DNA from: Methanobacteriota archaeon
GTDB taxonomy: Archaea; Thermoplasmatota; Thermoplasmata; Methanomassiliicoccales; UBA472
Assembly: GCA_021372335.1 (NCBI GenBank)
Contig: JAJFUR010000037.1
Span: 1-50,479 of the forward strand
Direction of reading: 5' to 3'
Length of the DNA stretch: 50,479 nt
Shown here: piece after piece, positions 1-50,479 of the stretch
How the letters are laid out: each line of letters starts with the position of its first letter
Position numbering within the stretch: position 1 is the stretch's first letter
Notes under the pieces: generated by a model
The model's database searches: none
What the model was told of the DNA's origin: nothing
Seen by the model: the letters and a program-made list of their open reading frames with translations, nothing else
Position numbers and translations under genes: made by a program

Positions 1-61
1 TCTGAAGGAGAAGCGTTATCTTCCCGTAGAGCGGTCAAGGGCCGTTACCACGGGGGGTATC

Positions 62-748
62 ATGGACAAGGTGGAGAGCTTCAAGTGCCGGATATTGACC
101 TGGGACGAGATCGCTCATTGGACCGAGGCGGTGGCGTACGACATCGCTGACAACGGCTTCCGCCCGACGGTCGTCATCGGGCTCACCCGCGGAGGGTGGG
201 TGCCGGCCAGGGTGATCTGCGACCATCTGCAGGTGAAGAGGCTGTACGCGGTGAAGACCGAGCACTGGGGGGTGACCGCCAACCACGACGGGAGGGCGTT
301 GCTCACCCAGGAGCTTAACGCGAGCATTGAGGGCGAATCGGTCCTGATCGTGGACGACATCACCGACACGGGGGAGAGCCTCATGCTGGCCGAGAAGCAC
401 CTGGGGCAGATGGGGCCCAAGGAGGTCCGCACGGCCACGCTCCTCCACATCACCCATTCCAAGAAGCGCCCCGACTATTACGAGGTGGAGGTGCCAGAGG
501 AGGACTGGACATGGTTCATCTTCCCCTGGAACCTTCATGAGGACCTTCGTACCCTGCTCCCGAAGACGCTGCATACGCCGCAGACGGTGCTGGGCATCCA
601 GAAGGGCTTCAAGGAGCAGTTCCAGATAGACGTCCCTGAGGACCTCGTCCGTCGCACCATAAGGCATCTGGCCGCTTCCGGGAAGATCAGGAAGGAAGGG
701 GCGAAGTGGCACAGGGTCGATGCCGGGGAGGCCCTCGTCCCGAAGTAG
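62..748 (+). CDS. Phosphoribosyltransferase with C-terminal extension (COG2236-like)
   Basis: This 228-aa protein is a type I phosphoribosyltransferase, probably acting on a purine base or nucleoside precursor with PRPP in the cytoplasm. The PRPP-binding loop is visible as VLIVDDITDTGES (about residues 94-106), preceded by an RGGWVPAR segment (about 44-51), and the FPW motif near residue 155 is typical of COG2236 proteins. Residues about 165-228 form an extra charged helical tail that could be a small winged-helix domain; this is inference. The ATG at 62 follows a G-run (GGGGGG) that can serve as ribosome binding site. The frame stays open to the window edge, so an earlier start cannot be excluded. 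It ends in TAG. A second PRTase gene lies 226 bp downstream on the same strand. Confidence 0.8.
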   Translation: MDKVESFKCRILTWDEIAHWTEAVAYDIADNGFRPTVVIGLTRGGWVPARVICDHLQVKRLYAVKTEHWGVTANHDGRALLTQELNASIEGESVLIVDDITDTGESLMLAEKHLGQMGPKEVRTATLLHITHSKKRPDYYEVEVPEEDWTWFIFPWNLHEDLRTLLPKTLHTPQTVLGIQKGFKEQFQIDVPEDLVRRTIRHLAASGKIRKEGAKWHRVDAGEALVPK

Positions 749-935
749 GGCCGAGGACGCACAGGGCGTTCAATGCCATCGGACGACCAGGGCATCGGGG
801 CGCAACTGCGGCGATCACCGTCCCCTCAATCCCGGGCCTCGGGAAGGGCCTTGGGGAACGGTCCCCTGTGGAGACGGTTCTTCATGCCCGTGGTCCTCCC
901 GGGGATCGCTTGGAGGGGTCGTCTTGACGGGCGCA

Positions 936-946
936 TGATTAATTGG
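936..946 (+). promoter_or_regulatory. Candidate TATA box for hpt
   Basis: An AT-rich TGATTAATTGG stands out in GC-rich sequence about 30 nt before the hpt ATG at 975, the expected archaeal TATA distance for a very short leader. A second AT patch (GCATATACC, 955-963) lies too close to the ATG to be the main element. Confidence 0.35.
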
Positions 947-974
947 TGGCCGGGGCATATACCGCCCGAGGCGC

Positions 975-1532
975 ATGCTGGAGAGATTGAAGGAAAGCCT
1001 GGAGCGCAGCGATGTGGTGCGCTTCGGCGAATACCAATATTTCGTGCATCCCATCACCGACGGCATCCCAGCCATGGACCCCAGGGTCCTCGAGGAGGTG
1101 CTAGACCGCATCTTCGACATGATGCCCATGGACGTGGACTACCTCGTGGGAGCGGAGGCCATGGCCATCCCGCTCATCGTGCCCCTCTCGCTGATGACCG
1201 GGATCCCGTACAATGTGGTGCGCAAGCGCAGGTACGGCCTTCCAGGGGAGGTCAGTGTCCGCCAGACCACTGGGTACTCGGAGAAGGAGCTGTTCATCAA
1301 CGGGCTGAGGAAGGGTGACCGCGTCATCGTCATGGACGACGTGGTGAGCACCGGCGGCACGCTCCGGGCTATCGTGAAGGCGCTCAGGGCCATGGGCGTG
1401 GAGGTGGCCGACATCATAGTGGTGATCAGGAAGACCGACAGGCTCGAGGAGCTGGAAAGGGATATCGGCCAGAAGGTCAGGACCCTGGTGAGCGTGGAGG
1501 TGAGGGACGGCCGGGTCCATGTGCTTCCCTGA
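975..1532 (+). CDS. hpt: Hypoxanthine phosphoribosyltransferase, archaeal Hpt type
   Basis: This 185-aa enzyme should salvage hypoxanthine (possibly guanine) to IMP/GMP using PRPP. The PRPP loop VIVMDDVVSTGGT (about residues 117-129) carries the adjacent acidic pair of type I PRTases. The segment just before it (GEVSVRQTTGYSEKELFING) matches the archaeal Hpt signature as I remember it. The length is normal for the family, and the ATG at 975 gives a protein beginning directly with the family's N-terminal helix. It sits between another PRTase gene and a TctA-like membrane protein on the same strand but with gaps over 200 bp, so it is probably transcribed alone. Stop TGA. Confidence 0.85.
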   Translation: MLERLKESLERSDVVRFGEYQYFVHPITDGIPAMDPRVLEEVLDRIFDMMPMDVDYLVGAEAMAIPLIVPLSLMTGIPYNVVRKRRYGLPGEVSVRQTTGYSEKELFINGLRKGDRVIVMDDVVSTGGTLRAIVKALRAMGVEVADIIVVIRKTDRLEELERDIGQKVRTLVSVEVRDGRVHVLP

Positions 1533-1784
1533 ACCGGCGTCCCACCGCACGTCGGCGGGAACGTGATCGGGGCCGGGGTCGCAATGCGCGCTGTCCCTCA
1601 TCAAGGCCGAGACATTCCCTTCCCTGTTCAATGATGAGCGGTCCCCCACCCCGGCCCCCGCGAGGTCCTCCCTCTGCCTAGGAAGGGCATGCATGCCGCA
1701 CAACGACATATGAACCTCGGCGCAGAGCACGGTAAGGCTCACTGCAACCGTTCCCCTATTCATCCCACGCTCAACTGGTACCAT

Positions 1785-3317
1785 ATGCTCGGTGCGGACC
1801 TCCTGCTCCTGCTCTACTTCACCCTATTCGGGATGGGCCTCGGGGCGTTGTCCGGCCTGGCGCCCGGAATACATGTGAACACTCTCGCCGCCCTCCTGAT
1901 GATCGGTGCCCCCGCCCTGATAGCCCCTCTTGAGGGGCTGTGCCTCTCGGTGGGCTGCGCGCTCTCCCCGGCCCTGCTCCTTGCCTGCGCGATCCTGTCG
2001 GCGGCGGTCTGTCACTCCTTCCTGGACTACATACCGTCGCTGATCATGGGCGTACCGGACGAATCGGAGTGTCTCTCCGTCCTCCCCTCCCACCGCCTGC
2101 TGCTGGAGGGAAAGGGGATGAACGCCCTGCAGGCGGCCGCCCAGGGAAGCCTGGTGGGGGCCATGGCCGGTCTCATCGCCCTGCTCCTTCTCCCTTTCGT
2201 CCACGCTGAGGCCGGGGAGGCCCTGGAGCGGATCTCCCCCTTAGTTCCGTGGATACTGCTGCTCATCCCCTTCCTCCTCTTCTGGGCGGAGAGCGGGAAG
2301 GCCAATCCCAAGGCGCAGCTGGACATGCGCGCCGGCCGTGCGATGCCGACCAATGTCATCTCCTTGAAGAGGCACGTCCCGGTGCACGGCGACTCCGCCA
2401 GGGTGATCGGGACCGTGCGCAAGCGGCGGGGAAGGTGGACCGTATGGACGCCCGCGCAGTCCTTCGTCATCCGCGGCAGGGGATTGAAGGAAGGCCATCA
2501 GCTGCTCCTAGGTCAATGGACCGTCCGCAGGGACAGACTGCCGCTCATCGGCTGGTCTGTGCTCCTTTTCCTGTGCTCAGGCGCCCTGGGCATCATGGCC
2601 ATGGACGGCCTTGTGCCGGGCCAGGACATCTGGACGGGGATGGAGGGCAACATGCTCATGCCCCTCTTCACCGGGCTCTTCGGCCTTCCCCTGCTCATCG
2701 GGTCCTCCCGGGGCCGCATGCCTGAGCAGAGCGGAGAGGCGGGCGCGCCCCCGTCCGTGACCGGGGCGCTGAAAGGGTCCTTCATGGGCGGGCTGGTGGG
2801 ATGGCTGCCGGGCGTCACGGCAACGGCCGGCGCGGTACTGACCACCATGCTCCCCCGCTCCCGCGCGGGGCCGGAGGAGTTCATCTGCACCGTGTCCGCG
2901 GTGGGCACCGGGGCGGCGGTGCTCGGCCTGGGGACCCTTGTCCTTCTCGGGAAGGGGAGGAGCGGCACGCTGCTTGCTATGCAGGGGGTCGTGCCCTCGC
3001 TCTCGGTCGAGGACCTGCCGGCGCTGTTCCTCTGCATCCTCATATCGTCCCTTGTATCATACTCCCTCACCATGCGCCTGGGCAGGAGGCTCCTCCTGCA
3101 GGCCCAGGGGCGGGACCTTACGGCGCTGAACAAGGGCGCGCTGGTCGGCATGGTCGTCCTCTCCTTTCTCCTGGCAGGCCCAGGTGGCCTGCTGCTCCTG
3201 CTGCTCTCCACCCTCCTGGGGATGGTGCCTGGAAGGGTCGGCGTCAGCAGGGTGCACCTCACCGGCTGCCTGCTGTTCCCCATCCTCCTTCACTATTTCG
3301 CCCCGTTCCTGCGGTAG
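1785..3317 (+). CDS. TctA-family (COG1784-like) archaeal membrane protein with soluble insert
   Basis: This 510-aa polytopic membrane protein resembles the TctA/DUF112 permease fold. The N-terminal half begins with a hydrophobic helix and the family-like GALSGLAPGIHVNT segment (about residues 17-30). A homologous-looking GGLVGWLPGVTATAG follows in the second half, fitting an internal duplication. Between the halves (about residues 165-250) lies a non-hydrophobic, beta-rich stretch rich in Val, Arg and Gly that could be an OB-like cytoplasmic domain; this is inference. No TctB or TctC partner is nearby, so a standard tripartite transporter is unlikely and the substrate is unknown. I chose the ATG at 1785 because the upstream in-frame extension is polar and uncharacteristic. 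The 3' end overlaps the convergent polymerase gene by 25 bp. Stop TAG. Confidence 0.7.
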   Translation: MLGADLLLLLYFTLFGMGLGALSGLAPGIHVNTLAALLMIGAPALIAPLEGLCLSVGCALSPALLLACAILSAAVCHSFLDYIPSLIMGVPDESECLSVLPSHRLLLEGKGMNALQAAAQGSLVGAMAGLIALLLLPFVHAEAGEALERISPLVPWILLLIPFLLFWAESGKANPKAQLDMRAGRAMPTNVISLKRHVPVHGDSARVIGTVRKRRGRWTVWTPAQSFVIRGRGLKEGHQLLLGQWTVRRDRLPLIGWSVLLFLCSGALGIMAMDGLVPGQDIWTGMEGNMLMPLFTGLFGLPLLIGSSRGRMPEQSGEAGAPPSVTGALKGSFMGGLVGWLPGVTATAGAVLTTMLPRSRAGPEEFICTVSAVGTGAAVLGLGTLVLLGKGRSGTLLAMQGVVPSLSVEDLPALFLCILISSLVSYSLTMRLGRRLLLQAQGRDLTALNKGALVGMVVLSFLLAGPGGLLLLLLSTLLGMVPGRVGVSRVHLTGCLLFPILLHYFAPFLR

Positions 3318-5449
3318 AACTCCCCCAATCTGACCTGGCCGAGATCGAAGGGCGAGAGCAGCTCGCCGGCGGCCCGGAACAGCAGTTCCTCGTACCGTCC
3401 GGCGTCGTACCCCTCCGTCCCCTCCAGGAACTGCGCCACCTTCACCTCCTTCCCGGGGGTCAGGACGAACTCGACTGTCTCCCCGGGCGGTGTGCGGAAG
3501 CCCCGGTCCTCCAGCTGGCATAGCGCGCGGAACTGGTCGTTCCTCTGCCGGTACTCGCTCAGCTCCCGCGTTATGCGCTTCGAAAGCACCAGCTTCTCCA
3601 GCGGCGTCTCCATGTCCCTGAGGTTCCGTACGAACGTATCCAGAACATCCAGCGCCTCCGGGATGCGATGACGGAATCCTTCGGCATCCTCTCCCAGGGC
3701 CAATCTGTCAAGCATGCCCTGCTGCAGTTCCCTGGCTAGCGTGCAAGTGTCCCTTCTGCGGAGGGCTATGCCGCGTACCTTCAGCTCCCCGTCCTGGAAG
3801 GCGCCATAGTAACGGTTCAGTGCCCCGGCGCCATTGGTCAGGTTCGGCAGGAAGACGATCCACTTGTACTCCCCGTCCCAGACCAGCGGTATGCCCATGC
3901 GCTGCCCTATCTCCCGGCAATAGGCCTCGACATCTCCGTTCCCCTCCAGCCACAGCGAGTCCACGATGCCGTGCAGGATCCGGAAGCCGCGGTGCTCGGC
4001 CACCTCCGCCGATCTGAGCAATATCTCCCGGCCATAGGCGGTGATGGCCTCGTGGCACTCGATACGGCCGAAGCGCGCGTTCCTGTAGCCCGTGTAGCCG
4101 AAGCAGGTCACCAGTACCCACTTGAGCACCTTGGCCCGCTGGTCGTAAATGGCGCTCCTGCACCCCCCCTCCCGCTTCAACCGCTTGAGGGCGATGCGCC
4201 GGCGGACGAGGGGCTCCAGCACCCTGCCTAGCAACCCTTGGCGCTTGGTGCAGGTCCAATAGCCAAGGCCGGGAACGGGCTCCCCGCCATCCGAACAGCA
4301 TTCACAGTTCAGCGTCTCCGGGGAGATGTTGTGACGGACCATTATGCTCGGGTACAGCGAGGTGAAGTCCACCTCCTGGACGCGTTCATGCAGCCCGACC
4401 TTCGGCTCGTAGATGAGGCCGCCCCGGTCACAGGCCACCAGCTCGGCGGCGGTCTTGAACCCCTCAGGCAGGTTCTTCTTCCACATCACCAGCGAGCCCA
4501 TCTTGGAGGCCTCGTTCACCTGCATGGCGCTGATGGCGCTGCCAGGGGACATGCGGGCCATGTCCTGCATCGATATGCGCGCCAGCCGGCAGAGGTCGAT
4601 AAGCCCGGCCATGCCCCCCTCCTGATAGATGAACGAGGAGCCCTTGTCCAGGTGGATGCGCCCGCGCAGCTTGTACGCGGGCGGTTTGTAGAGGATCCGA
4701 CCATAGGTGAAGTAGCTCTTGCCCTTGCCCAAGCGCTTTCCCCCCTCCCTGCCCAATTCCAGCTCCATCTCGTTGCGCGCGGCGCACCTCTCCAGGAACG
4801 GAAGGTGGAAGCTGTCCCCGCCATCGGTGACCAGCACGTCAGGGTCCTTGGCGCGGAGGGTTGCCTGAAGCATGTCCAGGATGTCCGCCTCCTTGCCCTC
4901 CATGACAGTGTCGTCGAGGGTGGCTCGCTTCAGGCGGTCCTCCAACGTCGGCATGCCCCGGCGAGCGGAGGTCTCCAACGTAAGCTCACAGGTGCGCAGC
5001 TCGGGCATCGGGTAGTCCAATCGGAACGGTGCGTCTAGGTTATGCCAGCGCTCCACATCCATTAGCCCCATCGGGAAGACCTTGCGGTACAGGAAGTAGC
5101 GGGTGTCCATGCGCATGTCCACGTTGAAAAGCGTGTGATCCCGGTGGCACCCCCACCTGTCCACGGTCTTCGCCAAAGGCATGAGGTTGCGGTACCCTTT
5201 GGGCGTGACCTTCAGCACGTCCTCCAGAGGTCCCGTGAGCCATGTCCGGTGCCTCTCCCAACGATGCTCCACGCCGGCCTCCTTCAGCCCGAGGAGGAGG
5301 TCCTGTTTCCGTTCCGCGGAGGGCTTCACATAAAAGGACGGACGGTACTCGCGGTCGGCGATGCGCTCCACGCCGGCCGGGGTCTTGACCCAGGTGACCA
5401 TCTCGTTGTTGACCTCGTCCGCATAGCAGTCCAGGATCCATCCGCGCAT
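3293..5449 (-). CDS. polB2: PolB2-type family B DNA polymerase with degenerate exonuclease and altered motif C
   Basis: This 718-aa protein is a family B DNA polymerase of the divergent archaeal PolB2 (Dpo2) kind, probably involved in damage tolerance rather than replication. Motif A is intact (DFTSLYPS, Asp361). Motif B is present but altered (K443 to FG at 450-451, with VTC replacing the usual NS dipeptide region). Motif C reads HGIVDS (493-498) instead of YGDTDS: the second Asp (497) remains while the first is Ile. The exonuclease domain looks dead. The Exo I region (about 154-160) lacks the DIE motif, and the Exo II region (208-219) reads TDGGDSFHLPFL. The gene is the last of a tight three-gene operon, starting 4 nt after the 79-aa gene. 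Its stop TAG overlaps the convergent TctA-like gene by 25 bp. Family assignment is by motif pattern; biochemical activity is inference. Confidence 0.85.
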   Translation of the reverse strand: MRGWILDCYADEVNNEMVTWVKTPAGVERIADREYRPSFYVKPSAERKQDLLLGLKEAGVEHRWERHRTWLTGPLEDVLKVTPKGYRNLMPLAKTVDRWGCHRDHTLFNVDMRMDTRYFLYRKVFPMGLMDVERWHNLDAPFRLDYPMPELRTCELTLETSARRGMPTLEDRLKRATLDDTVMEGKEADILDMLQATLRAKDPDVLVTDGGDSFHLPFLERCAARNEMELELGREGGKRLGKGKSYFTYGRILYKPPAYKLRGRIHLDKGSSFIYQEGGMAGLIDLCRLARISMQDMARMSPGSAISAMQVNEASKMGSLVMWKKNLPEGFKTAAELVACDRGGLIYEPKVGLHERVQEVDFTSLYPSIMVRHNISPETLNCECCSDGGEPVPGLGYWTCTKRQGLLGRVLEPLVRRRIALKRLKREGGCRSAIYDQRAKVLKWVLVTCFGYTGYRNARFGRIECHEAITAYGREILLRSAEVAEHRGFRILHGIVDSLWLEGNGDVEAYCREIGQRMGIPLVWDGEYKWIVFLPNLTNGAGALNRYYGAFQDGELKVRGIALRRRDTCTLARELQQGMLDRLALGEDAEGFRHRIPEALDVLDTFVRNLRDMETPLEKLVLSKRITRELSEYRQRNDQFRALCQLEDRGFRTPPGETVEFVLTPGKEVKVAQFLEGTEGYDAGRYEELLFRAAGELLSPFDLGQVRLGEFYRRNGAK

Positions 5450-5453
5450 TCGA

Positions 5454-5693
5454 TCAGGCCTTCTTGCGCAGGCGCTCCAGTTCCTTCTCCTGCTCCAAGA
5501 GGATAGAGAGCAGCGCCCCTTCCAGGGGATCGAGGAATGCCGCTACCGTACAAGCCGAGGCGTGCATGCGCACCTTGTCGGAAAGGCGATCGAACGCCGC
5601 ACGATCCTCCTGCGGAAGGGCGCGTCGAAAATCGCTCCAGCTTTGGAAGAGGGATTCCGAGGCCATGCGGTACGTTGGTACGGTGCGCCCCAT
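5454..5693 (-). CDS. Small conserved protein of the PolB2 cassette
   Basis: This 79-aa protein is predicted to be mostly helical. It begins GRTVPTYRMA, has a charged middle (RRALPQEDRAAFDRL) and ends in a Glu/Leu/Arg-rich helix (LEQEKELERLRKK) that could form a short coiled coil. I recall similar small proteins (MGRT-PTYR start, DPL near the centre) beside PolB2-like genes in haloarchaea, but could not search for them. Its ATG overlaps the stop of the RecA-like gene (TGATG) and the polymerase starts 4 nt after its stop, so translation of the three is probably coupled. No catalytic motif is visible; a scaffold or bridge between the polymerase and the RecA-like protein is inference. Confidence 0.75.
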   Translation of the reverse strand: MGRTVPTYRMASESLFQSWSDFRRALPQEDRAAFDRLSDKVRMHASACTVAAFLDPLEGALLSILLEQEKELERLRKKA

Positions 5694-6430
5694 CAGAACC
5701 TCCTCCGATATTCGTCCAAGGTGGTCTGGTTCGGCGGTACCGGTCGGTACATGATCTCCCGCTCCTCCCGAGGCAACGAGATGCGCACGTAGCCGGAGCG
5801 ATGCTCCACGCTGACCACGCGATCCGCCTTCTCATAAAAAAGGGAGCGCAGCCCCTTGCGGTACATCAGCTTCGCTAAGCCGTAGTTGGTCACCACGCTC
5901 ACGGTGCGGTGCTTGGACGTAAGGGAACGCAGCTTGCCCATGCCCCTTTCCATGAGCTTCAACGATTCATCCCAGTCCATGTCCGCGTCCTGGAAGAGGT
6001 CCGGGTAGCACGATACGATGACCATTCCCCCCCTGCTGCGAACAAGCTCCTCCTCAAGGGAGTCCTCCACAAGGGTGGACATCTGATAGGCGGTGAACGC
6101 CCGCGACACGCTTATGCTGTTGAGCACCTCCTCCGGCCGCAGCCGGAAGCGCTTGCAAATGTATGTGAGATCGTAGGGATTCACGGAGTTCCCCCCATCC
6201 ACCCAGATCACGTCGCGATGCCATTCGCGCACGAAGTTCACACTGAGCATGTTGACCAGGGCGAACAGCATCCTATCGGAGCTGTCGATGGTGGTGACCG
6301 TCCCCGGTGCCAGGCCTCCGAGCAGCTCGTCCACCGGAGGTATGGCGGTGGTGGCCAGCATCCCATCCGGTTCGGGGGGGAGGGCGCGGACCAGCGGTTC
6401 GGTCACCGTTTCGGGCATGGAGCGGTACAT
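5693..6430 (-). CDS. RadA/RadB-like RecA-superfamily protein lacking Walker A
   Basis: This 245-aa protein has the RecA-core layout of archaeal RadA/RadB. A VDELLGGLAPGTVTTI segment (33-48) corresponds to the strand and turn before the P-loop. VIWVDGGNSVNPYDL (74-88) matches the RadA strand that carries an acidic tip. VSRAFTAYQM (108-117) matches the conserved arginine region. The P-loop itself is gone: SSDRM (50-54) stands where G-S-G-K-T should be. The Walker B position reads VIVSCYPD (137-144), without the usual Asp directly after the hydrophobic strand. It is therefore probably a non-hydrolysing paralogue, comparable in role to accessory RecA-like proteins of mutasomes (inference). I chose the ATG at 6430 because it follows GGTGAG and a TATA box is correctly spaced. 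First gene of the polB2 operon. Confidence 0.8.
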   Translation of the reverse strand: MYRSMPETVTEPLVRALPPEPDGMLATTAIPPVDELLGGLAPGTVTTIDSSDRMLFALVNMLSVNFVREWHRDVIWVDGGNSVNPYDLTYICKRFRLRPEEVLNSISVSRAFTAYQMSTLVEDSLEEELVRSRGGMVIVSCYPDLFQDADMDWDESLKLMERGMGKLRSLTSKHRTVSVVTNYGLAKLMYRKGLRSLFYEKADRVVSVEHRSGYVRISLPREEREIMYRPVPPNQTTLDEYRRRF

Positions 6431-6458
6431 CTGCTCACCGTACCAACCTCGCCTTGTA

Positions 6459-6468
6459 GGTATAAAGG
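6459..6468 (-). promoter_or_regulatory. TATA box of the recA-like/polB2 operon
   Basis: On the minus strand the sequence CCTTTATACC lies about 30-35 nt before the ATG at 6430, the normal archaeal TATA position for a short leader containing GGTGAG. It indicates that the three-gene cassette has its own promoter. No obvious operator repeat is seen. Confidence 0.6.
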
Positions 6469-6563
6469 GCTGACAGGGGGAGGTGGGTGAAAATGGGCGG
6501 GGACAGCTCAAAGGGTCGTTGTGCGTGTGCCGTCGATCGTCCTTTAGGACCAGGACCCCGAGG

Positions 6564-6577
6564 CAATATCTATATCT
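6564..6577 (+). promoter_or_regulatory. TATA box of the 37-aa membrane protein gene
   Basis: CAATATCTATATC is about 35-40 nt upstream of the ATG at 6608 and would give a leader of about 10 nt carrying GGTGA. A short inverted repeat (GTCCT-TT-AGGAC, 6538-6549) lies just upstream and could be an operator; that is speculative. Confidence 0.5.
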
Positions 6578-6607
6578 TACAGGGCGTAATAAATATCGGT
6601 GAGCAAA

Positions 6608-6721
6608 ATGAGCATGTCGATACACGAATGGGAGCTTCGACGCAAGCGAATGGTCGAGCGCGTCCTAGGCACGGCGCAGGTGATAATGATCGTCTTGGTC
6701 ATGGCCATGCTCGCCTATTGA
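6608..6721 (+). CDS. 37-aa single-span membrane protein
   Basis: The reading frame starts ATG AGC ATG at 6608 and ends TGA at 6719-6721. It encodes a basic, charged N-terminus (MSMSIHEWELRRKRMVERV) followed by one hydrophobic helix (VIMIVLVMAMLAY). The charge distribution predicts a cytoplasmic N-terminus. A Shine-Dalgarno-like GGTGA lies 5 nt before the ATG and a TATA box is upstream, so the gene looks real despite its size. I do not recognise the family. It is 85 bp upstream of the MBL nuclease gene on the same strand, and divergent from the recA-like/polB2 operon. Confidence 0.6.
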   Translation: MSMSIHEWELRRKRMVERVLGTAQVIMIVLVMAMLAY

Positions 6722-6806
6722 TGGCATGGCAGGGTCCGAAGGGACGGTGCCACGATCAAAGGCCCGCGCGCTATCGGTAAATAGCCGACCATGCATTCTC
6801 CGCCCG

Positions 6807-7820
6807 ATGGAAAGGGATGGGCCTTCCGTTCGCTTAGGCAACGGCATCGAGGTCGCCTATGGCGACACCACTTTCTTCCTGGACCCACGCAAGGTCACCG
6901 CAGAGGGCGTCTGTTGCGTCTCCCACGCCCATTCCGACCACATGCCCTCCAGCTTTGCCGGGGGCCCAATCCACTGCTCGGACATCACCCTGCGGTGCAT
7001 GCGCGGGAGGGTGAAGAGCAAGCGGTCCAAGAACTACCTGGAGGACCCGGAACGGAACAATAGCCCCCTGGTCGAGGCAAGCGGCGCCGGGCACATCCTC
7101 GGGTCGAACATGTTCATGCTCGATGCCGGGCAGAGGGTCCTGTACACCGGGGACCTCTGCCCCCAGTCCCGCCTGGGCATAGAGGGTGCCAGACCGCAGA
7201 AGTGCGACGTGCTGATAATCGAGGCCACCTACGGCGACCCAAGGTACCGCTTCCCGGACCGCCGGGAGATGATCAGGGTCATCCACGACTGGGTCGAGGA
7301 CATGTTGGACCAGGGCTATTCGGCGGTCCTGCACGCCTATCCCCTCGGCAAATCCCAGGAACTCATCACCATGCTGAGGGATCTCCGGCCGCGCCTGCAC
7401 GGCTCGGTGCTCGAGACCACCCGCATGATGGAGGCGGACGACCTGCGCTTCGATTACCTTCCCTTCGATCCCGAAGACCTCGACCCCCAGCTGGTCATCA
7501 GCCCGGGGGCTTGGGGGGAAAACGGCCTCAGTGTCCTCAGGAAGAAGCGCTCCGCCGACGTCTCCGGGTGGTGCCTCGGGACCGGAGGCCGGTCCGGGGG
7601 CAGGATAGGATGGGGCATGGACCAGGGGTTCGCGTACTCGGACCATGCGGACTTCTATGAGCTCCTCGATTTCATTGACAGGTGCGACCCGTCCGTGGTC
7701 TACACCCACCATGGCTCGGAGGGAACGCTCGCCCAGGAGATCCAGGGGCGGCTGGGCATCACAGCCATCCCGCTCACGCGGGAAAAGAAGGGGCAGACGA
7801 ACCTGGGCCGCTACTGCTGA
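6807..7820 (+). CDS. MBL-fold exonuclease-like protein (COG1236)
   Basis: This 337-aa protein belongs to the metallo-beta-lactamase superfamily, in the group that includes archaeal RNA-processing nucleases and relatives of DNA-repair nucleases. The zinc motif SHAHSDH (about residues 36-42) is intact, with further metal ligands in the GAGHILGS and YTGDLCP segments and in FAYSDHADF and YTHHGS near the C-terminus. The full CPSF beta-CASP signature is less obvious, and there are no KH domains, so it is the short single-module type. I chose the ATG at 6807 because the family N-terminus begins there. It ends (TGA) 10 bp inside the convergent cbf5 gene. Nuclease activity on RNA or DNA is inferred from the family. 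Confidence 0.75.
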   Translation: MERDGPSVRLGNGIEVAYGDTTFFLDPRKVTAEGVCCVSHAHSDHMPSSFAGGPIHCSDITLRCMRGRVKSKRSKNYLEDPERNNSPLVEASGAGHILGSNMFMLDAGQRVLYTGDLCPQSRLGIEGARPQKCDVLIIEATYGDPRYRFPDRREMIRVIHDWVEDMLDQGYSAVLHAYPLGKSQELITMLRDLRPRLHGSVLETTRMMEADDLRFDYLPFDPEDLDPQLVISPGAWGENGLSVLRKKRSADVSGWCLGTGGRSGGRIGWGMDQGFAYSDHADFYELLDFIDRCDPSVVYTHHGSEGTLAQEIQGRLGITAIPLTREKKGQTNLGRYC

Positions 7821-8767
7821 GCGCCCCACATCCGGGGGTACGTCCCTTCGGGCAGGAACACCCGCACGGTCCGGACCGCCCTTCCCTTGTATGCCCTGTG
7901 CATGTCCCGCGCGGCCATGGTGGCGGTGCCCAGCGCCAGCGCCTCCCCCTTCAGGGTCAGGAGGGCGACCTGCGCCCCCTTCTCGATGCCCTCGTCCAGG
8001 GAGACGATGCCGGGGGCGTTCAGGTCCGCCCCATGCGCCACCGCATCGACCGCGCTGTCCTTGACGATGACCTTCGGCAGCGGCTCCAGCAGGACCTCCA
8101 TCGGCCTGATGATGCGGCGCAGCCAGGTATCATCCCCTTCCCTCCAGCGCACCACAGCGTCCGTGAGCTCCTGCAGCGTGACCGCCTCCTTCTCGGTCAT
8201 CGCGCCCGAGCGGGTGCGCCGGAGGGCCCTCATGTTCGCCCCCACCCCAAGGGCCTCCCCGATGTCCACGCACAGCGTGCGGACGTACGTCCCGGCATCG
8301 CAGTCCACCTTGAACAGGACGTCCCTGCCGTCCACCTCCAGGACGTCGATCGAGCTGACCTTCCGTACCCTCATGGCCACCTTGACCGCCGAGCGCACGG
8401 GCGGGGTCTGGTATATGGGGCCAACGAACGTCCCGATGACCTCCCGTACCTTTTTCTCCGGGACCGGCCGATGAAGGTACATGTGGCACACGTACTGCTT
8501 ATCTGAGCGGAGGACGAGGTCGGTCATGCGCACCGCCCTCCCCAGGGCGATGGGGAGCACCCCGCTGACATTGGGGTCGAGCGTTCCTCCGTGGCCGATC
8601 CTCTCCACCCCCAGGATGTCCTTCACCCAGGCGGTGACCTGGTGCGAGGTCGGCCCCTGCACCTTGTCGAGGACGATGACCCCCCCATCCAAGAGCTCCT
8701 CCACCGTCCGGTCCTCGGGCCGCTTCCCCCGGGCAAGCGTCCTCGGCCCCTTGTCCCGGACGAGCAT
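7811..8767 (-). CDS. cbf5: tRNA/rRNA pseudouridine synthase Cbf5 (H/ACA RNP)
   Basis: This 318-aa enzyme is the archaeal TruB/Cbf5 (dyskerin) protein, which isomerises uridine to pseudouridine in rRNA guided by H/ACA RNAs and modifies U55 in tRNA. The catalytic motif GGTLDPNVSG (about residues 60-69, Asp64) is present. It is followed by the conserved PPVRSAVK region and the DCDAGTYVRTL motif. A C-terminal PUA domain (about 230-310) is visible through the KGAQVALLTLKGEALALG pattern. It is the last gene of the ribosomal/secY superoperon, its ATG one base after the cmk stop. Stop TAG. eL14, often found beside cbf5 in other archaea, is absent here. Confidence 0.93.
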   Translation of the reverse strand: MLVRDKGPRTLARGKRPEDRTVEELLDGGVIVLDKVQGPTSHQVTAWVKDILGVERIGHGGTLDPNVSGVLPIALGRAVRMTDLVLRSDKQYVCHMYLHRPVPEKKVREVIGTFVGPIYQTPPVRSAVKVAMRVRKVSSIDVLEVDGRDVLFKVDCDAGTYVRTLCVDIGEALGVGANMRALRRTRSGAMTEKEAVTLQELTDAVVRWREGDDTWLRRIIRPMEVLLEPLPKVIVKDSAVDAVAHGADLNAPGIVSLDEGIEKGAQVALLTLKGEALALGTATMAARDMHRAYKGRAVRTVRVFLPEGTYPRMWGAQQ

Positions 8768-8768
8768 C

Positions 8769-9299
8769 TCAACCGCCCCTGACGCGGGCAATGATCCGTT
8801 CGACCACCTGCTCCGGGGTGAGGGCGCCAGTGTCGATGACCATGTCGTAGATCGAACGGTCGGCCACATCGATGTCATAGAACCTGCGGTACCTCAGCGC
8901 TTCGCTCGCCTCACGGGCGCTCATCTCGTCCATGGCCTCCCGCAGCCCTACCCCCTCCCGCCCGGAGACGCGCTTGGCGCGTACCTCCAGGGGTGCGTCC
9001 AGATAGACGCAGAGGGCCGGGATGGCGTTGCGGCGAAGCAACTGCCCTGCCAATCTCCCCTCGAGGATGACGTCCTCCTCCTGCCGTGCGCGCTGGAGGA
9101 GGCGGTCGTCGATGAGCCTGTCGTACTTGGGGTCCTGCTCGGCCAGCCTGCCGAACTCCTCCAAGGACATGCCCAGCTCTTTGGCCATCTCCCGGAAGAG
9201 GTGCCCGGATATGGCCGTCGGCCATCCCAGGGCCTCGCTGAGCAGCCGGCACACCGTGGTCTTGCCACTGCCGATCGTTCCGCTGATGGTGATCCTCAT
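8769..9299 (-). CDS. cmk: Cytidylate kinase (archaeal Cmk)
   Basis: This 176-aa P-loop kinase phosphorylates CMP/dCMP with ATP. The protein begins directly with the Walker A strand, ITISGTIGSGKTT (residues 3-15). It contains the archaeal Cmk GHLFREMAKELGMSLEEF segment and the DAPLEVRAKR lid region. I chose the ATG at 9299, which overlaps the stop of the insertase gene (ATGA), because the family starts with MRITISG. Upstream in-frame codons lie inside the previous gene. Translation is probably coupled within the superoperon. Stop TGA. Confidence 0.92.
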   Translation of the reverse strand: MRITISGTIGSGKTTVCRLLSEALGWPTAISGHLFREMAKELGMSLEEFGRLAEQDPKYDRLIDDRLLQRARQEEDVILEGRLAGQLLRRNAIPALCVYLDAPLEVRAKRVSGREGVGLREAMDEMSAREASEALRYRRFYDIDVADRSIYDMVIDTGALTPEQVVERIIARVRGG

Positions 9300-9949
9300 T
9301 TCCCTTCGGCCTTGAGCTCTTTCAACCGCCTCTTGAACGAGAAGTACCTCAGCCCCCTTGAAAGCACCTGCCCGAATGGGATGCTTATCAGCGAATAGAG
9401 CAGCACCCACGATGGGAGCACATAGGTGTCGTTCAGGTCGGCCACTTTGGACCACGGGACCGTGATGAGCGCACTGTCCATGTTGCCGACGAAGACCGCC
9501 AGCCAGGCGAAGATGGGGATGATGATGAGCATGGTCACCGGCATCAGCTTCATCTGGGTGGTGGTCTGCTTCATGGACTCCTCCATGACCTTCGGCTGCA
9601 TCTCCATCAGTTTCTTCAGCTTGTAGGTGTTGTTCTCCAGGCGGGCCTGGCGCATCTCCTTGTTGAAGGCGGACATTATCCGTTGGCTTTCAGCCTGCTT
9701 CACGTAATCGGTGAAGAAGTGGCGGACCACTATGCTGAGGAAGGTCATGAACGCCCCCGTGAGGAACAAGGTGACAACGGGCATGGTCCCATCGAAGCCC
9801 CAGAGAGGGGTCAGGCCCAGCCCGACCAGCTCCCCGAGGCTGGTCCTCAGGTTCTGATCGAACATCACGAAGATCGCCATGACGAAGACGAAGATCATCA
9901 GCATTCTGCTGGTGGTCGCCTTGGCGTTCTGGGGCGGTGCGTCTGCCAT
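9296..9949 (-). CDS. EMC3/TMCO1-type membrane insertase (DUF106, Oxa1 superfamily)
   Basis: This 217-aa membrane protein is the archaeal member of the Oxa1/YidC/EMC3 superfamily, which helps insert proteins into the cytoplasmic membrane. It has an N-terminal helix (about 16-33), a second helix at about 58-75, and a charged cytoplasmic coiled coil (about 85-125, with repeated Met and Gln, typical of the family). Two further hydrophobic segments follow (about 133-152 and 178-197), then a basic tail (FKRRLKELKAEGK). It sits 6 bp after secY, which fits a shared job with the translocon. In many archaea adk lies between these two genes; here it does not. Confidence 0.88.
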   Translation of the reverse strand: MADAPPQNAKATTSRMLMIFVFVMAIFVMFDQNLRTSLGELVGLGLTPLWGFDGTMPVVTLFLTGAFMTFLSIVVRHFFTDYVKQAESQRIMSAFNKEMRQARLENNTYKLKKLMEMQPKVMEESMKQTTTQMKLMPVTMLIIIPIFAWLAVFVGNMDSALITVPWSKVADLNDTYVLPSWVLLYSLISIPFGQVLSRGLRYFSFKRRLKELKAEGK

Positions 9950-9955
9950 TCCTCA

Positions 9956-11536
9956 TCACTCTCCACCGAAGAATCCCCGCAGCACGGGGTGCATCTCCAT
10001 CATCTGCTCCCTCCCTATCGCCTCGTAGAACTGGATCATTATGCCCACCGACAGCAACACGCCGGTCCCGCTCGCGTTCCCCACCGTCCCGATCAGATCC
10101 GCTCCGGCCGCCAATGCCCCGACAACGGCCCCGGAGATCACCGTCACGACAGGGATGTACCTTTCCAGCACCCGCTTGAGCACCCGGGGGTCGCGCCGGA
10201 AGCCAGGGATCTGAAGCCCCGAGGACTCGATCTGCCTTGCAACGGCCTCCGGCCCCATATTGGTGGTCATGATCCAGAACTTGGCGAATAGGACGGAGCC
10301 TCCGACCATCACGCCCACGTAGATGAGCACGTGCAGCAGCACCTTCAGGGAGCTATGTCCATAGACCATGCTCCCGTAGGTGCCCGGGTCCAACATCGGC
10401 AGGAGCCAGTCCCCTACCCCGCTGGGCGTGGAGAGGTACCAGGCCAAACCGGAGGTGGCCCGGTTCTCTCCGGGGGGATAGACCCCCAACCAATCTGCAT
10501 GCCCGATGAGAGGGATGCCGCTCAGAAAGTCGTTGGTATAGAACAGCATGGTGAACATGCTGACGTTCGCCAGCAGCGCGGCCATCAGGATGACCGGGAT
10601 GTTGGACGCGTAGATCAGTTTGATCGGGTATCTTCCCCGCGCCCCCCTCGCGGTCCCATGCGCCAGGGGCAGTTCGATGCGAGCCGATTCCACATAGGCC
10701 ACGAAGAGGAAGATGACGATCGTGCCTATGAGCGCGATAAGGGGATTGGGGTTTGCGATGAGGATCTGTTCATAGCCTCCGCTGGCAAGGTCGGCCGCCG
10801 ACTGATGGGTCAGGATGTAGATCGTCTTGGGGATCGTTCCTACTGGAAGATTGCTATTGCTCAATGGCTGATCCGGATAGTAGCCCTCGGTGTTCAGCGT
10901 CCCGGTGAACAGCGCCTCCGCGACGCCGGCGGCGATGAACAGTGAGATGCCGCTGCCTATGCCCCACTTCGACACCACCTCGTCCATGAGGAACACGAGA
11001 TATGAGCCGACGCATAGTTGGACGACGATGATCAATCGGGCGATGTTCTCTCCCCGGAGGAGCCCCGAGGCCCCGAACGTCCCGTTGAGCCCGGAGATGA
11101 GGGAATCGGAAGGGACCAGGTACCCGAACACCTGGGGCACCGCCTCGACCAGGATCATCACTATGACCAGGAACTTCTGGGTGCTCTGATAGACCGCCTT
11201 GTCCTCGCGGTTGGTGAGATCGAGCTTGATTATCTTCGCCCCCACGAACAGCTGCATGATGATGGAGGCGGTGACTATCGGGCCTATGCCCAGATGCATG
11301 AGCGAGCCCTGCGCCCCGGCCAGGATGGCCCTGTACTGGGCGAACAGGTCCACGGTCTTCTCGCTGTCCAACCCGTAAAGGAAGACGTTGGTCATAACGA
11401 AGTAGAACACCAGGATGACTATGACCCACAGCATCTTGGTCCGGAAATGGACGTGCCCTTCGGGTTTGGAAACCGCCGGTAGGCGGTCCGTTATCGGCTT
11501 CAGCTTGTACAGCCTGCTCTTCTGGTCGTCGGCCAT
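9956..11536 (-). CDS. secY: Preprotein translocase subunit SecY
   Basis: This 526-aa protein is the channel subunit of the Sec translocon. About ten hydrophobic helices are visible. The plug-region sequence LMHLGIGPIVTASIIMQL and the conserved cytoplasmic loop ESARIELPLAHG (about 245-257) and GPEAVARQIESSGLQIPGFR (about 430-450) are typical. At 526 aa it is somewhat longer than the archaeal average; the extra length lies in extracellular loops around residues 205-235 and 340-390. I chose the ATG at 11536 because GGTGCTC precedes it. It follows uL15 in the standard spc order. Confidence 0.95.
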   Translation of the reverse strand: MADDQKSRLYKLKPITDRLPAVSKPEGHVHFRTKMLWVIVILVFYFVMTNVFLYGLDSEKTVDLFAQYRAILAGAQGSLMHLGIGPIVTASIIMQLFVGAKIIKLDLTNREDKAVYQSTQKFLVIVMILVEAVPQVFGYLVPSDSLISGLNGTFGASGLLRGENIARLIIVVQLCVGSYLVFLMDEVVSKWGIGSGISLFIAAGVAEALFTGTLNTEGYYPDQPLSNSNLPVGTIPKTIYILTHQSAADLASGGYEQILIANPNPLIALIGTIVIFLFVAYVESARIELPLAHGTARGARGRYPIKLIYASNIPVILMAALLANVSMFTMLFYTNDFLSGIPLIGHADWLGVYPPGENRATSGLAWYLSTPSGVGDWLLPMLDPGTYGSMVYGHSSLKVLLHVLIYVGVMVGGSVLFAKFWIMTTNMGPEAVARQIESSGLQIPGFRRDPRVLKRVLERYIPVVTVISGAVVGALAAGADLIGTVGNASGTGVLLSVGIMIQFYEAIGREQMMEMHPVLRGFFGGE

Positions 11537-11552
11537 GAGCACCACGTGCTAC

Positions 11553-11981
11553 TTACTCTGGCACCACGATATGCCCGCCTGCCTTTTCAACCTTGGCCTT
11601 CGCCAAGGCGGTGGCCTCCGCGACGGAGACCACGAAGGGCGTGCTCACCTGGCCGTTCCCCAGCAGCTTGTCGACGCCCAGGGCGCCAAGGTCGATGGAG
11701 ATCTTTCCGTCCCTCTCGACCGCGGTCCCCTGGGCCTTCATGACCTGCAGGGTCTGCTCCAGATCGCCCACGTTCATCGTGATCTTCGCGGACACGGTCT
11801 TCTGAGGCCGCTTGAAGCCGTGCCGGCCGAAATGGTCGGGCATATACTTCAGCATGTACTGGGCCTTGTGCTTGTGCAGGCCAGCGTTGCCCTTGCCCCC
11901 GTGCTTTCCGGCACCTCGACCGCTCTTCTTTCCGCGACCATGGGTCCTGGAGCCCCTGAACTTCTCGGTTCTGCTAACCAT
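11553..11981 (-). CDS. rpl15p: 50S ribosomal protein uL15
   Basis: This 142-aa large-subunit protein has the typical Gly/Arg/Lys-rich N-terminus (GRGKKSGRGAGKHGGKGNAG, about residues 14-33) that threads into 23S rRNA. A globular C-terminal domain ends in KVEKAGGHIVV. I chose the ATG at 11981 over an in-frame GTG 9 nt upstream because AGGTGAT lies 4 nt before it and matches the 16S anti-Shine-Dalgarno. It lies between uL30 and secY as in the archaeal spc operon. Stop TAA. Confidence 0.94.
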   Translation of the reverse strand: MVSRTEKFRGSRTHGRGKKSGRGAGKHGGKGNAGLHKHKAQYMLKYMPDHFGRHGFKRPQKTVSAKITMNVGDLEQTLQVMKAQGTAVERDGKISIDLGALGVDKLLGNGQVSTPFVVSVAEATALAKAKVEKAGGHIVVPE

Positions 11982-11992
11982 CGATATCACCT

Positions 11993-12457
11993 TTAGATCA
12001 TCCTGGAGATGAGGTCGTTTATCTCCTCTCCTCGGTAGCCCAGGGCACCCCCGGCCCCGAAGCCGCGCTTGACCCCTTCATAGCCCTTCTTGGGCGGGCT
12101 CAGGCGGAACAGGGGCTTCACATCCTTCATGTCCGAGTACTTTGCCTCGCCCTTGACTATGCCCTTGGCGAAGGCCATTATGGAACCGAACGGGGTATTG
12201 TCCTTGACCACCTGATCGTCTATCGGCCTGTCGCCAACCAATCGGCCGCGGAACTTGATCATTCGGGCCAGCGTCTCCTCCGAGACCTCTCCCCAGGTGA
12301 TGTAGTCCTTGGCCTTCATCAGCATGCCCTTTATCTCATCCGTCTCGGGAAGGACCACGCAATGGTTCGCCCGGGTGAGGCGAAGCATACGCATGGTGTC
12401 CTCAACGTCGCTACGGACGCCGGAATGCCCGCGGATGCGTACAGCTGCATATGCCAT
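11993..12457 (-). CDS. rpl30p: 50S ribosomal protein uL30
   Basis: This 154-aa archaeal-type uL30 is longer than the bacterial form. The N-terminal strand YAAVRIRGHSG and the TMRMLRLTRANHCVVLP segment are typical, and the C-terminus carries the archaeal extension with PKKGYEGVKRGFGAGG. Two starts compete. The ATG at 12463 overlaps the uS5 stop; the ATG at 12457 sits 6 nt after a strong GGAGGA. I prefer 12457. Stop TAA. Confidence 0.93.
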   Translation of the reverse strand: MAYAAVRIRGHSGVRSDVEDTMRMLRLTRANHCVVLPETDEIKGMLMKAKDYITWGEVSEETLARMIKFRGRLVGDRPIDDQVVKDNTPFGSIMAFAKGIVKGEAKYSDMKDVKPLFRLSPPKKGYEGVKRGFGAGGALGYRGEEINDLISRMI

Positions 12458-12459
12458 GC

Positions 12460-13137
12460 TCATTCCTCCTGTCCGGGGGCGCCTTCCTCGGCCACGTGCA
12501 CCTGCACCGGCCCGCTGACGATGTGCTGCCTCCTCTCCTGCTCCTCCGAGACGCGCATCTCGATGGTGTTCTGCAGGGCGTAGAAGGTCGCATACGCGTA
12601 GTTCACGGTCGTCTTGGTATGCCCCTTGGCGAAGCCCCAGGAGTCCTTGACCCCGGCGAGCGTAAGGAGGCTCTTGGCCACGTCCCCCACCGCCAGGGAT
12701 ATCCCCCTCGGGGCGGGCTTAAGGACAACCTCCACCGAACCGGACTTGCCGACGACGGTGAAGGGAAGCGAGTGCGGGGCGCCGCACCCGCACTCCCACG
12801 AGCCGCATCCCCGCTTGATCTCGATTATGTTCAGCTTGGCGTTGTCTATCGCCTTGCGGATGGAGGGTCCCACCTCCTTCCCCTTCGCCCGACCGATGCC
12901 GATGAAGCCATCGCCGTTGCCTACCACGCAGGTGATGCGGAACTTCACCCTTCTCCCGGAGTCGGTCATCCTCTGCACAATGTTGACGTCGATGACCTCG
13001 TCCTTGAGGTCGGGGAGCAGTATGTCCACTATCTCCGGCTCGCGCAGGGGGAGCTTGGTTGCCAGTGCCTGGCTCATGGTGGTTATCTCACCATTGAGCA
13101 CCATCTTTCCCAACCTGGTCTTAGGTACCCAGTCCAT
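12460..13137 (-). CDS. rps5p: 30S ribosomal protein uS5
   Basis: This 225-aa small-subunit protein contains the double-stranded-RNA-binding-like N-terminal domain with VVGNGDGFIGIGRAKGKE (about 70-87). The C-terminal ribosomal-fold domain includes GVKDSWGFAKGHTKTTVN. uS5 shapes the mRNA entry site and decoding fidelity. The ATG at 13137 lies one base after the uL18 stop. The C-terminal tail (EEQERRQHIV to the end) is acidic and Gln-rich, as in euryarchaeal homologues. Stop TGA overlaps the uL30 region. Confidence 0.94.
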   Translation of the reverse strand: MDWVPKTRLGKMVLNGEITTMSQALATKLPLREPEIVDILLPDLKDEVIDVNIVQRMTDSGRRVKFRITCVVGNGDGFIGIGRAKGKEVGPSIRKAIDNAKLNIIEIKRGCGSWECGCGAPHSLPFTVVGKSGSVEVVLKPAPRGISLAVGDVAKSLLTLAGVKDSWGFAKGHTKTTVNYAYATFYALQNTIEMRVSEEQERRQHIVSGPVQVHVAEEGAPGQEE

Positions 13138-13138
13138 C

Positions 13139-13639
13139 TCAGTTCGCCTCCATGCGGGTCTTGATGTCCATTACCATCCTCTCCACGTCATCGCCGATGT
13201 GCTTGCCCGCAAGCCGCTCCTTGCTCGGCAGCACCTCCTTGCCGTGGGGGATGCGCATTCCGGCGTCCAGCATGCCTTTCAGCGCGGCGAACGCCGTGGC
13301 GCCCTTGGCGGGCACCTTCAGGCCGATGTCGAGTACGGCCTCATTCACTCCCTTGGCGACGGCCTTCTTCCCGGCCAGGTACCCGGTGAGGTATGCGGCG
13401 GGAACGTTGCCGGTGGCCTTGTCCCATCCCATTCCCAGCAGCTCGCGGGAGTGGGCGGTGACTAGGACCCGGTCCCCCTGGGGATCGAAGTCCACGATCT
13501 GCACGCTGATATGGCGCAGGGAGGTGCGCACGACCGCGCGCGGGACCCCGGCCCTCAACAGCCTCGCCCTCTGTCTGTAATCGGTCCGGCCTTCGCGCCT
13601 GCGGCGGAAGGCCACCTTGTATCTCGGTCCCTGGGCCAT
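13139..13639 (-). CDS. rpl18p: 50S ribosomal protein uL18
   Basis: This 166-aa protein binds 5S rRNA with uL5. The N-terminus (GPRYKVAFRRRREGRTDYRQ) is the classical archaeal/eukaryotic uL18 signature, and the TAYLTGYLAGKKAVAKG-like helix near residue 90 is conserved. Its ATG overlaps the eL19 stop (TGATG), indicating coupled translation. Length is normal for archaea. Stop TGA. Confidence 0.94.
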   Translation of the reverse strand: MAQGPRYKVAFRRRREGRTDYRQRARLLRAGVPRAVVRTSLRHISVQIVDFDPQGDRVLVTAHSRELLGMGWDKATGNVPAAYLTGYLAGKKAVAKGVNEAVLDIGLKVPAKGATAFAALKGMLDAGMRIPHGKEVLPSKERLAGKHIGDDVERMVMDIKTRMEAN

Positions 13640-14094
13640 CAGTTATCCTCCTTGAGGTAGCCTTCGGTCTTCAAGTGCATGAGCAGGTTGTTCCTGCTCC
13701 TGAACATGCCGCCCTTGGCCTTCATATAGAATTCACGGTACACCTTCGGGCTGATCTTGCCCTCGTCCCGCAGCCCACGCAGCGTGGCGCGCAGGGGCCG
13801 GATCGTTTGGATCCAGGCTTCCTTCTTCGGCCTCCTGGCCGTGGAGGTGCCCTTTCTGCTGCCCTGTCCACGCCTGCGTCCCTTGGCCTTCTGGGCCGAC
13901 CGGTGACGGGCCCGTCCTCTGGACACTCCCCTGACGGGCAAGGCGCGGATGGACCCGGACTGGATGGCCGTTCGGATGTCCGCCCGGGTTATGGCGTCTG
14001 CGACGTCCTCTATGCGGTTCGGATCGATCCAGACCCTGTTCTCCCCGCATTTCAGGACCTCGGCCGCCATGCGCTTCTGGTTCTTAAGATCCAT
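13639..14094 (-). CDS. rpl19e: 50S ribosomal protein eL19
   Basis: This 151-aa archaeal/eukaryotic-type protein begins MDLKNQKRMAAEVLKCG, the family N-terminus. It carries the very basic central segment (residues about 55-95, rich in Arg, Lys and Gly) and the RDEGKISPKVYREFYMKAKGG motif. An in-frame GTG at 14103 overlaps the eL32 stop. I prefer the ATG at 14094, which has GTGAG at good spacing. Stop TGA. Confidence 0.93.
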   Translation of the reverse strand: MDLKNQKRMAAEVLKCGENRVWIDPNRIEDVADAITRADIRTAIQSGSIRALPVRGVSRGRARHRSAQKAKGRRRGQGSRKGTSTARRPKKEAWIQTIRPLRATLRGLRDEGKISPKVYREFYMKAKGGMFRSRNNLLMHLKTEGYLKEDN

Positions 14095-14099
14095 CTGTC

Positions 14100-14744
14100 T
14101 CACGTCCTGTTCAATACGCGGATGCCTAGTTCATCCGCCCTCTCAGTTATCGCCGCTCTCTTCCTTCCGCCCACGGTGCCGCCGATGCGGATGGCCTGCA
14201 CCTTGGGGTCCACATCGTCCAGCTGCCATACGGTATGCACCAGGACCTCCTGGAATCCGGATGGGTGATAGCCGCGCACCGCCTTCGGTCCGCGGTAGCC
14301 GATCGAGACGACCGGCGGGCGGTACGAGAGATGGCGCCGCATCTTGGAGTGGATGCCCTTGGGCTTCCTCCACTTCTCGCCCAACCTCTGGTAGCGGAAC
14401 CACTCCTGCCTCAGGAAGGCCGGGCGGGCTGCGTTCTTAGCGCCCCTCAGCTCCAGGGCGGCCTTGAGCTCGGCATCGAGCACGGGCTTGACCTTCGGGA
14501 CGGTCTTCGCTTCCTCTTCCACGATCTCCGTCCCCTCCTCGCTGAGCAGTTCTATCCAATGGTCGGCGATCTTGTTGCCTACGCCGTCCAGGGCATCGAC
14601 GATCTCCTTCTTGCGGTCCTTGTCGTTCAACGCCGCCAGGAGCTCTTCCGTCTCCTCGATGCCCATCTCGGCCAGCTGAGCGGTGTACTCCTCCCGGTAA
14701 TAGGGGAGGTCCTGGATCCTCCTGATCTCCTTCTTGGCCGACAT
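14100..14744 (-). CDS. rpl32e: 50S ribosomal protein eL32 with N-terminal extension
   Basis: This 214-aa protein has the eL32 core in its C-terminal half: FLRQEWFRYQRLGEKWRKPKG and the HSKMRRHLSYRPP region, followed by VRGYHPSGFQEVLVH. The first roughly 90 residues are an extra, acidic, mostly helical domain. It contains a VDALDGVGNKIADHW stretch that resembles a helix-hairpin-helix motif, as seen in other euryarchaeal eL32 proteins. The ATG at 14744 overlaps the uL6 stop by one base. Stop TGA. Confidence 0.92.
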   Translation of the reverse strand: MSAKKEIRRIQDLPYYREEYTAQLAEMGIEETEELLAALNDKDRKKEIVDALDGVGNKIADHWIELLSEEGTEIVEEEAKTVPKVKPVLDAELKAALELRGAKNAARPAFLRQEWFRYQRLGEKWRKPKGIHSKMRRHLSYRPPVVSIGYRGPKAVRGYHPSGFQEVLVHTVWQLDDVDPKVQAIRIGGTVGGRKRAAITERADELGIRVLNRT

Positions 14745-15292
14745 CACTTGGGCCTCCTTGCCTTCTCTACTATATATATCCCGTCCTGGAACACCCGCGG
14801 GTCATAGCCCTTGATCCGGGTGGCGCGCTCGATGTTGGCGGCGGTCTGCGAGACCTTCTCCAGGTCGGAGCCGGTGACGAGGACCTCGTTCCCCTTGATG
14901 GTGACCTTGGCCCCGCTCAAGATGGGTGCGGAGCGCGGCGCCTTCTCGCCCAGGAAGTTCTCGATGACGAACCTATCACCCTTCACCATGATCTTCATGG
15001 GGAAGTGGGAGTAGACCATCTTCAAGGCGTACTCGAAGCCGTGGTTGGCCCCCTCGATCATGTTCCTCAGATGGGCCGCGTACGTGCCAACGAGGGCCTT
15101 CTCCTTGGTGCGAGGGTACTCGCACTCCACATGGAAGGTGTCGTCCTTGAAGGCGACGCTCACCCGGGGGTGGCTGAAGTCCCTGGTTACCGTGCCCTTG
15201 GGCCCCTTGACGGTGACCTCGGCCCCCTTCATGGCGACCTTCACCTCCTTCGGCACGTGCACCCTCTCGTCCAAATGTCCGGTTACTGTCAT
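14744..15292 (-). CDS. rpl6p: 50S ribosomal protein uL6
   Basis: This 182-aa large-subunit protein shows two similar alpha/beta domains, as expected for uL6. The first contains VTVKGPKGTVTRDFSHP, and the second includes KIMVKGDRFVIENFLGEK and TIKGNEVLVTGSDLEKVSQT. The C-terminal RVFQDGIYIVEK matches archaeal homologues. It contacts the sarcin-ricin loop region of 23S rRNA. It lies in the canonical place between uS8 and eL32. Stop TGA. Confidence 0.94.
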   Translation of the reverse strand: MTVTGHLDERVHVPKEVKVAMKGAEVTVKGPKGTVTRDFSHPRVSVAFKDDTFHVECEYPRTKEKALVGTYAAHLRNMIEGANHGFEYALKMVYSHFPMKIMVKGDRFVIENFLGEKAPRSAPILSGAKVTIKGNEVLVTGSDLEKVSQTAANIERATRIKGYDPRVFQDGIYIVEKARRPK

Positions 15293-15302
15293 GTCATTCC
15301 CC

Positions 15303-15692
15303 TCAGTAAACGAACGCGAGCAGCTTCCCGCCCACGCCCTTCTCCTTGGCCTCCATGTGGGTCATCACGCCATCGGTAGTGGTCAGGATGAGCACACCGA
15401 AGTCCTGGGCCGGCAGATAGCGGGCCTCGTACTCCTCCATGTCCACCTTCTTCACCGAATAGCGCGGCTTGATCACACCGCAATTGTTGATCCTCCCTTC
15501 CAGCATGACCTTGAACATTCCGGCCTTCCCGTCCTCTACGAACTCGAACTGGTTGATGTAGCCGTTGTCCTGCATCACCTTGAGCACCCGGCCGATAAGC
15601 TTGGAGGAGGGCCTGATCACGCACTCGCTCTTCCCTACGGCCGCAGCGTTCTTGATCGTGGACATCGCATCATTCAATGGATCGCTCTGCAT
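15303..15692 (-). CDS. rps8p: 30S ribosomal protein uS8
   Basis: This 129-aa protein binds the central domain of 16S rRNA. The N-terminus [20 protein letters not shown] is typical, and the C-terminal signature for archaeal uS8 ([20 protein letters not shown]) is present, ending GGKLLAFVY. The ATG at 15692 follows GGTGA with 5-6 nt spacing. Ten bases separate it from the uS14 stop. Stop TGA. Confidence 0.94.
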
Positions 15693-15701
15693 CTTTTCAC
15701 C

Positions 15702-15848
15702 TCACGAGTACTTCTTGAACCCTATCTGCGGCGCGATCTCCCTGAAGCATTGCCGGCAGAGATGCATGCCGTACCGGCGGACTATGCCCCTTCTCCGGCC
15801 ACACCTGGTGCAGCCCACGCTCCTTCCGAACTTCTTCTTGGGCTTCAA
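15702..15848 (-). CDS. rps14p: 30S ribosomal protein uS14 (zinc form, TTG start)
   Basis: This 48-aa gene is easy to miss because it is short and starts at TTG. The protein reads [16 protein letters not shown] (residues 2-17), has a second CRQC pair (residues 31-34) and ends IGFKKYS, the archaeal uS14 signature. The four cysteines (13, 16, 31, 34) form a zinc ribbon. The TTG at 15848 overlaps the uL5 stop (TTGA) and is preceded by GAGGTG, which fits the anti-Shine-Dalgarno; no ATG or GTG is available in frame. It fills the standard slot between uL5 and uS8. Confidence 0.93.
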
Positions 15849-16360
15849 TCGATCACCTCGACGTTGAACTTCTGTGCGATGAACTCCATCGCCTCCTCCC
15901 TGGTCATGCGGTGGGACCGAGGGATGGGGCGGCGCATGATGCGGCGTCTGGCCACACGTCTTCCAGGCCTCTGGATGGACACGCTGATGTCCATTCCGAA
16001 TATGCCGATCTCAGGGTCGTACTTCATCCCGGAGAAGTCAGTGTAGTCCGCTATGCCGAAGGAGAGGTTCCCTTCCCTGTCGAAGGAATAGGAGGGGATG
16101 CGGTTCTCGCGGATGCTGAACGCCCTCCTGAGGAACTCCTCCGCCCTTTCTCCCCGCAGGGTCACAAGGCATCCGATGGGCATCCCCTCGCGGATGCCGA
16201 AGTCGCGGTTGGTCACCTTGGAGAAGGTCTGTCTGGACCTCTGTCCAGTGACCATCTCGATGACCTTCTGCGCCTTGACGAGGCGCTCGCCCGCCTCCCC
16301 AACGCCCATGTTCACGACCACCTTCTCGAGGTACGGTCGGCGCATCACGTTCTCACTCAT
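15845..16360 (-). CDS. rpl5p: 50S ribosomal protein uL5
   Basis: This 171-aa protein binds 5S rRNA and contacts the P-site tRNA. It contains [22 protein letters not shown] (in part, residues 6-25), the [21 protein letters not shown] region, and the [19 protein letters not shown] segment of archaeal uL5. Its ATG overlaps the eS4 stop (ATGA). Its own stop TGA overlaps the TTG start of uS14, so three genes are chained by 4-nt overlaps. Confidence 0.94.
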
Positions 16361-17067
16361 GCCGCCCTCACCTCCGGAAGGAGGATCTCCGGGGTCTTAT
16401 TGCCGATGACGAACACGTTGTCCTTGATGGTAAGGATGCCGTTCTTGAAACGGACCAGGTTGGGGGCGGTGGAGCGCTCCTCCACCTGTTCCTCCACCAC
16501 GTTGATCTGGCCAGCGTTCGAGCCGCTGATGATCATGGCCATGTTACCCTGCACCAGCTTGTAGGCGTCCAGTATCCTTTGGCTGGGGAGCTCTATCTTG
16601 AGCACATCGCCGGTCTTGTAACTGTCCGTATCGACCAGGATGTTGCGCCCGTCGTGCAGGTTGAGCTGCAGGCGGCCCCCGGCCACATACGTCTTGTTCT
16701 CGATGCGGCAGAGCTTCCATTTGGCGCGGTCCTCGCCTATCTCTACAAGGATGAACCTGCCCCGATTGTCCAAGAGCGCACGGTAGTGCTTGCCGGACGG
16801 GACAAGGCTGACGACGTCCATCAGGCCCACCGGGAACTTCTCCTCGGTTACGACCTTCCCGTCCACCAGCACCCGCTTCGCTGACAGGATCTTCTTGGCC
16901 TCGGCGGCGGTGTCCGCTACCTTGAGGAGGTCCCGGAGCACCACACTCAACGGCATGCACCTCTCAAGCGGATGCGGGCCAGGGTTGGGGCTGGTCACCC
17001 ACACATTGCTCTTCCTGGGCACCGGCCAGCTCTTCGGTGCGTTCAATCTCTTCAGATCCTGGGTCAC
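16357..17067 (-). CDS. rps4e: 30S ribosomal protein eS4
   Basis: This 236-aa archaeal/eukaryotic-type protein has the family N-terminus (LKRLNAPKSWPVPRK, then PGPHPLERCMPL). An S4-type RNA-binding domain (about 40-100, AKKILSAKRVLVDGKV) and a KOW/SH3-like C-terminal region follow. The start is a GTG at 17067 that overlaps the uL24 stop and lies 7-8 nt after GGAGGG, so the ribosome binding site is inside uL24. Stop TGA. Confidence 0.93.
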   Translation of the reverse strand: MTQDLKRLNAPKSWPVPRKSNVWVTSPNPGPHPLERCMPLSVVLRDLLKVADTAAEAKKILSAKRVLVDGKVVTEEKFPVGLMDVVSLVPSGKHYRALLDNRGRFILVEIGEDRAKWKLCRIENKTYVAGGRLQLNLHDGRNILVDTDSYKTGDVLKIELPSQRILDAYKLVQGNMAMIISGSNAGQINVVEEQVEERSTAPNLVRFKNGILTIKDNVFVIGNKTPEILLPEVRAA

Positions 17068-17435
17068 TGGGATCCCTCCTCATATTGCAGCTTCTGCTTC
17101 CTGTAGCTGTCCTTCATGTCCAGCTTGGTGATTATCACGTTGGACGCGTGCACGGGCCTCTCGGTCATCGTGCCATCGGCCTTGGCGATCGTCACGCCCT
17201 CGATTATCAATCTCCCGCTCTGAGTATCCACGCGGGTGACCTTGCCCTCCAGGCCGCGGACGTCCTCGTCCCCACGGACCACCTTGACGGTGTCCCCCTT
17301 CACCACGCGCACGGTGCGGCGTCCTAGCTTCTCGATCAGCTCATCGCTGAGATGGGAGCCGACGCCCTTGGTGCGTACATGGTTGGGGGCGTTGTAAAGC
17401 GCCTTTCTCTGCTTCCTCGCATACTTGCTCGTCAT
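17064..17435 (-). CDS. rpl24p: 50S ribosomal protein uL24
   Basis: This 123-aa protein has an archaeal N-terminal extension (KYARKQRKALYNAPNHVRTK) and a KOW motif around residues 43-70 (VRVVKGDTVKVVRGDEDVRG). It is an early assembly protein of the large subunit. It lies between uL14 and eS4 in the conserved order, 9 nt after uL14. Stop TGA overlaps the eS4 GTG. Confidence 0.93.
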   Translation of the reverse strand: MTSKYARKQRKALYNAPNHVRTKGVGSHLSDELIEKLGRRTVRVVKGDTVKVVRGDEDVRGLEGKVTRVDTQSGRLIIEGVTIAKADGTMTERPVHASNVIITKLDMKDSYRKQKLQYEEGSQ

Positions 17436-17444
17436 TTCCTCACC

Positions 17445-17843
17445 TCATACGATGGTCGATGCGGTGGCCGCCACCCGAGGCCAGCGCTCCGCCGCCTCCC
17501 TGGCCACCGGTCCCTTTATATCGCTCCCCTTGGTCTCCCCATCCTCAGTGGTGATGACCGCGGCGTTGTCCTCGAAGTGCACCATGGTGCCGTCCGCGCG
17601 GCGGAAGGGCCTCCTCTGGCGGACGATGATCGCGTAGACCACCTGTCTCCTCATCTCTGGGGTGCCCTTCTTGACCGACGCGATCACTATGTCGCCCACG
17701 GCCGCGGCGGGGCAGCGCCCGTGGACGCCGTGGTAGCTGGGGACCGCGATGACGCTGATGGTCTTGGCACCGGTGTTGTCCACCACGTCCAGGACGGAGC
17801 CGGTTATGATGCCCCGCGTCTGGTTTCCTGCCAGTCCCTTCAT
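17445..17843 (-). CDS. rpl14p: 50S ribosomal protein uL14
   Basis: This 132-aa protein is highly conserved: SVLDVVDNTGAKTISVI near the N-terminus, then GRCPAAAVGDIVIASVKKG, and FRRADGTMVHFEDNAAVI in the C-terminal half. It forms part of the intersubunit surface. The ATG at 17843 lies 4 nt after the uS17 stop. Stop TGA. Confidence 0.94.
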   Translation of the reverse strand: MKGLAGNQTRGIITGSVLDVVDNTGAKTISVIAVPSYHGVHGRCPAAAVGDIVIASVKKGTPEMRRQVVYAIIVRQRRPFRRADGTMVHFEDNAAVITTEDGETKGSDIKGPVAREAAERWPRVAATASTIV

Positions 17844-17847
17844 GGCC

Positions 17848-18174
17848 TCACCTCTTCTCCACGACGACGAAGGACACCGTCTTGCTCAGGGGGCGACATT
17901 CCATGATGCGCACCCGGTCCCCGGCCGCTATTCCGAGGCACGGGGGGTTGTGGGCGGTGTACCGTTTCATCCTCTTCTCGAAGCGTTCGTACTTCTTGTC
18001 ATACTTCAGGTAGTTCCTCTCGACCACGGCGCTGCCGTTCATCTTGACGGATACGACGACGCCGTCTATGATCTGCCCCCGCACCGGGAGCTGCCCGTGG
18101 AATGGACAGTGCTTGTCCTCGCAGGTGGCCGAGGGGGCCTTGACATCAATGCCAATGTCTCTGATTTCGCTCAT
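17848..18174 (-). CDS. rps17p: 30S ribosomal protein uS17
   Basis: This 108-aa OB-fold protein binds 16S rRNA. The archaeal-type N-terminal extension carries Cys and His residues (CEDKHCPFHG, about 18-27). The core shows MNGSAVVERNYLKYDKKYERFEKR (in part) and the HNPPCLGIAAGDRVRIMECRP signature. It lies between Rnp1 and uL14 as in other euryarchaea. Stop TGA. Confidence 0.94.
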   Translation of the reverse strand: MSEIRDIGIDVKAPSATCEDKHCPFHGQLPVRGQIIDGVVVSVKMNGSAVVERNYLKYDKKYERFEKRMKRYTAHNPPCLGIAAGDRVRIMECRPLSKTVSFVVVEKR

Positions 18175-18178
18175 TAGA

Positions 18179-18439
18179 TCACCTAATTCTCTTGATCCTA
18201 TCCTCTGGCCGATGCTGGATCTCGGATCCTAGGACCCTGACCCGCTCGCCCTGGTATGTGAACACGAACTCATGGCCGGACTTGGGTATCCACCTCTCCC
18301 TGCCCTGGCAGGAGATGGCCAGCATGTTCTTGGTCTCGTCCACCACCTTCCCGCGCACGAGGTGCCCGGGGCAGCTGGATTCCACCACCTCGATGTCCAG
18401 TCCTATGAATTCTTGCCTCATGAAATCCCTCTTGTCCAT
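18179..18439 (-). CDS. rnp1: Ribonuclease P protein component 1 (Rpp29/Pop4)
   Basis: This 86-aa protein is a subunit of archaeal RNase P, which matures tRNA 5' ends. It forms an Sm-like barrel: EFIGLDIEVVESSCPGHLV, then GKVVDETKNMLAI and the final VRVLGSEIQHRPEDR. The place between aIF1 and uS17 is standard for archaeal S10 operons. The ATG at 18439 has GGTAGGAG just upstream. Rnp2 is encoded elsewhere in this window, beside ftsZ. Confidence 0.92.
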   Translation of the reverse strand: MDKRDFMRQEFIGLDIEVVESSCPGHLVRGKVVDETKNMLAISCQGRERWIPKSGHEFVFTYQGERVRVLGSEIQHRPEDRIKRIR

Positions 18440-18444
18440 GGCTC

Positions 18445-18744
18445 CTACCGAACCTCGGTCTTGAAGCCCATTTCTTCCAGGGTCTGGGCCACCTTTTTCT
18501 TGTGGTCCCCCTGGAGTTCGATCTTACCCTCTTTGGCGGTGCCCCCAGCGGCGCACTTGTTCTTCAGTTTGCGTGCCAGGTCGTCGATGTCTATGTCTGT
18601 GGCATCGATCCCATCGACCACAGTGACGATCTTGCCGTACCGCCTGCTGTCTGTGTAGATCCTTACGGACTGCTGCTCTCTTGCGATCTCCTCGCACATG
18701 CACAGCTCTTTGGGGAGCCCACATACCGAGCAAATGTCGGCCAT
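18445..18744 (-). CDS. Translation initiation factor aIF1 (SUI1)
   Basis: This 99-aa protein is the archaeal SUI1 homologue, which monitors start codon selection on the 30S subunit. An N-terminal zinc knuckle-like segment (CSVCGLPKELCMC, residues 5-17) precedes the SUI1 domain. That domain includes YGKIVTVVDGID and a KNKCAAGGTAKEGKIELQGD motif typical of the family. Its ATG overlaps the uL29 stop (TAATG). It ends in TAG. Confidence 0.92.
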   Translation of the reverse strand: MADICSVCGLPKELCMCEEIAREQQSVRIYTDSRRYGKIVTVVDGIDATDIDIDDLARKLKNKCAAGGTAKEGKIELQGDHKKKVAQTLEEMGFKTEVR

Positions 18745-18944
18745 TATTGTTCTTCCTCCTTCTGGACGGTTAGGATCCTGGCGATGTTGCTCCTTAAGGC
18801 CCTGATCTTCCCCGGGTTGTTGGGAGCGCCGCCCATGGCGGCCGCCCCCCGCTCGTGCATGAGCTCGTCCTGCAGCTCCTTGAGCTTGGCGGCGCGCTCA
18901 TCCGCGCTCATCTTCCTTATCTCGGAGGTCCTGATCAATGCCAT
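18744..18944 (-). CDS. rpl29p: 50S ribosomal protein uL29
   Basis: This 66-aa protein is a small two-helix bundle at the peptide exit site. It shows the RTSEIRKMSADERAAKLKEL helix and the GKIRALRSNIARILTV signature near the C-terminus. Start ATG at 18944 directly after the uS3 stop, stop TAA overlapping aIF1. Confidence 0.92.
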   Translation of the reverse strand: MALIRTSEIRKMSADERAAKLKELQDELMHERGAAAMGGAPNNPGKIRALRSNIARILTVQKEEEQ

Positions 18945-19661
18945 TTAGTCGGTCACCTCCTCGTCCTTCACGGAGGTCTCCTCCGCGGGATGCTCCACGA
19001 TGACCGACGTCTCCTCCGGCTTCCGCAGCAGGTCCGCGAGGTCGGGGTTGGCCTGCAATGCGGCATCCATGTCCATGACGTCGATCTCGGCCGGAAGCCT
19101 GGCCTCAGGGTGCATGATCTCGACCTTGACCCCGATCACTCCGGGCTTCAGTTTGGCCACGGCGAACCCTGTGTCCACGAACAGCTCCCTCGGCTCGCCG
19201 CAGTACTTTATGTAACCGTCCTTGAACTTCTCGGTGCGGTGCCTCTCCCCGGTCAGCTTGCCGGATATGACGATGAGGCAGCCCCGCGCGCCCGCCTCCA
19301 TTATGCGCCGGACGGTGGAATGCCCCGCCCGCCTGAAGTGCCAGCCGCGCTCTAGGGCGAAGGCCAGCTTCTCCGCCATGATCTGGGCGTTGAGGTTGGG
19401 GTTCTCCACCTCCTGGACCTCGATCTGGGGGTTATCGTACTTGAAGTTGTCCTCGATCGCCTTCGTCAGGGACTTGATGGCCGCCCCGCGGCGACCGATC
19501 ACGATGCCCGGACGCTCGGTGACCAGGGTGACCCTGGTCCCCATAGGGGTCCTTTGCACGTCCACGCCTCCGAAGCCAGCGCGGTCGACGGTCTTCATCA
19601 GGTACTCCTTGAGGAGAACCCGTCGGACGTTCTCCGCAACGAACTTCCTCTCGCTGGCCAT
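18945..19661 (-). CDS. rps3p: 30S ribosomal protein uS3
   Basis: This 238-aa protein lines the mRNA entry channel. The N-terminal KH domain includes VTLVTERPGIVIGRRGAAIK (about 46-65). The second domain contains GWHFRRAGHSTVRRIMEAGARG and GKLTGERHRTEKFKDGYIKY. The C-terminus beyond residue 200 is an acidic, Glu/Asp/Val-rich tail common in archaea. Stop TAA; uL29 starts at the next base. Confidence 0.94.
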   Translation of the reverse strand: MASERKFVAENVRRVLLKEYLMKTVDRAGFGGVDVQRTPMGTRVTLVTERPGIVIGRRGAAIKSLTKAIEDNFKYDNPQIEVQEVENPNLNAQIMAEKLAFALERGWHFRRAGHSTVRRIMEAGARGCLIVISGKLTGERHRTEKFKDGYIKYCGEPRELFVDTGFAVAKLKPGVIGVKVEIMHPEARLPAEIDVMDMDAALQANPDLADLLRKPEETSVIVEHPAEETSVKDEEVTD

Positions 19662-20108
19662 TTACTGTGCCTCCTCTAATATGACCTCGATGTTGACGGT
19701 CTGCTGGTCCCAGGCGGTGCTGCGACCGTGCGCCCTCGGCATGTACCCGGGGATGGTCCTGCCCAGATGGGCTGAGATCACGCGCACGCGCATATTGTCG
19801 GTATCAAGGCCCTTATACTCCGCGTTGCTCTTGGCGCTCTCCAGCACCTTGATGATGGCCGCGGCGGCCTTCGTCGGGTATCGACCCGGCCCTATGCCGG
19901 GCTTGTGCGCCACCCCGTAGTTGTAGCGGCGGATCGGGACCGGCCGGCGCAGCTCCACGACCTCCTCCAGCATGCGGATGGCATCATCGACCTTCTTGCC
20001 TCTCACCATCCTGCAGATCTCACGGGAGAACTTGGGGGAGATGGGCAGCTCCTTAGCGATGGCCCTGGACGTCGTATCCGGGTCGGCTTGAGCGGTGTAT
20101 CCTACCAT
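19662..20108 (-). CDS. rpl22p: 50S ribosomal protein uL22
   Basis: This 148-aa protein forms part of the nascent-chain exit tunnel. Archaeal features are the N-terminal ISPKFSREICRMVRGKKVDD region, the GPGRYPTKAAAAIIKVLESAK stretch (about residues 73-93), and the tunnel hairpin containing GYMPRAHGRSTAWDQQT. Start ATG at 20108, 11 nt after uS19. Stop TAA. Confidence 0.94.
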   Translation of the reverse strand: MVGYTAQADPDTTSRAIAKELPISPKFSREICRMVRGKKVDDAIRMLEEVVELRRPVPIRRYNYGVAHKPGIGPGRYPTKAAAAIIKVLESAKSNAEYKGLDTDNMRVRVISAHLGRTIPGYMPRAHGRSTAWDQQTVNIEVILEEAQ

Positions 20109-20119
20109 GTATCGTCACC

Positions 20120-20581
20120 TCACTTCAGCGGCATGAACTTGGAGGACCTGGTCGCACCGACGCCTGGCCCGGAGTGCTTCACCGGGCTCCTGGTCATTGC
20201 GAACTCCCCCAGGAAATGCCCGATCATCTCGGGCTTCACCTCGATCTCCTTGAACTCCTTCCCGTTGTGCACCGCGACCCGGCGGCCCACGAACGCAGGC
20301 ACGACGGGTATGTCCCGGCGGTGCGTGCGCACAACCTCCTGCTCCCCGGCCATTATCTTGTCGAACGTGGCCTTCTGCTCCTCGTTGAGACCGCGACGGA
20401 AGGACCTTCTCACCCTGGATGGAAGGAGGTCCACCATTTCCTCGAAGGGCATCTCCTGGAGCTGCTCCAGGGTAAAGCCCCGGTAGGTGAACTCCTTCTT
20501 CCTCCGGGCGGTCATCATGCCCTTCTTCTTCCTCTGCTTCCTCCTCGAGGCCTTAGTGCCAGTTAGCTTCTCGTCAGCCAT
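20120..20581 (-). CDS. rps19p: 30S ribosomal protein uS19
   Basis: This 153-aa protein of the 30S head has an archaeal N-terminal extension that is strongly basic (residues 8-30). The conserved core follows: THRRDIPVVPAFVGRRVAVHNGKEF (in part) and EMIGHFLGEFAMTR near the C-terminus. Ends KFMPLK, as in other archaea. It sits 6 nt after uL2. Stop TGA. Confidence 0.94.
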   Translation of the reverse strand: MADEKLTGTKASRRKQRKKKGMMTARRKKEFTYRGFTLEQLQEMPFEEMVDLLPSRVRRSFRRGLNEEQKATFDKIMAGEQEVVRTHRRDIPVVPAFVGRRVAVHNGKEFKEIEVKPEMIGHFLGEFAMTRSPVKHSGPGVGATRSSKFMPLK

Positions 20582-20587
20582 CTAGAA

Positions 20588-21286
20588 TCACTTCCTCTTC
20601 TTCTGGGGGGAAAGCCTACCAACCTTCCTTCCCGGCGGAGCGTTCCTCGATACGGTGCTAGGCTTGCCGACGTGCGGATGGCCGCCACCGCCATGAGGAT
20701 GGTCGATGGCGTTCATCGCCACCCCCTTCACTTTGAAGTACGCCTTGCTCTTGCTGCGGTAGGCGTGGTACTTCTTCCCCGCCTTGGCAAAGGGCTTCTC
20801 GGATGCTCCGCTCCCCGCAACGATCCCCACGCCCGCCCGGCAGCGGGGATCGAAGTTCTTGAGCGCGCCTGAGGGCAGCTGCACGACCACGGTATCGCCC
20901 TTGGTGATCACGGTGGCGTAGGTGCCAGCGGTCCTAACGAACTTACCGCCATCGCCCGGCCGGGCCTCAAGGTTGTGGACCAGGGTGCCCTCTGGAATGT
21001 TGGCCAGGGGCATGATGCTGCCCGGCTTCAGGCTCACCTCGCCATCCACACGGACCTCCTGTCCGACCATCAGCCCCTCGGCCGCGAGGACCTTCTCCCT
21101 TGCCCCGTTCTCGAACCTAACCTCGGCCACCGGGCAGTTCCGGCCTGGAGCGTGCACTATGTCCATCACCTTGCCGGCCTTGAGTTCGGCGCTAGGGTGC
21201 CTGATCTCTCCCACGTGCCTGTGGCTCGGGGACCTATAGGTGGAGGATCCGCGCCCCCTCCTCTGTTGTCTCAGTTGTCTTCCCAT
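20588..21286 (-). CDS. rpl2p: 50S ribosomal protein uL2
   Basis: This 232-aa protein is essential for subunit association and the peptidyl transferase centre. The N-terminus (GRQLRQQRRGRGSSTYRSPS) is archaeal/eukaryotic. The universally conserved GVAMNAIDHPHGGGGHPHVG stretch with its catalytic-centre histidine is intact near residues 190-210. The C-terminus is basic (SPQKKRK). Stop TGA. Confidence 0.95.
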   Translation of the reverse strand: MGRQLRQQRRGRGSSTYRSPSHRHVGEIRHPSAELKAGKVMDIVHAPGRNCPVAEVRFENGAREKVLAAEGLMVGQEVRVDGEVSLKPGSIMPLANIPEGTLVHNLEARPGDGGKFVRTAGTYATVITKGDTVVVQLPSGALKNFDPRCRAGVGIVAGSGASEKPFAKAGKKYHAYRSKSKAYFKVKGVAMNAIDHPHGGGGHPHVGKPSTVSRNAPPGRKVGRLSPQKKRK

Positions 21287-21297
21287 GTTCCCCCTCC

Positions 21298-21576
21298 TCA
21301 GAACACTCCTATCCTCATGCCGATATCCTCGGCCGAGTATCCTTCAGCGAGCTTGATCACAGCGTGCTTGCCCTCCTTGGAGACCTTGGTCCAGACCTTG
21401 TCCACCTTGACCTCGAAATGCGCCTCGAAGGCCTCCTTGATCTCCGCCTTGGTGGCGGAGCGGTCCACGATGAACTCGATCTTGTTACCGTCCTTGAACT
21501 CCTGGGTGGGCGTGCCGGTCATGTAATTCATGGTCTTTTCCGTCACGTACGGGTAAAGCAGTACCTTTCTGGTCAT
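21298..21576 (-). CDS. rpl23p: 50S ribosomal protein uL23
   Basis: This 92-aa protein sits at the tunnel exit and docks SRP and the translocon. The signature YPYVTEKTMNYM and the EFIVDRSATKAEIKEAFEAHF region are present, ending IGMRIGVF. The ATG at 21576 is preferred over an in-frame GTG inside uL4, because the family starts just before the VLLYPYVTEK strand. Stop TGA. Confidence 0.93.
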   Translation of the reverse strand: MTRKVLLYPYVTEKTMNYMTGTPTQEFKDGNKIEFIVDRSATKAEIKEAFEAHFEVKVDKVWTKVSKEGKHAVIKLAEGYSAEDIGMRIGVF

Positions 21577-21578
21577 GC

Positions 21579-22343
21579 TTACCACTCCCCTATTTTCCTG
21601 AGGGCGGACTCGGTGAACACCGTCAACCTTCCCGGCATCCCGCCCGGCGCCAGCAGGCCAGGGTTCAGCCTATCCGCATAGGCCACTTCCACGCCTGGTA
21701 GGTTCCTGGCGCCCTTGACCACCGCGGCATCATGCACCGAGACGACGAGCAACAGGCTGCGGGGCATCCTGTATGGACGGCCACGCATCTTCCCGCGGCC
21801 GGCCCTTATCCTGATCCCGTCCTTGGCCCGGGCGATGTCGTCCGAAACGCCGACGTTCCTCAGCGCCGCCAAGACATCGGTGGTGCTTTCGATCCCCTCG
21901 AGACGGTCCTCGATGACGACCGGTAGGGTGAGCCCCTCCTTGAACCGATGCCCCCGCGCCCTGACCTTCTCCGCATCCGCGGTCGCGGCCAAGGCTGACA
22001 TCTTCGCCAAGGCCTTCTCCTTTCGGTTCACCTTCTTGCTCCAGTCCCTCTCGACCCGGGGAGGGTGCGCCCGGCGGCCGCCCACGTTGTTAGGGGACTC
22101 AGCGGCCTTGGCCCCCTGGGCCAACCGCTGCACACGCGCCACCCCACGGCCCTTGCCCCAGGTGGAGACGGAGTGCCGTGCCCCCGCGCCCGGCTTCGGC
22201 CCATAGGGCTGCCTCTTGTTGGCCTCCTCAGCGACCACGGCCCGATGGATGACATCAGGCCTGAACTGGGTGGAGAACGCCTTGGGCAGTGCCTCGGTCC
22301 TCAGGACCTCGCCGCTCAATGAATAGATGTTGACTTTGGACAT
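21579..22343 (-). CDS. rpl4p: 50S ribosomal protein uL4
   Basis: This 254-aa archaeal uL4 lacks bacterial-type inserts. The basic extended loop (GPKPGAGARHSVSTWGKGRG and following, residues about 48-80) reaches into the exit tunnel. The C-terminal half carries GRGKMRGRPYRMPRSLLLV and a NPGLLAPGGMPGRLTVFTES segment. In bacteria uL4 autoregulates the S10 operon; whether that happens here is not known. Stop TAA. Confidence 0.94.
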   Translation of the reverse strand: MSKVNIYSLSGEVLRTEALPKAFSTQFRPDVIHRAVVAEEANKRQPYGPKPGAGARHSVSTWGKGRGVARVQRLAQGAKAAESPNNVGGRRAHPPRVERDWSKKVNRKEKALAKMSALAATADAEKVRARGHRFKEGLTLPVVIEDRLEGIESTTDVLAALRNVGVSDDIARAKDGIRIRAGRGKMRGRPYRMPRSLLLVVSVHDAAVVKGARNLPGVEVAYADRLNPGLLAPGGMPGRLTVFTESALRKIGEW

Positions 22344-22346
22344 TGC

Positions 22347-23348
22347 TTACGCCCCCTGCTTGGACTCGGTGGATATGTACACCATCTCTGGAGCCTCCTT
22401 CATGTCCGGCTGTTGCCGCCTGACCGGGTCCCTCATCCGCACCAGCCTCTTGGTCGGGCCTGGGACGGATCCATGGACCAGGACGAAGGGGTTCCTCACC
22501 TCGCCATAGTGCAGGAAGCCGCCCTTGGGGCTGACCTCCTGCCCGCTCTCCCCTACCTTGAGGATGAGCTTGTTGACCTCGGTCCGTTGATGATATCCCA
22601 TCTGGCCGCCCTGGGGTACGGTCGTGCGCACATAACCCGGTCTCTTGGGGCCGAGGTTACCGATCGCGCGGCGGTGCTTCGAGTTCTTGTGGGACATGAG
22701 CTTCAGGCCCCAGCGCTTGGTGGCCCCCTGGAAGCCCTTCCCCTTGGTGATGGCGATGACGTCGATCATCGCGCCGCTCTTGGCGAAGTCGGTGATGGCG
22801 ATGTCCTTGCCCAGCAATCCCTTGGCGAACTCAATCCTCGCCTCGATGGGGCCGCCTCCGATGCGCAGCTCCATCAGCTCCGGGCGCTTCTTGGGCACCC
22901 CAGTGACCAGCTTCGGCTGGGTGAAGGCAAGGACCCTGACGTCCTCGACGTCCACCCCCTTCATCCTCTCCCAGGCCGCCTCCGCCTCGACCTTCTTGGG
23001 GATGGGCAGCAACCTGGACAGCTCCTCGTCCAGTTGCGGGGCCCAGACCTCCCCCGCGGTCCTGAGGCCATAGCGGGTGCTCTCATAGATGCGCACCGCG
23101 GCCACCTTCATCGGTGGCACCTCCAGGACGGTGACGGGCACCCTAATCTCCTGGCCTGCTGTGGAGCTGCTCTTGCGGCGGTCCACGATGAATGCGTGGG
23201 TCATTCCCGCCTTGTAACCGGCAAATCCCTGGACCTTCGGGCCTTCGCTGATCTCAGGCCACGAATCCAGCTTTGGTGTCTGCTTCTTGGCTCGCTTCCT
23301 GGGACCATAGCCCTTGGAGCCCCTTCTCGGACGTCTAATGTTCGGCAT
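22347..23348 (-). CDS. rpl3p: 50S ribosomal protein uL3
   Basis: This 333-aa archaeal/eukaryotic-type uL3 opens the ribosomal superoperon. The start ATG at 23348 gives MPNIRRPRRGSKGYGPRKRA, the usual archaeal N-terminus, and follows GGGAGG at 5-7 nt. The core contains KVQGFAGYKAGMTH and KGKGFQGATKRWGLKL, with the GYHQRTEVNKLI segment near residue 245. It organises the peptidyl transferase region. The gene is preceded by an unusually long leader with hairpins. Stop TAA. Confidence 0.94.
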   Translation of the reverse strand: MPNIRRPRRGSKGYGPRKRAKKQTPKLDSWPEISEGPKVQGFAGYKAGMTHAFIVDRRKSSSTAGQEIRVPVTVLEVPPMKVAAVRIYESTRYGLRTAGEVWAPQLDEELSRLLPIPKKVEAEAAWERMKGVDVEDVRVLAFTQPKLVTGVPKKRPELMELRIGGGPIEARIEFAKGLLGKDIAITDFAKSGAMIDVIAITKGKGFQGATKRWGLKLMSHKNSKHRRAIGNLGPKRPGYVRTTVPQGGQMGYHQRTEVNKLILKVGESGQEVSPKGGFLHYGEVRNPFVLVHGSVPGPTKRLVRMRDPVRRQQPDMKEAPEMVYISTESKQGA

Positions 23349-23554
23349 CGATCTCCCTCCCTGTCTCGCGAGAGAGCACACTCTCCTTCGCTAACGCCTG
23401 TTCTCAAGAGTGTTGAGGTCAGCACCTTCGACCGTGGCACCGTCGCCTTCCTCCAGAATGTGCGCATGGAGGCGGCTCAGGGATGCTTGCGCATTGCCCA
23501 AGGGGTCTGGTCGAACGTCCTCAGTGCGTTGAGCGAAGGTCGCATACTATCGTT
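23349..23554 (-). promoter_or_regulatory. Long leader of the ribosomal superoperon with two hairpins
   Basis: If transcription starts about 25 nt after the TATA box at 23555-23566, the mRNA has a leader of about 180 nt before uL3, much longer than other leaders here. On the minus strand it contains a hairpin at 23368-23391 (GCGA, 2-nt bulge, GAGAG, loop TGTG, CTCTC, TCGC) just before the ribosome binding site. A second small hairpin lies at 23403-23417 (CTCAA/TTGAG). No start codon with a good ribosome binding site opens a convincing peptide in it. An autoregulatory role is inference. Confidence 0.4.
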
Positions 23555-23566
23555 CGTATTTAAACC
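23555..23566 (-). promoter_or_regulatory. TATA box of the ribosomal superoperon
   Basis: On the minus strand GGTTTAAATACG is a near-ideal archaeal TATA element in otherwise GC-rich sequence. A second AT-rich patch (TATATATA, 23577-23585) lies just upstream and might be a tandem promoter. Confidence 0.55.
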
Positions 23567-23619
23567 AATCGGTCCATGTATATATAGAGGGCCGAGGGAA
23601 AGGCGTTCACTGGCCGCTC

Positions 23620-23940
23620 TTAGAGCTTCCCATCCTTGGCCTTCTTCTGCAGCCGGTTACGGCGCTCCTTGGAGGTGAAGCCTGTGGCCCGCTCGAGGAA
23701 GTCGTTCCACCTCTTGATGGTGTCCGCCGCCACCTCCGGAGAGGCGTTCTTGTCCGTGACCGTACTTATATCCAATTTTGTCCTGCCCTTCATTCTGACC
23801 TCGATCCGGCCCATCGCCCCATACGAGGAGACGTATGCGTCCCCCTCCTTTGTTACCGAGCCGAACGCGGCTTCCATGAGCCTACGCAGCCCGTCGCCCT
23901 CAAGGTTCCCGCAGTTCCCTTTCTTGATATCGTACTCCAT
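23620..23940 (-). CDS. DUF5611-like conserved archaeal protein
   Basis: This 106-aa protein has a compact alpha/beta pattern: an N-terminal YDIKKG strand, a helix (LRRLMEAAFG), then strands with YVSSYGAMGRIEVRMKG and LDISTVTDK. A charged C-terminal helix includes RWNDFLERATGFTSKERR. I recognise it as resembling the archaeal DUF5611 family, whose function is unknown to me. It starts 9 nt after the RaSEA-like gene and is probably cotranscribed with it. Stop TAA. Confidence 0.65.
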   Translation of the reverse strand: MEYDIKKGNCGNLEGDGLRRLMEAAFGSVTKEGDAYVSSYGAMGRIEVRMKGRTKLDISTVTDKNASPEVAADTIKRWNDFLERATGFTSKERRNRLQKKAKDGKL

Positions 23941-23949
23941 AGAATCCCT

Positions 23950-24936
23950 CTAAAGTGCCAGTTCATCCTCGAGATAGCGCCGCACATCCACCGAGGTGCG
24001 CATCGCCCTTTCTGCCGTCAGCAGGGATGCCCACTCCCTCCGGCAAGCGCAGTCATGTCCCTCCAGCAGTCCCACGTCCTGCTCGAAGTTGAATGTTTCA
24101 AGGGCGCTCAGCAGCCCCTTGTCACAGGAAGGGCAGTTGTGCATCCCCCGCTGGGCCCCGGCCCCACTGGGCGAGGAGAACAACCGGACGGTCGGCAGCT
24201 CCCGCTTGAGCGGAAGCACCTCGAACAAGGACCAGGTCCAAGGCGGACGGTAGTCGCCTCGCCTCCATAGCCCCTCCACCACGGTGCCCTTTTGCACGTT
24301 GAGTGGGTTGACGGACACGCTCTCCGAGAAGGGGGCGGCGAAGCGCACGGTGGCCTTGGCGTCCTCTATGGCCGCGCTCTCGGTGAGGAAGGGGGGCTTC
24401 AGCAGGACATAGGTCCTCACCGGCAGTCCGCGCGCCTGCAAAGCCTCCGCGGCCCTGACGTAGTCCCTTGTGCTGAAGCCCTTGTTGACGGAGCATCTCA
24501 GCACGGTGTCGGAGGCGCTCTCCAGCCCCAGGGCGACCGCCGCATGGTCTGGAAGCTCCTCGAGCACATCGGGCGTCACGAACTCGGGGCGGCTCTCGAA
24601 CAGCACCCGTTTCGCCCCATCGAAGGACCTCAGGAAGCGCTTCCGCATCTCCGGGGGGACCTCGTCAGGGTCGAGGAAGCTGCCCGACGTGTAGAGCTTC
24701 ACCATCCGCTCGCCCTCGTACCGAGCAAGCACGGCCTTGAGCTGGATGGACAGCTCCTCCGTCCCGATGCCCTCCGCACTCTCGACGTTGTAGCCGCACA
24801 TGGAGCACCCACCCCTGCGCCACCAATGGCAGCCACGGGTGCGGAGGATGGCCACCAGCGCCCTCTCCCTCCGGCCGTCCACCACGTCGTCCTCCTTCCA
24901 TACCGTCACCGGCACGGTCGGGTCCACGCTCCTCAC
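23950..24936 (-). CDS. raSEA: RaSEA-like radical SAM protein (archaeosine synthesis)
   Basis: This 328-aa protein resembles COG1244, the radical SAM enzyme that works with ArcS to convert a lysine adduct at G15 of tRNA to archaeosine. The cluster motif is the family-specific form, RTRGCHWWRRGGCSMCGYN (Cys36, Cys44 and Cys47), not the standard CX3CX2C. A KLYTSGSFLDPDEVP motif and the LGLESASD motif follow. C-terminal Cys residues (CPSCDKG and CACRREW) suggest another metal site. The start is GTG at 24936, probably nearly leaderless relative to the TATA box at 24971-24983. Ends in TAG. Substrate assignment rests on family resemblance. Confidence 0.78.
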   Translation of the reverse strand: MRSVDPTVPVTVWKEDDVVDGRRERALVAILRTRGCHWWRRGGCSMCGYNVESAEGIGTEELSIQLKAVLARYEGERMVKLYTSGSFLDPDEVPPEMRKRFLRSFDGAKRVLFESRPEFVTPDVLEELPDHAAVALGLESASDTVLRCSVNKGFSTRDYVRAAEALQARGLPVRTYVLLKPPFLTESAAIEDAKATVRFAAPFSESVSVNPLNVQKGTVVEGLWRRGDYRPPWTWSLFEVLPLKRELPTVRLFSSPSGAGAQRGMHNCPSCDKGLLSALETFNFEQDVGLLEGHDCACRREWASLLTAERAMRTSVDVRRYLEDELAL

Positions 24937-24970
24937 GCTACCACCATGTGAGGGATGGTCAACCCCCCCT

Positions 24971-24983
24971 TACTATTTTATTG
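24971..24983 (-). promoter_or_regulatory. TATA box for the raSEA-DUF5611 operon
   Basis: On the minus strand CAATAAAATAGTA lies about 38-45 nt before the GTG start at 24936. It is divergent from the promoter of the flavoprotein gene. Confidence 0.5.
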
Positions 24984-25003
24984 CTGCCCTGGGGGACGCA
25001 ACA

Positions 25004-25012
25004 TTTTATATC
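25004..25012 (+). promoter_or_regulatory. TATA box for the flavoprotein gene
   Basis: TTTTATATC lies about 38 nt upstream of the ATG at 25046. The predicted leader is about 15 nt and contains AGGAGAGG. Confidence 0.6.
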
Positions 25013-25045
25013 CTCCCGTCCGGATTCGCGGCCAGGAGAGGCATC

Positions 25046-26413
25046 ATGGCCAGGAAGGTCGTTGTCATAGGAGGGGGGGCGGCAGGCATGACCGCCGCCT
25101 CCACCGCAAGGGGGCATGGGGCGGGCGAGATCACCCTCATCACCGAGGACGAGCACGTAGCATACTCGCCCTGCGCCATACCCTTCGTGGTGGAAGGGAG
25201 GATCAAGGACTTTCAGGACATAGTGATGCACACCCCCGAGTTCTACCGGAGGGAGAGGGGGATCGACGTTCTCGTCAAGACCTCGGTGGACAAGGTGGAT
25301 GAGGAGGCCAGGAAGGTGATGACCAAGGATGGCCGGTCGTTCGAGTACGATGCGCTGGTCATCGCCACCGGCGGGACGGTATTTATCCCCCCAGTGGAGG
25401 GCCGAGAGCTCAAGGGCGTGTTCCCGGTGAGGGGGATATCCGACGGCCAGGCCATAATGGAACGGCTTCCCATGGTCCACCAGGCAGTGGTGGCAGGGGC
25501 GGGCGTGATCGGCCTGGAGATGGCCGTTGCGCTGCGCGCAAGGGGCAAGGAGGTCACCGTGGTGGAGATGTTCGATCAGGTGGTCCCCCGCATCCTGGAC
25601 AGGGACATGGCCCAGCTGGTGCAGGCGCACTGCGAGGCCCTTGGCATAAGGTTCATCCTAGGGGCTCCCCTCTCCTGCATCGAGGGGGAAGGGAGCGTCA
25701 CCGGCGTCACCGCCGGCAGGCACCAGGTCCCGTGCCAAATGGTCATCATGGCCACGGGGGTGCGGGCCAACCTCCGCATCCCAGAGCAAATGGGCTTGGA
25801 GATCGGACCCCTCGGGGGCGTCCGGGTGAGCCCGAGCCTGCAGCCCTATCGCAAGGGACGGCTCGTGCCCGATGTCTATCTCGCAGGGGACGTCGTGATG
25901 TGCCAAAGCGCGGTCCTGGCCGGCCCTACGATGAGTCAGCTCGGCTCCACCGCCGTCAGGCAGGGCAGGGTGGCCGGCATCCGGGCCGCTGGCGGCAGCG
26001 CCACATTCCCTGGGACCGCCAGCCCTTGGATCAGCGTGATCGGGGACATGCACGTCGGAGGCACTGGTATGTCCCGCTCCCTCGCCGAGTACTATGGGGT
26101 CAAGGTCGCAGAGGCCACGGGCGTGGGCTCCTCCCGTGCCAGGTACTATCCCGGGGGTAAGGACATAACTGTGAAGCTCCTAGCGGACGCCGGGAGCGGG
26201 CGGCTCATCGGCGGGCAGATAGTGGGCGGCGAGGATGTGGCAGGAAGGGTGAATTGGATCACCGCGGCCATTCTGGAAGGCGTGACGGCAGGGGCCTTCG
26301 TTGAAAGGTTCGAGGGCTCATACTGCCCTCCCACCTCGATGGTCGTAGATACCGTATGTGCGGCGGCGGAGAGGCTGGAAAAGGTGCTGCGGGCCCAGGG
26401 CAAATCTGTTTAA
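25046..26413 (+). CDS. FAD-dependent pyridine nucleotide-disulfide oxidoreductase (CoA-disulfide reductase/NADH oxidase-like)
   Basis: This 455-aa flavoprotein has an N-terminal FAD-binding Rossmann motif (VVVIGGGAAGMTAA, residues 5-18) and a single redox-active cysteine in the CoADR/Nox position (YSPCAIPF, Cys43). An NAD(P)-binding motif (AGAGVIGLEMAVAL, about 155-168) follows, then a second FAD contact (VYLAGDVV near 285) and a C-terminal dimerisation domain. Such enzymes reduce CoA disulfide, polysulfide or oxygen using NAD(P)H; which one applies here is not determined. The ATG at 25046 is the first with an AGGAGAGG site. Upstream in-frame codons lie in the promoter region. Stop TAA; TyrRS follows 30 bp downstream with its own TATA box. 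Confidence 0.8.
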   Translation: MARKVVVIGGGAAGMTAASTARGHGAGEITLITEDEHVAYSPCAIPFVVEGRIKDFQDIVMHTPEFYRRERGIDVLVKTSVDKVDEEARKVMTKDGRSFEYDALVIATGGTVFIPPVEGRELKGVFPVRGISDGQAIMERLPMVHQAVVAGAGVIGLEMAVALRARGKEVTVVEMFDQVVPRILDRDMAQLVQAHCEALGIRFILGAPLSCIEGEGSVTGVTAGRHQVPCQMVIMATGVRANLRIPEQMGLEIGPLGGVRVSPSLQPYRKGRLVPDVYLAGDVVMCQSAVLAGPTMSQLGSTAVRQGRVAGIRAAGGSATFPGTASPWISVIGDMHVGGTGMSRSLAEYYGVKVAEATGVGSSRARYYPGGKDITVKLLADAGSGRLIGGQIVGGEDVAGRVNWITAAILEGVTAGAFVERFEGSYCPPTSMVVDTVCAAAERLEKVLRAQGKSV

Positions 26414-26417
26414 TACC
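26407..26417 (+). promoter_or_regulatory. TATA box for tyrS
   Basis: TGTTTAATACC overlaps the end of the flavoprotein gene and lies about 30 nt before the tyrS ATG at 26444, implying a very short or no leader. Confidence 0.5.
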
Positions 26418-26443
26418 GTGTGCCTCATTCGGCCCTGAGCATC

Positions 26444-27502
26444 ATGGACCTAGAGGAGAGGTACGCCCTAATAGCCCGGAACACCGAGGAGATCATCACC
26501 TCGGAGGACCTGAGGGAGGTCCTTCGGAGCAAATCCTCCCCCACTGGCTATATCGGCTTCGAGCCCTCGGGCCTGGTGCACATCGGCTGGATGGTCACCG
26601 CGCAGAAGGTTCGGGACTTCGTTGACGCGGGCTTCTCCTTCATCATATTCCTGGCCGATTGGCACGCCTACATCAACGATAAGTTGGGCGGGGACATAGG
26701 CAACATCCGGACCTGCGCCGAGTACATGAAGGACTGCTTCGAGGCCCTCGGGCTGCCGAGGGACAAGGTGGAATATCGTCTGGCATCAGAGATCATGGAC
26801 GACATAAAATATTGGGAGATGGTCATGAAGGTCGGGAAGGCCTCCTCCCTGCAGCGCGTGAAGCGGGCGATGACCATTATGGGCCGAAGCGAGGACGAGG
26901 CGGAGGTCGATGCCAGCAAGACCCTCTACCCCCTAATGCAGGCGGCCGACCTGATCTTCATGGACGTGGACGTGGCCTACGCTGGCCTCGACCAGCGGAG
27001 GGCACACATGCTGGCAAGGGAGGCCGCGGAGAAGATGGGGGTCTAGAAGGCGGTGGCGGTCCACACGCCCCTGCTTCCCGGGCTCAAGGGCGGGAACCGC
27101 ATGGACCCCGTGAGCGCGAAGATGTCCAAGAGCGATCCCGATGGAAGCGTGCTCATCCACGACGCGCCGGAGGACATACGGCGCAAGCTGAGCAAGGCCT
27201 ACTGCCCTCCCGAGGCCGAGGGGAACCCGGTGCTCGCTATCTGCAGGTACATAATTTTCCAGAGGCAGGACGTCATGCGCATTGAGCGCCCGGAGAGGTT
27301 CGGCGGGAACCTGGAGGTCAAGGGCTACGACGAGCTTGAACGGACCTACCTGGCCGGAAAGCTGCACCCCATGGACCTAAAGAACGGGACCGCCACGGCG
27401 CTCGCAGAGGCGCTGGCCCCGGCCAGGGAGTACTTCCAAAAGAAGCCTGAGAACCTGGAGAGGATGAGAGGGGTGCTCGCAGAGGTCAAGAAGCTGCGGT
27501 GA
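26444..27502 (+). CDS. tyrS: Tyrosyl-tRNA synthetase with in-frame UAG codon
   Basis: The frame encodes a complete archaeal-type TyrRS of 352 residues if the TAG at 27044-27046 (codon 201) is read through. Upstream lie the Tyr36 pocket, FEPSGLVHIGW with the HIGH-class motif (46-49), and the DMDVAYAGLDQRRAHMLARE-like tyrosine-binding helix. Downstream lie VAVHTPLLPGLKGG, the KMSKS motif (226-230) and the conserved C-terminal LHPMDLKNGTA. Both halves are well conserved and in the same frame, with no deletion at the junction. Archaeal homologues usually have a lysine-rich GLKKPVAIHTP here, so TAG may replace AAG. Possible readings are pyrrolysine insertion, two separate polypeptides (a GTG at 27053 could restart), a recent nonsense mutation, or a sequence error. 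I chose the ATG at 26444 because upstream codons overlap the promoter. Final stop TGA, 2 bp before the convergent DHH gene. Confidence 0.8.
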
Positions 27503-27504
27503 CC

Positions 27505-28449
27505 TCATCTCAGCTCTCTGAGGAACTCCAAGGCCTTCTGCATGCAGATGTTCAGAATAGCCTCCGCATCGCCTATGCCGACCAGTCCGGCCGCGCCGCC
27601 GTGCCCGCCCCCGTCGCTGTCCGTCTCCTCCCCCACTCCCCCCAGAAGCTGGCCGAGATGCAGCCCCTTTCGCACCAGTTCCTGGCGGGCCCGGGCGCTG
27701 AGGCGGAACCCCTCGTTCCGCTGGGAGGCGACGAAGGCGATGTCCGCCCCTAGGGACAGGAGCGCCTTGCACACCGAGGACTCAAACGCGCTCCCCTGCG
27801 AGATGGCCACGATGTGATCGCCCATCCGCTCGAAGCGCATGCGCTGCCCGCCCTTCATTTGGGCCACGCGCTCCGAGATGTCAGTTGGGGAATCGGTGAT
27901 CGCCAGGACCTCCTCCATGCTCACGTCCGCCCCTTCCATCAGACGGGCGAAGGCCCGAAGCGAGGCTGGATTGGCGAAATGGAAGTGCCCCGTGTCCGTG
28001 AGGATGCCCGCGCAGAGCCCCAGGGCCATCTCCCTGCTTATTGGCCGACCCGCCCGCTCGATCAGGTCAAGGACGACCTCGGCACAGCTGCGCTTGCTAT
28101 CGTCGCAGAGGTATGTCCCTCGTTCCGCCCATTTGTTCGTAGGACAATGATGGTCGATTATTATCATGTCCCCCTGCATCTGACCATAGTCGCCTAGCTG
28201 TTCAGGCGATGAGGTGTCGAGGATGACGATGAGGGGGTAGCTACGCTGAGGGCGGGCGAGGAGCTCGATCCCCAGGCGGGCTGCGACGTTCTTGGAGGTG
28301 CGGTCCAGCCCTTCAGCGGGCAGGATGTCCGCGGGGGGAAAGGCCTTCGCCAGGGCATAGGCACTGCCCAACGCGTCAGGGTCGGCGTTGCCATGGACCA
28401 GGATGAGCTTCTCCGCCGAGGAGAGCTTGGCTATGATATCATCTAGCAT
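27505..28449 (-). CDS. DHH-family phosphoesterase
   Basis: This 314-aa protein has the DHH catalytic domain: HGNADPDALGSA near the N-terminus (residues 19-30, metal ligands), a VILDTSS segment, and the name-giving DHHC motif (about residue 98). A C-terminal DHHA1-like domain includes the glycine-rich GGGHGGAAG substrate-binding motif. Members hydrolyse oligonucleotides or cyclic dinucleotide products such as pApA; the substrate here is not known. The ATG at 28449 is nearly leaderless relative to the TATA box at 28472-28486. It lies just downstream of the exosome superoperon but has its own promoter. Confidence 0.82.
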   Translation of the reverse strand: MLDDIIAKLSSAEKLILVHGNADPDALGSAYALAKAFPPADILPAEGLDRTSKNVAARLGIELLARPQRSYPLIVILDTSSPEQLGDYGQMQGDMIIIDHHCPTNKWAERGTYLCDDSKRSCAEVVLDLIERAGRPISREMALGLCAGILTDTGHFHFANPASLRAFARLMEGADVSMEEVLAITDSPTDISERVAQMKGGQRMRFERMGDHIVAISQGSAFESSVCKALLSLGADIAFVASQRNEGFRLSARARQELVRKGLHLGQLLGGVGEETDSDGGGHGGAAGLVGIGDAEAILNICMQKALEFLRELR

Positions 28450-28471
28450 CCAAGGCCGCTAACGTGTCCTG

Positions 28472-28486
28472 GCTATATTCAATTTA
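28472..28486 (-). promoter_or_regulatory. TATA box for the DHH phosphoesterase gene
   Basis: On the minus strand TAAATTGAATATAGC lies about 25-37 nt before the ATG at 28449, which would produce a leaderless or near-leaderless mRNA. Confidence 0.55.
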
Positions 28487-28490
28487 TCGT

Positions 28491-28496
28491 AAAAAA
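28491..28496 (-). terminator. T-tract terminator after prefoldin beta
   Basis: A run of six T on the minus strand follows the pfdB stop by about 20 nt and precedes the DHH promoter. It is the probable end of the exosome-proteasome transcript. Confidence 0.5.
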
Positions 28497-28518
28497 GGAG
28501 CGTTAGGGACCTCAAGGC

Positions 28519-28899
28519 TCAGACGTCCTCCGCGTCCATCCGCAGAGGGGCGCCCTGAGCGCCTATAGCCCGGCTGAGCTGCTCTTGGACGTTCTGGAAC
28601 TTCTCCTTGAGCATCTTCTCCTGGCGGTCCAGGCTCTTGATGCGGACCTCCGTGGTCTCTTTGTCCTCCTCAAGTTCCTTCAAGAGCGCAGGGATGTCCG
28701 CTACCTTGATCATCAGGGAGCCAACGTTCCTGTAGACCGTCGCATCCTGCGGGGTCTTCTTCAGCTCCTCGATGGTCATCTCCATCTCCTTGAGCATGGC
28801 GTCCATCCTAATCTTCTGGCCCATCACCGTCTGCAGCTGCTGCTGCAGTTGCTGGAACTGGGCGATCTGGTTCTGAAGCTTGGGGCTGATCTCATCCAT
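28519..28899 (-). CDS. pfdB: Prefoldin subunit beta
   Basis: This 126-aa chaperone subunit consists of two long coiled-coil helices (about 5-50 and 75-115), Gln-rich near the N-terminus. The beta-hairpin core between them contains TVYRNVGSLMIK. The archaeal alpha2-beta4 prefoldin complex holds unfolded proteins for the thermosome. Its 5' end overlaps the pcc1 stop by 8 bp. It is the last gene of the exosome-proteasome operon. Stop TGA. Confidence 0.92.
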   Translation of the reverse strand: MDEISPKLQNQIAQFQQLQQQLQTVMGQKIRMDAMLKEMEMTIEELKKTPQDATVYRNVGSLMIKVADIPALLKELEEDKETTEVRIKSLDRQEKMLKEKFQNVQEQLSRAIGAQGAPLRMDAEDV

Positions 28900-29134
28900 C
28901 TATATCACCGACCGTTTCACTCATCTTTTCCGCTACGCACATCCATCGGATGTAGGAATTTAAAGCTGCCCTTAGGGCCGGGAGGTCGTCCGCATCAAGC
29001 CTGAGGGTCACGGACCCCTGGGACGCATGAACCTCCGCCCGGGTGCGTGGGATCTCCCTCCCGGCCTCCGGACCGATGGCCTTGGCCACATTGGAGGCGA
29101 AGGGCGAGCGCACCACCAGGGTGGCCCGGAACAT
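28892..29134 (-). CDS. pcc1: KEOPS complex subunit Pcc1
   Basis: This 80-aa protein resembles Pcc1, the dimerising subunit of the KEOPS complex that makes the t6A modification at position 37 of ANN-decoding tRNAs. It shows the beta-strand FRATLVVRSPFASNVAKAI, a DADDLPALRAALNSYIRWM helix and short length typical of Pcc1. Its place between rpoP and pfdB is standard in euryarchaea, which supports the call. Stop TGA. Confidence 0.85.
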   Translation of the reverse strand: MFRATLVVRSPFASNVAKAIGPEAGREIPRTRAEVHASQGSVTLRLDADDLPALRAALNSYIRWMCVAEKMSETVGDIDG

Positions 29135-29135
29135 G

Positions 29136-29273
29136 TCACCGGCCCTTTATGACCTTCTTGACGTTAGGCCGCTCCTTATAGAACAGCTTGGAGCCACAGC
29201 TCTCGCACTGTATACCGACCTGGTTGAGGTTGGAGCGGGTGGTCTTCTCGCATTGAGCGCACTTGTAGTTCAT
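29136..29273 (-). CDS. rpoP: DNA-directed RNA polymerase subunit P (Rpo12)
   Basis: This 45-aa zinc-ribbon protein (MNYKCAQCEKTT to the end, with CESCGSKLFYKERP) is the archaeal homologue of eukaryotic Rpb12 and stabilises the RNA polymerase assembly platform. The four zinc ligands are Cys5, Cys8, Cys22 and Cys25. I chose the ATG at 29273, which overlaps the eL43 stop (ATGA). A longer frame upstream lies inside eL43 and is not family-like. Stop TGA. Confidence 0.9.
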   Translation of the reverse strand: MNYKCAQCEKTTRSNLNQVGIQCESCGSKLFYKERPNVKKVIKGR

Positions 29274-29545
29274 GGGGTCTGCTCCTTGCCATGGGCAGCC
29301 AACAGCTCCTTGGAGACAGCCTCCCTGATCCTGGGCGCATAGCAAGCGGCAGCGAACTTAGTCTCGCAATGCCTGCAGGCCCAGATCCCGGACGCTACCC
29401 TGGTAACGCTCATATGATGGCAGCTGGGGCACTCGAAGTTGGACCGCTGCTGCTTCTCGATGTCCCTGGTCAGCTTCCTGGTGACCACACCGTACCTGGT
29501 TCCGAACCTGCCGGAGCTTCCGGCCTTCATAGTTCTCTTTGCCAT
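29270..29545 (-). CDS. rpl37ae: 50S ribosomal protein eL43 (L37Ae)
   Basis: This 91-aa ribosomal protein contains a Cys4 zinc ribbon (CPSCHHMSVTRVASGIWACRHC in part, about residues 37-58) and a basic N-terminus (KAGSSGRFGTRYGVVTRK). Three candidate starts exist within 9 nt. I prefer the ATG at 29545 because GGTGAT precedes it; the ATG at 29551 overlapping the rrp42 stop is possible. Stop TGA overlaps rpoP. Confidence 0.9.
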   Translation of the reverse strand: MAKRTMKAGSSGRFGTRYGVVTRKLTRDIEKQQRSNFECPSCHHMSVTRVASGIWACRHCETKFAAACYAPRIREAVSKELLAAHGKEQTP

Positions 29546-29550
29546 TGCCA

Positions 29551-30324
29551 TCACCCGATCAGCTTTCTGATCTCCGCTCCCAGTCTGCGGGAGGTATCGA
29601 TCGCCGTCCTGACCTGCTCCAACGTGAGCGCCCCGCTGAGCCCCTTCTGCATGGCCCGCAGATCGCCGTTGTCATCAGTGGTAACGGTCAGCCTAGCCGC
29701 CGCGACCTTCTCCTCGTCGAGAGTCGGGTCAACCAATATAGAGTTTTCTATCTGTACCGAGGTGACGGCCACGGGGGTGCAGGTGACGGGCATCGGAAAG
29801 TCCTCCCCCAGCCCATTGGCCTTGGCCGGGACCGTGGCGCTCTTAATGGCCGCGACCGCTCCCAGGTTGCAGGCGTCGAACAGGTTGCCATCGAAATCCA
29901 GGACGTATATGTCAAGGAAATTGATCCAGACCTTCTTGCCCGGCTCCACGCAAAGCCTTTCCAGGTCGATCATCTGGCTCTCCCTTATCCCCCGATCGAC
30001 CACCCGGGCCAGCTCGATCGAGTTCTCGTCCGGCGGACCGGACTCGAAGCTGGGGGAGGCCATGGGGATGAGCTCCGCGTTCGTCGACAGCACACCCCTG
30101 TTGGGGGTGTCCGGGAACGGCTCTCCCACGGTCATCTTCAAACCGACGATGACCTCGGTATTGCCTATCTTGACCCTCGCCGAGCCCTCCGCGGTCTCGA
30201 CCACGTTCGTCTGGACCATTATCTCCCGATACTGGTCCCACGCCCTCCCATCCACACGCCTGCCGTCGGCAATGAGCCTGTGGATATGGTCCCTCTTGAT
30301 CTCTGAAACGACGGACCTCGCCAT
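29551..30324 (-). CDS. rrp42: Exosome subunit Rrp42 (RNase PH-like, non-catalytic)
   Basis: This 257-aa protein is the partner of Rrp41 in the hexameric core of the archaeal exosome, which degrades and tails RNA from the 3' end. The RNase PH fold is visible through RDHIHRLIADGRRVDGRAWD, VIVGLKMTVGEPFPDTPN and the LCVEPGKKVWINFLDIYVLD segment. The catalytic residues reside in Rrp41. Start ATG at 30324 follows GGAGGCC in the end of rrp41. Stop TGA. Confidence 0.93.
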   Translation of the reverse strand: MARSVVSEIKRDHIHRLIADGRRVDGRAWDQYREIMVQTNVVETAEGSARVKIGNTEVIVGLKMTVGEPFPDTPNRGVLSTNAELIPMASPSFESGPPDENSIELARVVDRGIRESQMIDLERLCVEPGKKVWINFLDIYVLDFDGNLFDACNLGAVAAIKSATVPAKANGLGEDFPMPVTCTPVAVTSVQIENSILVDPTLDEEKVAAARLTVTTDDNGDLRAMQKGLSGALTLEQVRTAIDTSRRLGAEIRKLIG

Positions 30325-30326
30325 GT

Positions 30327-31106
30327 TCAGGCCTCCTCGGTCATCGCGTGGACGAGCCCCTTGGTCTCCTCCTCGCCCTCCCCACTGACCACCGCATAGC
30401 GGCGGCGCAGGGCGTCCTTCTGCAGCCTGTAGATCTCGGAGCAGGCCCTGACGCCCATCTCCAAGCCCCTGTCGAACTCGGCCTGGGTCATATGCCCGTC
30501 CATCTGCATCAACAGCACCTCTCCGGTCCGCGGGATGATGGCGATGGGAAGGTCGGCCTGTCCGAAGTTGTCCTCCTCCTTGTTCAGGTCCAGGACCACC
30601 TGGTCATTGACCTTACCCACGGCGACCGCGGGCACAACGTCCTTCATCGGGATGCCCGCATCGGCCAGCGCCACCGAGGCGGCGGTGAGGCCGGCGCATC
30701 TCGTGCCGGCATTGGCCTGCAGCACCTCGATGTACACATCGATGGACGTCCTGGGGAAGTTCTCGGTGAACACCACGTACTCCATCGCCTCGGAGATCAG
30801 CTTCGAGATCTCCACCGAGCGACGGTCCGGCCCCGGCCTTTTGCGGTCGGAGACCGAGAAGGAGATCATATTGTACTTGCATTGGACGATCGCCTTGGCG
30901 GGGTTCTGCATATGCCGGGGATGGCACTCCCTGGGGCCATACACGGCGGCCAGGACCTTGTTCTTCCCTATTTCGACGTACGCGGAACCGTCGGCGCTCT
31001 TGAGCACACCCGCCTCGATCCTTATCGGCCGGAGCTCATCCACCTTCCGGCCATCGATCCTTATGCCATTCTCATCGATGAGCTTCATATCGGAATTTCC
31101 ACCCAT
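30327..31106 (-). CDS. rrp41: Exosome subunit Rrp41 (catalytic RNase PH-like)
   Basis: This 259-aa protein carries the phosphorolytic active site of the archaeal exosome. Family features include [35 protein letters not shown], the [13 protein letters not shown] segment that binds RNA and phosphate, and [20 protein letters not shown]. The catalytic aspartate region shows [17 protein letters not shown] and an acidic loop. I chose the ATG at 31106 because GAGGTG precedes it at 7 nt, although family homology begins near residue 7. Stop TGA. Confidence 0.94.
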
Positions 31107-31116
31107 TTAGAACACC

Positions 31117-31800
31117 TCACTCTTCCTTCCTGTAGACCGAGTCCAGGAACTCCTTCACCCGCTCGGTCAGCTTCAGCGTCTGTGCGCCCTCTTCGATCAT
31201 CTTGATGGCACGCATGGCGTGCACCATGTCGTCCATGTTCCCATCTACCCAGATCCTGCCGTTCTGGCCGATGAATATGCGGCAGTTGGTGTAGTTCTTG
31301 ATCATCTGGATCATGGAGCCGTTCTTGCCTATCACCCTCGGCACCTTGCTGTGGGAGATCTCCAGGATCTGCCCTCCCTGCAGCTTGCGCAGCCCCTGCT
31401 CCTTCATGGTCACCTGCACCCTCTTCGTCTCATCCACCGAGAGCACCTTCGCCAGCAAGGTGTCCCCCACACTCAGGTAGCGGGCGGTGTCCCCGAACTC
31501 GACCCTCCATGGCACCTCATTGACGTGCAGCGGGGCAGGGTAGGGCGAATTGATGTCCACCAGCCAGTTCGAGGGCCCGATGTCGATCACCTTGCCTATG
31601 ACCATATCGCCGGGGGCCGGAATGTACCTCCCGCCCAAGGGAATGACGTTCACGAAATTGGACTTGACGCTCTTGATGCCGAGCATCGCAGCGAAGATCT
31701 TGCCGTCATGGACGTACGTCCCCTCGCCGGGCTTCATGGTCCCAGGGTCCAGAAGGTCCCCGGGAAGCACCAGTTCTCTGGCTGTGCTCTCTTTGCTCAT
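31117..31800 (-). CDS. rrp4: Exosome RNA-binding subunit Rrp4
   Basis: This 227-aa cap protein of the exosome recruits RNA. It has an N-terminal domain (ELVLPGDLLDPG), an S1 domain (about 60-140, GDMVIGKVIDIGPSNWLVDI) and a KH domain (about 145-210, PRVIGKNGSMIQMIKNYTN). An AT-rich AATATACA just upstream (31816-31825) could be an internal promoter. Rrp4, Rrp41 and Rrp42 follow in the standard order. Stop TGA. Confidence 0.93.
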   Translation of the reverse strand: MSKESTARELVLPGDLLDPGTMKPGEGTYVHDGKIFAAMLGIKSVKSNFVNVIPLGGRYIPAPGDMVIGKVIDIGPSNWLVDINSPYPAPLHVNEVPWRVEFGDTARYLSVGDTLLAKVLSVDETKRVQVTMKEQGLRKLQGGQILEISHSKVPRVIGKNGSMIQMIKNYTNCRIFIGQNGRIWVDGNMDDMVHAMRAIKMIEEGAQTLKLTERVKEFLDSVYRKEE

Positions 31801-31829
31801 TTGATCAACTCTTGGAAATGTATATTACA

Positions 31830-32525
31830 TCACTTTAGCTGCTTGGTCTCCACGTTCCCGTGGGTCTTGGCGTTCAGGCGCTGGAACAGGTCGTCGCGGA
31901 GGCCCGCAGGGATCTCGACCACGCCGATCCAATCGCCGTTCTTCTGCCATTCCTCCCTGGTTATCTTCCCCATCTCCTTCATGTCCTCATAGCACCGGCC
32001 GTACTCGTCGGCCTTGAGCTTGACGGCTATGCGCACCTTGTCGAAACGGATGGGGATGAGAGGGCGGAGCTTCTCCAGGACGTGCTGCACCTGGAGGTCC
32101 ACGGGCTTGAACGGATCGATGTGGACCTTAGCCTCCTCCATTGCAAGCTCGATGCGCGCCGGGGTATGCGGGCCGCCGGTCTGGGGGTTGATGGCATTGC
32201 GGGCGATGGTGGCGATGATCCTGAGCCTCTTGCTCTCAAGCATCTCCTTGCGCTGTTGAGCGGTCAGCTGGACCTCCCCCTTCAGGATGATCACCTTGGC
32301 GATCTCCACGGGATCGGTCGTGCCGAAGACCTCCCTCAGCTTCTCCTCGGATGCCCTGGTCCCCTTGCGGGCGTTCTTGAATATCTCATCGATGACCATG
32401 TAGTCGATCAGATCGACGTCCTTGCCCTCTTTGAGGTGGTTGACTACCTTGGGGTCGATGAGGACCTCAAAGGTCTCGCCATGGGACTCCAGACGGGCCA
32501 CAATCGCCTCTTCCAGGTCTACCAT
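31830..32525 (-). CDS. sdo1: Ribosome maturation protein SBDS (Sdo1)
   Basis: This 231-aa protein is the archaeal SBDS homologue, involved in late 60S maturation together with elongation-factor-type GTPases. It shows the N-terminal FYSH domain ([35 protein letters not shown]), the central helical domain ([21 protein letters not shown]) and the ferredoxin-like C-terminal domain (about 160-231). The middle contains the conserved [17 protein letters not shown]. It lies between psmA and rrp4, as in many euryarchaea. Stop TGA. Confidence 0.93.
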
Positions 32526-32538
32526 CTGATACTCCGTC

Positions 32539-33261
32539 TCAGTCCTGATTGACCTTGGCGATATAGGTTTCCACGTCGGGCTCGTCCAGACGATGGAAGT
32601 TCTCGCCGTGGCGGACCACGCCGATCTCCACGGCCTTGGGGTTGAGGTTCTCCTCCTCGGTGGCCTTCTTCAAGGCCTTCAGGCCGAGGATGATCGCGTC
32701 CTCCATGGACATGCCCTCCTGATACTCCTCCTCGAAGACCTCCATGACGACGTTGCGCCCCGCCCCTATGCTCCCCGCCTTATAGGAAACGAGCGCCCCG
32801 CTCGGGTCCGTCTCGAACAGATGCTCGCCCTGGTCGTCCACACCCGCCACCAGAAGCGCGGTGCCGAATGGCCTGACCCCACCGTACTGGGTGTAGTTCT
32901 GCTTATAGTCGCATATCCGTTTGACCAGGTCCTCCACGTCCGCCCGCTCGTCATAGGTGATCTTGTTGATCTGGGCCAGGACCCTTGCCTGGTCCACCAG
33001 GATGCGCGCGTCCGCTACCAGGCCGGAGGTGGCACACCCTATGTGATGGTCGATCTGGAAGATCTTCTCTATGGACTTGGGCTCCATCAGGCGGCTAGCG
33101 ATCCGCTTGTCAACGATAAGGACCACGCCATCCTTGAACTTCAGACCGACGGTGGTCGTGCCCCGCTTGACAGCCTCACGGGCGTACTCTACCTGAAAGA
33201 GCCGGCCATCGGGGGAGAAAACCGTTATAGCCCTATCATATGCCATCTGTCCTGGTTGCAT
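32539..33261 (-). CDS. psmA: Proteasome subunit alpha
   Basis: This 240-aa protein forms the outer rings of the 20S proteasome. The N-terminus ([20 protein letters not shown], residues 2-21) and [18 protein letters not shown] are diagnostic. The gate-opening tail and the conserved lysine pocket for HbYX ATPases are expected here. I chose the ATG at 33261, preceded by GGAGTGAT, because an upstream in-frame start is not family-like. First gene of the exosome-proteasome operon, with a TATA box at 33310-33319. No beta subunit is in the window. Stop TGA. Confidence 0.94.
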
Positions 33262-33309
33262 GAAATCACTCCGATTATCCTCGATCCAAGCCACCTAAGT
33301 TATGAGGAC

Positions 33310-33319
33310 GTATATATTT
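33310..33319 (-). promoter_or_regulatory. TATA box of the psmA operon
   Basis: On the minus strand AAATATATAC lies about 50 nt before the psmA ATG, giving a leader of about 27 nt with GGAGTGAT. It separates this operon from rnp2/ftsZ. Confidence 0.65.
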
Positions 33320-33354
33320 CTTGGGACTTTTCAAAAACCCTGAGGGAAGGCCAG

Positions 33355-33654
33355 TCAATCGCGCCTTTCCAACCCCGAAAAGTACCTCTTGCGCAGCGTC
33401 AGGAGCGTTCCGGAGGTGCTGAGGGGCACTATTCCCTTTCCATCGGCGGCCAATGCGGCGAGGATCCGGTCCTTGTCCTTCGGGGAGCAGCGGACGACCC
33501 CCATGCGCCCGTCGAACTGAATGACCTTAGGGACCTTCACGCCCCGCGAGGACAGGGCGGCGTTCAGGGCCGCTAGGAGCTCCTCATCGGAGGCCTTCCC
33601 GTCCACCCGGAACGCGATGTACCGTCGGCGTCCCCTCTTCTCCTTGACGACCAT
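33355..33654 (-). CDS. rnp2: Ribonuclease P protein component 2 (Pop5/Rpp14)
   Basis: This 99-aa protein is the archaeal Pop5 subunit of RNase P. It shows RRRYIAFRVDGKASDEELLAAL near the N-terminus (in part), then VPKVIQFDGRMGVVRCSP and a C-terminal LRKRYFSGLERRD. Archaeal homologues often end with a similar helix and lie beside rnp3. Here rnp3 is absent and ftsZ is the upstream neighbour, 10 bp away, so the two are probably cotranscribed. Stop TGA. Confidence 0.88.
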   Translation of the reverse strand: MVVKEKRGRRRYIAFRVDGKASDEELLAALNAALSSRGVKVPKVIQFDGRMGVVRCSPKDKDRILAALAADGKGIVPLSTSGTLLTLRKRYFSGLERRD

Positions 33655-33664
33655 CCCGGAAGCC

Positions 33665-34732
33665 TCATTTGCCCTTGAAGGAATCGACGATGCTGTTGAA
33701 CCTCACACCTGTGAGGACGACCATCACCCGCATCTCGTCCTTGATGTTGCCGTCCACGGCGCAGCCCCAGATGATGCGCGCCCTGGGATCGACCCTCTCG
33801 CTCACCAGCAATGCGGCCTTCTCCGCCTCGGTGACCGTCAGGTCCTCACCCCCGATTACCCGTACGAGGGCTCCCTTGGCCTGCTTTATGTCCACATCGC
33901 CCAGCATCGGGGACGAAAGCGCCTCCTCGATGCATTCCTCGGCCCGCTTCCCGTATTCGCTGGACTCCCCAAGGCCTATCAGTGCCATGCCGCCGTTCCT
34001 CATGATGGTGAGCAGGTCGTTGAAATCGATATTGATCAGACCGGGCTTGGTCAGGGCGTCGGTGATGCCCTTGATGCTCTGCATCAACACCTCATCGGTC
34101 ACCCGGAAGGCAGCCTCCAGCGGCAGCTTGGGAACAAGCTCCAACAGCCGATCGTTCTGCAGGACGATGGTGGTGTCGCACTGCTCCTTCAGCCTCTCCA
34201 ATCCTTTGAGGGCGTTGCTCATGCGCATGGCGCCTTCGGCCTTGAAGGGCAAAGTAACGACGCCTATGGTCAGGGCCCCCGCCCTCTTGGCAAGTTCTGC
34301 GACCACCGGGGCGGAGCCCGTGCCAGTCCCCCCGCCCAGCCCGGCCACCACGAAGACGATGTTCTGTCCGTCGAGGTATTTCCAGAGGTCGTTCTCCGAC
34401 TCCTCGGCCGCCCGTTTCCCCACCTCAGGCATGGAACCGGAGCCCAGCCCCTTCGTCATGGTCCGCCCCATCAGGAGCTTGTGGTGGGCTTGGATCGAAA
34501 GGAGATGTCGAGCATCGGTGTTGCAGGCCACGAGCTTGACCCCTTCCACACCGGCCTGGTACATGCGACGGATGGTGTTTGATCCCCCTCCTCCACACCC
34601 AATGATGGCGATCTTTATCTTAAGCGAGTCGACAAGGGCCCGCAGCTCATCGTCCTCCGTGCTGGATGTTGCGATCGGCTGCTCGGCCCCCTTTTGGAAC
34701 ATGTCATCGAACAATGGGCAAATGGCACCCAC
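33665..34732 (-). CDS. ftsZ: Cell division protein FtsZ
   Basis: This 355-aa tubulin-like GTPase shows IAIIGCGGGGSNTIRRM (about 31-47) and the tubulin signature GLGGGTGTGSAP (about 122-133). The T7 loop NIDFNDLLTIM is followed by the C-terminal activation domain. It forms the division ring. The start is GTG at 34732. The TATA box at 34755-34765 would place transcription at almost the same base, so the mRNA is probably leaderless. The ATG at 34702 has no ribosome binding site. Stop TGA. Confidence 0.94.
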   Translation of the reverse strand: MGAICPLFDDMFQKGAEQPIATSSTEDDELRALVDSLKIKIAIIGCGGGGSNTIRRMYQAGVEGVKLVACNTDARHLLSIQAHHKLLMGRTMTKGLGSGSMPEVGKRAAEESENDLWKYLDGQNIVFVVAGLGGGTGTGSAPVVAELAKRAGALTIGVVTLPFKAEGAMRMSNALKGLERLKEQCDTTIVLQNDRLLELVPKLPLEAAFRVTDEVLMQSIKGITDALTKPGLINIDFNDLLTIMRNGGMALIGLGESSEYGKRAEECIEEALSSPMLGDVDIKQAKGALVRVIGGEDLTVTEAEKAALLVSERVDPRARIIWGCAVDGNIKDEMRVMVVLTGVRFNSIVDSFKGK

Positions 34733-34754
34733 CCGTGTAATGAATATTCTATAT

Positions 34755-34765
34755 AGTATTAAAAG
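34755..34765 (-). promoter_or_regulatory. TATA box for ftsZ
   Basis: On the minus strand CTTTTAATACT is about 28 nt before the GTG start at 34732, consistent with a leaderless transcript. Confidence 0.6.
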
Positions 34766-34797
34766 GCAAGGAAGCCCAAAGTAAGCCCAGCCGGCCG

Positions 34798-35547
34798 CTA
34801 TTCATCTCCGACCATCTCAAAGGCGATGCCGCATGACGGACAGCAGCGGTCCTCCGGGGACAAGCGGACCCCGCACTCGGGGCAGACCTCTCCAAGGAAC
34901 AAACCGCACTCGCAGACGCCCTTCTTCTCATCGATCATCCTTCCGCAGGAAGGGCATAGGACCAGCTTAACCTCCTCAAACAGCTCGTGACAATAAGGGC
35001 ACTCCACCTCCCCTTCGTCCATCTGGGTCCCGCAGATGGGGCAATAGAACACTCCGTCCTCATCGGCGATGATCGCCCCGCATTCGCATACCCCGGAATC
35101 CTTTAACACCGTCCTACCACATATCGGGCATTCCATGCTCTCCAGCTCCGGGTAGGTCGCCCTTTCCTCCACCTCCTCCGGGGAGTATGCCTTTTGGCAA
35201 TAGGGGCAGAAGCCAGTGCGCTTCAGGCAGGTGATGTGAAAGGTCCTTCCGCACTCGCAATCGACACTGGGAAGCCCGGCCTTCAGCTTTCCCATGCATA
35301 TCTGGCAGACCACGCCCTCACCCCGTACTGGCCGGATCTTCCCCCGAGGTCCCACGGGGCTTAACGGGTCCAACCTATCCTCGTGAAAGGTCCAGCACCG
35401 TGCCTGCCCTCGGTCCCTTTTAACGAAAAAATAATAAATAGGGATGAGGCTGGATATGCCGAGCGATCCGAGGAACAGGGCGAGCACCCTCGAACGGACC
35501 GCATCGCCGTTTATATTATTTCCCACCCGGTTATTGAATGCCGTCAT
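34798..35547 (-). CDS. Membrane-anchored RING-like and zinc-ribbon protein
   Basis: This 249-aa protein starts with a polar N-terminus and one transmembrane helix (about residues 21-42). A first zinc module at 81-117 has the pattern CQIC, 12 residues, CEC, GRTF, His104, IT, Cys107, then CPYC, resembling a RING-H2 finger. Three more zinc modules follow (140-156, 169-186, 198-239), mostly CPxC, ten residues, CECG, the style of archaeal zinc ribbons; about 30 cysteines in all. I do not recognise a named family. A role as a membrane-bound adaptor or ubiquitin-like ligase is speculative. It is upstream of ftsZ on the same strand, with only 65 bp between, but ftsZ has its own TATA box. Ends in TAG. 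Confidence 0.75.
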   Translation of the reverse strand: MTAFNNRVGNNINGDAVRSRVLALFLGSLGISSLIPIYYFFVKRDRGQARCWTFHEDRLDPLSPVGPRGKIRPVRGEGVVCQICMGKLKAGLPSVDCECGRTFHITCLKRTGFCPYCQKAYSPEEVEERATYPELESMECPICGRTVLKDSGVCECGAIIADEDGVFYCPICGTQMDEGEVECPYCHELFEEVKLVLCPSCGRMIDEKKGVCECGLFLGEVCPECGVRLSPEDRCCPSCGIAFEMVGDE

Positions 35548-35693
35548 TGGGAGCGATCAGCGCGCTAAGGTCAAAAGCCCATTTCCTATGCACGCACGCT
35601 TATTCTTCCGATTACTAAAACGATAAAAGCGAAATGTTCTTAAACGGAACGCAATCACCAAAACACCATGTCCTATCCATCAACAGAGCACAT
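35548..35693. other. Intergenic stretch between zinc protein and hdrA leader
   Basis: This stretch is the AT-richer half of the 337-bp gap between divergent genes. It should hold the promoter of the zinc-protein gene (a GCTTTTGACC-like patch on the minus strand near 35570). A GTTC-TTAAACG-GAAC inverted repeat lies around 35637-35650. I see no gene in it. A 68-codon open frame at 35668-35874 was considered and rejected. Confidence 0.4.
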
Positions 35694-35713
35694 AATGTTG
35701 AAATATGGACATT
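35694..35713 (+). promoter_or_regulatory. Candidate TATA box and operator before hdrA
   Basis: GAAATATGG (35700-35708) is flanked by an inverted repeat AATGT/ACATT (35694-35698 and 35709-35713). Transcription would start near 35727, at the base of the first hairpin of the leader. The operator reading is inference. Confidence 0.4.
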
Positions 35714-35725
35714 CCAATCCCTGCA

Positions 35726-35870
35726 AGGCCGCCCAGTCGTCAGGGGGGCTCTCCCTGGCGGTCCAGGCCTCTGGGATGAGGTTCCCGGGAGGTGCCCATT
35801 CGCCTCTCTGGGATAGGTGTGCGAAGGGTAAGGGGCGGACCCGGCGTTTTGGTCCGGAGTGGGAGTTACA
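35726..35870 (+). ncRNA. Structured leader of the hdrA-mvhDGA operon (cis-regulatory candidate)
   Basis: Three consecutive hairpins can be drawn by eye. The first spans 35726-35770 (AGGCC/GGCCT outer stem, GCC/GGC and AGGG/CCCT inner stems). The second spans 35783-35813 (TCCCGGGAGG with CCTCTCTGGGA, one bulge). The third spans 35836-35856 (CGGACC/GGTCCG). They lie directly before the AGGAGGGAG ribosome binding site of hdrA. The GC-rich leader contrasts with the AT-rich promoter just upstream. It matches no riboswitch class I can recognise. Function as a regulator or RNA stabiliser is inference. Confidence 0.45.
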
Positions 35871-35884
35871 ATAGGAGGGAGAGG

Positions 35885-38800
35885 TTGAGCGGTTTAAAAT
35901 CAATATTTGGCGGATTGTTCAAGAAGGACAGCAAGGGGGAACAATCGTCCCAAGGATCGATGGATGACGTAAAAGGAGGAGCGAATATGGTATCAAAGAG
36001 CGGTTCTGTTCTGGTCGTCGGGGGAGGTATCGGCGGCGTCCAGACCTCTTTGGACCTGGCCGAGTCCGGGTTCAAGGTCTACATGGTCGAAAGCAAGGCC
36101 AGCATAGGGGGTGTCATGTCCCAGTTGGACAAGACCTTCCCAACGAACGATTGTTCGATGTGCATTCTGTCCCCTAAGCTCGTGGAGGCGGCGAGGCACC
36201 CAATGATCAGCATGATGACGCTGACCGAGGTCATGGGGATCGAGGGGGAGGCCGGCAACTTCACCGTTACCCTGAAGAAAAAGCCCCGGTACGTCCGCGA
36301 GGACAGATGCGTCGGCTGCGGTCTCTGCGCAGAGAAGTGCCCGTCCAAGGTCCCCAGCGAGTACGAGCTGGGCCTGATGAACCGGAAGGCTATCTACGTG
36401 GCCTACGCCCAGGCTGTGCCCATGAAGTACGCGATCGACGCTGATAAATGCCTCTATCTCACCAAGGGCAAGTGCGGCAACTGCAAGAAGGTCTGCCCCG
36501 CCGATGCCATAGACTATGAGATGAAGGAGCAGATCGAGAAGATCAACGTGGGTGCGGTCGTGCTCGCGCCCGGGTACGAGCTATTCGACGCCCGCTTGAA
36601 GAAGGAGTACGGCTACAAGGAGTTCAAGAACGTCCTCAACAGCCTGGAGTTCGAAAGGGTCCTTAGCGCCACCGGTCCCTATCAGGGGCACGTGGTCAGA
36701 CCCTCCGACCATCAGACACCTAAGAAGGTCGCTTTCATCCAGTGCGTCGGTTCCAGGGATGAGAAGGTCGGCAACCCCTTCTGCTCATCCGTCTGCTGCA
36801 TGTATGCGCTCAAGCAGGCCATAATCGCGGGGGAGCACACCACTGGCCTGAAATCCACCATCTTCTTCATGGACCTCAGGGCGTTCGGCAAGGAGTTCGA
36901 GGACTACGCCAAGAGGGCCGAGAACGAGTATGGCATCAAGATGCACCGCGGCACCCGCGTCGCCTCCGTGGAGGAGACCGAGGGCAACAACCTGCTGCTG
37001 CGCTACAGCGATGGGAACAACGTCCTGGCCGAGGAGTTCGACCTGGTCGTCCTGTCCGCCGGCTTCCAGCCTCCATCATCCGCCAAGGCCTTGGCTGACC
37101 GGCTGGGGTTCAAGCTGAACGAATTCGGCTTCTGCCAAACCGGGGTCTACACTCCCCTTGAGACCACCAAGAAGGGGGTGTACGTCACTGGTGCTTTCAG
37201 CGCCCCTAAGGATATCCCGACCTCCGTGGCCGAGGCGAGCGGTGCGGCCGCCAAGGCCGGCTCCCACGTGTTCAACAACAGGGTCAGCATCGACACCGTT
37301 GTCAAGGAGGTCCCCGAGACCGATGTCACCGGGCAGGAGCCCCGCATCGGTGTGTTCGTGTGCGACTGTGGCATCAACATCCGCGGGACCGTCGACGTGC
37401 CCTCCGTCGTGGAGTACGTGAAGACCCTGCCCAACGTAGTGTACGCTGCGGAGAACAAGTACACCTGCTCCGCTGATACCCAGGAAAGCATCAAGAAGAT
37501 GATAAAGGAGCACAAATTGAACCGCGTAGTGGTCGCCTCCTGCACCCCCCGGACGCATGAGGCCCTGTTCCAGAGCACCATAAAGGAGGCTGGGCTGAAC
37601 CCGTTCCTCTTCGAGATGGCCAACATCCGCGACCAGTGCTCCTGGATCCACATGCACGAGCCGGAGAAGGCCACCGAGAAGGCCAAGGACCTGACGCGGA
37701 TGGCCGTGGCCAAGGCCCGCTACCTGGAACCGCTGACCAAGTCCAAGCTGGGCGTCAACCACTCCGCCGTCGTCGTGGGCGGCGGGCTGGCCGGAATGAC
37801 CGCTGCCCTGGACATCGCCGCCCAGGGCTTCAAGGTCGACATCTTGGAGGCCACAGGTGCCATGGGCGGGAACATGGTCAACCTGTACACCGCTGAGGGA
37901 GGGATCTCCCCCAGGCAGTACATCAAGGACCTGGAGGCCAAGGTGCGGGCGAACGGTAAGATAACTGTTCACCTGAACACCAAGGTGGAGGACGTCTCCG
38001 GATTCGTGGGCAATTTCAAGGTGAAGGTCACCGGTGGCAAGGAGATCGAGACCGGTGCCATCGTGATTGCCACAGGGGCCAAGGCCTATGTGCCGACGGA
38101 GTACAACTACGGCAAGGACAAGAAGGTGGTCACCCAGAACGAGCTGGAGAAGGCCTTGGCGGAGGGCAAGTTCGCCGCCAGGAACGTCGTCATGGTCCAG
38201 TGCGTTGGCTCTAGGAACGATGCCGCCCCGTACTGCAGCCGTGTATGCTGCTCCAAGGCGGTCAAGAACGCCATTGAGATCAAGAAGAGGGACCCCAAGG
38301 CCCAGGTCTACATCCTGCACAAGGACATCAGGACCTATGGCTTCAGGGAGACCCTGTACAAGGAGGCTAGTGGGCTGGGCGTCAAGTTCATCCGTTATCC
38401 GGAGAACAAGATGCCCGAGATGACCGCGGACGGCAAGGTCGTGGTCGAGGACACCATCCTCGGCGCCCCGGTCCAGCTTTCCCCGGACTGTCTTGTCCTG
38501 AGCGTCGGGGTCCGCCCGAACGAGGACAATGAGGAGCTCGCCAAGATGTGCAAGGTGCCCTTGAGCAAGGACAAGTACTTCCTCGAGGCGCACATGAAGC
38601 TGAGGCCGGTCGACTTCGCCACCAGCGGCGTATACCTGGCAGGGCTTGCCCATTGGCCGAAGTTCATCGACGAGACCATCGCTCAGGCCTCCGGGGCCGC
38701 CTCAAGGGCCATGACCATCATCTCGAAGCAGTACCTCGAGACCCAGGGCATCATCGCCGCGGTCAACGAGATGGTATGCAATGGTTGCGGCGTGTGCGAA

Positions 38801-39004
38801 CCCGTGTGCGAGTACCGCGCAATCACCATCGTGGGCGACCCGGCGAACCCGGACAAGCGCAAGGCCGTGATCAACGAGGGCCTGTGCATGGGATGCGGGA
38901 CCTGCGTGGCCGCGTGCCCGTCCGGCGCCCTCGAACAGAAGGGCTTCAAGAACAACCAGATCCTGGCACAGATCGACGCCGCCCTCGTCGGAGGTGGTAA
39001 GTGA
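35885..39004 (+). CDS. hdrA: Double-length heterodisulfide reductase subunit A (HdrA)
   Basis: This 1039-aa iron-sulfur flavoprotein combines two HdrA-like modules. The first half has an FAD motif (VLVVGGGIGGVQTSL), an inserted ferredoxin-type pair of clusters (CVGCGLCAEKCP and CGNCKKVCP), and a conserved QCVGSRDEK segment with CCMYALKQA. The second half looks like a complete classical HdrA: an N-terminal domain (VFVCDCGINIRGTVDVP), an FAD motif (VVVGGGLAGMTAAL), a second QCVGSR segment, and a C-terminal 2[4Fe-4S] ferredoxin (CNGCGVCEPVCEY, CMGCGTCVAACP). Methanogen HdrA has about 650 residues; long forms are known in sulfate reducers, as I recall. In bifurcating complexes HdrA splits electrons from H2 between ferredoxin and heterodisulfide. 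Two starts are plausible: TTG at 35885 after AGGAGGGAG, and ATG at 35987 after GGAGGA. No HdrB/HdrC genes are nearby. Confidence 0.9.
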   Translation: MSGLKSIFGGLFKKDSKGEQSSQGSMDDVKGGANMVSKSGSVLVVGGGIGGVQTSLDLAESGFKVYMVESKASIGGVMSQLDKTFPTNDCSMCILSPKLVEAARHPMISMMTLTEVMGIEGEAGNFTVTLKKKPRYVREDRCVGCGLCAEKCPSKVPSEYELGLMNRKAIYVAYAQAVPMKYAIDADKCLYLTKGKCGNCKKVCPADAIDYEMKEQIEKINVGAVVLAPGYELFDARLKKEYGYKEFKNVLNSLEFERVLSATGPYQGHVVRPSDHQTPKKVAFIQCVGSRDEKVGNPFCSSVCCMYALKQAIIAGEHTTGLKSTIFFMDLRAFGKEFEDYAKRAENEYGIKMHRGTRVASVEETEGNNLLLRYSDGNNVLAEEFDLVVLSAGFQPPSSAKALADRLGFKLNEFGFCQTGVYTPLETTKKGVYVTGAFSAPKDIPTSVAEASGAAAKAGSHVFNNRVSIDTVVKEVPETDVTGQEPRIGVFVCDCGINIRGTVDVPSVVEYVKTLPNVVYAAENKYTCSADTQESIKKMIKEHKLNRVVVASCTPRTHEALFQSTIKEAGLNPFLFEMANIRDQCSWIHMHEPEKATEKAKDLTRMAVAKARYLEPLTKSKLGVNHSAVVVGGGLAGMTAALDIAAQGFKVDILEATGAMGGNMVNLYTAEGGISPRQYIKDLEAKVRANGKITVHLNTKVEDVSGFVGNFKVKVTGGKEIETGAIVIATGAKAYVPTEYNYGKDKKVVTQNELEKALAEGKFAARNVVMVQCVGSRNDAAPYCSRVCCSKAVKNAIEIKKRDPKAQVYILHKDIRTYGFRETLYKEASGLGVKFIRYPENKMPEMTADGKVVVEDTILGAPVQLSPDCLVLSVGVRPNEDNEELAKMCKVPLSKDKYFLEAHMKLRPVDFATSGVYLAGLAHWPKFIDETIAQASGAASRAMTIISKQYLETQGIIAAVNEMVCNGCGVCEPVCEYRAITIVGDPANPDKRKAVINEGLCMGCGTCVAACPSGALEQKGFKNNQILAQIDAALVGGGK

Positions 39005-39456
39005 TGGCCGAGGAAGCGCAGGCCCAGAGCGCCCCCGTGGAGGCCGAGGGCTGGGAGCCGAAGCTGTTGGTGTTCTGCTGCAACTGGTGCTCCTATGCTG
39101 GGGCTGATCTGGCCGGAGTGTCCCGTCTGCAGATGCCGACCAACTTCCGTGTCATCCGCACAATGTGCTCGGCCAGGGTGGACCCCGAGTTCGTCCTGAG
39201 GGCCTTCGCAAAGGGGGCCGATGGCGTCCTCGTCCTCGGCTGTCACCCCGCCGACTGCCACTACATTGGCGGGAACTACCGCACCAGAAGGAGGATCGCC
39301 CTGCTCCGCGTGCTGCTGGAGCAGTACGGGTTCAACCCAGACCGATTGAAGCTGGAATGGGTCTCCGCCTCAGAGGGGATGAAGTTCCAGCAGACCATAA
39401 AGGAGTTTGACCGCACCATCAGGGAACTGGGGCCGAACCCCATAAACGAGGAGTAA
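39004..39456 (+). CDS. mvhD: F420-non-reducing hydrogenase iron-sulfur subunit MvhD
   Basis: This 150-aa protein carries a [2Fe-2S] cluster and links the hydrogenase to HdrA. The conserved cysteines are in CCNWCSYAGADL, RTMCSARVDP and LGCHPADCHY; the GGNYRTRRRIALLR segment is also typical. The ATG at 39004 overlaps the hdrA stop (TGATG) and follows GGAGGTG, so translation is coupled. An N-terminal tail rich in Ala, Gln and Glu precedes the domain. Stop TAA. Confidence 0.92.
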   Translation: MAEEAQAQSAPVEAEGWEPKLLVFCCNWCSYAGADLAGVSRLQMPTNFRVIRTMCSARVDPEFVLRAFAKGADGVLVLGCHPADCHYIGGNYRTRRRIALLRVLLEQYGFNPDRLKLEWVSASEGMKFQQTIKEFDRTIRELGPNPINEE

Positions 39457-39469
39457 GGAGGAGAGATAA

Positions 39470-40489
39470 ATGGCAAAGATAAGGATCGCACAGTACTGGG
39501 CTGCCGGGTGCGGAGGATGCGACGTCGCCCTGCTGGACATCGACGAAAAGATCCTGGGCGTCGCCGAGATCGCCGACATCGCGTTCTGGCCCATCGCCGT
39601 GGACGCCAAGGTGAAGGACGTCGAGGCCATGCCGGATGGGTACATAACCGCCACCCTCATCAACGGAGCGATCAGGAACAGCGAGAACGAGCATATGGCC
39701 AAGCTGCTGAGGCAGAAGTCGGCCCTCATCGTCTCCTTCGGTTCCTGCGCCTGCTTCGGCGGGGTGCCCGGCCTGGCCAACATGACCAGCAAGAAAGAGA
39801 TCCTGGAGTACGTGTATTGGCACACCCCTACCTCCGACAACGTGGAGAAGGTTCTGCCCACCCCGCATTACAAGGTCCCCGAGGGGGAGATCGAGATCCC
39901 GGTCCTGTACGACACCGTATACACCCTGGACCAGGTCATAGACGTGGATTACTACATGCCCGGTTGCCCGCCGACGACCAACCTCATAAACGAGTTCCTG
40001 GGCATGGTCGAGAAGCACGTGAAGGAAGGCGCCCCCCTGCCCCCCAAGGGCTCCGTCATCGCCTCCCAGAAGACCCTCTGTGATGAGTGCGCCAGGAAGA
40101 GGACCACTAAGAAAGTCGAGAAGATATACATGCCCTACGAGATCGACATCGATCCCGAGAAGTGCATGCTGGAGCAGGGCATCATATGCCTGGGGCCGTC
40201 CACGAGGGCGGGCTGCGGCGCCAAGTGCCTGGAGGGCAATCAGCCCTGCCGCGGATGCATGGGCCCCACAGCCGAGGTCCTGGACCAGGGCGGAAGCATG
40301 CTGAGCGCGCTGGCCTCGATATTCGCCATTGGCAACCAGGAAAGCCAGCTGAGCGAGGACGATATCTTGGAGCTGATGACCCAGGTCAAGGATCCGCTCG
40401 GCACGTTCTACGCGTTCACAATGCCCGCCTCTATCATCAAGAAGAAGGTTAAGGAAAGGAAAGCTACCACAGCCCCCAAGGAGGCCTGA
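39470..40489 (+). CDS. mvhG: F420-non-reducing hydrogenase small subunit MvhG
   Basis: This 339-aa subunit of a [NiFe] hydrogenase relays electrons through three iron-sulfur clusters. Ligands are visible in AAGCGGCDVALLD near residue 12, FGSCACFGG, MPGCPPTTNL, and the C-terminal CDECARKR, CLGPSTRAGCGAKC and QPCRGCMGP segments. The C-terminal part (about 200-339) is long relative to soluble standard hydrogenases, as in Mvh. GGAGGAGAG precedes the ATG at 7 nt. Stop TGA. Confidence 0.93.
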   Translation: MAKIRIAQYWAAGCGGCDVALLDIDEKILGVAEIADIAFWPIAVDAKVKDVEAMPDGYITATLINGAIRNSENEHMAKLLRQKSALIVSFGSCACFGGVPGLANMTSKKEILEYVYWHTPTSDNVEKVLPTPHYKVPEGEIEIPVLYDTVYTLDQVIDVDYYMPGCPPTTNLINEFLGMVEKHVKEGAPLPPKGSVIASQKTLCDECARKRTTKKVEKIYMPYEIDIDPEKCMLEQGIICLGPSTRAGCGAKCLEGNQPCRGCMGPTAEVLDQGGSMLSALASIFAIGNQESQLSEDDILELMTQVKDPLGTFYAFTMPASIIKKKVKERKATTAPKEA

Positions 40490-40493
40490 ACGA

Positions 40494-42020
40494 ATGTGCC
40501 CGATATTGATGGGTCAGGGACCCGATAAGATTGAGAAGGTGACCGAGAAGCGGATCACGATCGACCCGATCACCCGGTTGGAGGGCCATGGCAAGATCGA
40601 GATCTTCCTGGACGACAACGGGAACGTGGCAAACGCCTATTGGCAGGTGCCCGAGCTGAGGGGATTCGAGAAGTTCTGCATCGGCAGGTCCGTGGATGAG
40701 CTCAACAAACTGACCTCCAGGCTCTGCGGGGTATGCCCCGGGGCGCACCACCTATGCTCCACCAAGGCGTTGGACGGTGTGTTCGGCGTCGAACCCCCTG
40801 AGACGGCCAAGAAGCTCCGCGAGCTCTTCTACATGGCGCACTACATCCACAGCCACATCGCCCACTTCTACGCCTTGGCGGCCGCTGACTTCGTCCTAGG
40901 CCCCGGGGCCCCGAAGGCCGAGCGGAACATCCTCGGGGTGGTCGCGGCGGTCGGAGTGGAGATCGGCGGCGAGGTCATCAAGCACCGGTCCTACGCCCAG
41001 AAGATCCAGGAGATGCTCGGCGGAAAGGCCACGCACCCGGTGTGCGGCATTCCCGGCGGGTTCTCCAAGAGCATCAGCGAGGACGAGAGGGCGAAGATCG
41101 AGGCAATGGCCAAGTCCTGCGTGGAGTTCAGCAAGTTCACGAACCAGCTGTTCGCAGATGTCGTGCTCAAGAACAAGGACTATCTGGCGCTGATCACCGA
41201 CCCCGGCATCTACTACAACGAGACCTACTACCTGGGCACGGTGGACAAGAACGACAAGATCAACTTCTACGACGGAACGCAGAAGATGATCTCCCCCACC
41301 GGGGAGGAGGTCGCCCGCTACACGGGCAAGGACTACCTGAAGTACATCGCCGAGCACACCCTGCCCTGGTCCTACGAGAAGTTCTGCTACTTCAAGCCGA
41401 TCGGCTGGAAGGGCCTTGTGGACGGGAAGGACAGCGGCATCTACCGCGCCACCCCGCTCGCCAGGCTGAACGTTTCGAAGGGCTTCACCACCCCGCTCGC
41501 GCAGGCGGAGTACGAAAAGTACTTCGGCACGTTCCGGGACCTCGGGGTCAAGGGGCCGATCCATCATACAATGGCGACCCACTGGGCCCGTGTGATCGAG
41601 ATGCTGTACGCCTCGGAAAAGTTGCTGGAGCTGTCCCAGGATCCGGAGATCACCGGCAAACATGTGCGCAACCCTGTGAAGGAGCCTGGCGAGGGCGTCG
41701 GTATATTGGAGGCCCCGCGTGGCACGCTCGTGCACCACTACGTAGCGGACAAGAACGGCATAACAAAGGACGTGAACCTGGTGGTGGGGACCACGAACAA
41801 CAACGCCCCCATGAACCTCAGCGTCCGCAAGGCCGCCACCGCTCTGATCAAGAACTGGCAGGTGTCCGACGGGCTGCTCAACGCCGTGGAGATGGCCTAC
41901 AGGGCCTACGACCCCTGCAACAGCTGCGCCACACACACCCTGCCAGGCCAGATGCCCATCGACGCGGTCATCAGGCGGGCCGACGGCTCGGTCTACAGGA
42001 CCCTTTCCCGCAGCTGCTGA
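40494..42020 (+). CDS. mvhA: F420-non-reducing hydrogenase large subunit MvhA
   Basis: This 508-aa subunit holds the [NiFe] active site. The N-terminal nickel ligands are in SRLCGVCPGAHHLCS (about 75-89) and the C-terminal ones in DPCNSCATH (about 472-480). After the histidine a tail of about 27 residues ending RSC remains, to be removed by a maturation endopeptidase. With MvhD, MvhG and HdrA it should oxidise H2 and pass electrons to heterodisulfide and ferredoxin by flavin bifurcation. The ATG at 40494 follows GGAGGCC. Stop TGA, then a T-rich terminator. Confidence 0.94.
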   Translation: MCPILMGQGPDKIEKVTEKRITIDPITRLEGHGKIEIFLDDNGNVANAYWQVPELRGFEKFCIGRSVDELNKLTSRLCGVCPGAHHLCSTKALDGVFGVEPPETAKKLRELFYMAHYIHSHIAHFYALAAADFVLGPGAPKAERNILGVVAAVGVEIGGEVIKHRSYAQKIQEMLGGKATHPVCGIPGGFSKSISEDERAKIEAMAKSCVEFSKFTNQLFADVVLKNKDYLALITDPGIYYNETYYLGTVDKNDKINFYDGTQKMISPTGEEVARYTGKDYLKYIAEHTLPWSYEKFCYFKPIGWKGLVDGKDSGIYRATPLARLNVSKGFTTPLAQAEYEKYFGTFRDLGVKGPIHHTMATHWARVIEMLYASEKLLELSQDPEITGKHVRNPVKEPGEGVGILEAPRGTLVHHYVADKNGITKDVNLVVGTTNNNAPMNLSVRKAATALIKNWQVSDGLLNAVEMAYRAYDPCNSCATHTLPGQMPIDAVIRRADGSVYRTLSRSC

Positions 42021-42023
42021 AAC

Positions 42024-42055
42024 CCCTTTCCCAACCTTTTCCTGTTTTTTATTTT
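42024..42055 (+). terminator. T-rich terminator after mvhA
   Basis: Several T runs (CTTTCCC, CCTTTTCC, GTTTTTTATTTTG) directly follow the mvhA stop and end the operon before the convergent phosphoesterase gene. Confidence 0.6.
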
Positions 42056-42073
42056 GCGCGGAGGCCTTAAGGG

Positions 42074-42850
42074 TCAATCCTCCATCCGAAAGTACCCTCT
42101 CCGTTTGACCCTGAGCGCCGATACGCTGCCGAGGAGCAATCCGTCCATCAAATACACCTGGCCGTTCGCCAGGTCCACCAGTTCATTGGCCAGGAGGGGG
42201 CCGAGCATTCTCGGCCCTTCCAGATTGACCGGTCCTCCCCCCAAGGACCGGTTGAAGGCCGGGACCATGATCGCCTCGTCCGGGACCCTTTCGTATCTTC
42301 CCCCTCCGCTCCTGAACCGGCAGCGCACCCAGCATCTCTCCACCTGGTTGTGATGGAGCCCGTCCTCGAAGACGACCGCAGGATGATTATGCCCCATTAT
42401 CAGAAGGCGGGACGCCATGACCTCCTGGGACGGCCATGCATGCCCGTGCACGAACCCTACATCGTCAAGGACAAGGCCTCCTTGATCATGAACGGTAACC
42501 TTGGCGGGCACCATGCGCTCGATGTCCGTGTCGTGGTTGCCCTTGACGATGTCTATGCGCGGGTAGTGGCCCAACAGGCTATTGAAGAACCGGGGGACCT
42601 CTGCATGCTCCTGTTTGGTCGAACCGGGGACCTGGTGCTTGACGTCCCCGATTATCACAAGACGGTCTACCCCCTTCGCCAGGTCAATGAGCTCCCGCTG
42701 CATGCGATTGGTCTGCGACGGGATGACTATCCCCCGGAAGCGCATGTCCGTCTCTATCCCGATGTGCAGGTCCCCGACGCACAGCACGCGCTCCTCACCC
42801 AGGACCTCAAGCGCCGGGTGGTCCGGGACCGGGACCGCCTTGGACACCAT
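42074..42850 (-). CDS. Metallophosphoesterase (COG1407-like)
   Basis: This 258-aa calcineurin-like phosphoesterase has the metal motifs GDLHIG (about 27-32), GDVKH, GNHD (about 103-106) and GHNHP. It resembles the archaeal COG1407 group, some of which sit beside DNA repair genes. The substrate is unknown. It overlaps nothing but starts directly after the stop of the next phosphoesterase gene (TAG then ATG), so the two are probably cotranscribed. Stop TGA. Confidence 0.75.
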   Translation of the reverse strand: MVSKAVPVPDHPALEVLGEERVLCVGDLHIGIETDMRFRGIVIPSQTNRMQRELIDLAKGVDRLVIIGDVKHQVPGSTKQEHAEVPRFFNSLLGHYPRIDIVKGNHDTDIERMVPAKVTVHDQGGLVLDDVGFVHGHAWPSQEVMASRLLIMGHNHPAVVFEDGLHHNQVERCWVRCRFRSGGGRYERVPDEAIMVPAFNRSLGGGPVNLEGPRMLGPLLANELVDLANGQVYLMDGLLLGSVSALRVKRRGYFRMED

Positions 42851-43525
42851 CTACGCGCCCCTGAGCAGCCGGGAGGCGAGCATCTCCGGCAACCCGTTCT
42901 CCCTCACCCCGGCGATCACGGTGCGCTGGTCGTAGCCCACCCGCACCATGCTGAAGGTCCATTCCGCCGTATCAAGGATGGCGTAGGAGGCCCGAGGGTC
43001 ACCGTCCCTGGGCTGCCCCACTGAACCAGGGTTGATGACATGGCCGCTCGGGAACTGCGCTATGTACGGCATATGGGTATGGCCAAGCACCAGGAGCTTG
43101 GCGCCGGCCACCGCCAGCAGCTCGTCGCTCACGTGCTCTTCGAATATGTACTCGGACATATGCCGTGGGGACCCGTGGTGAATGGCCGCCATAACCCCAT
43201 CCACCGGCCGATGGATGGAATTCGGCAGATCGCGAATGAAGGCGTAGGTGGATGAGGAGATATGCCCCCTCGTCCACTCAATGGCAGCGGCGGCGATGCT
43301 GTTCATGCCCTTTGTCCCCACCAATACGGCCCTGTCGTGGTTCCCGGCGATGCAGTGCACCTCCCTCCCCCTCAGGAGCTCCACGACCTCATCTGGGAAG
43401 GTGTAGTATCCAAGGATGTCCCCCGCGCAGTACACCGTTCCCACGTTCCGAGCGCTCATGTCCTGCAGGACCGCTTCCAAGGCTGGAAGGTTCGCATGGA
43501 CGTCCGAGATCAGGCCGACCTTCAT
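42851..43525 (-). CDS. Metallophosphoesterase (YfcE/MJ0936-like)
   Basis: This 224-aa enzyme begins with the family strand KVGLISDVHANLPALEAVL. It contains GDILGY, GNHDRAVL and LVLGHTHMPY metal-binding motifs, with an INPGSVGQPRDGDPRASYAI C-terminal signature typical of small phosphodiesterases. I chose the ATG at 43525, which has GAGGT at 6 nt. Its 5' end is inside the region just before the Nnr stop, in the same direction. Ends in TAG. Confidence 0.78.
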   Translation of the reverse strand: MKVGLISDVHANLPALEAVLQDMSARNVGTVYCAGDILGYYTFPDEVVELLRGREVHCIAGNHDRAVLVGTKGMNSIAAAAIEWTRGHISSSTYAFIRDLPNSIHRPVDGVMAAIHHGSPRHMSEYIFEEHVSDELLAVAGAKLLVLGHTHMPYIAQFPSGHVINPGSVGQPRDGDPRASYAILDTAEWTFSMVRVGYDQRTVIAGVRENGLPEMLASRLLRGA

Positions 43526-43538
43526 CTGCATACCTCTT

Positions 43539-44969
43539 TCATAGTTTCGACAGGCATCGCTGGAGGACCCGCGGGACACGCTCGAGCAGGTCCGTGGCCA
43601 TCAGGCCATAGCTGTACTCCTCGAAAGCCATGTCCCCCGCCGAACCATTGAGATAGGCGGCGGCGCGGGCGGCGTTGAAGGGGGCCATCCCCTTTGAGAG
43701 CAGGCCGGCGGTGATCCCCGCCAGCACGTCCCCCGTGCCGCCCACGCTCATGCCCGCGTTGCCGGTCCGGTTGAGCTTGACCCTTCGCCCGTCGGTGATG
43801 ACGTCCACCCTCCCTTTGAGGAGGACGGTCCAGCCGGTCCTGGCGGCCAGTTCCTTCGCCGCCTCGGTCCTTCCCCCGTCGTCCTTGGGCACGGGCTGGC
43901 CGATCAGCCCCTCCAGCTCCCCGTGGTGTGGGGTGAGGACCCCTTTCTTGCCCTTGAGCATGTCCAGATGTCCGGCCACGGCCTTCAATGCATCCGCGTC
44001 GAGCACCATTGGCAAGGTGCATTTCGAGAAGACTCCTCTCACTCCAGCCAAGGTGTCTTCGTCATCCCCGAGCCCCGGGCCCAGGAGGACCACGTCCATT
44101 CCCTTGCAGAGGGCGAGCGTCCTCTCGACGCTCCCGACGCCAAATCTCCTCCCAGCCAAAGGGACCGTGATCAGGTTGGGGGAATAGCTCGCAATGACCC
44201 CCCGGACCACGTCGGGGCAGGCCACGAAGACCAGGTCTGTCCCGACGCGGTATGCGGCCAGTCCCGCGAGGGTCGGCGCCCCCGTGTAGGGGCCCCCACC
44301 GACCACCAGCAACCTTCCATTCTGTCCCTTATGCGAGTCCGGGGAGGGCAGCGGGAAGTGTACCAGGTCCCCCGGCCCGACGTACCTTTCCGCCTCGGCC
44401 GGGATGCCTATATCCTTCACCACGATCTCCCCGCACCGTCCCTCGTCCATTCCGACCTTGAGGTCATGGAAGGTCACCGTGACCGCGGGACGGACGGCCA
44501 GCCCGGTCCCCATCCCCGAGGGAACATCGACCGAGACCACCGGCCTGCCCGAGGCGTTGATGGCCCTGATGAGCGTCGCATACGGCTCCCTGGGCTCGCC
44601 CTTGGCCCCGACGCCGAGGAGCGCGTCCACTAACAGATCATAGGCGGAGAGGTCCTCCCCCGAGTAGACCCCGTGCAGTTCCTCGACCTTCTCGAAGTTG
44701 AGGCGGGCCTCAGGGGACCGTATGTGCGAAGGGGGCAATGCCAGTAGCACCCTTACGCGGTTGGCCTTCATCAATGCCCTGGCGGTCACGAAGCCATCCC
44801 CCCCGTTGTTGCCTGTACCGCAGAGGATTGCGATGCGCAGCCCTTCACCAAAGCGGGAGGTGATCTCCTTGGCCACGACCTGACCGGCGTTCTCCATGAG
44901 GACCTCGGGCGGCACCCCCAGGAACTCCGAATTGATATCCAGGACCCGGACCTCCTCCTGCTCGATCAT
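43539..44969 (-). CDS. nnr: Bifunctional NAD(P)HX epimerase/dehydratase (Nnr)
   Basis: This 476-aa repair enzyme restores hydrated NAD(P)H. The N-terminal YjeF/NnrE epimerase domain (about 1-205) contains VLMENAGQ, LCGTGNNGGDGFVTAR and VDALLGVG. The C-terminal ADP-dependent NnrD dehydratase domain (about 210-476) contains NGRLLVVGGGPYTGAPTLA, LTPHHGELEGLIG and the TGNAGMSVGGTGDVLAGITAG nucleotide-binding motif. Fusion of both is common in archaea. Stop TGA. Confidence 0.9.
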   Translation of the reverse strand: MIEQEEVRVLDINSEFLGVPPEVLMENAGQVVAKEITSRFGEGLRIAILCGTGNNGGDGFVTARALMKANRVRVLLALPPSHIRSPEARLNFEKVEELHGVYSGEDLSAYDLLVDALLGVGAKGEPREPYATLIRAINASGRPVVSVDVPSGMGTGLAVRPAVTVTFHDLKVGMDEGRCGEIVVKDIGIPAEAERYVGPGDLVHFPLPSPDSHKGQNGRLLVVGGGPYTGAPTLAGLAAYRVGTDLVFVACPDVVRGVIASYSPNLITVPLAGRRFGVGSVERTLALCKGMDVVLLGPGLGDDEDTLAGVRGVFSKCTLPMVLDADALKAVAGHLDMLKGKKGVLTPHHGELEGLIGQPVPKDDGGRTEAAKELAARTGWTVLLKGRVDVITDGRRVKLNRTGNAGMSVGGTGDVLAGITAGLLSKGMAPFNAARAAAYLNGSAGDMAFEEYSYGLMATDLLERVPRVLQRCLSKL

Positions 44970-45020
44970 GGATAGGGCATGGCCTTGGATGGGAATAATC
45001 CTTTCCAGACATCGACAAGC

Positions 45021-45031
45021 AATTTATATCA
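45021..45031 (+). promoter_or_regulatory. TATA box for the DUF211 gene
   Basis: AATTTATATC lies about 35-40 nt before the ATG at 45063, giving a leader of about 12 nt with GGAAGAA. Confidence 0.55.
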
Positions 45032-45062
45032 GGACCCCATTTTAAAGCTGGAAGAATCCAAG

Positions 45063-45353
45063 ATGTCCGAGATAAAACGTTTGGTGCTGGACGTGCTCAA
45101 GCCCCACCACCCGTCCATAATCGACCTGGCAACGAGGCTCAGCGTCGTCGAGGGGGTGTCCGGGGTCAACTGCACTTTAGATGAAGTGGACCAGGAGACC
45201 GAGAGCATCAAGATAACGATCGAGGGGACCGCCATCAACTACGAGGATGTGGAGGAGGTCATCATCGACTCCGGGGCGGTCATCCATTCCGTGGACAGCG
45301 TGTCCGCGGGCAAGAAGCTGGTGGAAGAGGTGGAGACCCCTCAGGACCGCTGA
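45063..45353 (+). CDS. DUF211 family protein
   Basis: This 96-aa ferredoxin-like fold protein matches the archaeal DUF211 family (COG1888): IKRLVLDVLKPHHPSIIDLA at the N-terminus, GVSGVNCTLDEVDQETESIK, then TAINYEDVEEVIIDSGAVIH and SVDSVSAGKKLVEE. Structures in the family form ring-like oligomers; the function is not established, as far as I know. I chose the ATG at 45063 because upstream codons overlap the promoter. Its 3' end overlaps the convergent srp19 gene by 13 bp. Stop TGA. Confidence 0.82.
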   Translation: MSEIKRLVLDVLKPHHPSIIDLATRLSVVEGVSGVNCTLDEVDQETESIKITIEGTAINYEDVEEVIIDSGAVIHSVDSVSAGKKLVEEVETPQDR

Positions 45354-45634
45354 GCGCTTGCCAGCAGCTCCCCCACCTTCAGGACCAATTGGGACTTGGG
45401 CCCGGTTCGCTCGACCAGCACCCTTCCCCCGCTGGAGAACCAGTTGGCGGGATAGCGCTTCTCCCGCTCGACCTTATGCTGCAGCCCCAGTTGCCTGAGG
45501 GCCGCTGAGATCATATCGACGGTAGGATTGACAACGGCCAGCCCCTTTTTGACCTTACGCCCTCGGGACCGGGGCCTGGACCGGTCGAAGTACTCCGGCC
45601 AGAGCACCCACGCGGTGTCCTCGTCCAGAGCCAT
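45341..45634 (-). CDS. srp19: Signal recognition particle 19 kDa protein
   Basis: This 97-aa protein binds SRP RNA helices 6 and 8 and prepares it for SRP54. The pattern VLWPEYFDRSRPRSRGRKV near the N-terminus and NPTVDMISAALRQLGL are characteristic of the family. The C-terminal region includes YPANWFSSGGRVLVE. It follows eS8 by 16 bp in a small operon. Stop TGA overlaps the DUF211 3' end. Confidence 0.9.
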   Translation of the reverse strand: MALDEDTAWVLWPEYFDRSRPRSRGRKVKKGLAVVNPTVDMISAALRQLGLQHKVEREKRYPANWFSSGGRVLVERTGPKSQLVLKVGELLASAQRS

Positions 45635-45650
45635 GGGCGACCCCGTGCCC

Positions 45651-46034
45651 CTACTCCTTCACGAGGATGGCGTTGATGGAGCCGTCCTGTCCCGGTCTGG
45701 AGGTGACCTTTGCCGGGCCGAGCTCGGTCTGGATGACCGCGCCCTTGGTGATTATGTTGCGCTGAACGTAGTTCGGGTTGGCGGGGCTCTCCTTGACGGT
45801 GATGATCTTGGCCTTCTGGGTCTTGTTGGTGGCCGGGTCGACGACATTGGCGAACTGGGCCTTCAGCAGGCGCACCTTGGTGTTCGCCCCGCGCACCCTG
45901 GACACCGACCGCTTCTCGCTGCCCACAAGGGTGAAGACGGGCTCCTTGCCGATCTCGTACCTCCGTTTCTTCCTGGACAGCGTCAAACGCCCGCCAGTGG
46001 GCTTCCTCTTGGACCTACCTTGCCATATTGCCAT
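45651..46034 (-). CDS. rps8e: 30S ribosomal protein eS8
   Basis: This 127-aa protein has the family N-terminus [20 protein letters not shown] and the [15 protein letters not shown] region, then [18 protein letters not shown]. The C-terminal [21 protein letters not shown] is conserved in archaea. It lies at the start of a small operon with srp19. Ends in TAG. Confidence 0.92.
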
Positions 46035-46062
46035 AGCAATCCTGGGCCACCTAAATAGGCTT

Positions 46063-46075
46063 GTCTATAAAAACC
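46063..46075 (-). promoter_or_regulatory. TATA box for the eS8-srp19 operon
   Basis: On the minus strand GGTTTTTATAGAC is about 30-40 nt before the eS8 ATG at 46034, so the leader is about 10 nt. Confidence 0.55.
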
Positions 46076-46087
46076 TTGGCCTCCGGT

Positions 46088-46726
46088 CTAGAGGTCCAGT
46101 AGGGTCAGGCGGACCTCGTCCCCAAGCTCCATCATCCCTGCATAGTGGTCCTTGGCGGCCCCCGGGTTCATATACCACACGCCCTCCTTCATGGTCACCC
46201 CGCGGTCCTCATGGATATGCCCGGAGAGGACCACCGCGGGCCTGCATCTCTCTACGGCATCGCGCACCGCCCTGCTCCCAACGTGCCGGTTCGAGTAGGT
46301 GAGGTCGAAGGTACCATAGGCGGGGCAATGCAGCACCAGGACCATGCCCTCCTCCATGATCGGCCTCAGCGATCTTGATATCTCCTCCTCCGGCATCTCG
46401 AACGGGGTACGGAACACGCTCGGGTTCGAACCTCCCAATCCTCCCCACGTCCGACCGTCTACCCTCACCTTATGCCTGTGAAGGCAGACTGCGCTCCGCT
46501 CGATGAAGGCCTCCGTTCCCAAGGGATCGCAGTTGCCCGGGACGGCGTAGCAACTTGCGCCGAGGGAACGGATGAAGTCCTCCGCATAGGCCGGAGGCCC
46601 GAAGTGTGTGATGTCCCCGAGCAGCACCGCCTCTTCCAAGGAATGCTCCCGCATCAGCTCCCTGGCCGCCTCGGCCACCCACTCCCGGCGATGCACGTCC
46701 GAGAGAACAAGGTACCTTCCGCTCAC
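46088..46726 (-). CDS. Metallophosphoesterase, GTG start
   Basis: This 212-aa calcineurin-like phosphoesterase shows LVLSDVHR (near residue 6), LLGDITHFG, GNCDP and the VLSGHIHEDRG motif. A C-terminal NPGAAKDHYAGMMEL-like ending is typical of the YfcE-like group. I chose GTG at 46726 because the TATA box at 46748-46758 places transcription at the same base, indicating a leaderless mRNA. The upstream in-frame codons are not phosphoesterase-like. It follows the presenilin-like gene in the same direction. Ends in TAG. Confidence 0.75.
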   Translation of the reverse strand: MSGRYLVLSDVHRREWVAEAARELMREHSLEEAVLLGDITHFGPPAYAEDFIRSLGASCYAVPGNCDPLGTEAFIERSAVCLHRHKVRVDGRTWGGLGGSNPSVFRTPFEMPEEEISRSLRPIMEEGMVLVLHCPAYGTFDLTYSNRHVGSRAVRDAVERCRPAVVLSGHIHEDRGVTMKEGVWYMNPGAAKDHYAGMMELGDEVRLTLLDL

Positions 46727-46747
46727 ATCCAGCGGTAATGGCGAAAG

Positions 46748-46758
46748 GGATAAAGCAT
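46748..46758 (-). promoter_or_regulatory. TATA box for the GTG-start phosphoesterase
   Basis: On the minus strand AAATGCTTTATCC is about 22-32 nt before the GTG at 46726, supporting a leaderless start. It overlaps the 3' end region of the presenilin-like gene's downstream flank. Confidence 0.5.
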
Positions 46759-46763
46759 TTTGC

Positions 46764-47675
46764 TCAGGCAAAGCCGAAGCCGAGGTCCTGGTAGACCAAC
46801 AGGTAGGAGAGGGCATACCCTATTATGGCGGAGCCGTTCAGGAACGGCAGGCCGGCCTGGGGCCTGCCCTTGGAGATGAGGAGCATCAGGGCTGCGAGCC
46901 CTATCGTCACCGCGACCAACGTGAGCAGGGCCACGCTCATGGCCGGCCACGGCCAGCCTGCCCCGCTCACCGGGGGAAGGTTGGCCGCCGCCGAGACCAC
47001 GAGCACGGAGGGGATGACCGCGTCCCCCAGCCCCATGAGCATCATCTCCCTCTCGGCGTCCTTGCTTCGGTCCTTGAGGTCCAGCTGGGCGAGGTCGGTC
47101 CCATGACGACCCGGCACTACGAGGACGATCGGGAGGCCCAGGTCCCCCACCCCCTCGGCCAGGGTGAGCATGTGTTTGGTGACGTAGACGGAGATGGCAT
47201 CATACATGGCCATGACGGTGAGCAATATGAGGGACGGCAGGATGCCGAGGGTGATGCCGAGGACCAACGCAGCCCCCGCGCCGATGATGAGGCCCGCGGC
47301 GTTCACCACGTACCAGCGCGGGTACTTGTACATAAGGGTGAGCACCCCGGCGGCCATGGCAAGCCCGAAGCCGAGCGAGAGGGCCTCCCCCTGTCCGGCC
47401 AGCAATAGGAAGAGCGAACCGATGGAGAATAGCCCGACCCCCAACGCCCCCATCAGCAGGGCTTTGAGCAGCCCCCGGCGGGCGCGCTTGATCAGCACCA
47501 GCATCGCCCCCGTCATGACCACCACCAGTATTATGAATACGATGGGGCTCGTCGGGTCGTTCTGGTCCTGGAATGCCCTATAGCCGCTGGGCACAGAGGG
47601 CACCACCAGCAGCGCCGCCAAGGGCACGGCGAGGAACATCCCTATCAGAAGAACGTACTGCCTGGCGGTGCGCAT
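46764..47675 (-). CDS. Presenilin/SPP-like intramembrane aspartyl protease (A22, COG3389)
   Basis: This 303-aa protein has about nine hydrophobic helices. The two active-site aspartates are in MYDAISVY (Asp159) and MLMGLGDAVIPS (Asp218), with the PAL region relaxed to LPFLNGSAIIGY near residue 280. Archaeal presenilin homologues cleave membrane-anchored peptides within the bilayer. The relaxed PAL motif resembles other archaeal members, as I recall. Start ATG at 47675 with TATA (47695-47705) about 25 nt upstream. Stop TGA. Confidence 0.85.
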   Translation of the reverse strand: MRTARQYVLLIGMFLAVPLAALLVVPSVPSGYRAFQDQNDPTSPIVFIILVVVMTGAMLVLIKRARRGLLKALLMGALGVGLFSIGSLFLLLAGQGEALSLGFGLAMAAGVLTLMYKYPRWYVVNAAGLIIGAGAALVLGITLGILPSLILLTVMAMYDAISVYVTKHMLTLAEGVGDLGLPIVLVVPGRHGTDLAQLDLKDRSKDAEREMMLMGLGDAVIPSVLVVSAAANLPPVSGAGWPWPAMSVALLTLVAVTIGLAALMLLISKGRPQAGLPFLNGSAIIGYALSYLLVYQDLGFGFA

Positions 47676-47694
47676 GGGTGGAAATGGCCGGACA

Positions 47695-47705
47695 GGCTTA
47701 AATCG
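47695..47705 (-). promoter_or_regulatory. TATA box for the presenilin-like gene
   Basis: On the minus strand CGATTTAAGCC is about 25 nt before the ATG at 47675, implying a leaderless transcript. Confidence 0.5.
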
Positions 47706-47729
47706 TTAATGCCCTCCGCGAACGGAAGG

Positions 47730-48347
47730 TCATTCCATGGATACGTTGCCATAGGCCACCTTGCCGGTGATCTTGGCCACCTTGACCTTCACCCTGGACC
47801 CCTTCACGGTGCCGGGAACATAGATGATATAATCGAACATGCGGGCCACTCCATCGCCCTTCTTGCCCACGTCCTCGATCATCATCTCGTACACCCCGCC
47901 CTCCCGCAGCCCCTCCTCGGTGGGCTTCTGGACCTTGCGGACGTTGACGGGACGATGGGCGCCGCAGGCCTCGCATTCAAGGATGAGCACACGGTCCTCC
48001 TTGGTGATGTGCGTGTCCGGTCTCCCGCACTCCGAGCAGACCACGAACGTGTCCACGTAGCTCTGCACCTTGTCCGCGATCTGGGCCGAGGTGAGGCGGG
48101 TCTTGAAGATGACGCGCCGCCCCTCCAGGGTGCCGGGTGTGCCAAGCTCCCTGAGGAGGTACTGCAGCACATGCTCAGGCTCCCGGCGCAATGCGTCCAC
48201 AACATCCCCGAAGTTACGGAAGACGGTGGTCTTCCCCTCCTGGAACACGTCCGGCTCGGGGACCACGAACCGTTCGTGCTTCTCAATGGTCTCCGGCAGC
48301 TGCGTCTTGGCCCGGTCCAGCAAGGAAAGGTAGTCATCATTGGGCAT
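47730..48347 (-). CDS. Translation initiation factor aIF2 beta with TRAM domain
   Basis: This 205-aa protein is the beta subunit of the heterotrimeric aIF2, which brings initiator tRNA to the ribosome. The core (about 30-90) contains NFGDVVDALRREPEHVLQYL and LGTPGTLEGRRVIF. The zinc module has CSECG and CEACG (about 104-127). The C-terminal about 60 residues form a TRAM-like beta-barrel, an extension seen in some euryarchaeal aIF2 beta. The ATG at 48347 has GGAGG upstream. Stop TGA. Confidence 0.9.
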   Translation of the reverse strand: MPNDDYLSLLDRAKTQLPETIEKHERFVVPEPDVFQEGKTTVFRNFGDVVDALRREPEHVLQYLLRELGTPGTLEGRRVIFKTRLTSAQIADKVQSYVDTFVVCSECGRPDTHITKEDRVLILECEACGAHRPVNVRKVQKPTEEGLREGGVYEMMIEDVGKKGDGVARMFDYIIYVPGTVKGSRVKVKVAKITGKVAYGNVSME

Positions 48348-48373
48348 GTCGATCGGTCCTCCAAGTCCCCCAT

Positions 48374-48385
48374 GCGATATAAAGC
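48374..48385 (-). promoter_or_regulatory. TATA box for aIF2 beta
   Basis: On the minus strand GCTTTATATCGC lies about 30-38 nt before the ATG at 48347, immediately after the pyrG stop. Confidence 0.55.
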
Positions 48386-49999
48386 TTATTGGGTTGCCCC
48401 GTACTTGCGGGCCACCGCCGCCTTGACCAGCCCCAGGTGCAATGGGGACGGCCTATTGGGCCGGGACTTGAACTCGGGATGGAACTGCGAGGCGAGGTAG
48501 AAGTCGTGCCCCCGCATCTCCCCGATCTCCATTTTAACGCCGTCCGCGGACCGCCCGGTGAACCTCCATCCCCCCGTCTCCAGCTCCTCTATGTGCTTGG
48601 GGTTGATCTCGTAGCGGTGCCTGTGGCGCTCCATGATCAGCGCCTTGCCGTAGAGTTCGAACGCCTTCGTCCCCTCCTCCACCATCACCGGCTGGGCCCC
48701 AAGCCTCATGGTCGCCCCCAGCCGTTTCACGTTCTTCTGCTCCGGGAGCAGGTCCACCACGGGGAAGGGGGTGTCTGGGTCGAACTCCGTGCTGTTCGCC
48801 CCCTCCATCCCCAGAACGTTCCGGGCGAACTCAATGGTGGCTATCTGGAAACCGAGGCAGACCCCAAGGAACGGAATGCGGTTCTCCCTGGCGAACTTGG
48901 CGGTCGCTATCTTTCCCTCTATCCCCCTTACCCCGAAGCCCCCCGGGATCAGGACCCCATCCGCCCCCAGGAGCTCCTCGGTTATACCATACTGTTGGAC
49001 GACCTCCGAGTCCACGAACGTCACCTGCACCCTCGTCCCCGCCTCCGCGCCGGCATGGTGGAACGCCTCCAAATGCGATATGTAGGAATCGGCGAGGTTG
49101 GTGTACTTGCCCACGCAGGCGATGCGGACCGTGCGCTCCTGCTCGTTGATCCTCCGCGCAAAGTCCTTCCACCCCTCCAGGTCCCTGGTCTTTTCCGCAA
49201 GCCCTAAGCGCTGCATGATGTAGTCCGTAAGTCCCTGCGCCTCCAGGGCCATGGGGACGTCGTAGATGGAGCGGGCGTCCGCCGCGGTGACCACCGCCTC
49301 GACGGGGACGTCGCAGAAGAGGGATATCTTGCGCCTTATCGGCTCCTCCAGGGGGTCCTTGCACCTCGCCACTATGATATCAGGCTGGATGCCGATGGCC
49401 CTGAGCTCCTTGACCGAGTGCTGGGTGGGCTTGGTCTTCTGCTCCCCCACGGTTCCCATGACCGGGACCAGGGTGGTGTGCACGAAGAGGCAGTTGCGCC
49501 CCTTCCCGAGGTCATGGTTCATCTGCCGGACCGCCTCCAGGAAGGGCATGGACTCGATGTCGCCCACGGTGCCCCCCAGTTCGACGATGCACACGTCCGC
49601 TCCCGTGGCCTCGGCCACGTTGATGATGTGCGCCTTGATCTCGTTCGTGACGTGCGGAATGATCTGTACGGTCTTCCCCAGGTACTCCCCCATCCTCTCC
49701 TTCTCGATCACCGACTTGTAGACCTTGCCGGTCGTGATGTTGTGCGCGCTGGTCAGGCTGATGTCCAGGAACCTTTCGTAGTTGCCCAGGTCCAGGTCCA
49801 CCTCCCCGCCGTCATCGAGGACGAACACCTCCCCGTGCTCGAACGGGTTCATCGTCCCTGCGTCCACATTGAGGTAGGGGTCGATCTTGATGGCCGTTAC
49901 CTTGGCCCCTCGGGACTTGAGCAGGCGGCCGATCGAGGACGCTGTTATCCCCTTTCCCAACCCGGATATGACCCCTCCCGTGACAAAAACGTACTTCAT
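48386..49999 (-). CDS. pyrG: CTP synthase
   Basis: This 537-aa enzyme aminates UTP to CTP with glutamine. The N-terminal synthetase domain begins [19 protein letters not shown] with the P-loop, followed by the [19 protein letters not shown] magnesium-binding region. The C-terminal class I glutamine amidotransferase domain contains the nucleophile in [12 protein letters not shown] (Cys near 379) and the HPEF motif (His/Glu pair near 514-517). Length is standard. Start ATG at 49999, downstream of the 16S gene on the same strand with its own TATA box. Stop TAA. Confidence 0.95.
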
Positions 50000-50030
50000 G
50001 CCCTCACGGGAGCCTTCGATAAACTGGGAG

Positions 50031-50040
50031 GATATTTATG
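50031..50040 (-). promoter_or_regulatory. TATA box for pyrG
   Basis: On the minus strand CATAAATATC is about 33-41 nt before the pyrG ATG, so pyrG does not depend on 16S transcription. Confidence 0.55.
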
Positions 50041-50080
50041 ACTTCTGCTCAGGCCCCTGGGTAGGGATTTTGGAGTTGAG

Positions 50081-50087
50081 AAAAAAA
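50081..50087 (-). terminator. T7 terminator downstream of 16S rRNA
   Basis: A run of seven T on the minus strand lies about 100 nt past the 16S 3' end, after the trailer hairpin, and before the pyrG promoter. It is the probable end of the 16S transcript. Confidence 0.55.
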
Positions 50088-50148
50088 TGCATTGAATGGG
50101 GACGCTCGATGTTGTTTTTGGTGCCTGGTAACCCTGCCGGAATTGGTG

Positions 50149-50182
50149 GGGGAAACACACGAAATGCCTTCGGTGTTTCCCC
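50149..50182 (-). other. Hairpin in the 16S rRNA trailer
   Basis: Six bases after the mature 3' end is a near-perfect hairpin: GGGGAAACAC pairs with GTGTTTCCCC, and the inner CGAA pairs with TTCG across one bulged T, closing loop GGCAT. About 14 bp in total. It may help terminate or process the 16S transcript. Confidence 0.6.
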
Positions 50183-50188
50183 TTGCGT

Positions 50189-50479
<291 letters not shown>

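Follow-up and report, generated by a model that had tools for sequence, protein, structure and literature searches.

An iRadA-PPB2-PolB2 operon in Methanomassiliicoccales and a conserved promoter element with likeness to archaeal DNA-damage motifs

The PolB2 mutasome and damage-linked motifs of archaea

Genes for inactivated RadA-family proteins, for arCOG07300 proteins and for the family B polymerase PolB2 have been placed in one predicted operon (Makarova 2014, PMC4104785). More recently, Timinskas 2025 (PMC11791011) named iRadA and PPB2 and modelled a complex of PolB2, iRadA and three PPB2 as a translesion mutasome. In the models presented there, PolB2 contacts iRadA as RadA protomers contact one another, the MGRT arm of PPB2 lies between them, and in some members a clamp motif is described at the C-terminal end of iRadA or of PolB2. 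The Pol V mutasome of E. coli (UmuC, UmuD'2, RecA) likewise joins a translesion polymerase, a RecA-fold protein and a small subunit bearing an arm at its N-terminus. It differs in that its polymerase belongs to the Y family, its RecA is active and forms filaments, UmuD' is unrelated to PPB2, and the clamp motif is carried by UmuC instead of RecA.

To our knowledge, no regulator or operator is agreed upon for the archaeal DNA-damage response outside Sulfolobales. In Sulfolobus acidocaldarius, the hexamer ANTTTC at -44 to -39 is needed for UV-inducible promoter activity (Le 2017, PMC5817253). The same hexamer is bound by Orc1-2, on which the induction of Dpo2 (PolB2) depends in S. islandicus (PMC9738581). 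In Halobacterium, the motif TTTCACTTTCA was reported at radA1 and at three other UV-B-induced genes; sequences like it were noted at the radA genes of further haloarchaea and of Methanospirillum (PMC2556686).

The window analysed here, the whole stretch of 50,479 nucleotides of a contig from a Methanomassiliicoccales genome, carries an iRadA-PPB2-PolB2 operon preceded by a conserved element (Table 1). Genus names of Methanomassiliicoccales were not found by term search in the main texts of the published iRadA papers.

Table 1. Features of the operon and its upstream region in the window
Feature	Position	Strand	Basis or remark
iRadA: RadA/Rad51 core with inactivated ATPase site	5693..6430	minus	245 aa, ATG start, stop included
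Degenerate P-loop SSDRM, residues 50-54	6269..6283	minus	within the order-level stretch T-x-[IL]DSSDR
VDGGN, residues 77-81: family signature at the place of the RadA catalytic Glu	6188..6202	minus	alignment
RAFTAYQ, residues 110-116	6083..6103	minus	unchanged in all 52 aligned iRadA; RAYNSSHQ in RadA
VIVSC, residues 137-141: Walker B strand, Ser for Asp	6008..6022	minus	alignment
QTTLDEY, residues 235-241: PCNA-box-like C-terminus of iRadA	5708..5728	minus	sequence pattern
Conserved upstream element ATTTTCACCCACCTCCCC (ANTTTC + C-rich run)	6477..6494	minus	upstream alignments
TATA box TTTATA	6461..6466	minus	exactly 28 nt from the A of ANTTTC
PPB2 (arCOG07300 type), 79 aa, MGRT N-terminal arm	5454..5693	minus	ATG overlaps iRadA stop; name from PMC11791011
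PolB2, 718 aa, family B polymerase fold	3293..5449	minus	starts four bases past PPB2
PolB2 motif C HGIVDSLW: Ile for first Asp of DxD	3950..3973	minus	IVD at 495-497
PolB2 D268-K269, D(K/R) motif of the mutasome	4643..4648	minus	motif from PMC11791011

An iRadA locus in Methanomassiliicoccales

The first-pass annotation had read the leading gene of this operon as a RecA-superfamily core and had named structure prediction among the ways to check it. The AlphaFold2 model, built from 52 aligned sequences (pLDDT 87.7, pTM 0.85), shows a RadA/Rad51 core. RAD51/RadA chains were its top Foldseek matches (best E 1.4e-14), and VIA-align aligned residues 18-240 to the RAD51, RadA and DMC1 cores with Z of 25.0-26.2 and rmsd of 1.7-3.2 over 197-215 residues, among the matches listed. 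The Pfam Rad51 match (E 6.1e-7) is above the family cut-off, so that kinship with RadA is not due to chance; the RadB profile gave E 0.22, far under its cut-off, and does not support an identity as RadB. The RadA recombinase of the same genome (L001) shares the core fold (Z about 26) but retains GEFGSGKT, the catalytic Glu, the Walker B Asp and an N-terminal domain, whereas neither a Walker A nor a Walker B motif of a RadA recombinase is present in iRadA.

That annotation had also proposed that both Walker motifs are lost, with SSDRM as P-loop and Ser at the Walker B Asp position; both readings hold (Ser140, window 6011-6013), and the loss turns out to be family-wide. Relative to the genome's own RadA (L001, G000:C32; Pfam E 7.6e-88), iRadA has Leu/Phe in the Walker A Lys/Thr columns, Gly for the catalytic Glu and Ser in the Walker B column. 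The Gly at the catalytic position is an additional substitution that the annotation had not listed. We aligned 79 relatives spanning Methanomassiliicoccales to Bathyarchaeota (80 fetched, one below 200 aa dropped). None has Lys in the Walker A column (an approximate column, the genome's RadB aligning one column off), none has the catalytic Glu and none the Walker B Asp (one sequence being masked, X, at Walker B), from which it follows that the loss is old and not recent in this genome. The P-loop pattern [GA]xxxxGK[ST], a test independent of the column, was absent from all 80 iRadA ORFs. Three Bathyarchaeota proteins (L079, GHSTCKT; L082, GHSLCKM; L083, GHSPCKM) keep a Lys one column further on, in a loop one residue short, and have lost the Glu and the Asp as well; the P-loop has thus decayed to different degrees. 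The family has motifs of its own, with VDGGN, RAFTAYQ and Asp148 found nearly everywhere and DSSDR in the order; RAFTAYQ is presumably part of the pocket that accepts an FxxA-type motif.

The nearest iRadA to that of the window stand at 92% and 91%, the second coming from Methanomassiliicoccaceae archaeon UBA472. With dN/dS of 0.057-0.097 against four same-genus relatives, iRadA is under purifying selection and is not a decaying pseudogene; PPB2 gave 0.024-0.093 over four pairs and PolB2 0.070-0.115 over three. In genome G099, an iRadA frame of 856 aa looks like an incidental long frame and was set aside.

The retention of the gene in an operon with a polymerase, also put forward at first pass, is borne out by the same-strand arrangement iRadA-PPB2-PolB2, an order found in 64 of 80 relatives' loci. 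Among the other 16, five end within 800 nt, two have PolB2 with PPB2 masked or missed, and nine, all from Bathyarchaeota, extend over at least 4.7 kb yet show no PolB2, so that some hosts may use iRadA without PolB2. PPB2 begins MGRTVPTYR, with the MGRT arm and Arg at positions 3 and 9, and an MGRT-type arm was matched by regular expression in 66 of 67 PPB2, the 67th (L096) reading VGKS. The PolB2 model (pLDDT 89.7) has archaeal PolB as best matches (E 3.2e-44). On the exonuclease site, whose loss is one of the marks of the mutasome polymerase, the Pfam exonuclease match is partial and below cut-off. The window PolB2 combines the D(K/R) motif with loss of the first Asp of DxD, as is usual for the mutasome polymerase, and HGI[VI]DSLW stands as motif C in every compared PolB2 long enough to include it, five being cut or masked. 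An apparent PPB2-PolB2 fusion in L057 is an artefact of masked bases.

The C-terminus of iRadA carries, as a pattern, the putative clamp-binding motif described near the end of iRadA or PolB2. Unlike the canonical QxxLxxFF, it has no second aromatic; it resembles the ends of PolB (KLTLDDYF) and FEN1 (QMRLDMF) of the same genome, in which one PCNA gene was found. Q235, T237, L238 and E240 are invariant in 24 order-level sequences, and a C-terminal Qxx[LIM]xx[FY] is present in all but two of the 43 closest loci (41), the exceptions being one cut-off and one masked gene; shuffling the window tail yields the pattern in 1.2%. Among 37 more distant iRadA loci it matches once, at a non-homologous place. 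PolB2 was also considered as a second PCNA binder; its terminal QVRLGEFY makes a good box by sequence but is limited to the genus of the window, with the aligned position unconserved elsewhere, and was treated as chance or very recent.

Nothing that defines the iRadA of the PolB2 mutasome (arCOG07763, arCOG04294, arCOG08101) differs in the window protein: both have the RadA core devoid of the N-terminal domain, lost ATPase residues, the first place in iRadA-PPB2-PolB2 and a C-terminal clamp-type motif. The protein is of an already known kind, one more member, from Methanomassiliicoccales, of a described family, and the locus as a whole is very probably best explained as a three-gene operon whose iRadA is the non-catalytic RadA-like subunit of a PolB2 translesion mutasome. 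Following the published models, a beta-alpha loop of PolB2 would enter the pocket used for polymerisation of RadA protomers, iRadA would take the place of the next RadA protomer for PolB2, and the N-terminal arm of one PPB2 of the trimer would lie between these two proteins, close to the active site; structures were predicted here for single chains, the complex being that of the published models. The iRadA tail would in addition dock the complex on PCNA, and DNA damage would switch the operon on, together with radA, through the ANTTTC-TATA promoter. Damage induction is known from Sulfolobales only, which counts against this explanation.

The first-pass annotation had suggested a structural role, for example holding the polymerase on RecA-type filaments or on a sliding clamp. 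A structural role alongside the polymerase agrees with the one published for iRadA and the clamp part with the tail box, so that iRadA would most likely serve to hold the polymerase, with a link to the clamp. The filament part found no support. Tethering of PolB2 to RadA-DNA filaments by iRadA, in the manner of RecA, which Pol V uses (PMC11791011), would suit the shared RadA fold and the invariant acceptor region RAFTAYQ. However, iRadA has no N-terminal helical domain, its residues 1-19 being disordered in our model, and the published models give the RadA-type acceptor pocket to PolB2, the pairing of PolB2 with active RadA scoring 0.28 (PMC11791011); we regard such a tether as improbable. A similarly low probability is given to a site that still binds a nucleotide or another ligand, newly formed by DSSDR and VDGGN. 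Its appeal lies in D49, S50, D78, G79, G80 and N81, invariant in the 24 order-level sequences despite lost catalysis, in D78, invariant in the 52 aligned iRadA with G79-N81 nearly so, and in the loop Lys of the three Bathyarchaeota. Yet Lys, Glu and Asp are gone from their columns across the 79 relatives, the DSS part is replaced by GS or GD in distant members, and contact with PPB2 and PolB2 would explain the conservation equally well. Least probable, to the point of being very hard to sustain, is an operon serving replication initiation or origin control instead of lesion bypass, one of the suggestions of Makarova 2014: arORC2-type genes adjoin polB2 in many euryarchaea (PMC4104785), but none of the nine neighbouring window proteins compared with Pfam was Orc1/Cdc6.

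These nine neighbours are ordinary genes: two phosphoribosyltransferases, a TctA-like transporter, an RMMBL-domain match, TruB/Cbf5, cytidylate kinase, an EMC3-like protein, SecY and an L15-type ribosomal protein. An insert in one of the tested proteins matched the Pfam intein splicing domain below cut-off. Over the order, iRadA was found in 36 of 61 genomes at E 4.8e-17 or better (a looser tally of 42 includes RadA cross-matches), and in 1 of 16 in the family labelled f2. The search for a Y-family polymerase, which as a control succeeded for 11 of 14 known genomes, found none in the window genome (94% complete). Of the 61 genomes, several of them incomplete assemblies, 57 have none, the window genome among them, so that PolB2 may be the main translesion polymerase of this order. 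iRadA and the Y-family polymerase (4 of 61 genomes) were together in no genome; the cases are too few and the genomes too related for mutual exclusion to be claimed.

A spaced element in front of the mutasome genes

Seven same-genus operons share a nearly identical upstream block of ~50 bp, the DNA further up not being so. What remains of this block in more distant relatives is A-N-[T/A]-T-T-C with a C-rich run, and a TATA box whose first base lies exactly 28 nt beyond the leading A. Scanned with a loose pattern, 43 of the 80 loci have the element, including each of L035-L067, with three chance-like cases (L087, L096, L103). From the outcome of that scan we chose 39 upstreams (L035-L067, L070-L074, L078 and the window, with L044 omitted for its little upstream sequence); 37 have the element at exactly 28 nt, a count of mutually related sequences and not of independent cases, against 0.18 on average and at most 2 in shuffles. 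Each other spacing from 16 to 40 nt gave 0-2 occurrences, save 17 at 29 nt that are overlapping readings of the same TATA. Two loci outside this set, L086 and L106, have the element with a TTATAA box.

In the window genome, ANTTTC-N22-TTTAWA occurs exactly once, at iRadA, and with one mismatch 13 times vs 10 in the reversed control. Across the 61 genomes of the order, ANTTTCRSS-N19-TTTA was matched at 61 places vs 33 in the reversed control. By position, nineteen of these front iRadA and five the PPB2 of split operons; two more front solo PPB2 paralogues that have no MGRT arm (L209 and L210, with alignment scores of 124 and 194 vs at most 46 in shuffles). These 26 places make up nearly the whole excess of 28 over the control. 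The two solo paralogues, like the L212 frame, had no Pfam match. When the remaining 35 places were opened, four proved antisense to 23S rRNA, four front a DUF2797-type gene in four genomes (two Pfam-tested), one fronts mre11-rad50 next to herA in the window genome, one fronts an Hjc resolvase (G054) and one a TnpB; the last 24 lie in coding sequence, front unidentified genes or are unclear. Nine same-genus genomes had no strict match before a recognisable mre11, their three strict matches away from iRadA being L220, L221 and L267 (read by eye), and mre11 was left as a single case instead of a regulon member. As the strict pattern misses the iRadA box ATTTTCATCG of G005, this absence of mre11 is weak.

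In the seven genomes found to have iRadA and PPB2-PolB2 apart by 0.3 to 4 kb, a slightly loose pattern places the box before both iRadA and PPB2 in all seven; the PPB2 box lies at -65 to -69 from the ATG in L042, L043, L044, L045, L048 and L057, and is also found in G013. L041, whose genes overlap, has no box before PPB2. The box at both halves indicates that it follows the mutasome genes and not the operon start. These counts show a real element, coupled to the TATA box and concentrated at mutasome genes. By term search, the word promoter is absent from the main text of PMC11791011.

Relation to radA promoters and to other archaeal damage motifs

The hexamer was then sought at radA in this genome and 20 others, chosen because radA had already been located in them; one locus (L233, G059), whose start and promoter are nearly identical to those of the window genus although it belongs to another family, is likely contamination and was dropped from the count. 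A strict ANTTTC lies at -45 to -100 of the radA start in 11 of 20 genomes, against 1.6 on average and 7 at most in shuffles, and the reverse-complement hexamer was found once in nearly the same interval. The radA of this genome has ACTTTCGACCAACCCCC at -65, with the TATA at 26 nt, not 28. Among eight radA promoters of family f2, three repeat the box or a near form of it at intervals of 9-10 bp; G036, for example, carries three copies of ACTTTCGGT. The radA loci that have no strict hexamer are L236-L238 (near forms, G first), L240, L241, L242 and L246-L248, L242 having ACTTTCACTTTCAC at -73 if its longer start is right. The RadB, PolB, FEN1 and two Orc1/Cdc6 loci of this genome showed no ANTTTC with TTTA 25-30 nt on.

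Beyond these lineages, the 28-nt rule applies to 1 of the other 41 iRadA loci, 30 of which come from records titled Bathyarchaeota or its genera, and ANTTTC is over-represented upstream of these 41 (24 vs 7.6 +/- 2.4). An unbiased count over 34 non-redundant upstreams returned CACTTT, TTCACT, ACTTTC, TCACTT, TTTCAC and CTTTCA as the six most enriched 6-mers, all of them sub-words of TTTCACTTTCAC. The UV-B motif of Halobacterium, TTTCACTTTCA, contains ACTTTC, and its sub-words are the top-enriched 6-mers of this Bathyarchaeota-dominated set. The window copy is unlike it, being a single ATTTTCAC devoid of the TTTCA repeat, and what stands upstream of the window TATA is CATTTTCACC. The Sulfolobales element shares with the window the same hexamer upstream of the core promoter. 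Its position is -44 to -39 relative to the start site, whereas that of the window stands 28 nt above the TATA and is followed by a C-rich run, which would put it ~14 nt further upstream if transcription starts at the usual distance; this differing distance to the TATA counts against a simple identity of the boxes. As compared here, the likeness of the boxes in the three groups could reflect common descent, or could have arisen by chance since five bases are few.

We infer that the element answers DNA damage. The competing view takes it for an ordinary core-promoter feature of the order that says nothing on DNA damage. The fixed spacing to the TATA, the five defined bases of the hexamer, the offset from the Sulfolobales position and the occurrence before a few unrelated genes, such as DUF2797 in four genomes and a TnpB, all speak for this view. 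We nevertheless consider it rather unlikely, given the single exact occurrence in the window genome, the excess over the control across the order, with 26 of 61 places fronting iRadA, PPB2 or PPB2 paralogues, and the sharing of the hexamer with radA promoters. A damage-related element could belong to an ancient archaeal DNA-damage box, in which ANTTTC often has TTTC before it and has a C-rich run behind it, extending from Sulfolobales via Bathyarchaeota and Thermoplasmatota to haloarchaea (TTTCACTTTCA), with RadA and iRadA/PPB2/PolB2 as core regulon and Mre11-Rad50 and Hjc added in some lineages; we advance this tentatively, as a serious possibility that falls somewhat short of being the probable one. 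A search of open-access papers found none that links the Sulfolobales motif to that of Halobacterium or places such an element upstream of PolB2 operons, and Halobacterium is unmentioned in PMC5817253 and PMC9738581 according to term searches.

The promoter element weighs more than the protein in this locus. If iRadA-PPB2-PolB2 and radA share a damage-type box, one that joins iRadA, a translesion polymerase and an active RadA in Thermoplasmatota and matches the damage motifs of Sulfolobales and Halobacterium, the question of how archaea outside Sulfolobales respond to damage would be open to direct experiment in a euryarchaeon. If the box is indeed ancient, the Sulfolobus and Halobacterium motifs would be one and the same box, playing in archaea the part of the SOS box; among possible proteins that read it, a paralogue of Orc1/Cdc6 would come first. 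Two Orc1/Cdc6 genes are present in this genome: the nearest chain to one of them is that labelled Cdc6 homolog 1 (2qby_A), and the other is more divergent.

Promoter element outside the intact operon

In several Methanomassiliicoccales, iRadA lies 0.3 to 4 kb apart from PPB2-PolB2 (loci L042, L043, L044, L045, L048 and L057, and contig G013:C21), and in these split operons the promoter element found in front of iRadA is present a second time, ahead of PPB2. The element also occurs, in near-perfect form, upstream of each of two solo PPB2 paralogues in genome G017, both devoid of the MGRT arm; neither iRadA nor PolB2 was recognised by eye on the same short contigs.

Coordinates of the PPB2 and PolB2 features
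Feature	Location	Strand	Remark
Solo PPB2 paralogue, genome G017	L249:2617-2829	(-)	MGRT arm absent
Solo PPB2 paralogue, genome G017	L250:5584-5793	(-)	MGRT arm absent
PolB2 C-terminal end, QVRLGEFYRR	window 3293-3350	(-)	PCNA-box-like string
PolB2 insert	L058:8383-8883		167 aa in L058; intein-type ends

Within family f2, the radA promoters of three of eight genomes (L235, L236, L237) display the box, or a near form of it, as two or three direct repeats spaced every 9-10 bp and followed by a C-rich run, as if several protein copies bound side by side. Upstream of a DUF2797-type gene, a conserved ATTTTCGCGCA...TTTA or AATTTCGCGCA...TTTA was identified in four genomes (L217, L228, L269, L270), with the same distance to TTTA as in the element, and this gene may represent a further member of the regulon. 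Among the radA loci, the contig L233 (G059:C64) is almost identical to that of the window genus although its genome belongs to another family, and the G059 assembly is, judged from this contig, probably contaminated.

Polymerase partners and iRadA variants

No Y-family DNA polymerase was found in the whole genome of the window (assembly only 94% complete). Across the order, such polymerases were detected in 4 of the 61 genomes, all within family f2, most of which has no iRadA. In nine Bathyarchaeota iRadA loci (L084, L087, L088, L090, L092, L098, L102, L105, L110), PolB2 was not found in the 4.7-6 kb of sequence behind iRadA. PPB2 was retained in two of the nine. Locus L098 has a gene for a Y-family polymerase (Pfam IMS, E 1.8e-47) on the same strand, ~0.8 kb further on. 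Three other Bathyarchaeota iRadA retained a Lys within a stretch that resembles a P-loop and is one residue short (GHSTCKT in L079, GHSLCKM in L082 and GHSPCKM in L083).

PolB2 insert and C-terminus

An insert with intein-type ends interrupts 7 of the 40 aligned PolB2 (L058, L059, L061, L063, L066, L070, L072), with junctions LLVT|C...THN|CFGYTGY, and five more (L060, L064, L067, L071, L073) likely carry it, judging by ORF length. Its match to the Pfam intein splicing domain (E 8.6e-4) was under the cut-off. The PCNA-box-like string ending the window PolB2 was observed only in the window's own genus.

Follow-up and report, generated by a model that had tools for sequence, protein, structure and literature searches.

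Bacterial leader-peptide attenuators of the trp/tna type place a translated leader before an operon. The leader open reading frame before hdrA that we describe here likewise precedes an operon, but it is longer (58-120 codons), and we found in it neither a codon run nor an arrest peptide nor a terminator. The riboswitches and cis-regulatory RNAs of Rfam 15 share with it a position upstream of a metabolic operon, whereas the hdrA leader has neither a match among them nor a significant fold and is predicted to be translated. Huber et al. (2019) examined 14 gene pairs of Haloferax volcanii and E. coli and found strict coupling of translation in 13 of them (PMC6728339). Such termination-reinitiation pairs resemble the hdrA leader in their ATGA, TGATG and TAATG overlaps, in a Shine-Dalgarno sequence lying within the upstream ORF and in a leaderless first gene. 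However, both genes of those pairs encode real proteins, whereas the ORF before hdrA (ORF1) is almost free of amino-acid constraint and can be broken into relays of shorter ORFs. In Methanosarcina mazei, Ribo-seq assigned about 10% of the new small ORFs to 5' UTRs, where they are translated, and one leaderless small ORF was reported (PMC11456600). A short ORF before a metabolic gene and a leaderless small ORF are common to that study and our locus; its ORFs are Ribo-seq calls from a single species, with hdr unmentioned, whereas the hdrA leader is kept in two families by frame alone. A translationally coupled leader ORF would thus belong to a kind already known, and what appears unusual here is a frame that is kept while its peptide drifts.

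The HdrA-hydrogenase complex is the electron entry point of H2-dependent methylotrophic methanogens, and the control of its synthesis is little known. A leader conserved only in its readability is easily missed by gene callers, as it has no family and no conserved peptide, and by RNA searches, as it has no structure.

The hdrA operon and its predicted promoter

The window, which is the whole stretch of 50,479 nucleotides that was analysed, is one contig of a 1.47 Mb draft genome of a Methanomassiliicoccales archaeon. Close relatives identified through the hdrA product were Methanomassiliicoccales MAGs, UBA472 among them; the genomes compared were mostly MAGs, and the conclusions are all comparative. 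The operon lies on the forward strand and consists of hdrA (35885..39004), a vhuD/mvhD-like hydrogenase delta subunit gene (39001..39456) whose start overlaps the hdrA stop, a vhuG/mvhG-like hydrogenase small subunit gene (39470..40489) and, at the operon end, a vhuA/mvhA-like [NiFe] hydrogenase large subunit gene (40494..42020). The best NCBIfam match of the hdrA product was HdrA2 at 1019.8 bits, which does not reach the cut-off of 1100; the delta subunit matched Pfam FlpD (3.7e-55), and the small and large subunits were assigned by Pfam/NCBIfam searches. hdrA starts with TTG in this genome and with CTG or GTG in relatives. Divergent from the operon and adjoining its promoter is a gene for a multi-zinc-ribbon protein of 249 aa (34798-35547, reverse strand).

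An archaeal BRE and TATA box, CGAAATGTTCTTAAA (35630..35644, forward strand), matches the consensus and is the predicted promoter of the hdrA transcript. Its first T lies 31 nt from the ATG at 35668 that opens ORF1 (35668..35874, forward strand; 68 codons, MSYPSTEHIMLKYGHSNPCKAAQSSGGLSLAVQASGMRFPGGAHSPLWDRCAKGKGRTRRFGPEWELQ; stop TAG at 35872-35874). Of 18 genomes of the same family (f1), 14 had a spacing of 28-32 nt, which suggests leaderless mRNAs there; it was longer in G004, G011, G012 and G019. The second family (f6) showed spacings of 48-60 nt, and most of its members carry a Shine-Dalgarno sequence such as AGGAG before the start. In f6 the start alternates between two positions of the same frame that are separated by nine bases. 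Where the first position reads ATC, ATA, GTC or TTG, the second is ATG; the single genome whose second position reads ACG has its ATG in the first. Such shifts are what would be expected if initiation at the leader were under selection. A usable ORF1 start, either leaderless or with a Shine-Dalgarno sequence, was found across the 33 genomes. The scan of the leader region for bacterial promoters and terminators returned nothing, and no terminator-like site was seen.

The first-pass annotation had set the TATA box further downstream, probably at GTTGAAATA (35697-35705) within the conserved block at 35694..35713, so that the transcript would begin at the base of a first hairpin. This placement is probably wrong: the element lies inside the conserved frame, and the better BRE and TATA box CGAAATGTTCTTAAA stands upstream at a conserved spacing.

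Stop avoidance and the junction with hdrA

An hdrA leader of this type was found in 33 genomes from two families (f1 and f6). The hdrA genes of f2 and of f3/f5 have no such leader; in f2 a long A+T-rich stretch lies upstream, and in f3/f5 hdrA sits inside an operon. All of the first 25 genomes compared share the open frame of ORF1 (24 in register, and the 25th, L007, in its own frame). In the 24 genomes in register, the first 55 codons counted from the conserved block contained 0 stops in frame, whereas the two alternative frames contained 63 and 57. To allow for relatedness, we formed 13 disjoint sister pairs and placed the observed substitutions randomly on one member of each pair. In the ORF1 frame 14.7 new stops were expected and 0 observed; frame 1 gained 16 (15.5 expected) and frame 2 gained 15 (15.4 expected). 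Multiplied together, the probabilities of gaining no stop in the ORF1 frame came to about 1e-7, a value that assumes independent sister pairs and uses MAG sequences. As judged by this comparison, the frame of ORF1 is kept open by selection.

The stop codon of ORF1 lies 10 nt before the hdrA TTG at 35885 and is overlapped by the hdrA Shine-Dalgarno sequence AGGAGGG (35873..35879, forward strand); a ribosome binding site had been noted here before, and it is present. GGAGGG occurs in seven of the eight same-genus leaders, and the eighth has GGAGGAG. In two members of the genus (G003 and G007) ORF1 overlaps the hdrA start by 4 nt (CTGA), and in the others it ends within 20 nt. The distance from ORF stop to hdrA start lay between -4 and +21 nt for most genomes and was 34-45 nt in g7. 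In most f6 genomes the stop abuts the hdrA ATG (TAAATG or TGAAATG), and G010 has TAGATG.

A single ORF of 67-120 codons reached the hdrA start in 23 of the 33 genomes, and a relay of at least two short ORFs led to hdrA in nine. The relay junctions were ATGA in G019, TGATG in G029, G032 and G057, and a 10-nt overlap in G045. Those of G013 ran TAA-A-ATG, ATGA and TAATG, then GAATGA into hdrA, and the relays of G012, G017 and G005 have short gaps between their ORFs; the leader of G005 shifts frame. One genome (G026) is an exception, with a 15-codon ORF1, fragments, and then a 38-codon ORF that has its own Shine-Dalgarno sequence and abuts hdrA. The junctions of f6, G005 and G013 were taken from sequence context, the automated hdrA start there being a later internal ATG.

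Sequence comparison supplied the open frame, the stop near or overlapping the hdrA start, the promoter-to-ATG spacing and the near-absence of amino-acid constraint described below. From these we infer where transcription starts, that initiation is leaderless, that the leader is translated and coupled to hdrA by termination-reinitiation, and that regulation acts through it. We consider it fairly probable that ORF1 is a ribosome-transit leader through which translation of hdrA is coupled to initiation at the 5' end of the mRNA. Transcription from the BRE/TATA at 35630-35644 would begin at about 35665-35668, which would put the mRNA 5' end on the ATG at 35668 or only a few nt from it and make the message leaderless. 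Ribosomes would load at this ATG, translate the 68 codons, terminate at the TAG on the hdrA Shine-Dalgarno sequence, 10 nt before the TTG, and then (re)initiate at hdrA. The peptide would be largely immaterial. Selection would act to keep translation unbroken all the way from the 5' end of the message to hdrA, and expression of the HdrA-hydrogenase operon would be governed by initiation and elongation along the leader. Independent initiation at hdrA is possible as well, because hdrA has a strong Shine-Dalgarno sequence of its own. For the operon, the leader may serve only to couple translation to hdrA, may shield the nascent RNA from termination, or may hold a sensor in its first 26 codons.

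A bolder form of this reading, which we hold only tentatively, is a leader that is a reading frame and nothing else: a path of 200-400 nt, made of one ORF or of a relay of up to four, whose peptides drift, and through which the synthesis of the H2-dependent heterodisulfide reductase would be gated entirely by ribosome transit, perhaps with a sensor in the first 26 codons. If the coupling were confirmed, the leader would provide both a control point that is simple and testable and, in its stop avoidance without amino-acid constraint, a signature by which to look for similar leaders elsewhere.

Peptide constraint and the 5' third of ORF1

The pN/pS of whole ORF1 among the eight genus members was 0.77 in frame versus 0.77 and 0.80 in the wrong frames, and other groups showed the same pattern, with the frames alike. 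As a control, the hdrA body of the same genomes gave 0.07 in frame versus 2.45 and 2.34 in the wrong frames. The genus-specific N-terminal extension of hdrA (35885-35986, forward strand; 33-34 aa, MSGLKSIFGGLFKK... / MSGLKSIFGGLFKKDSK...) gave 0.30 versus 1.20 and 1.13 in the eight genus members, indicating that amino-acid selection is acting on the extension. The values of 0.30 and 0.07 in the same genomes mean that the method detects coding selection where it is present. Within ORF1, codons 1-26 had an in-frame pN/pS of 0.37-0.65 and the remainder 0.65-1.20. By this measure amino-acid constraint on ORF1 is nearly absent, with a weak signal in codons 1-26, and what is conserved in the leader before hdrA is the reading frame, not the peptide.

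These values bear on whether ORF1 might encode a small functional protein made from the hdrA message, such as a rapidly evolving accessory or regulator of the HdrA-hydrogenase complex. Such a protein would fit the frame conserved across relatives, the lower pN/pS of codons 1-26, the recurring N-terminal core ([FY]-K-T-L-K-Y in f1, Y-D-M-L-I-Y in f6) and the G/R-[FL]-P-T-P peptide that recurs in g4, g5 and g6. It fits poorly with a whole-ORF1 pN/pS equal to that of the wrong frames, with a length that varies between 58 and 120 codons and with the split into 2-4 ORFs in several genomes. Searches of the ORF1 product against Pfam and NCBIfam gave no match, and AlphaFold2 returned no confident fold (mean pLDDT 53, pTM 0.14), the product being predicted to be disordered; a folded small protein was rejected on this lack of confidence. 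We regard the small-protein explanation as unlikely.

The conservation peak of the leader falls in codons 1-26 of ORF1, third positions included, around the block AATGTTGAAATATGGACATT (35694..35713, forward strand; codons I-M-L-K-Y-G-H), whose order-wide core is GTTRAWATAY. The block is the best conserved part of the leader, is conserved upstream of hdrA in both families, and has no other match in the window at up to 3 mismatches. A peptide or RNA role is possible in this 5' third of ORF1, because it is better conserved and has the lower in-frame pN/pS. The block was also considered as an operator or promoter common to many operons and rejected: the scan of relatives gave only two further matches, both judged to be chance; that of G011 falls between genes in a promoter-poor stretch, and that of G002 where an apparent Alba gene begins. 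No other plausible leader in the scanned genomes carried the conserved motif. The block of G005 (L031) is out of frame with the predicted leaderless ATG, and the hdrA leader of G013 (L026) is a relay of four ORFs; given these two cases, the block may also matter as a nucleotide sequence.

The AUGUCC at the predicted mRNA 5' end (35668-35673) can pair with a GGACAU 34 nt on (35707-35712). Seven of the eight genus members keep this pairing and G004 has lost it; it does not occur outside the genus, and it could mask the leaderless start codon.

Leader-peptide attenuation would place a conditional stall in this first third of ORF1, and the RNA thereby exposed would be terminated by FttA/aCPSF1 or would hide the hdrA Shine-Dalgarno sequence. 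The conservation peak agrees with such a stall, as do the AUGUCC/GGACAU pairing, the low z of -2.7 for the fold of 35660-35719 and the presence in archaea of the termination factor FttA. However, runs of a single codon type are missing from the translations, the region yielded no terminator-like site, the pairing is missing in G004 and outside the genus, and the scheme has no known sensor. Attenuation of this kind seems distinctly unlikely.

RNA structure in the leader

The first-pass annotation had described a GC-rich leader filled by three strong hairpins and proposed it as a cis-regulatory RNA responsive to a ligand, redox state or protein. The stretch is GC-rich, and hairpins can be drawn inside ORF1 (35737..35860, forward strand) at about 35737-35761, 35767-35793 and 35794-35829, with a weaker one at about 35838-35860, but they are no stronger than base composition would produce. 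For 35694-35884 the MFE was -79.5 versus a mean of -77.7 in dinucleotide shuffles (z -0.38), and 64 of 200 shuffles were as stable. Sliding windows of 60 and 100 nt gave z near 0 and no outlier across the three hairpins; the two outliers among 24 windows lay near the 5' end (35660-35719, z -2.7; 35680-35779, z -2.2).

Across the eight same-genus leaders, 61, 72, 68 and 86% of cells were paired in the four hairpins. Covariance analysis in relatives, which had been named as a check on the hairpins, spoke against them: pairs with two-sided change numbered 9 versus 8.0 in shuffles, and 193 of 500 shuffles reached 9. The covariation score and percent paired beat all but 6 of 500 shuffles, an excess that relatedness alone can give according to the tool's own warning. 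RNAalifold on the same eight leaders found two-sided change in 11 of 47 consensus pairs with a covariation term of only -1.84, which became unfavourable on a longer alignment. It also suggested that UCCUAYCC at the ORF1 start pairs over a long range with the hdrA Shine-Dalgarno sequence, a possibility confined to this genus. Small local hairpins may be present in the leader, for example GAGGU/ACCUC at 35789-35806, whose pairing is kept with compensation in G004. Rfam 15 scans of the leader at gathering scores and at E<=5 found no family, only an irrelevant microRNA match far below threshold, and a tRNA search found none.

A structured, untranslated, riboswitch-like RNA could draw on the GC-rich hairpins, the 11 changed pairs, the compensated GAGGU/ACCUC stem and the score that few shuffles reach. 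Set against these are a fold at chance, two-sided changes that many shuffles equal, a weak covariation term that turned unfavourable on the longer alignment and the empty Rfam search; such an RNA also leaves the absence of stops in one frame unexplained, and the 0 versus 14.7 stops weaken it strongly. On this evidence there is no case for a conserved multi-hairpin RNA before hdrA, and we judge the riboswitch-like reading very improbable. The leader is not of the riboswitch type, because its fold is at chance, its hairpins lack covariation, Rfam is empty and one frame is stop-free; we infer instead that the region is a translated leader and not a folded non-coding RNA switch. The earlier proposal holds in so far as the leader is conserved and probably cis-acting in the 33 genomes of two families, and this conserved cis-arrangement before hdrA is real; it fails as to a structured non-coding riboswitch, and the sequence comparisons gave no sign of a ligand, redox or protein sensor. 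The notion that the GTTRAWATA block is a second, internal TATA promoter in an otherwise functionless region draws on its TATA-like sequence, conserved even where the frame differs (G005), and is most improbable, given the better BRE/TATA upstream in nearly all relatives and the unexplained stop avoidance before and after the block.

Other hdrA copies (paralogues) in g4 and g6 (L013, L057 and L021) are preceded by an unrelated short ORF, [MV]KP..., which ends near the hdrA start. Since these copies too have a short ORF, although a different one, leader ORFs before hdrA are perhaps a general habit here. The N-terminal extension of hdrA begins at a non-ATG codon (TTG, CTG or GTG) in all eight genus members compared. 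At the far end of the window, a 16S rRNA gene (50189-50479, reverse strand; Rfam SSU_rRNA_archaea) is cut by the window end, its 5' end missing.
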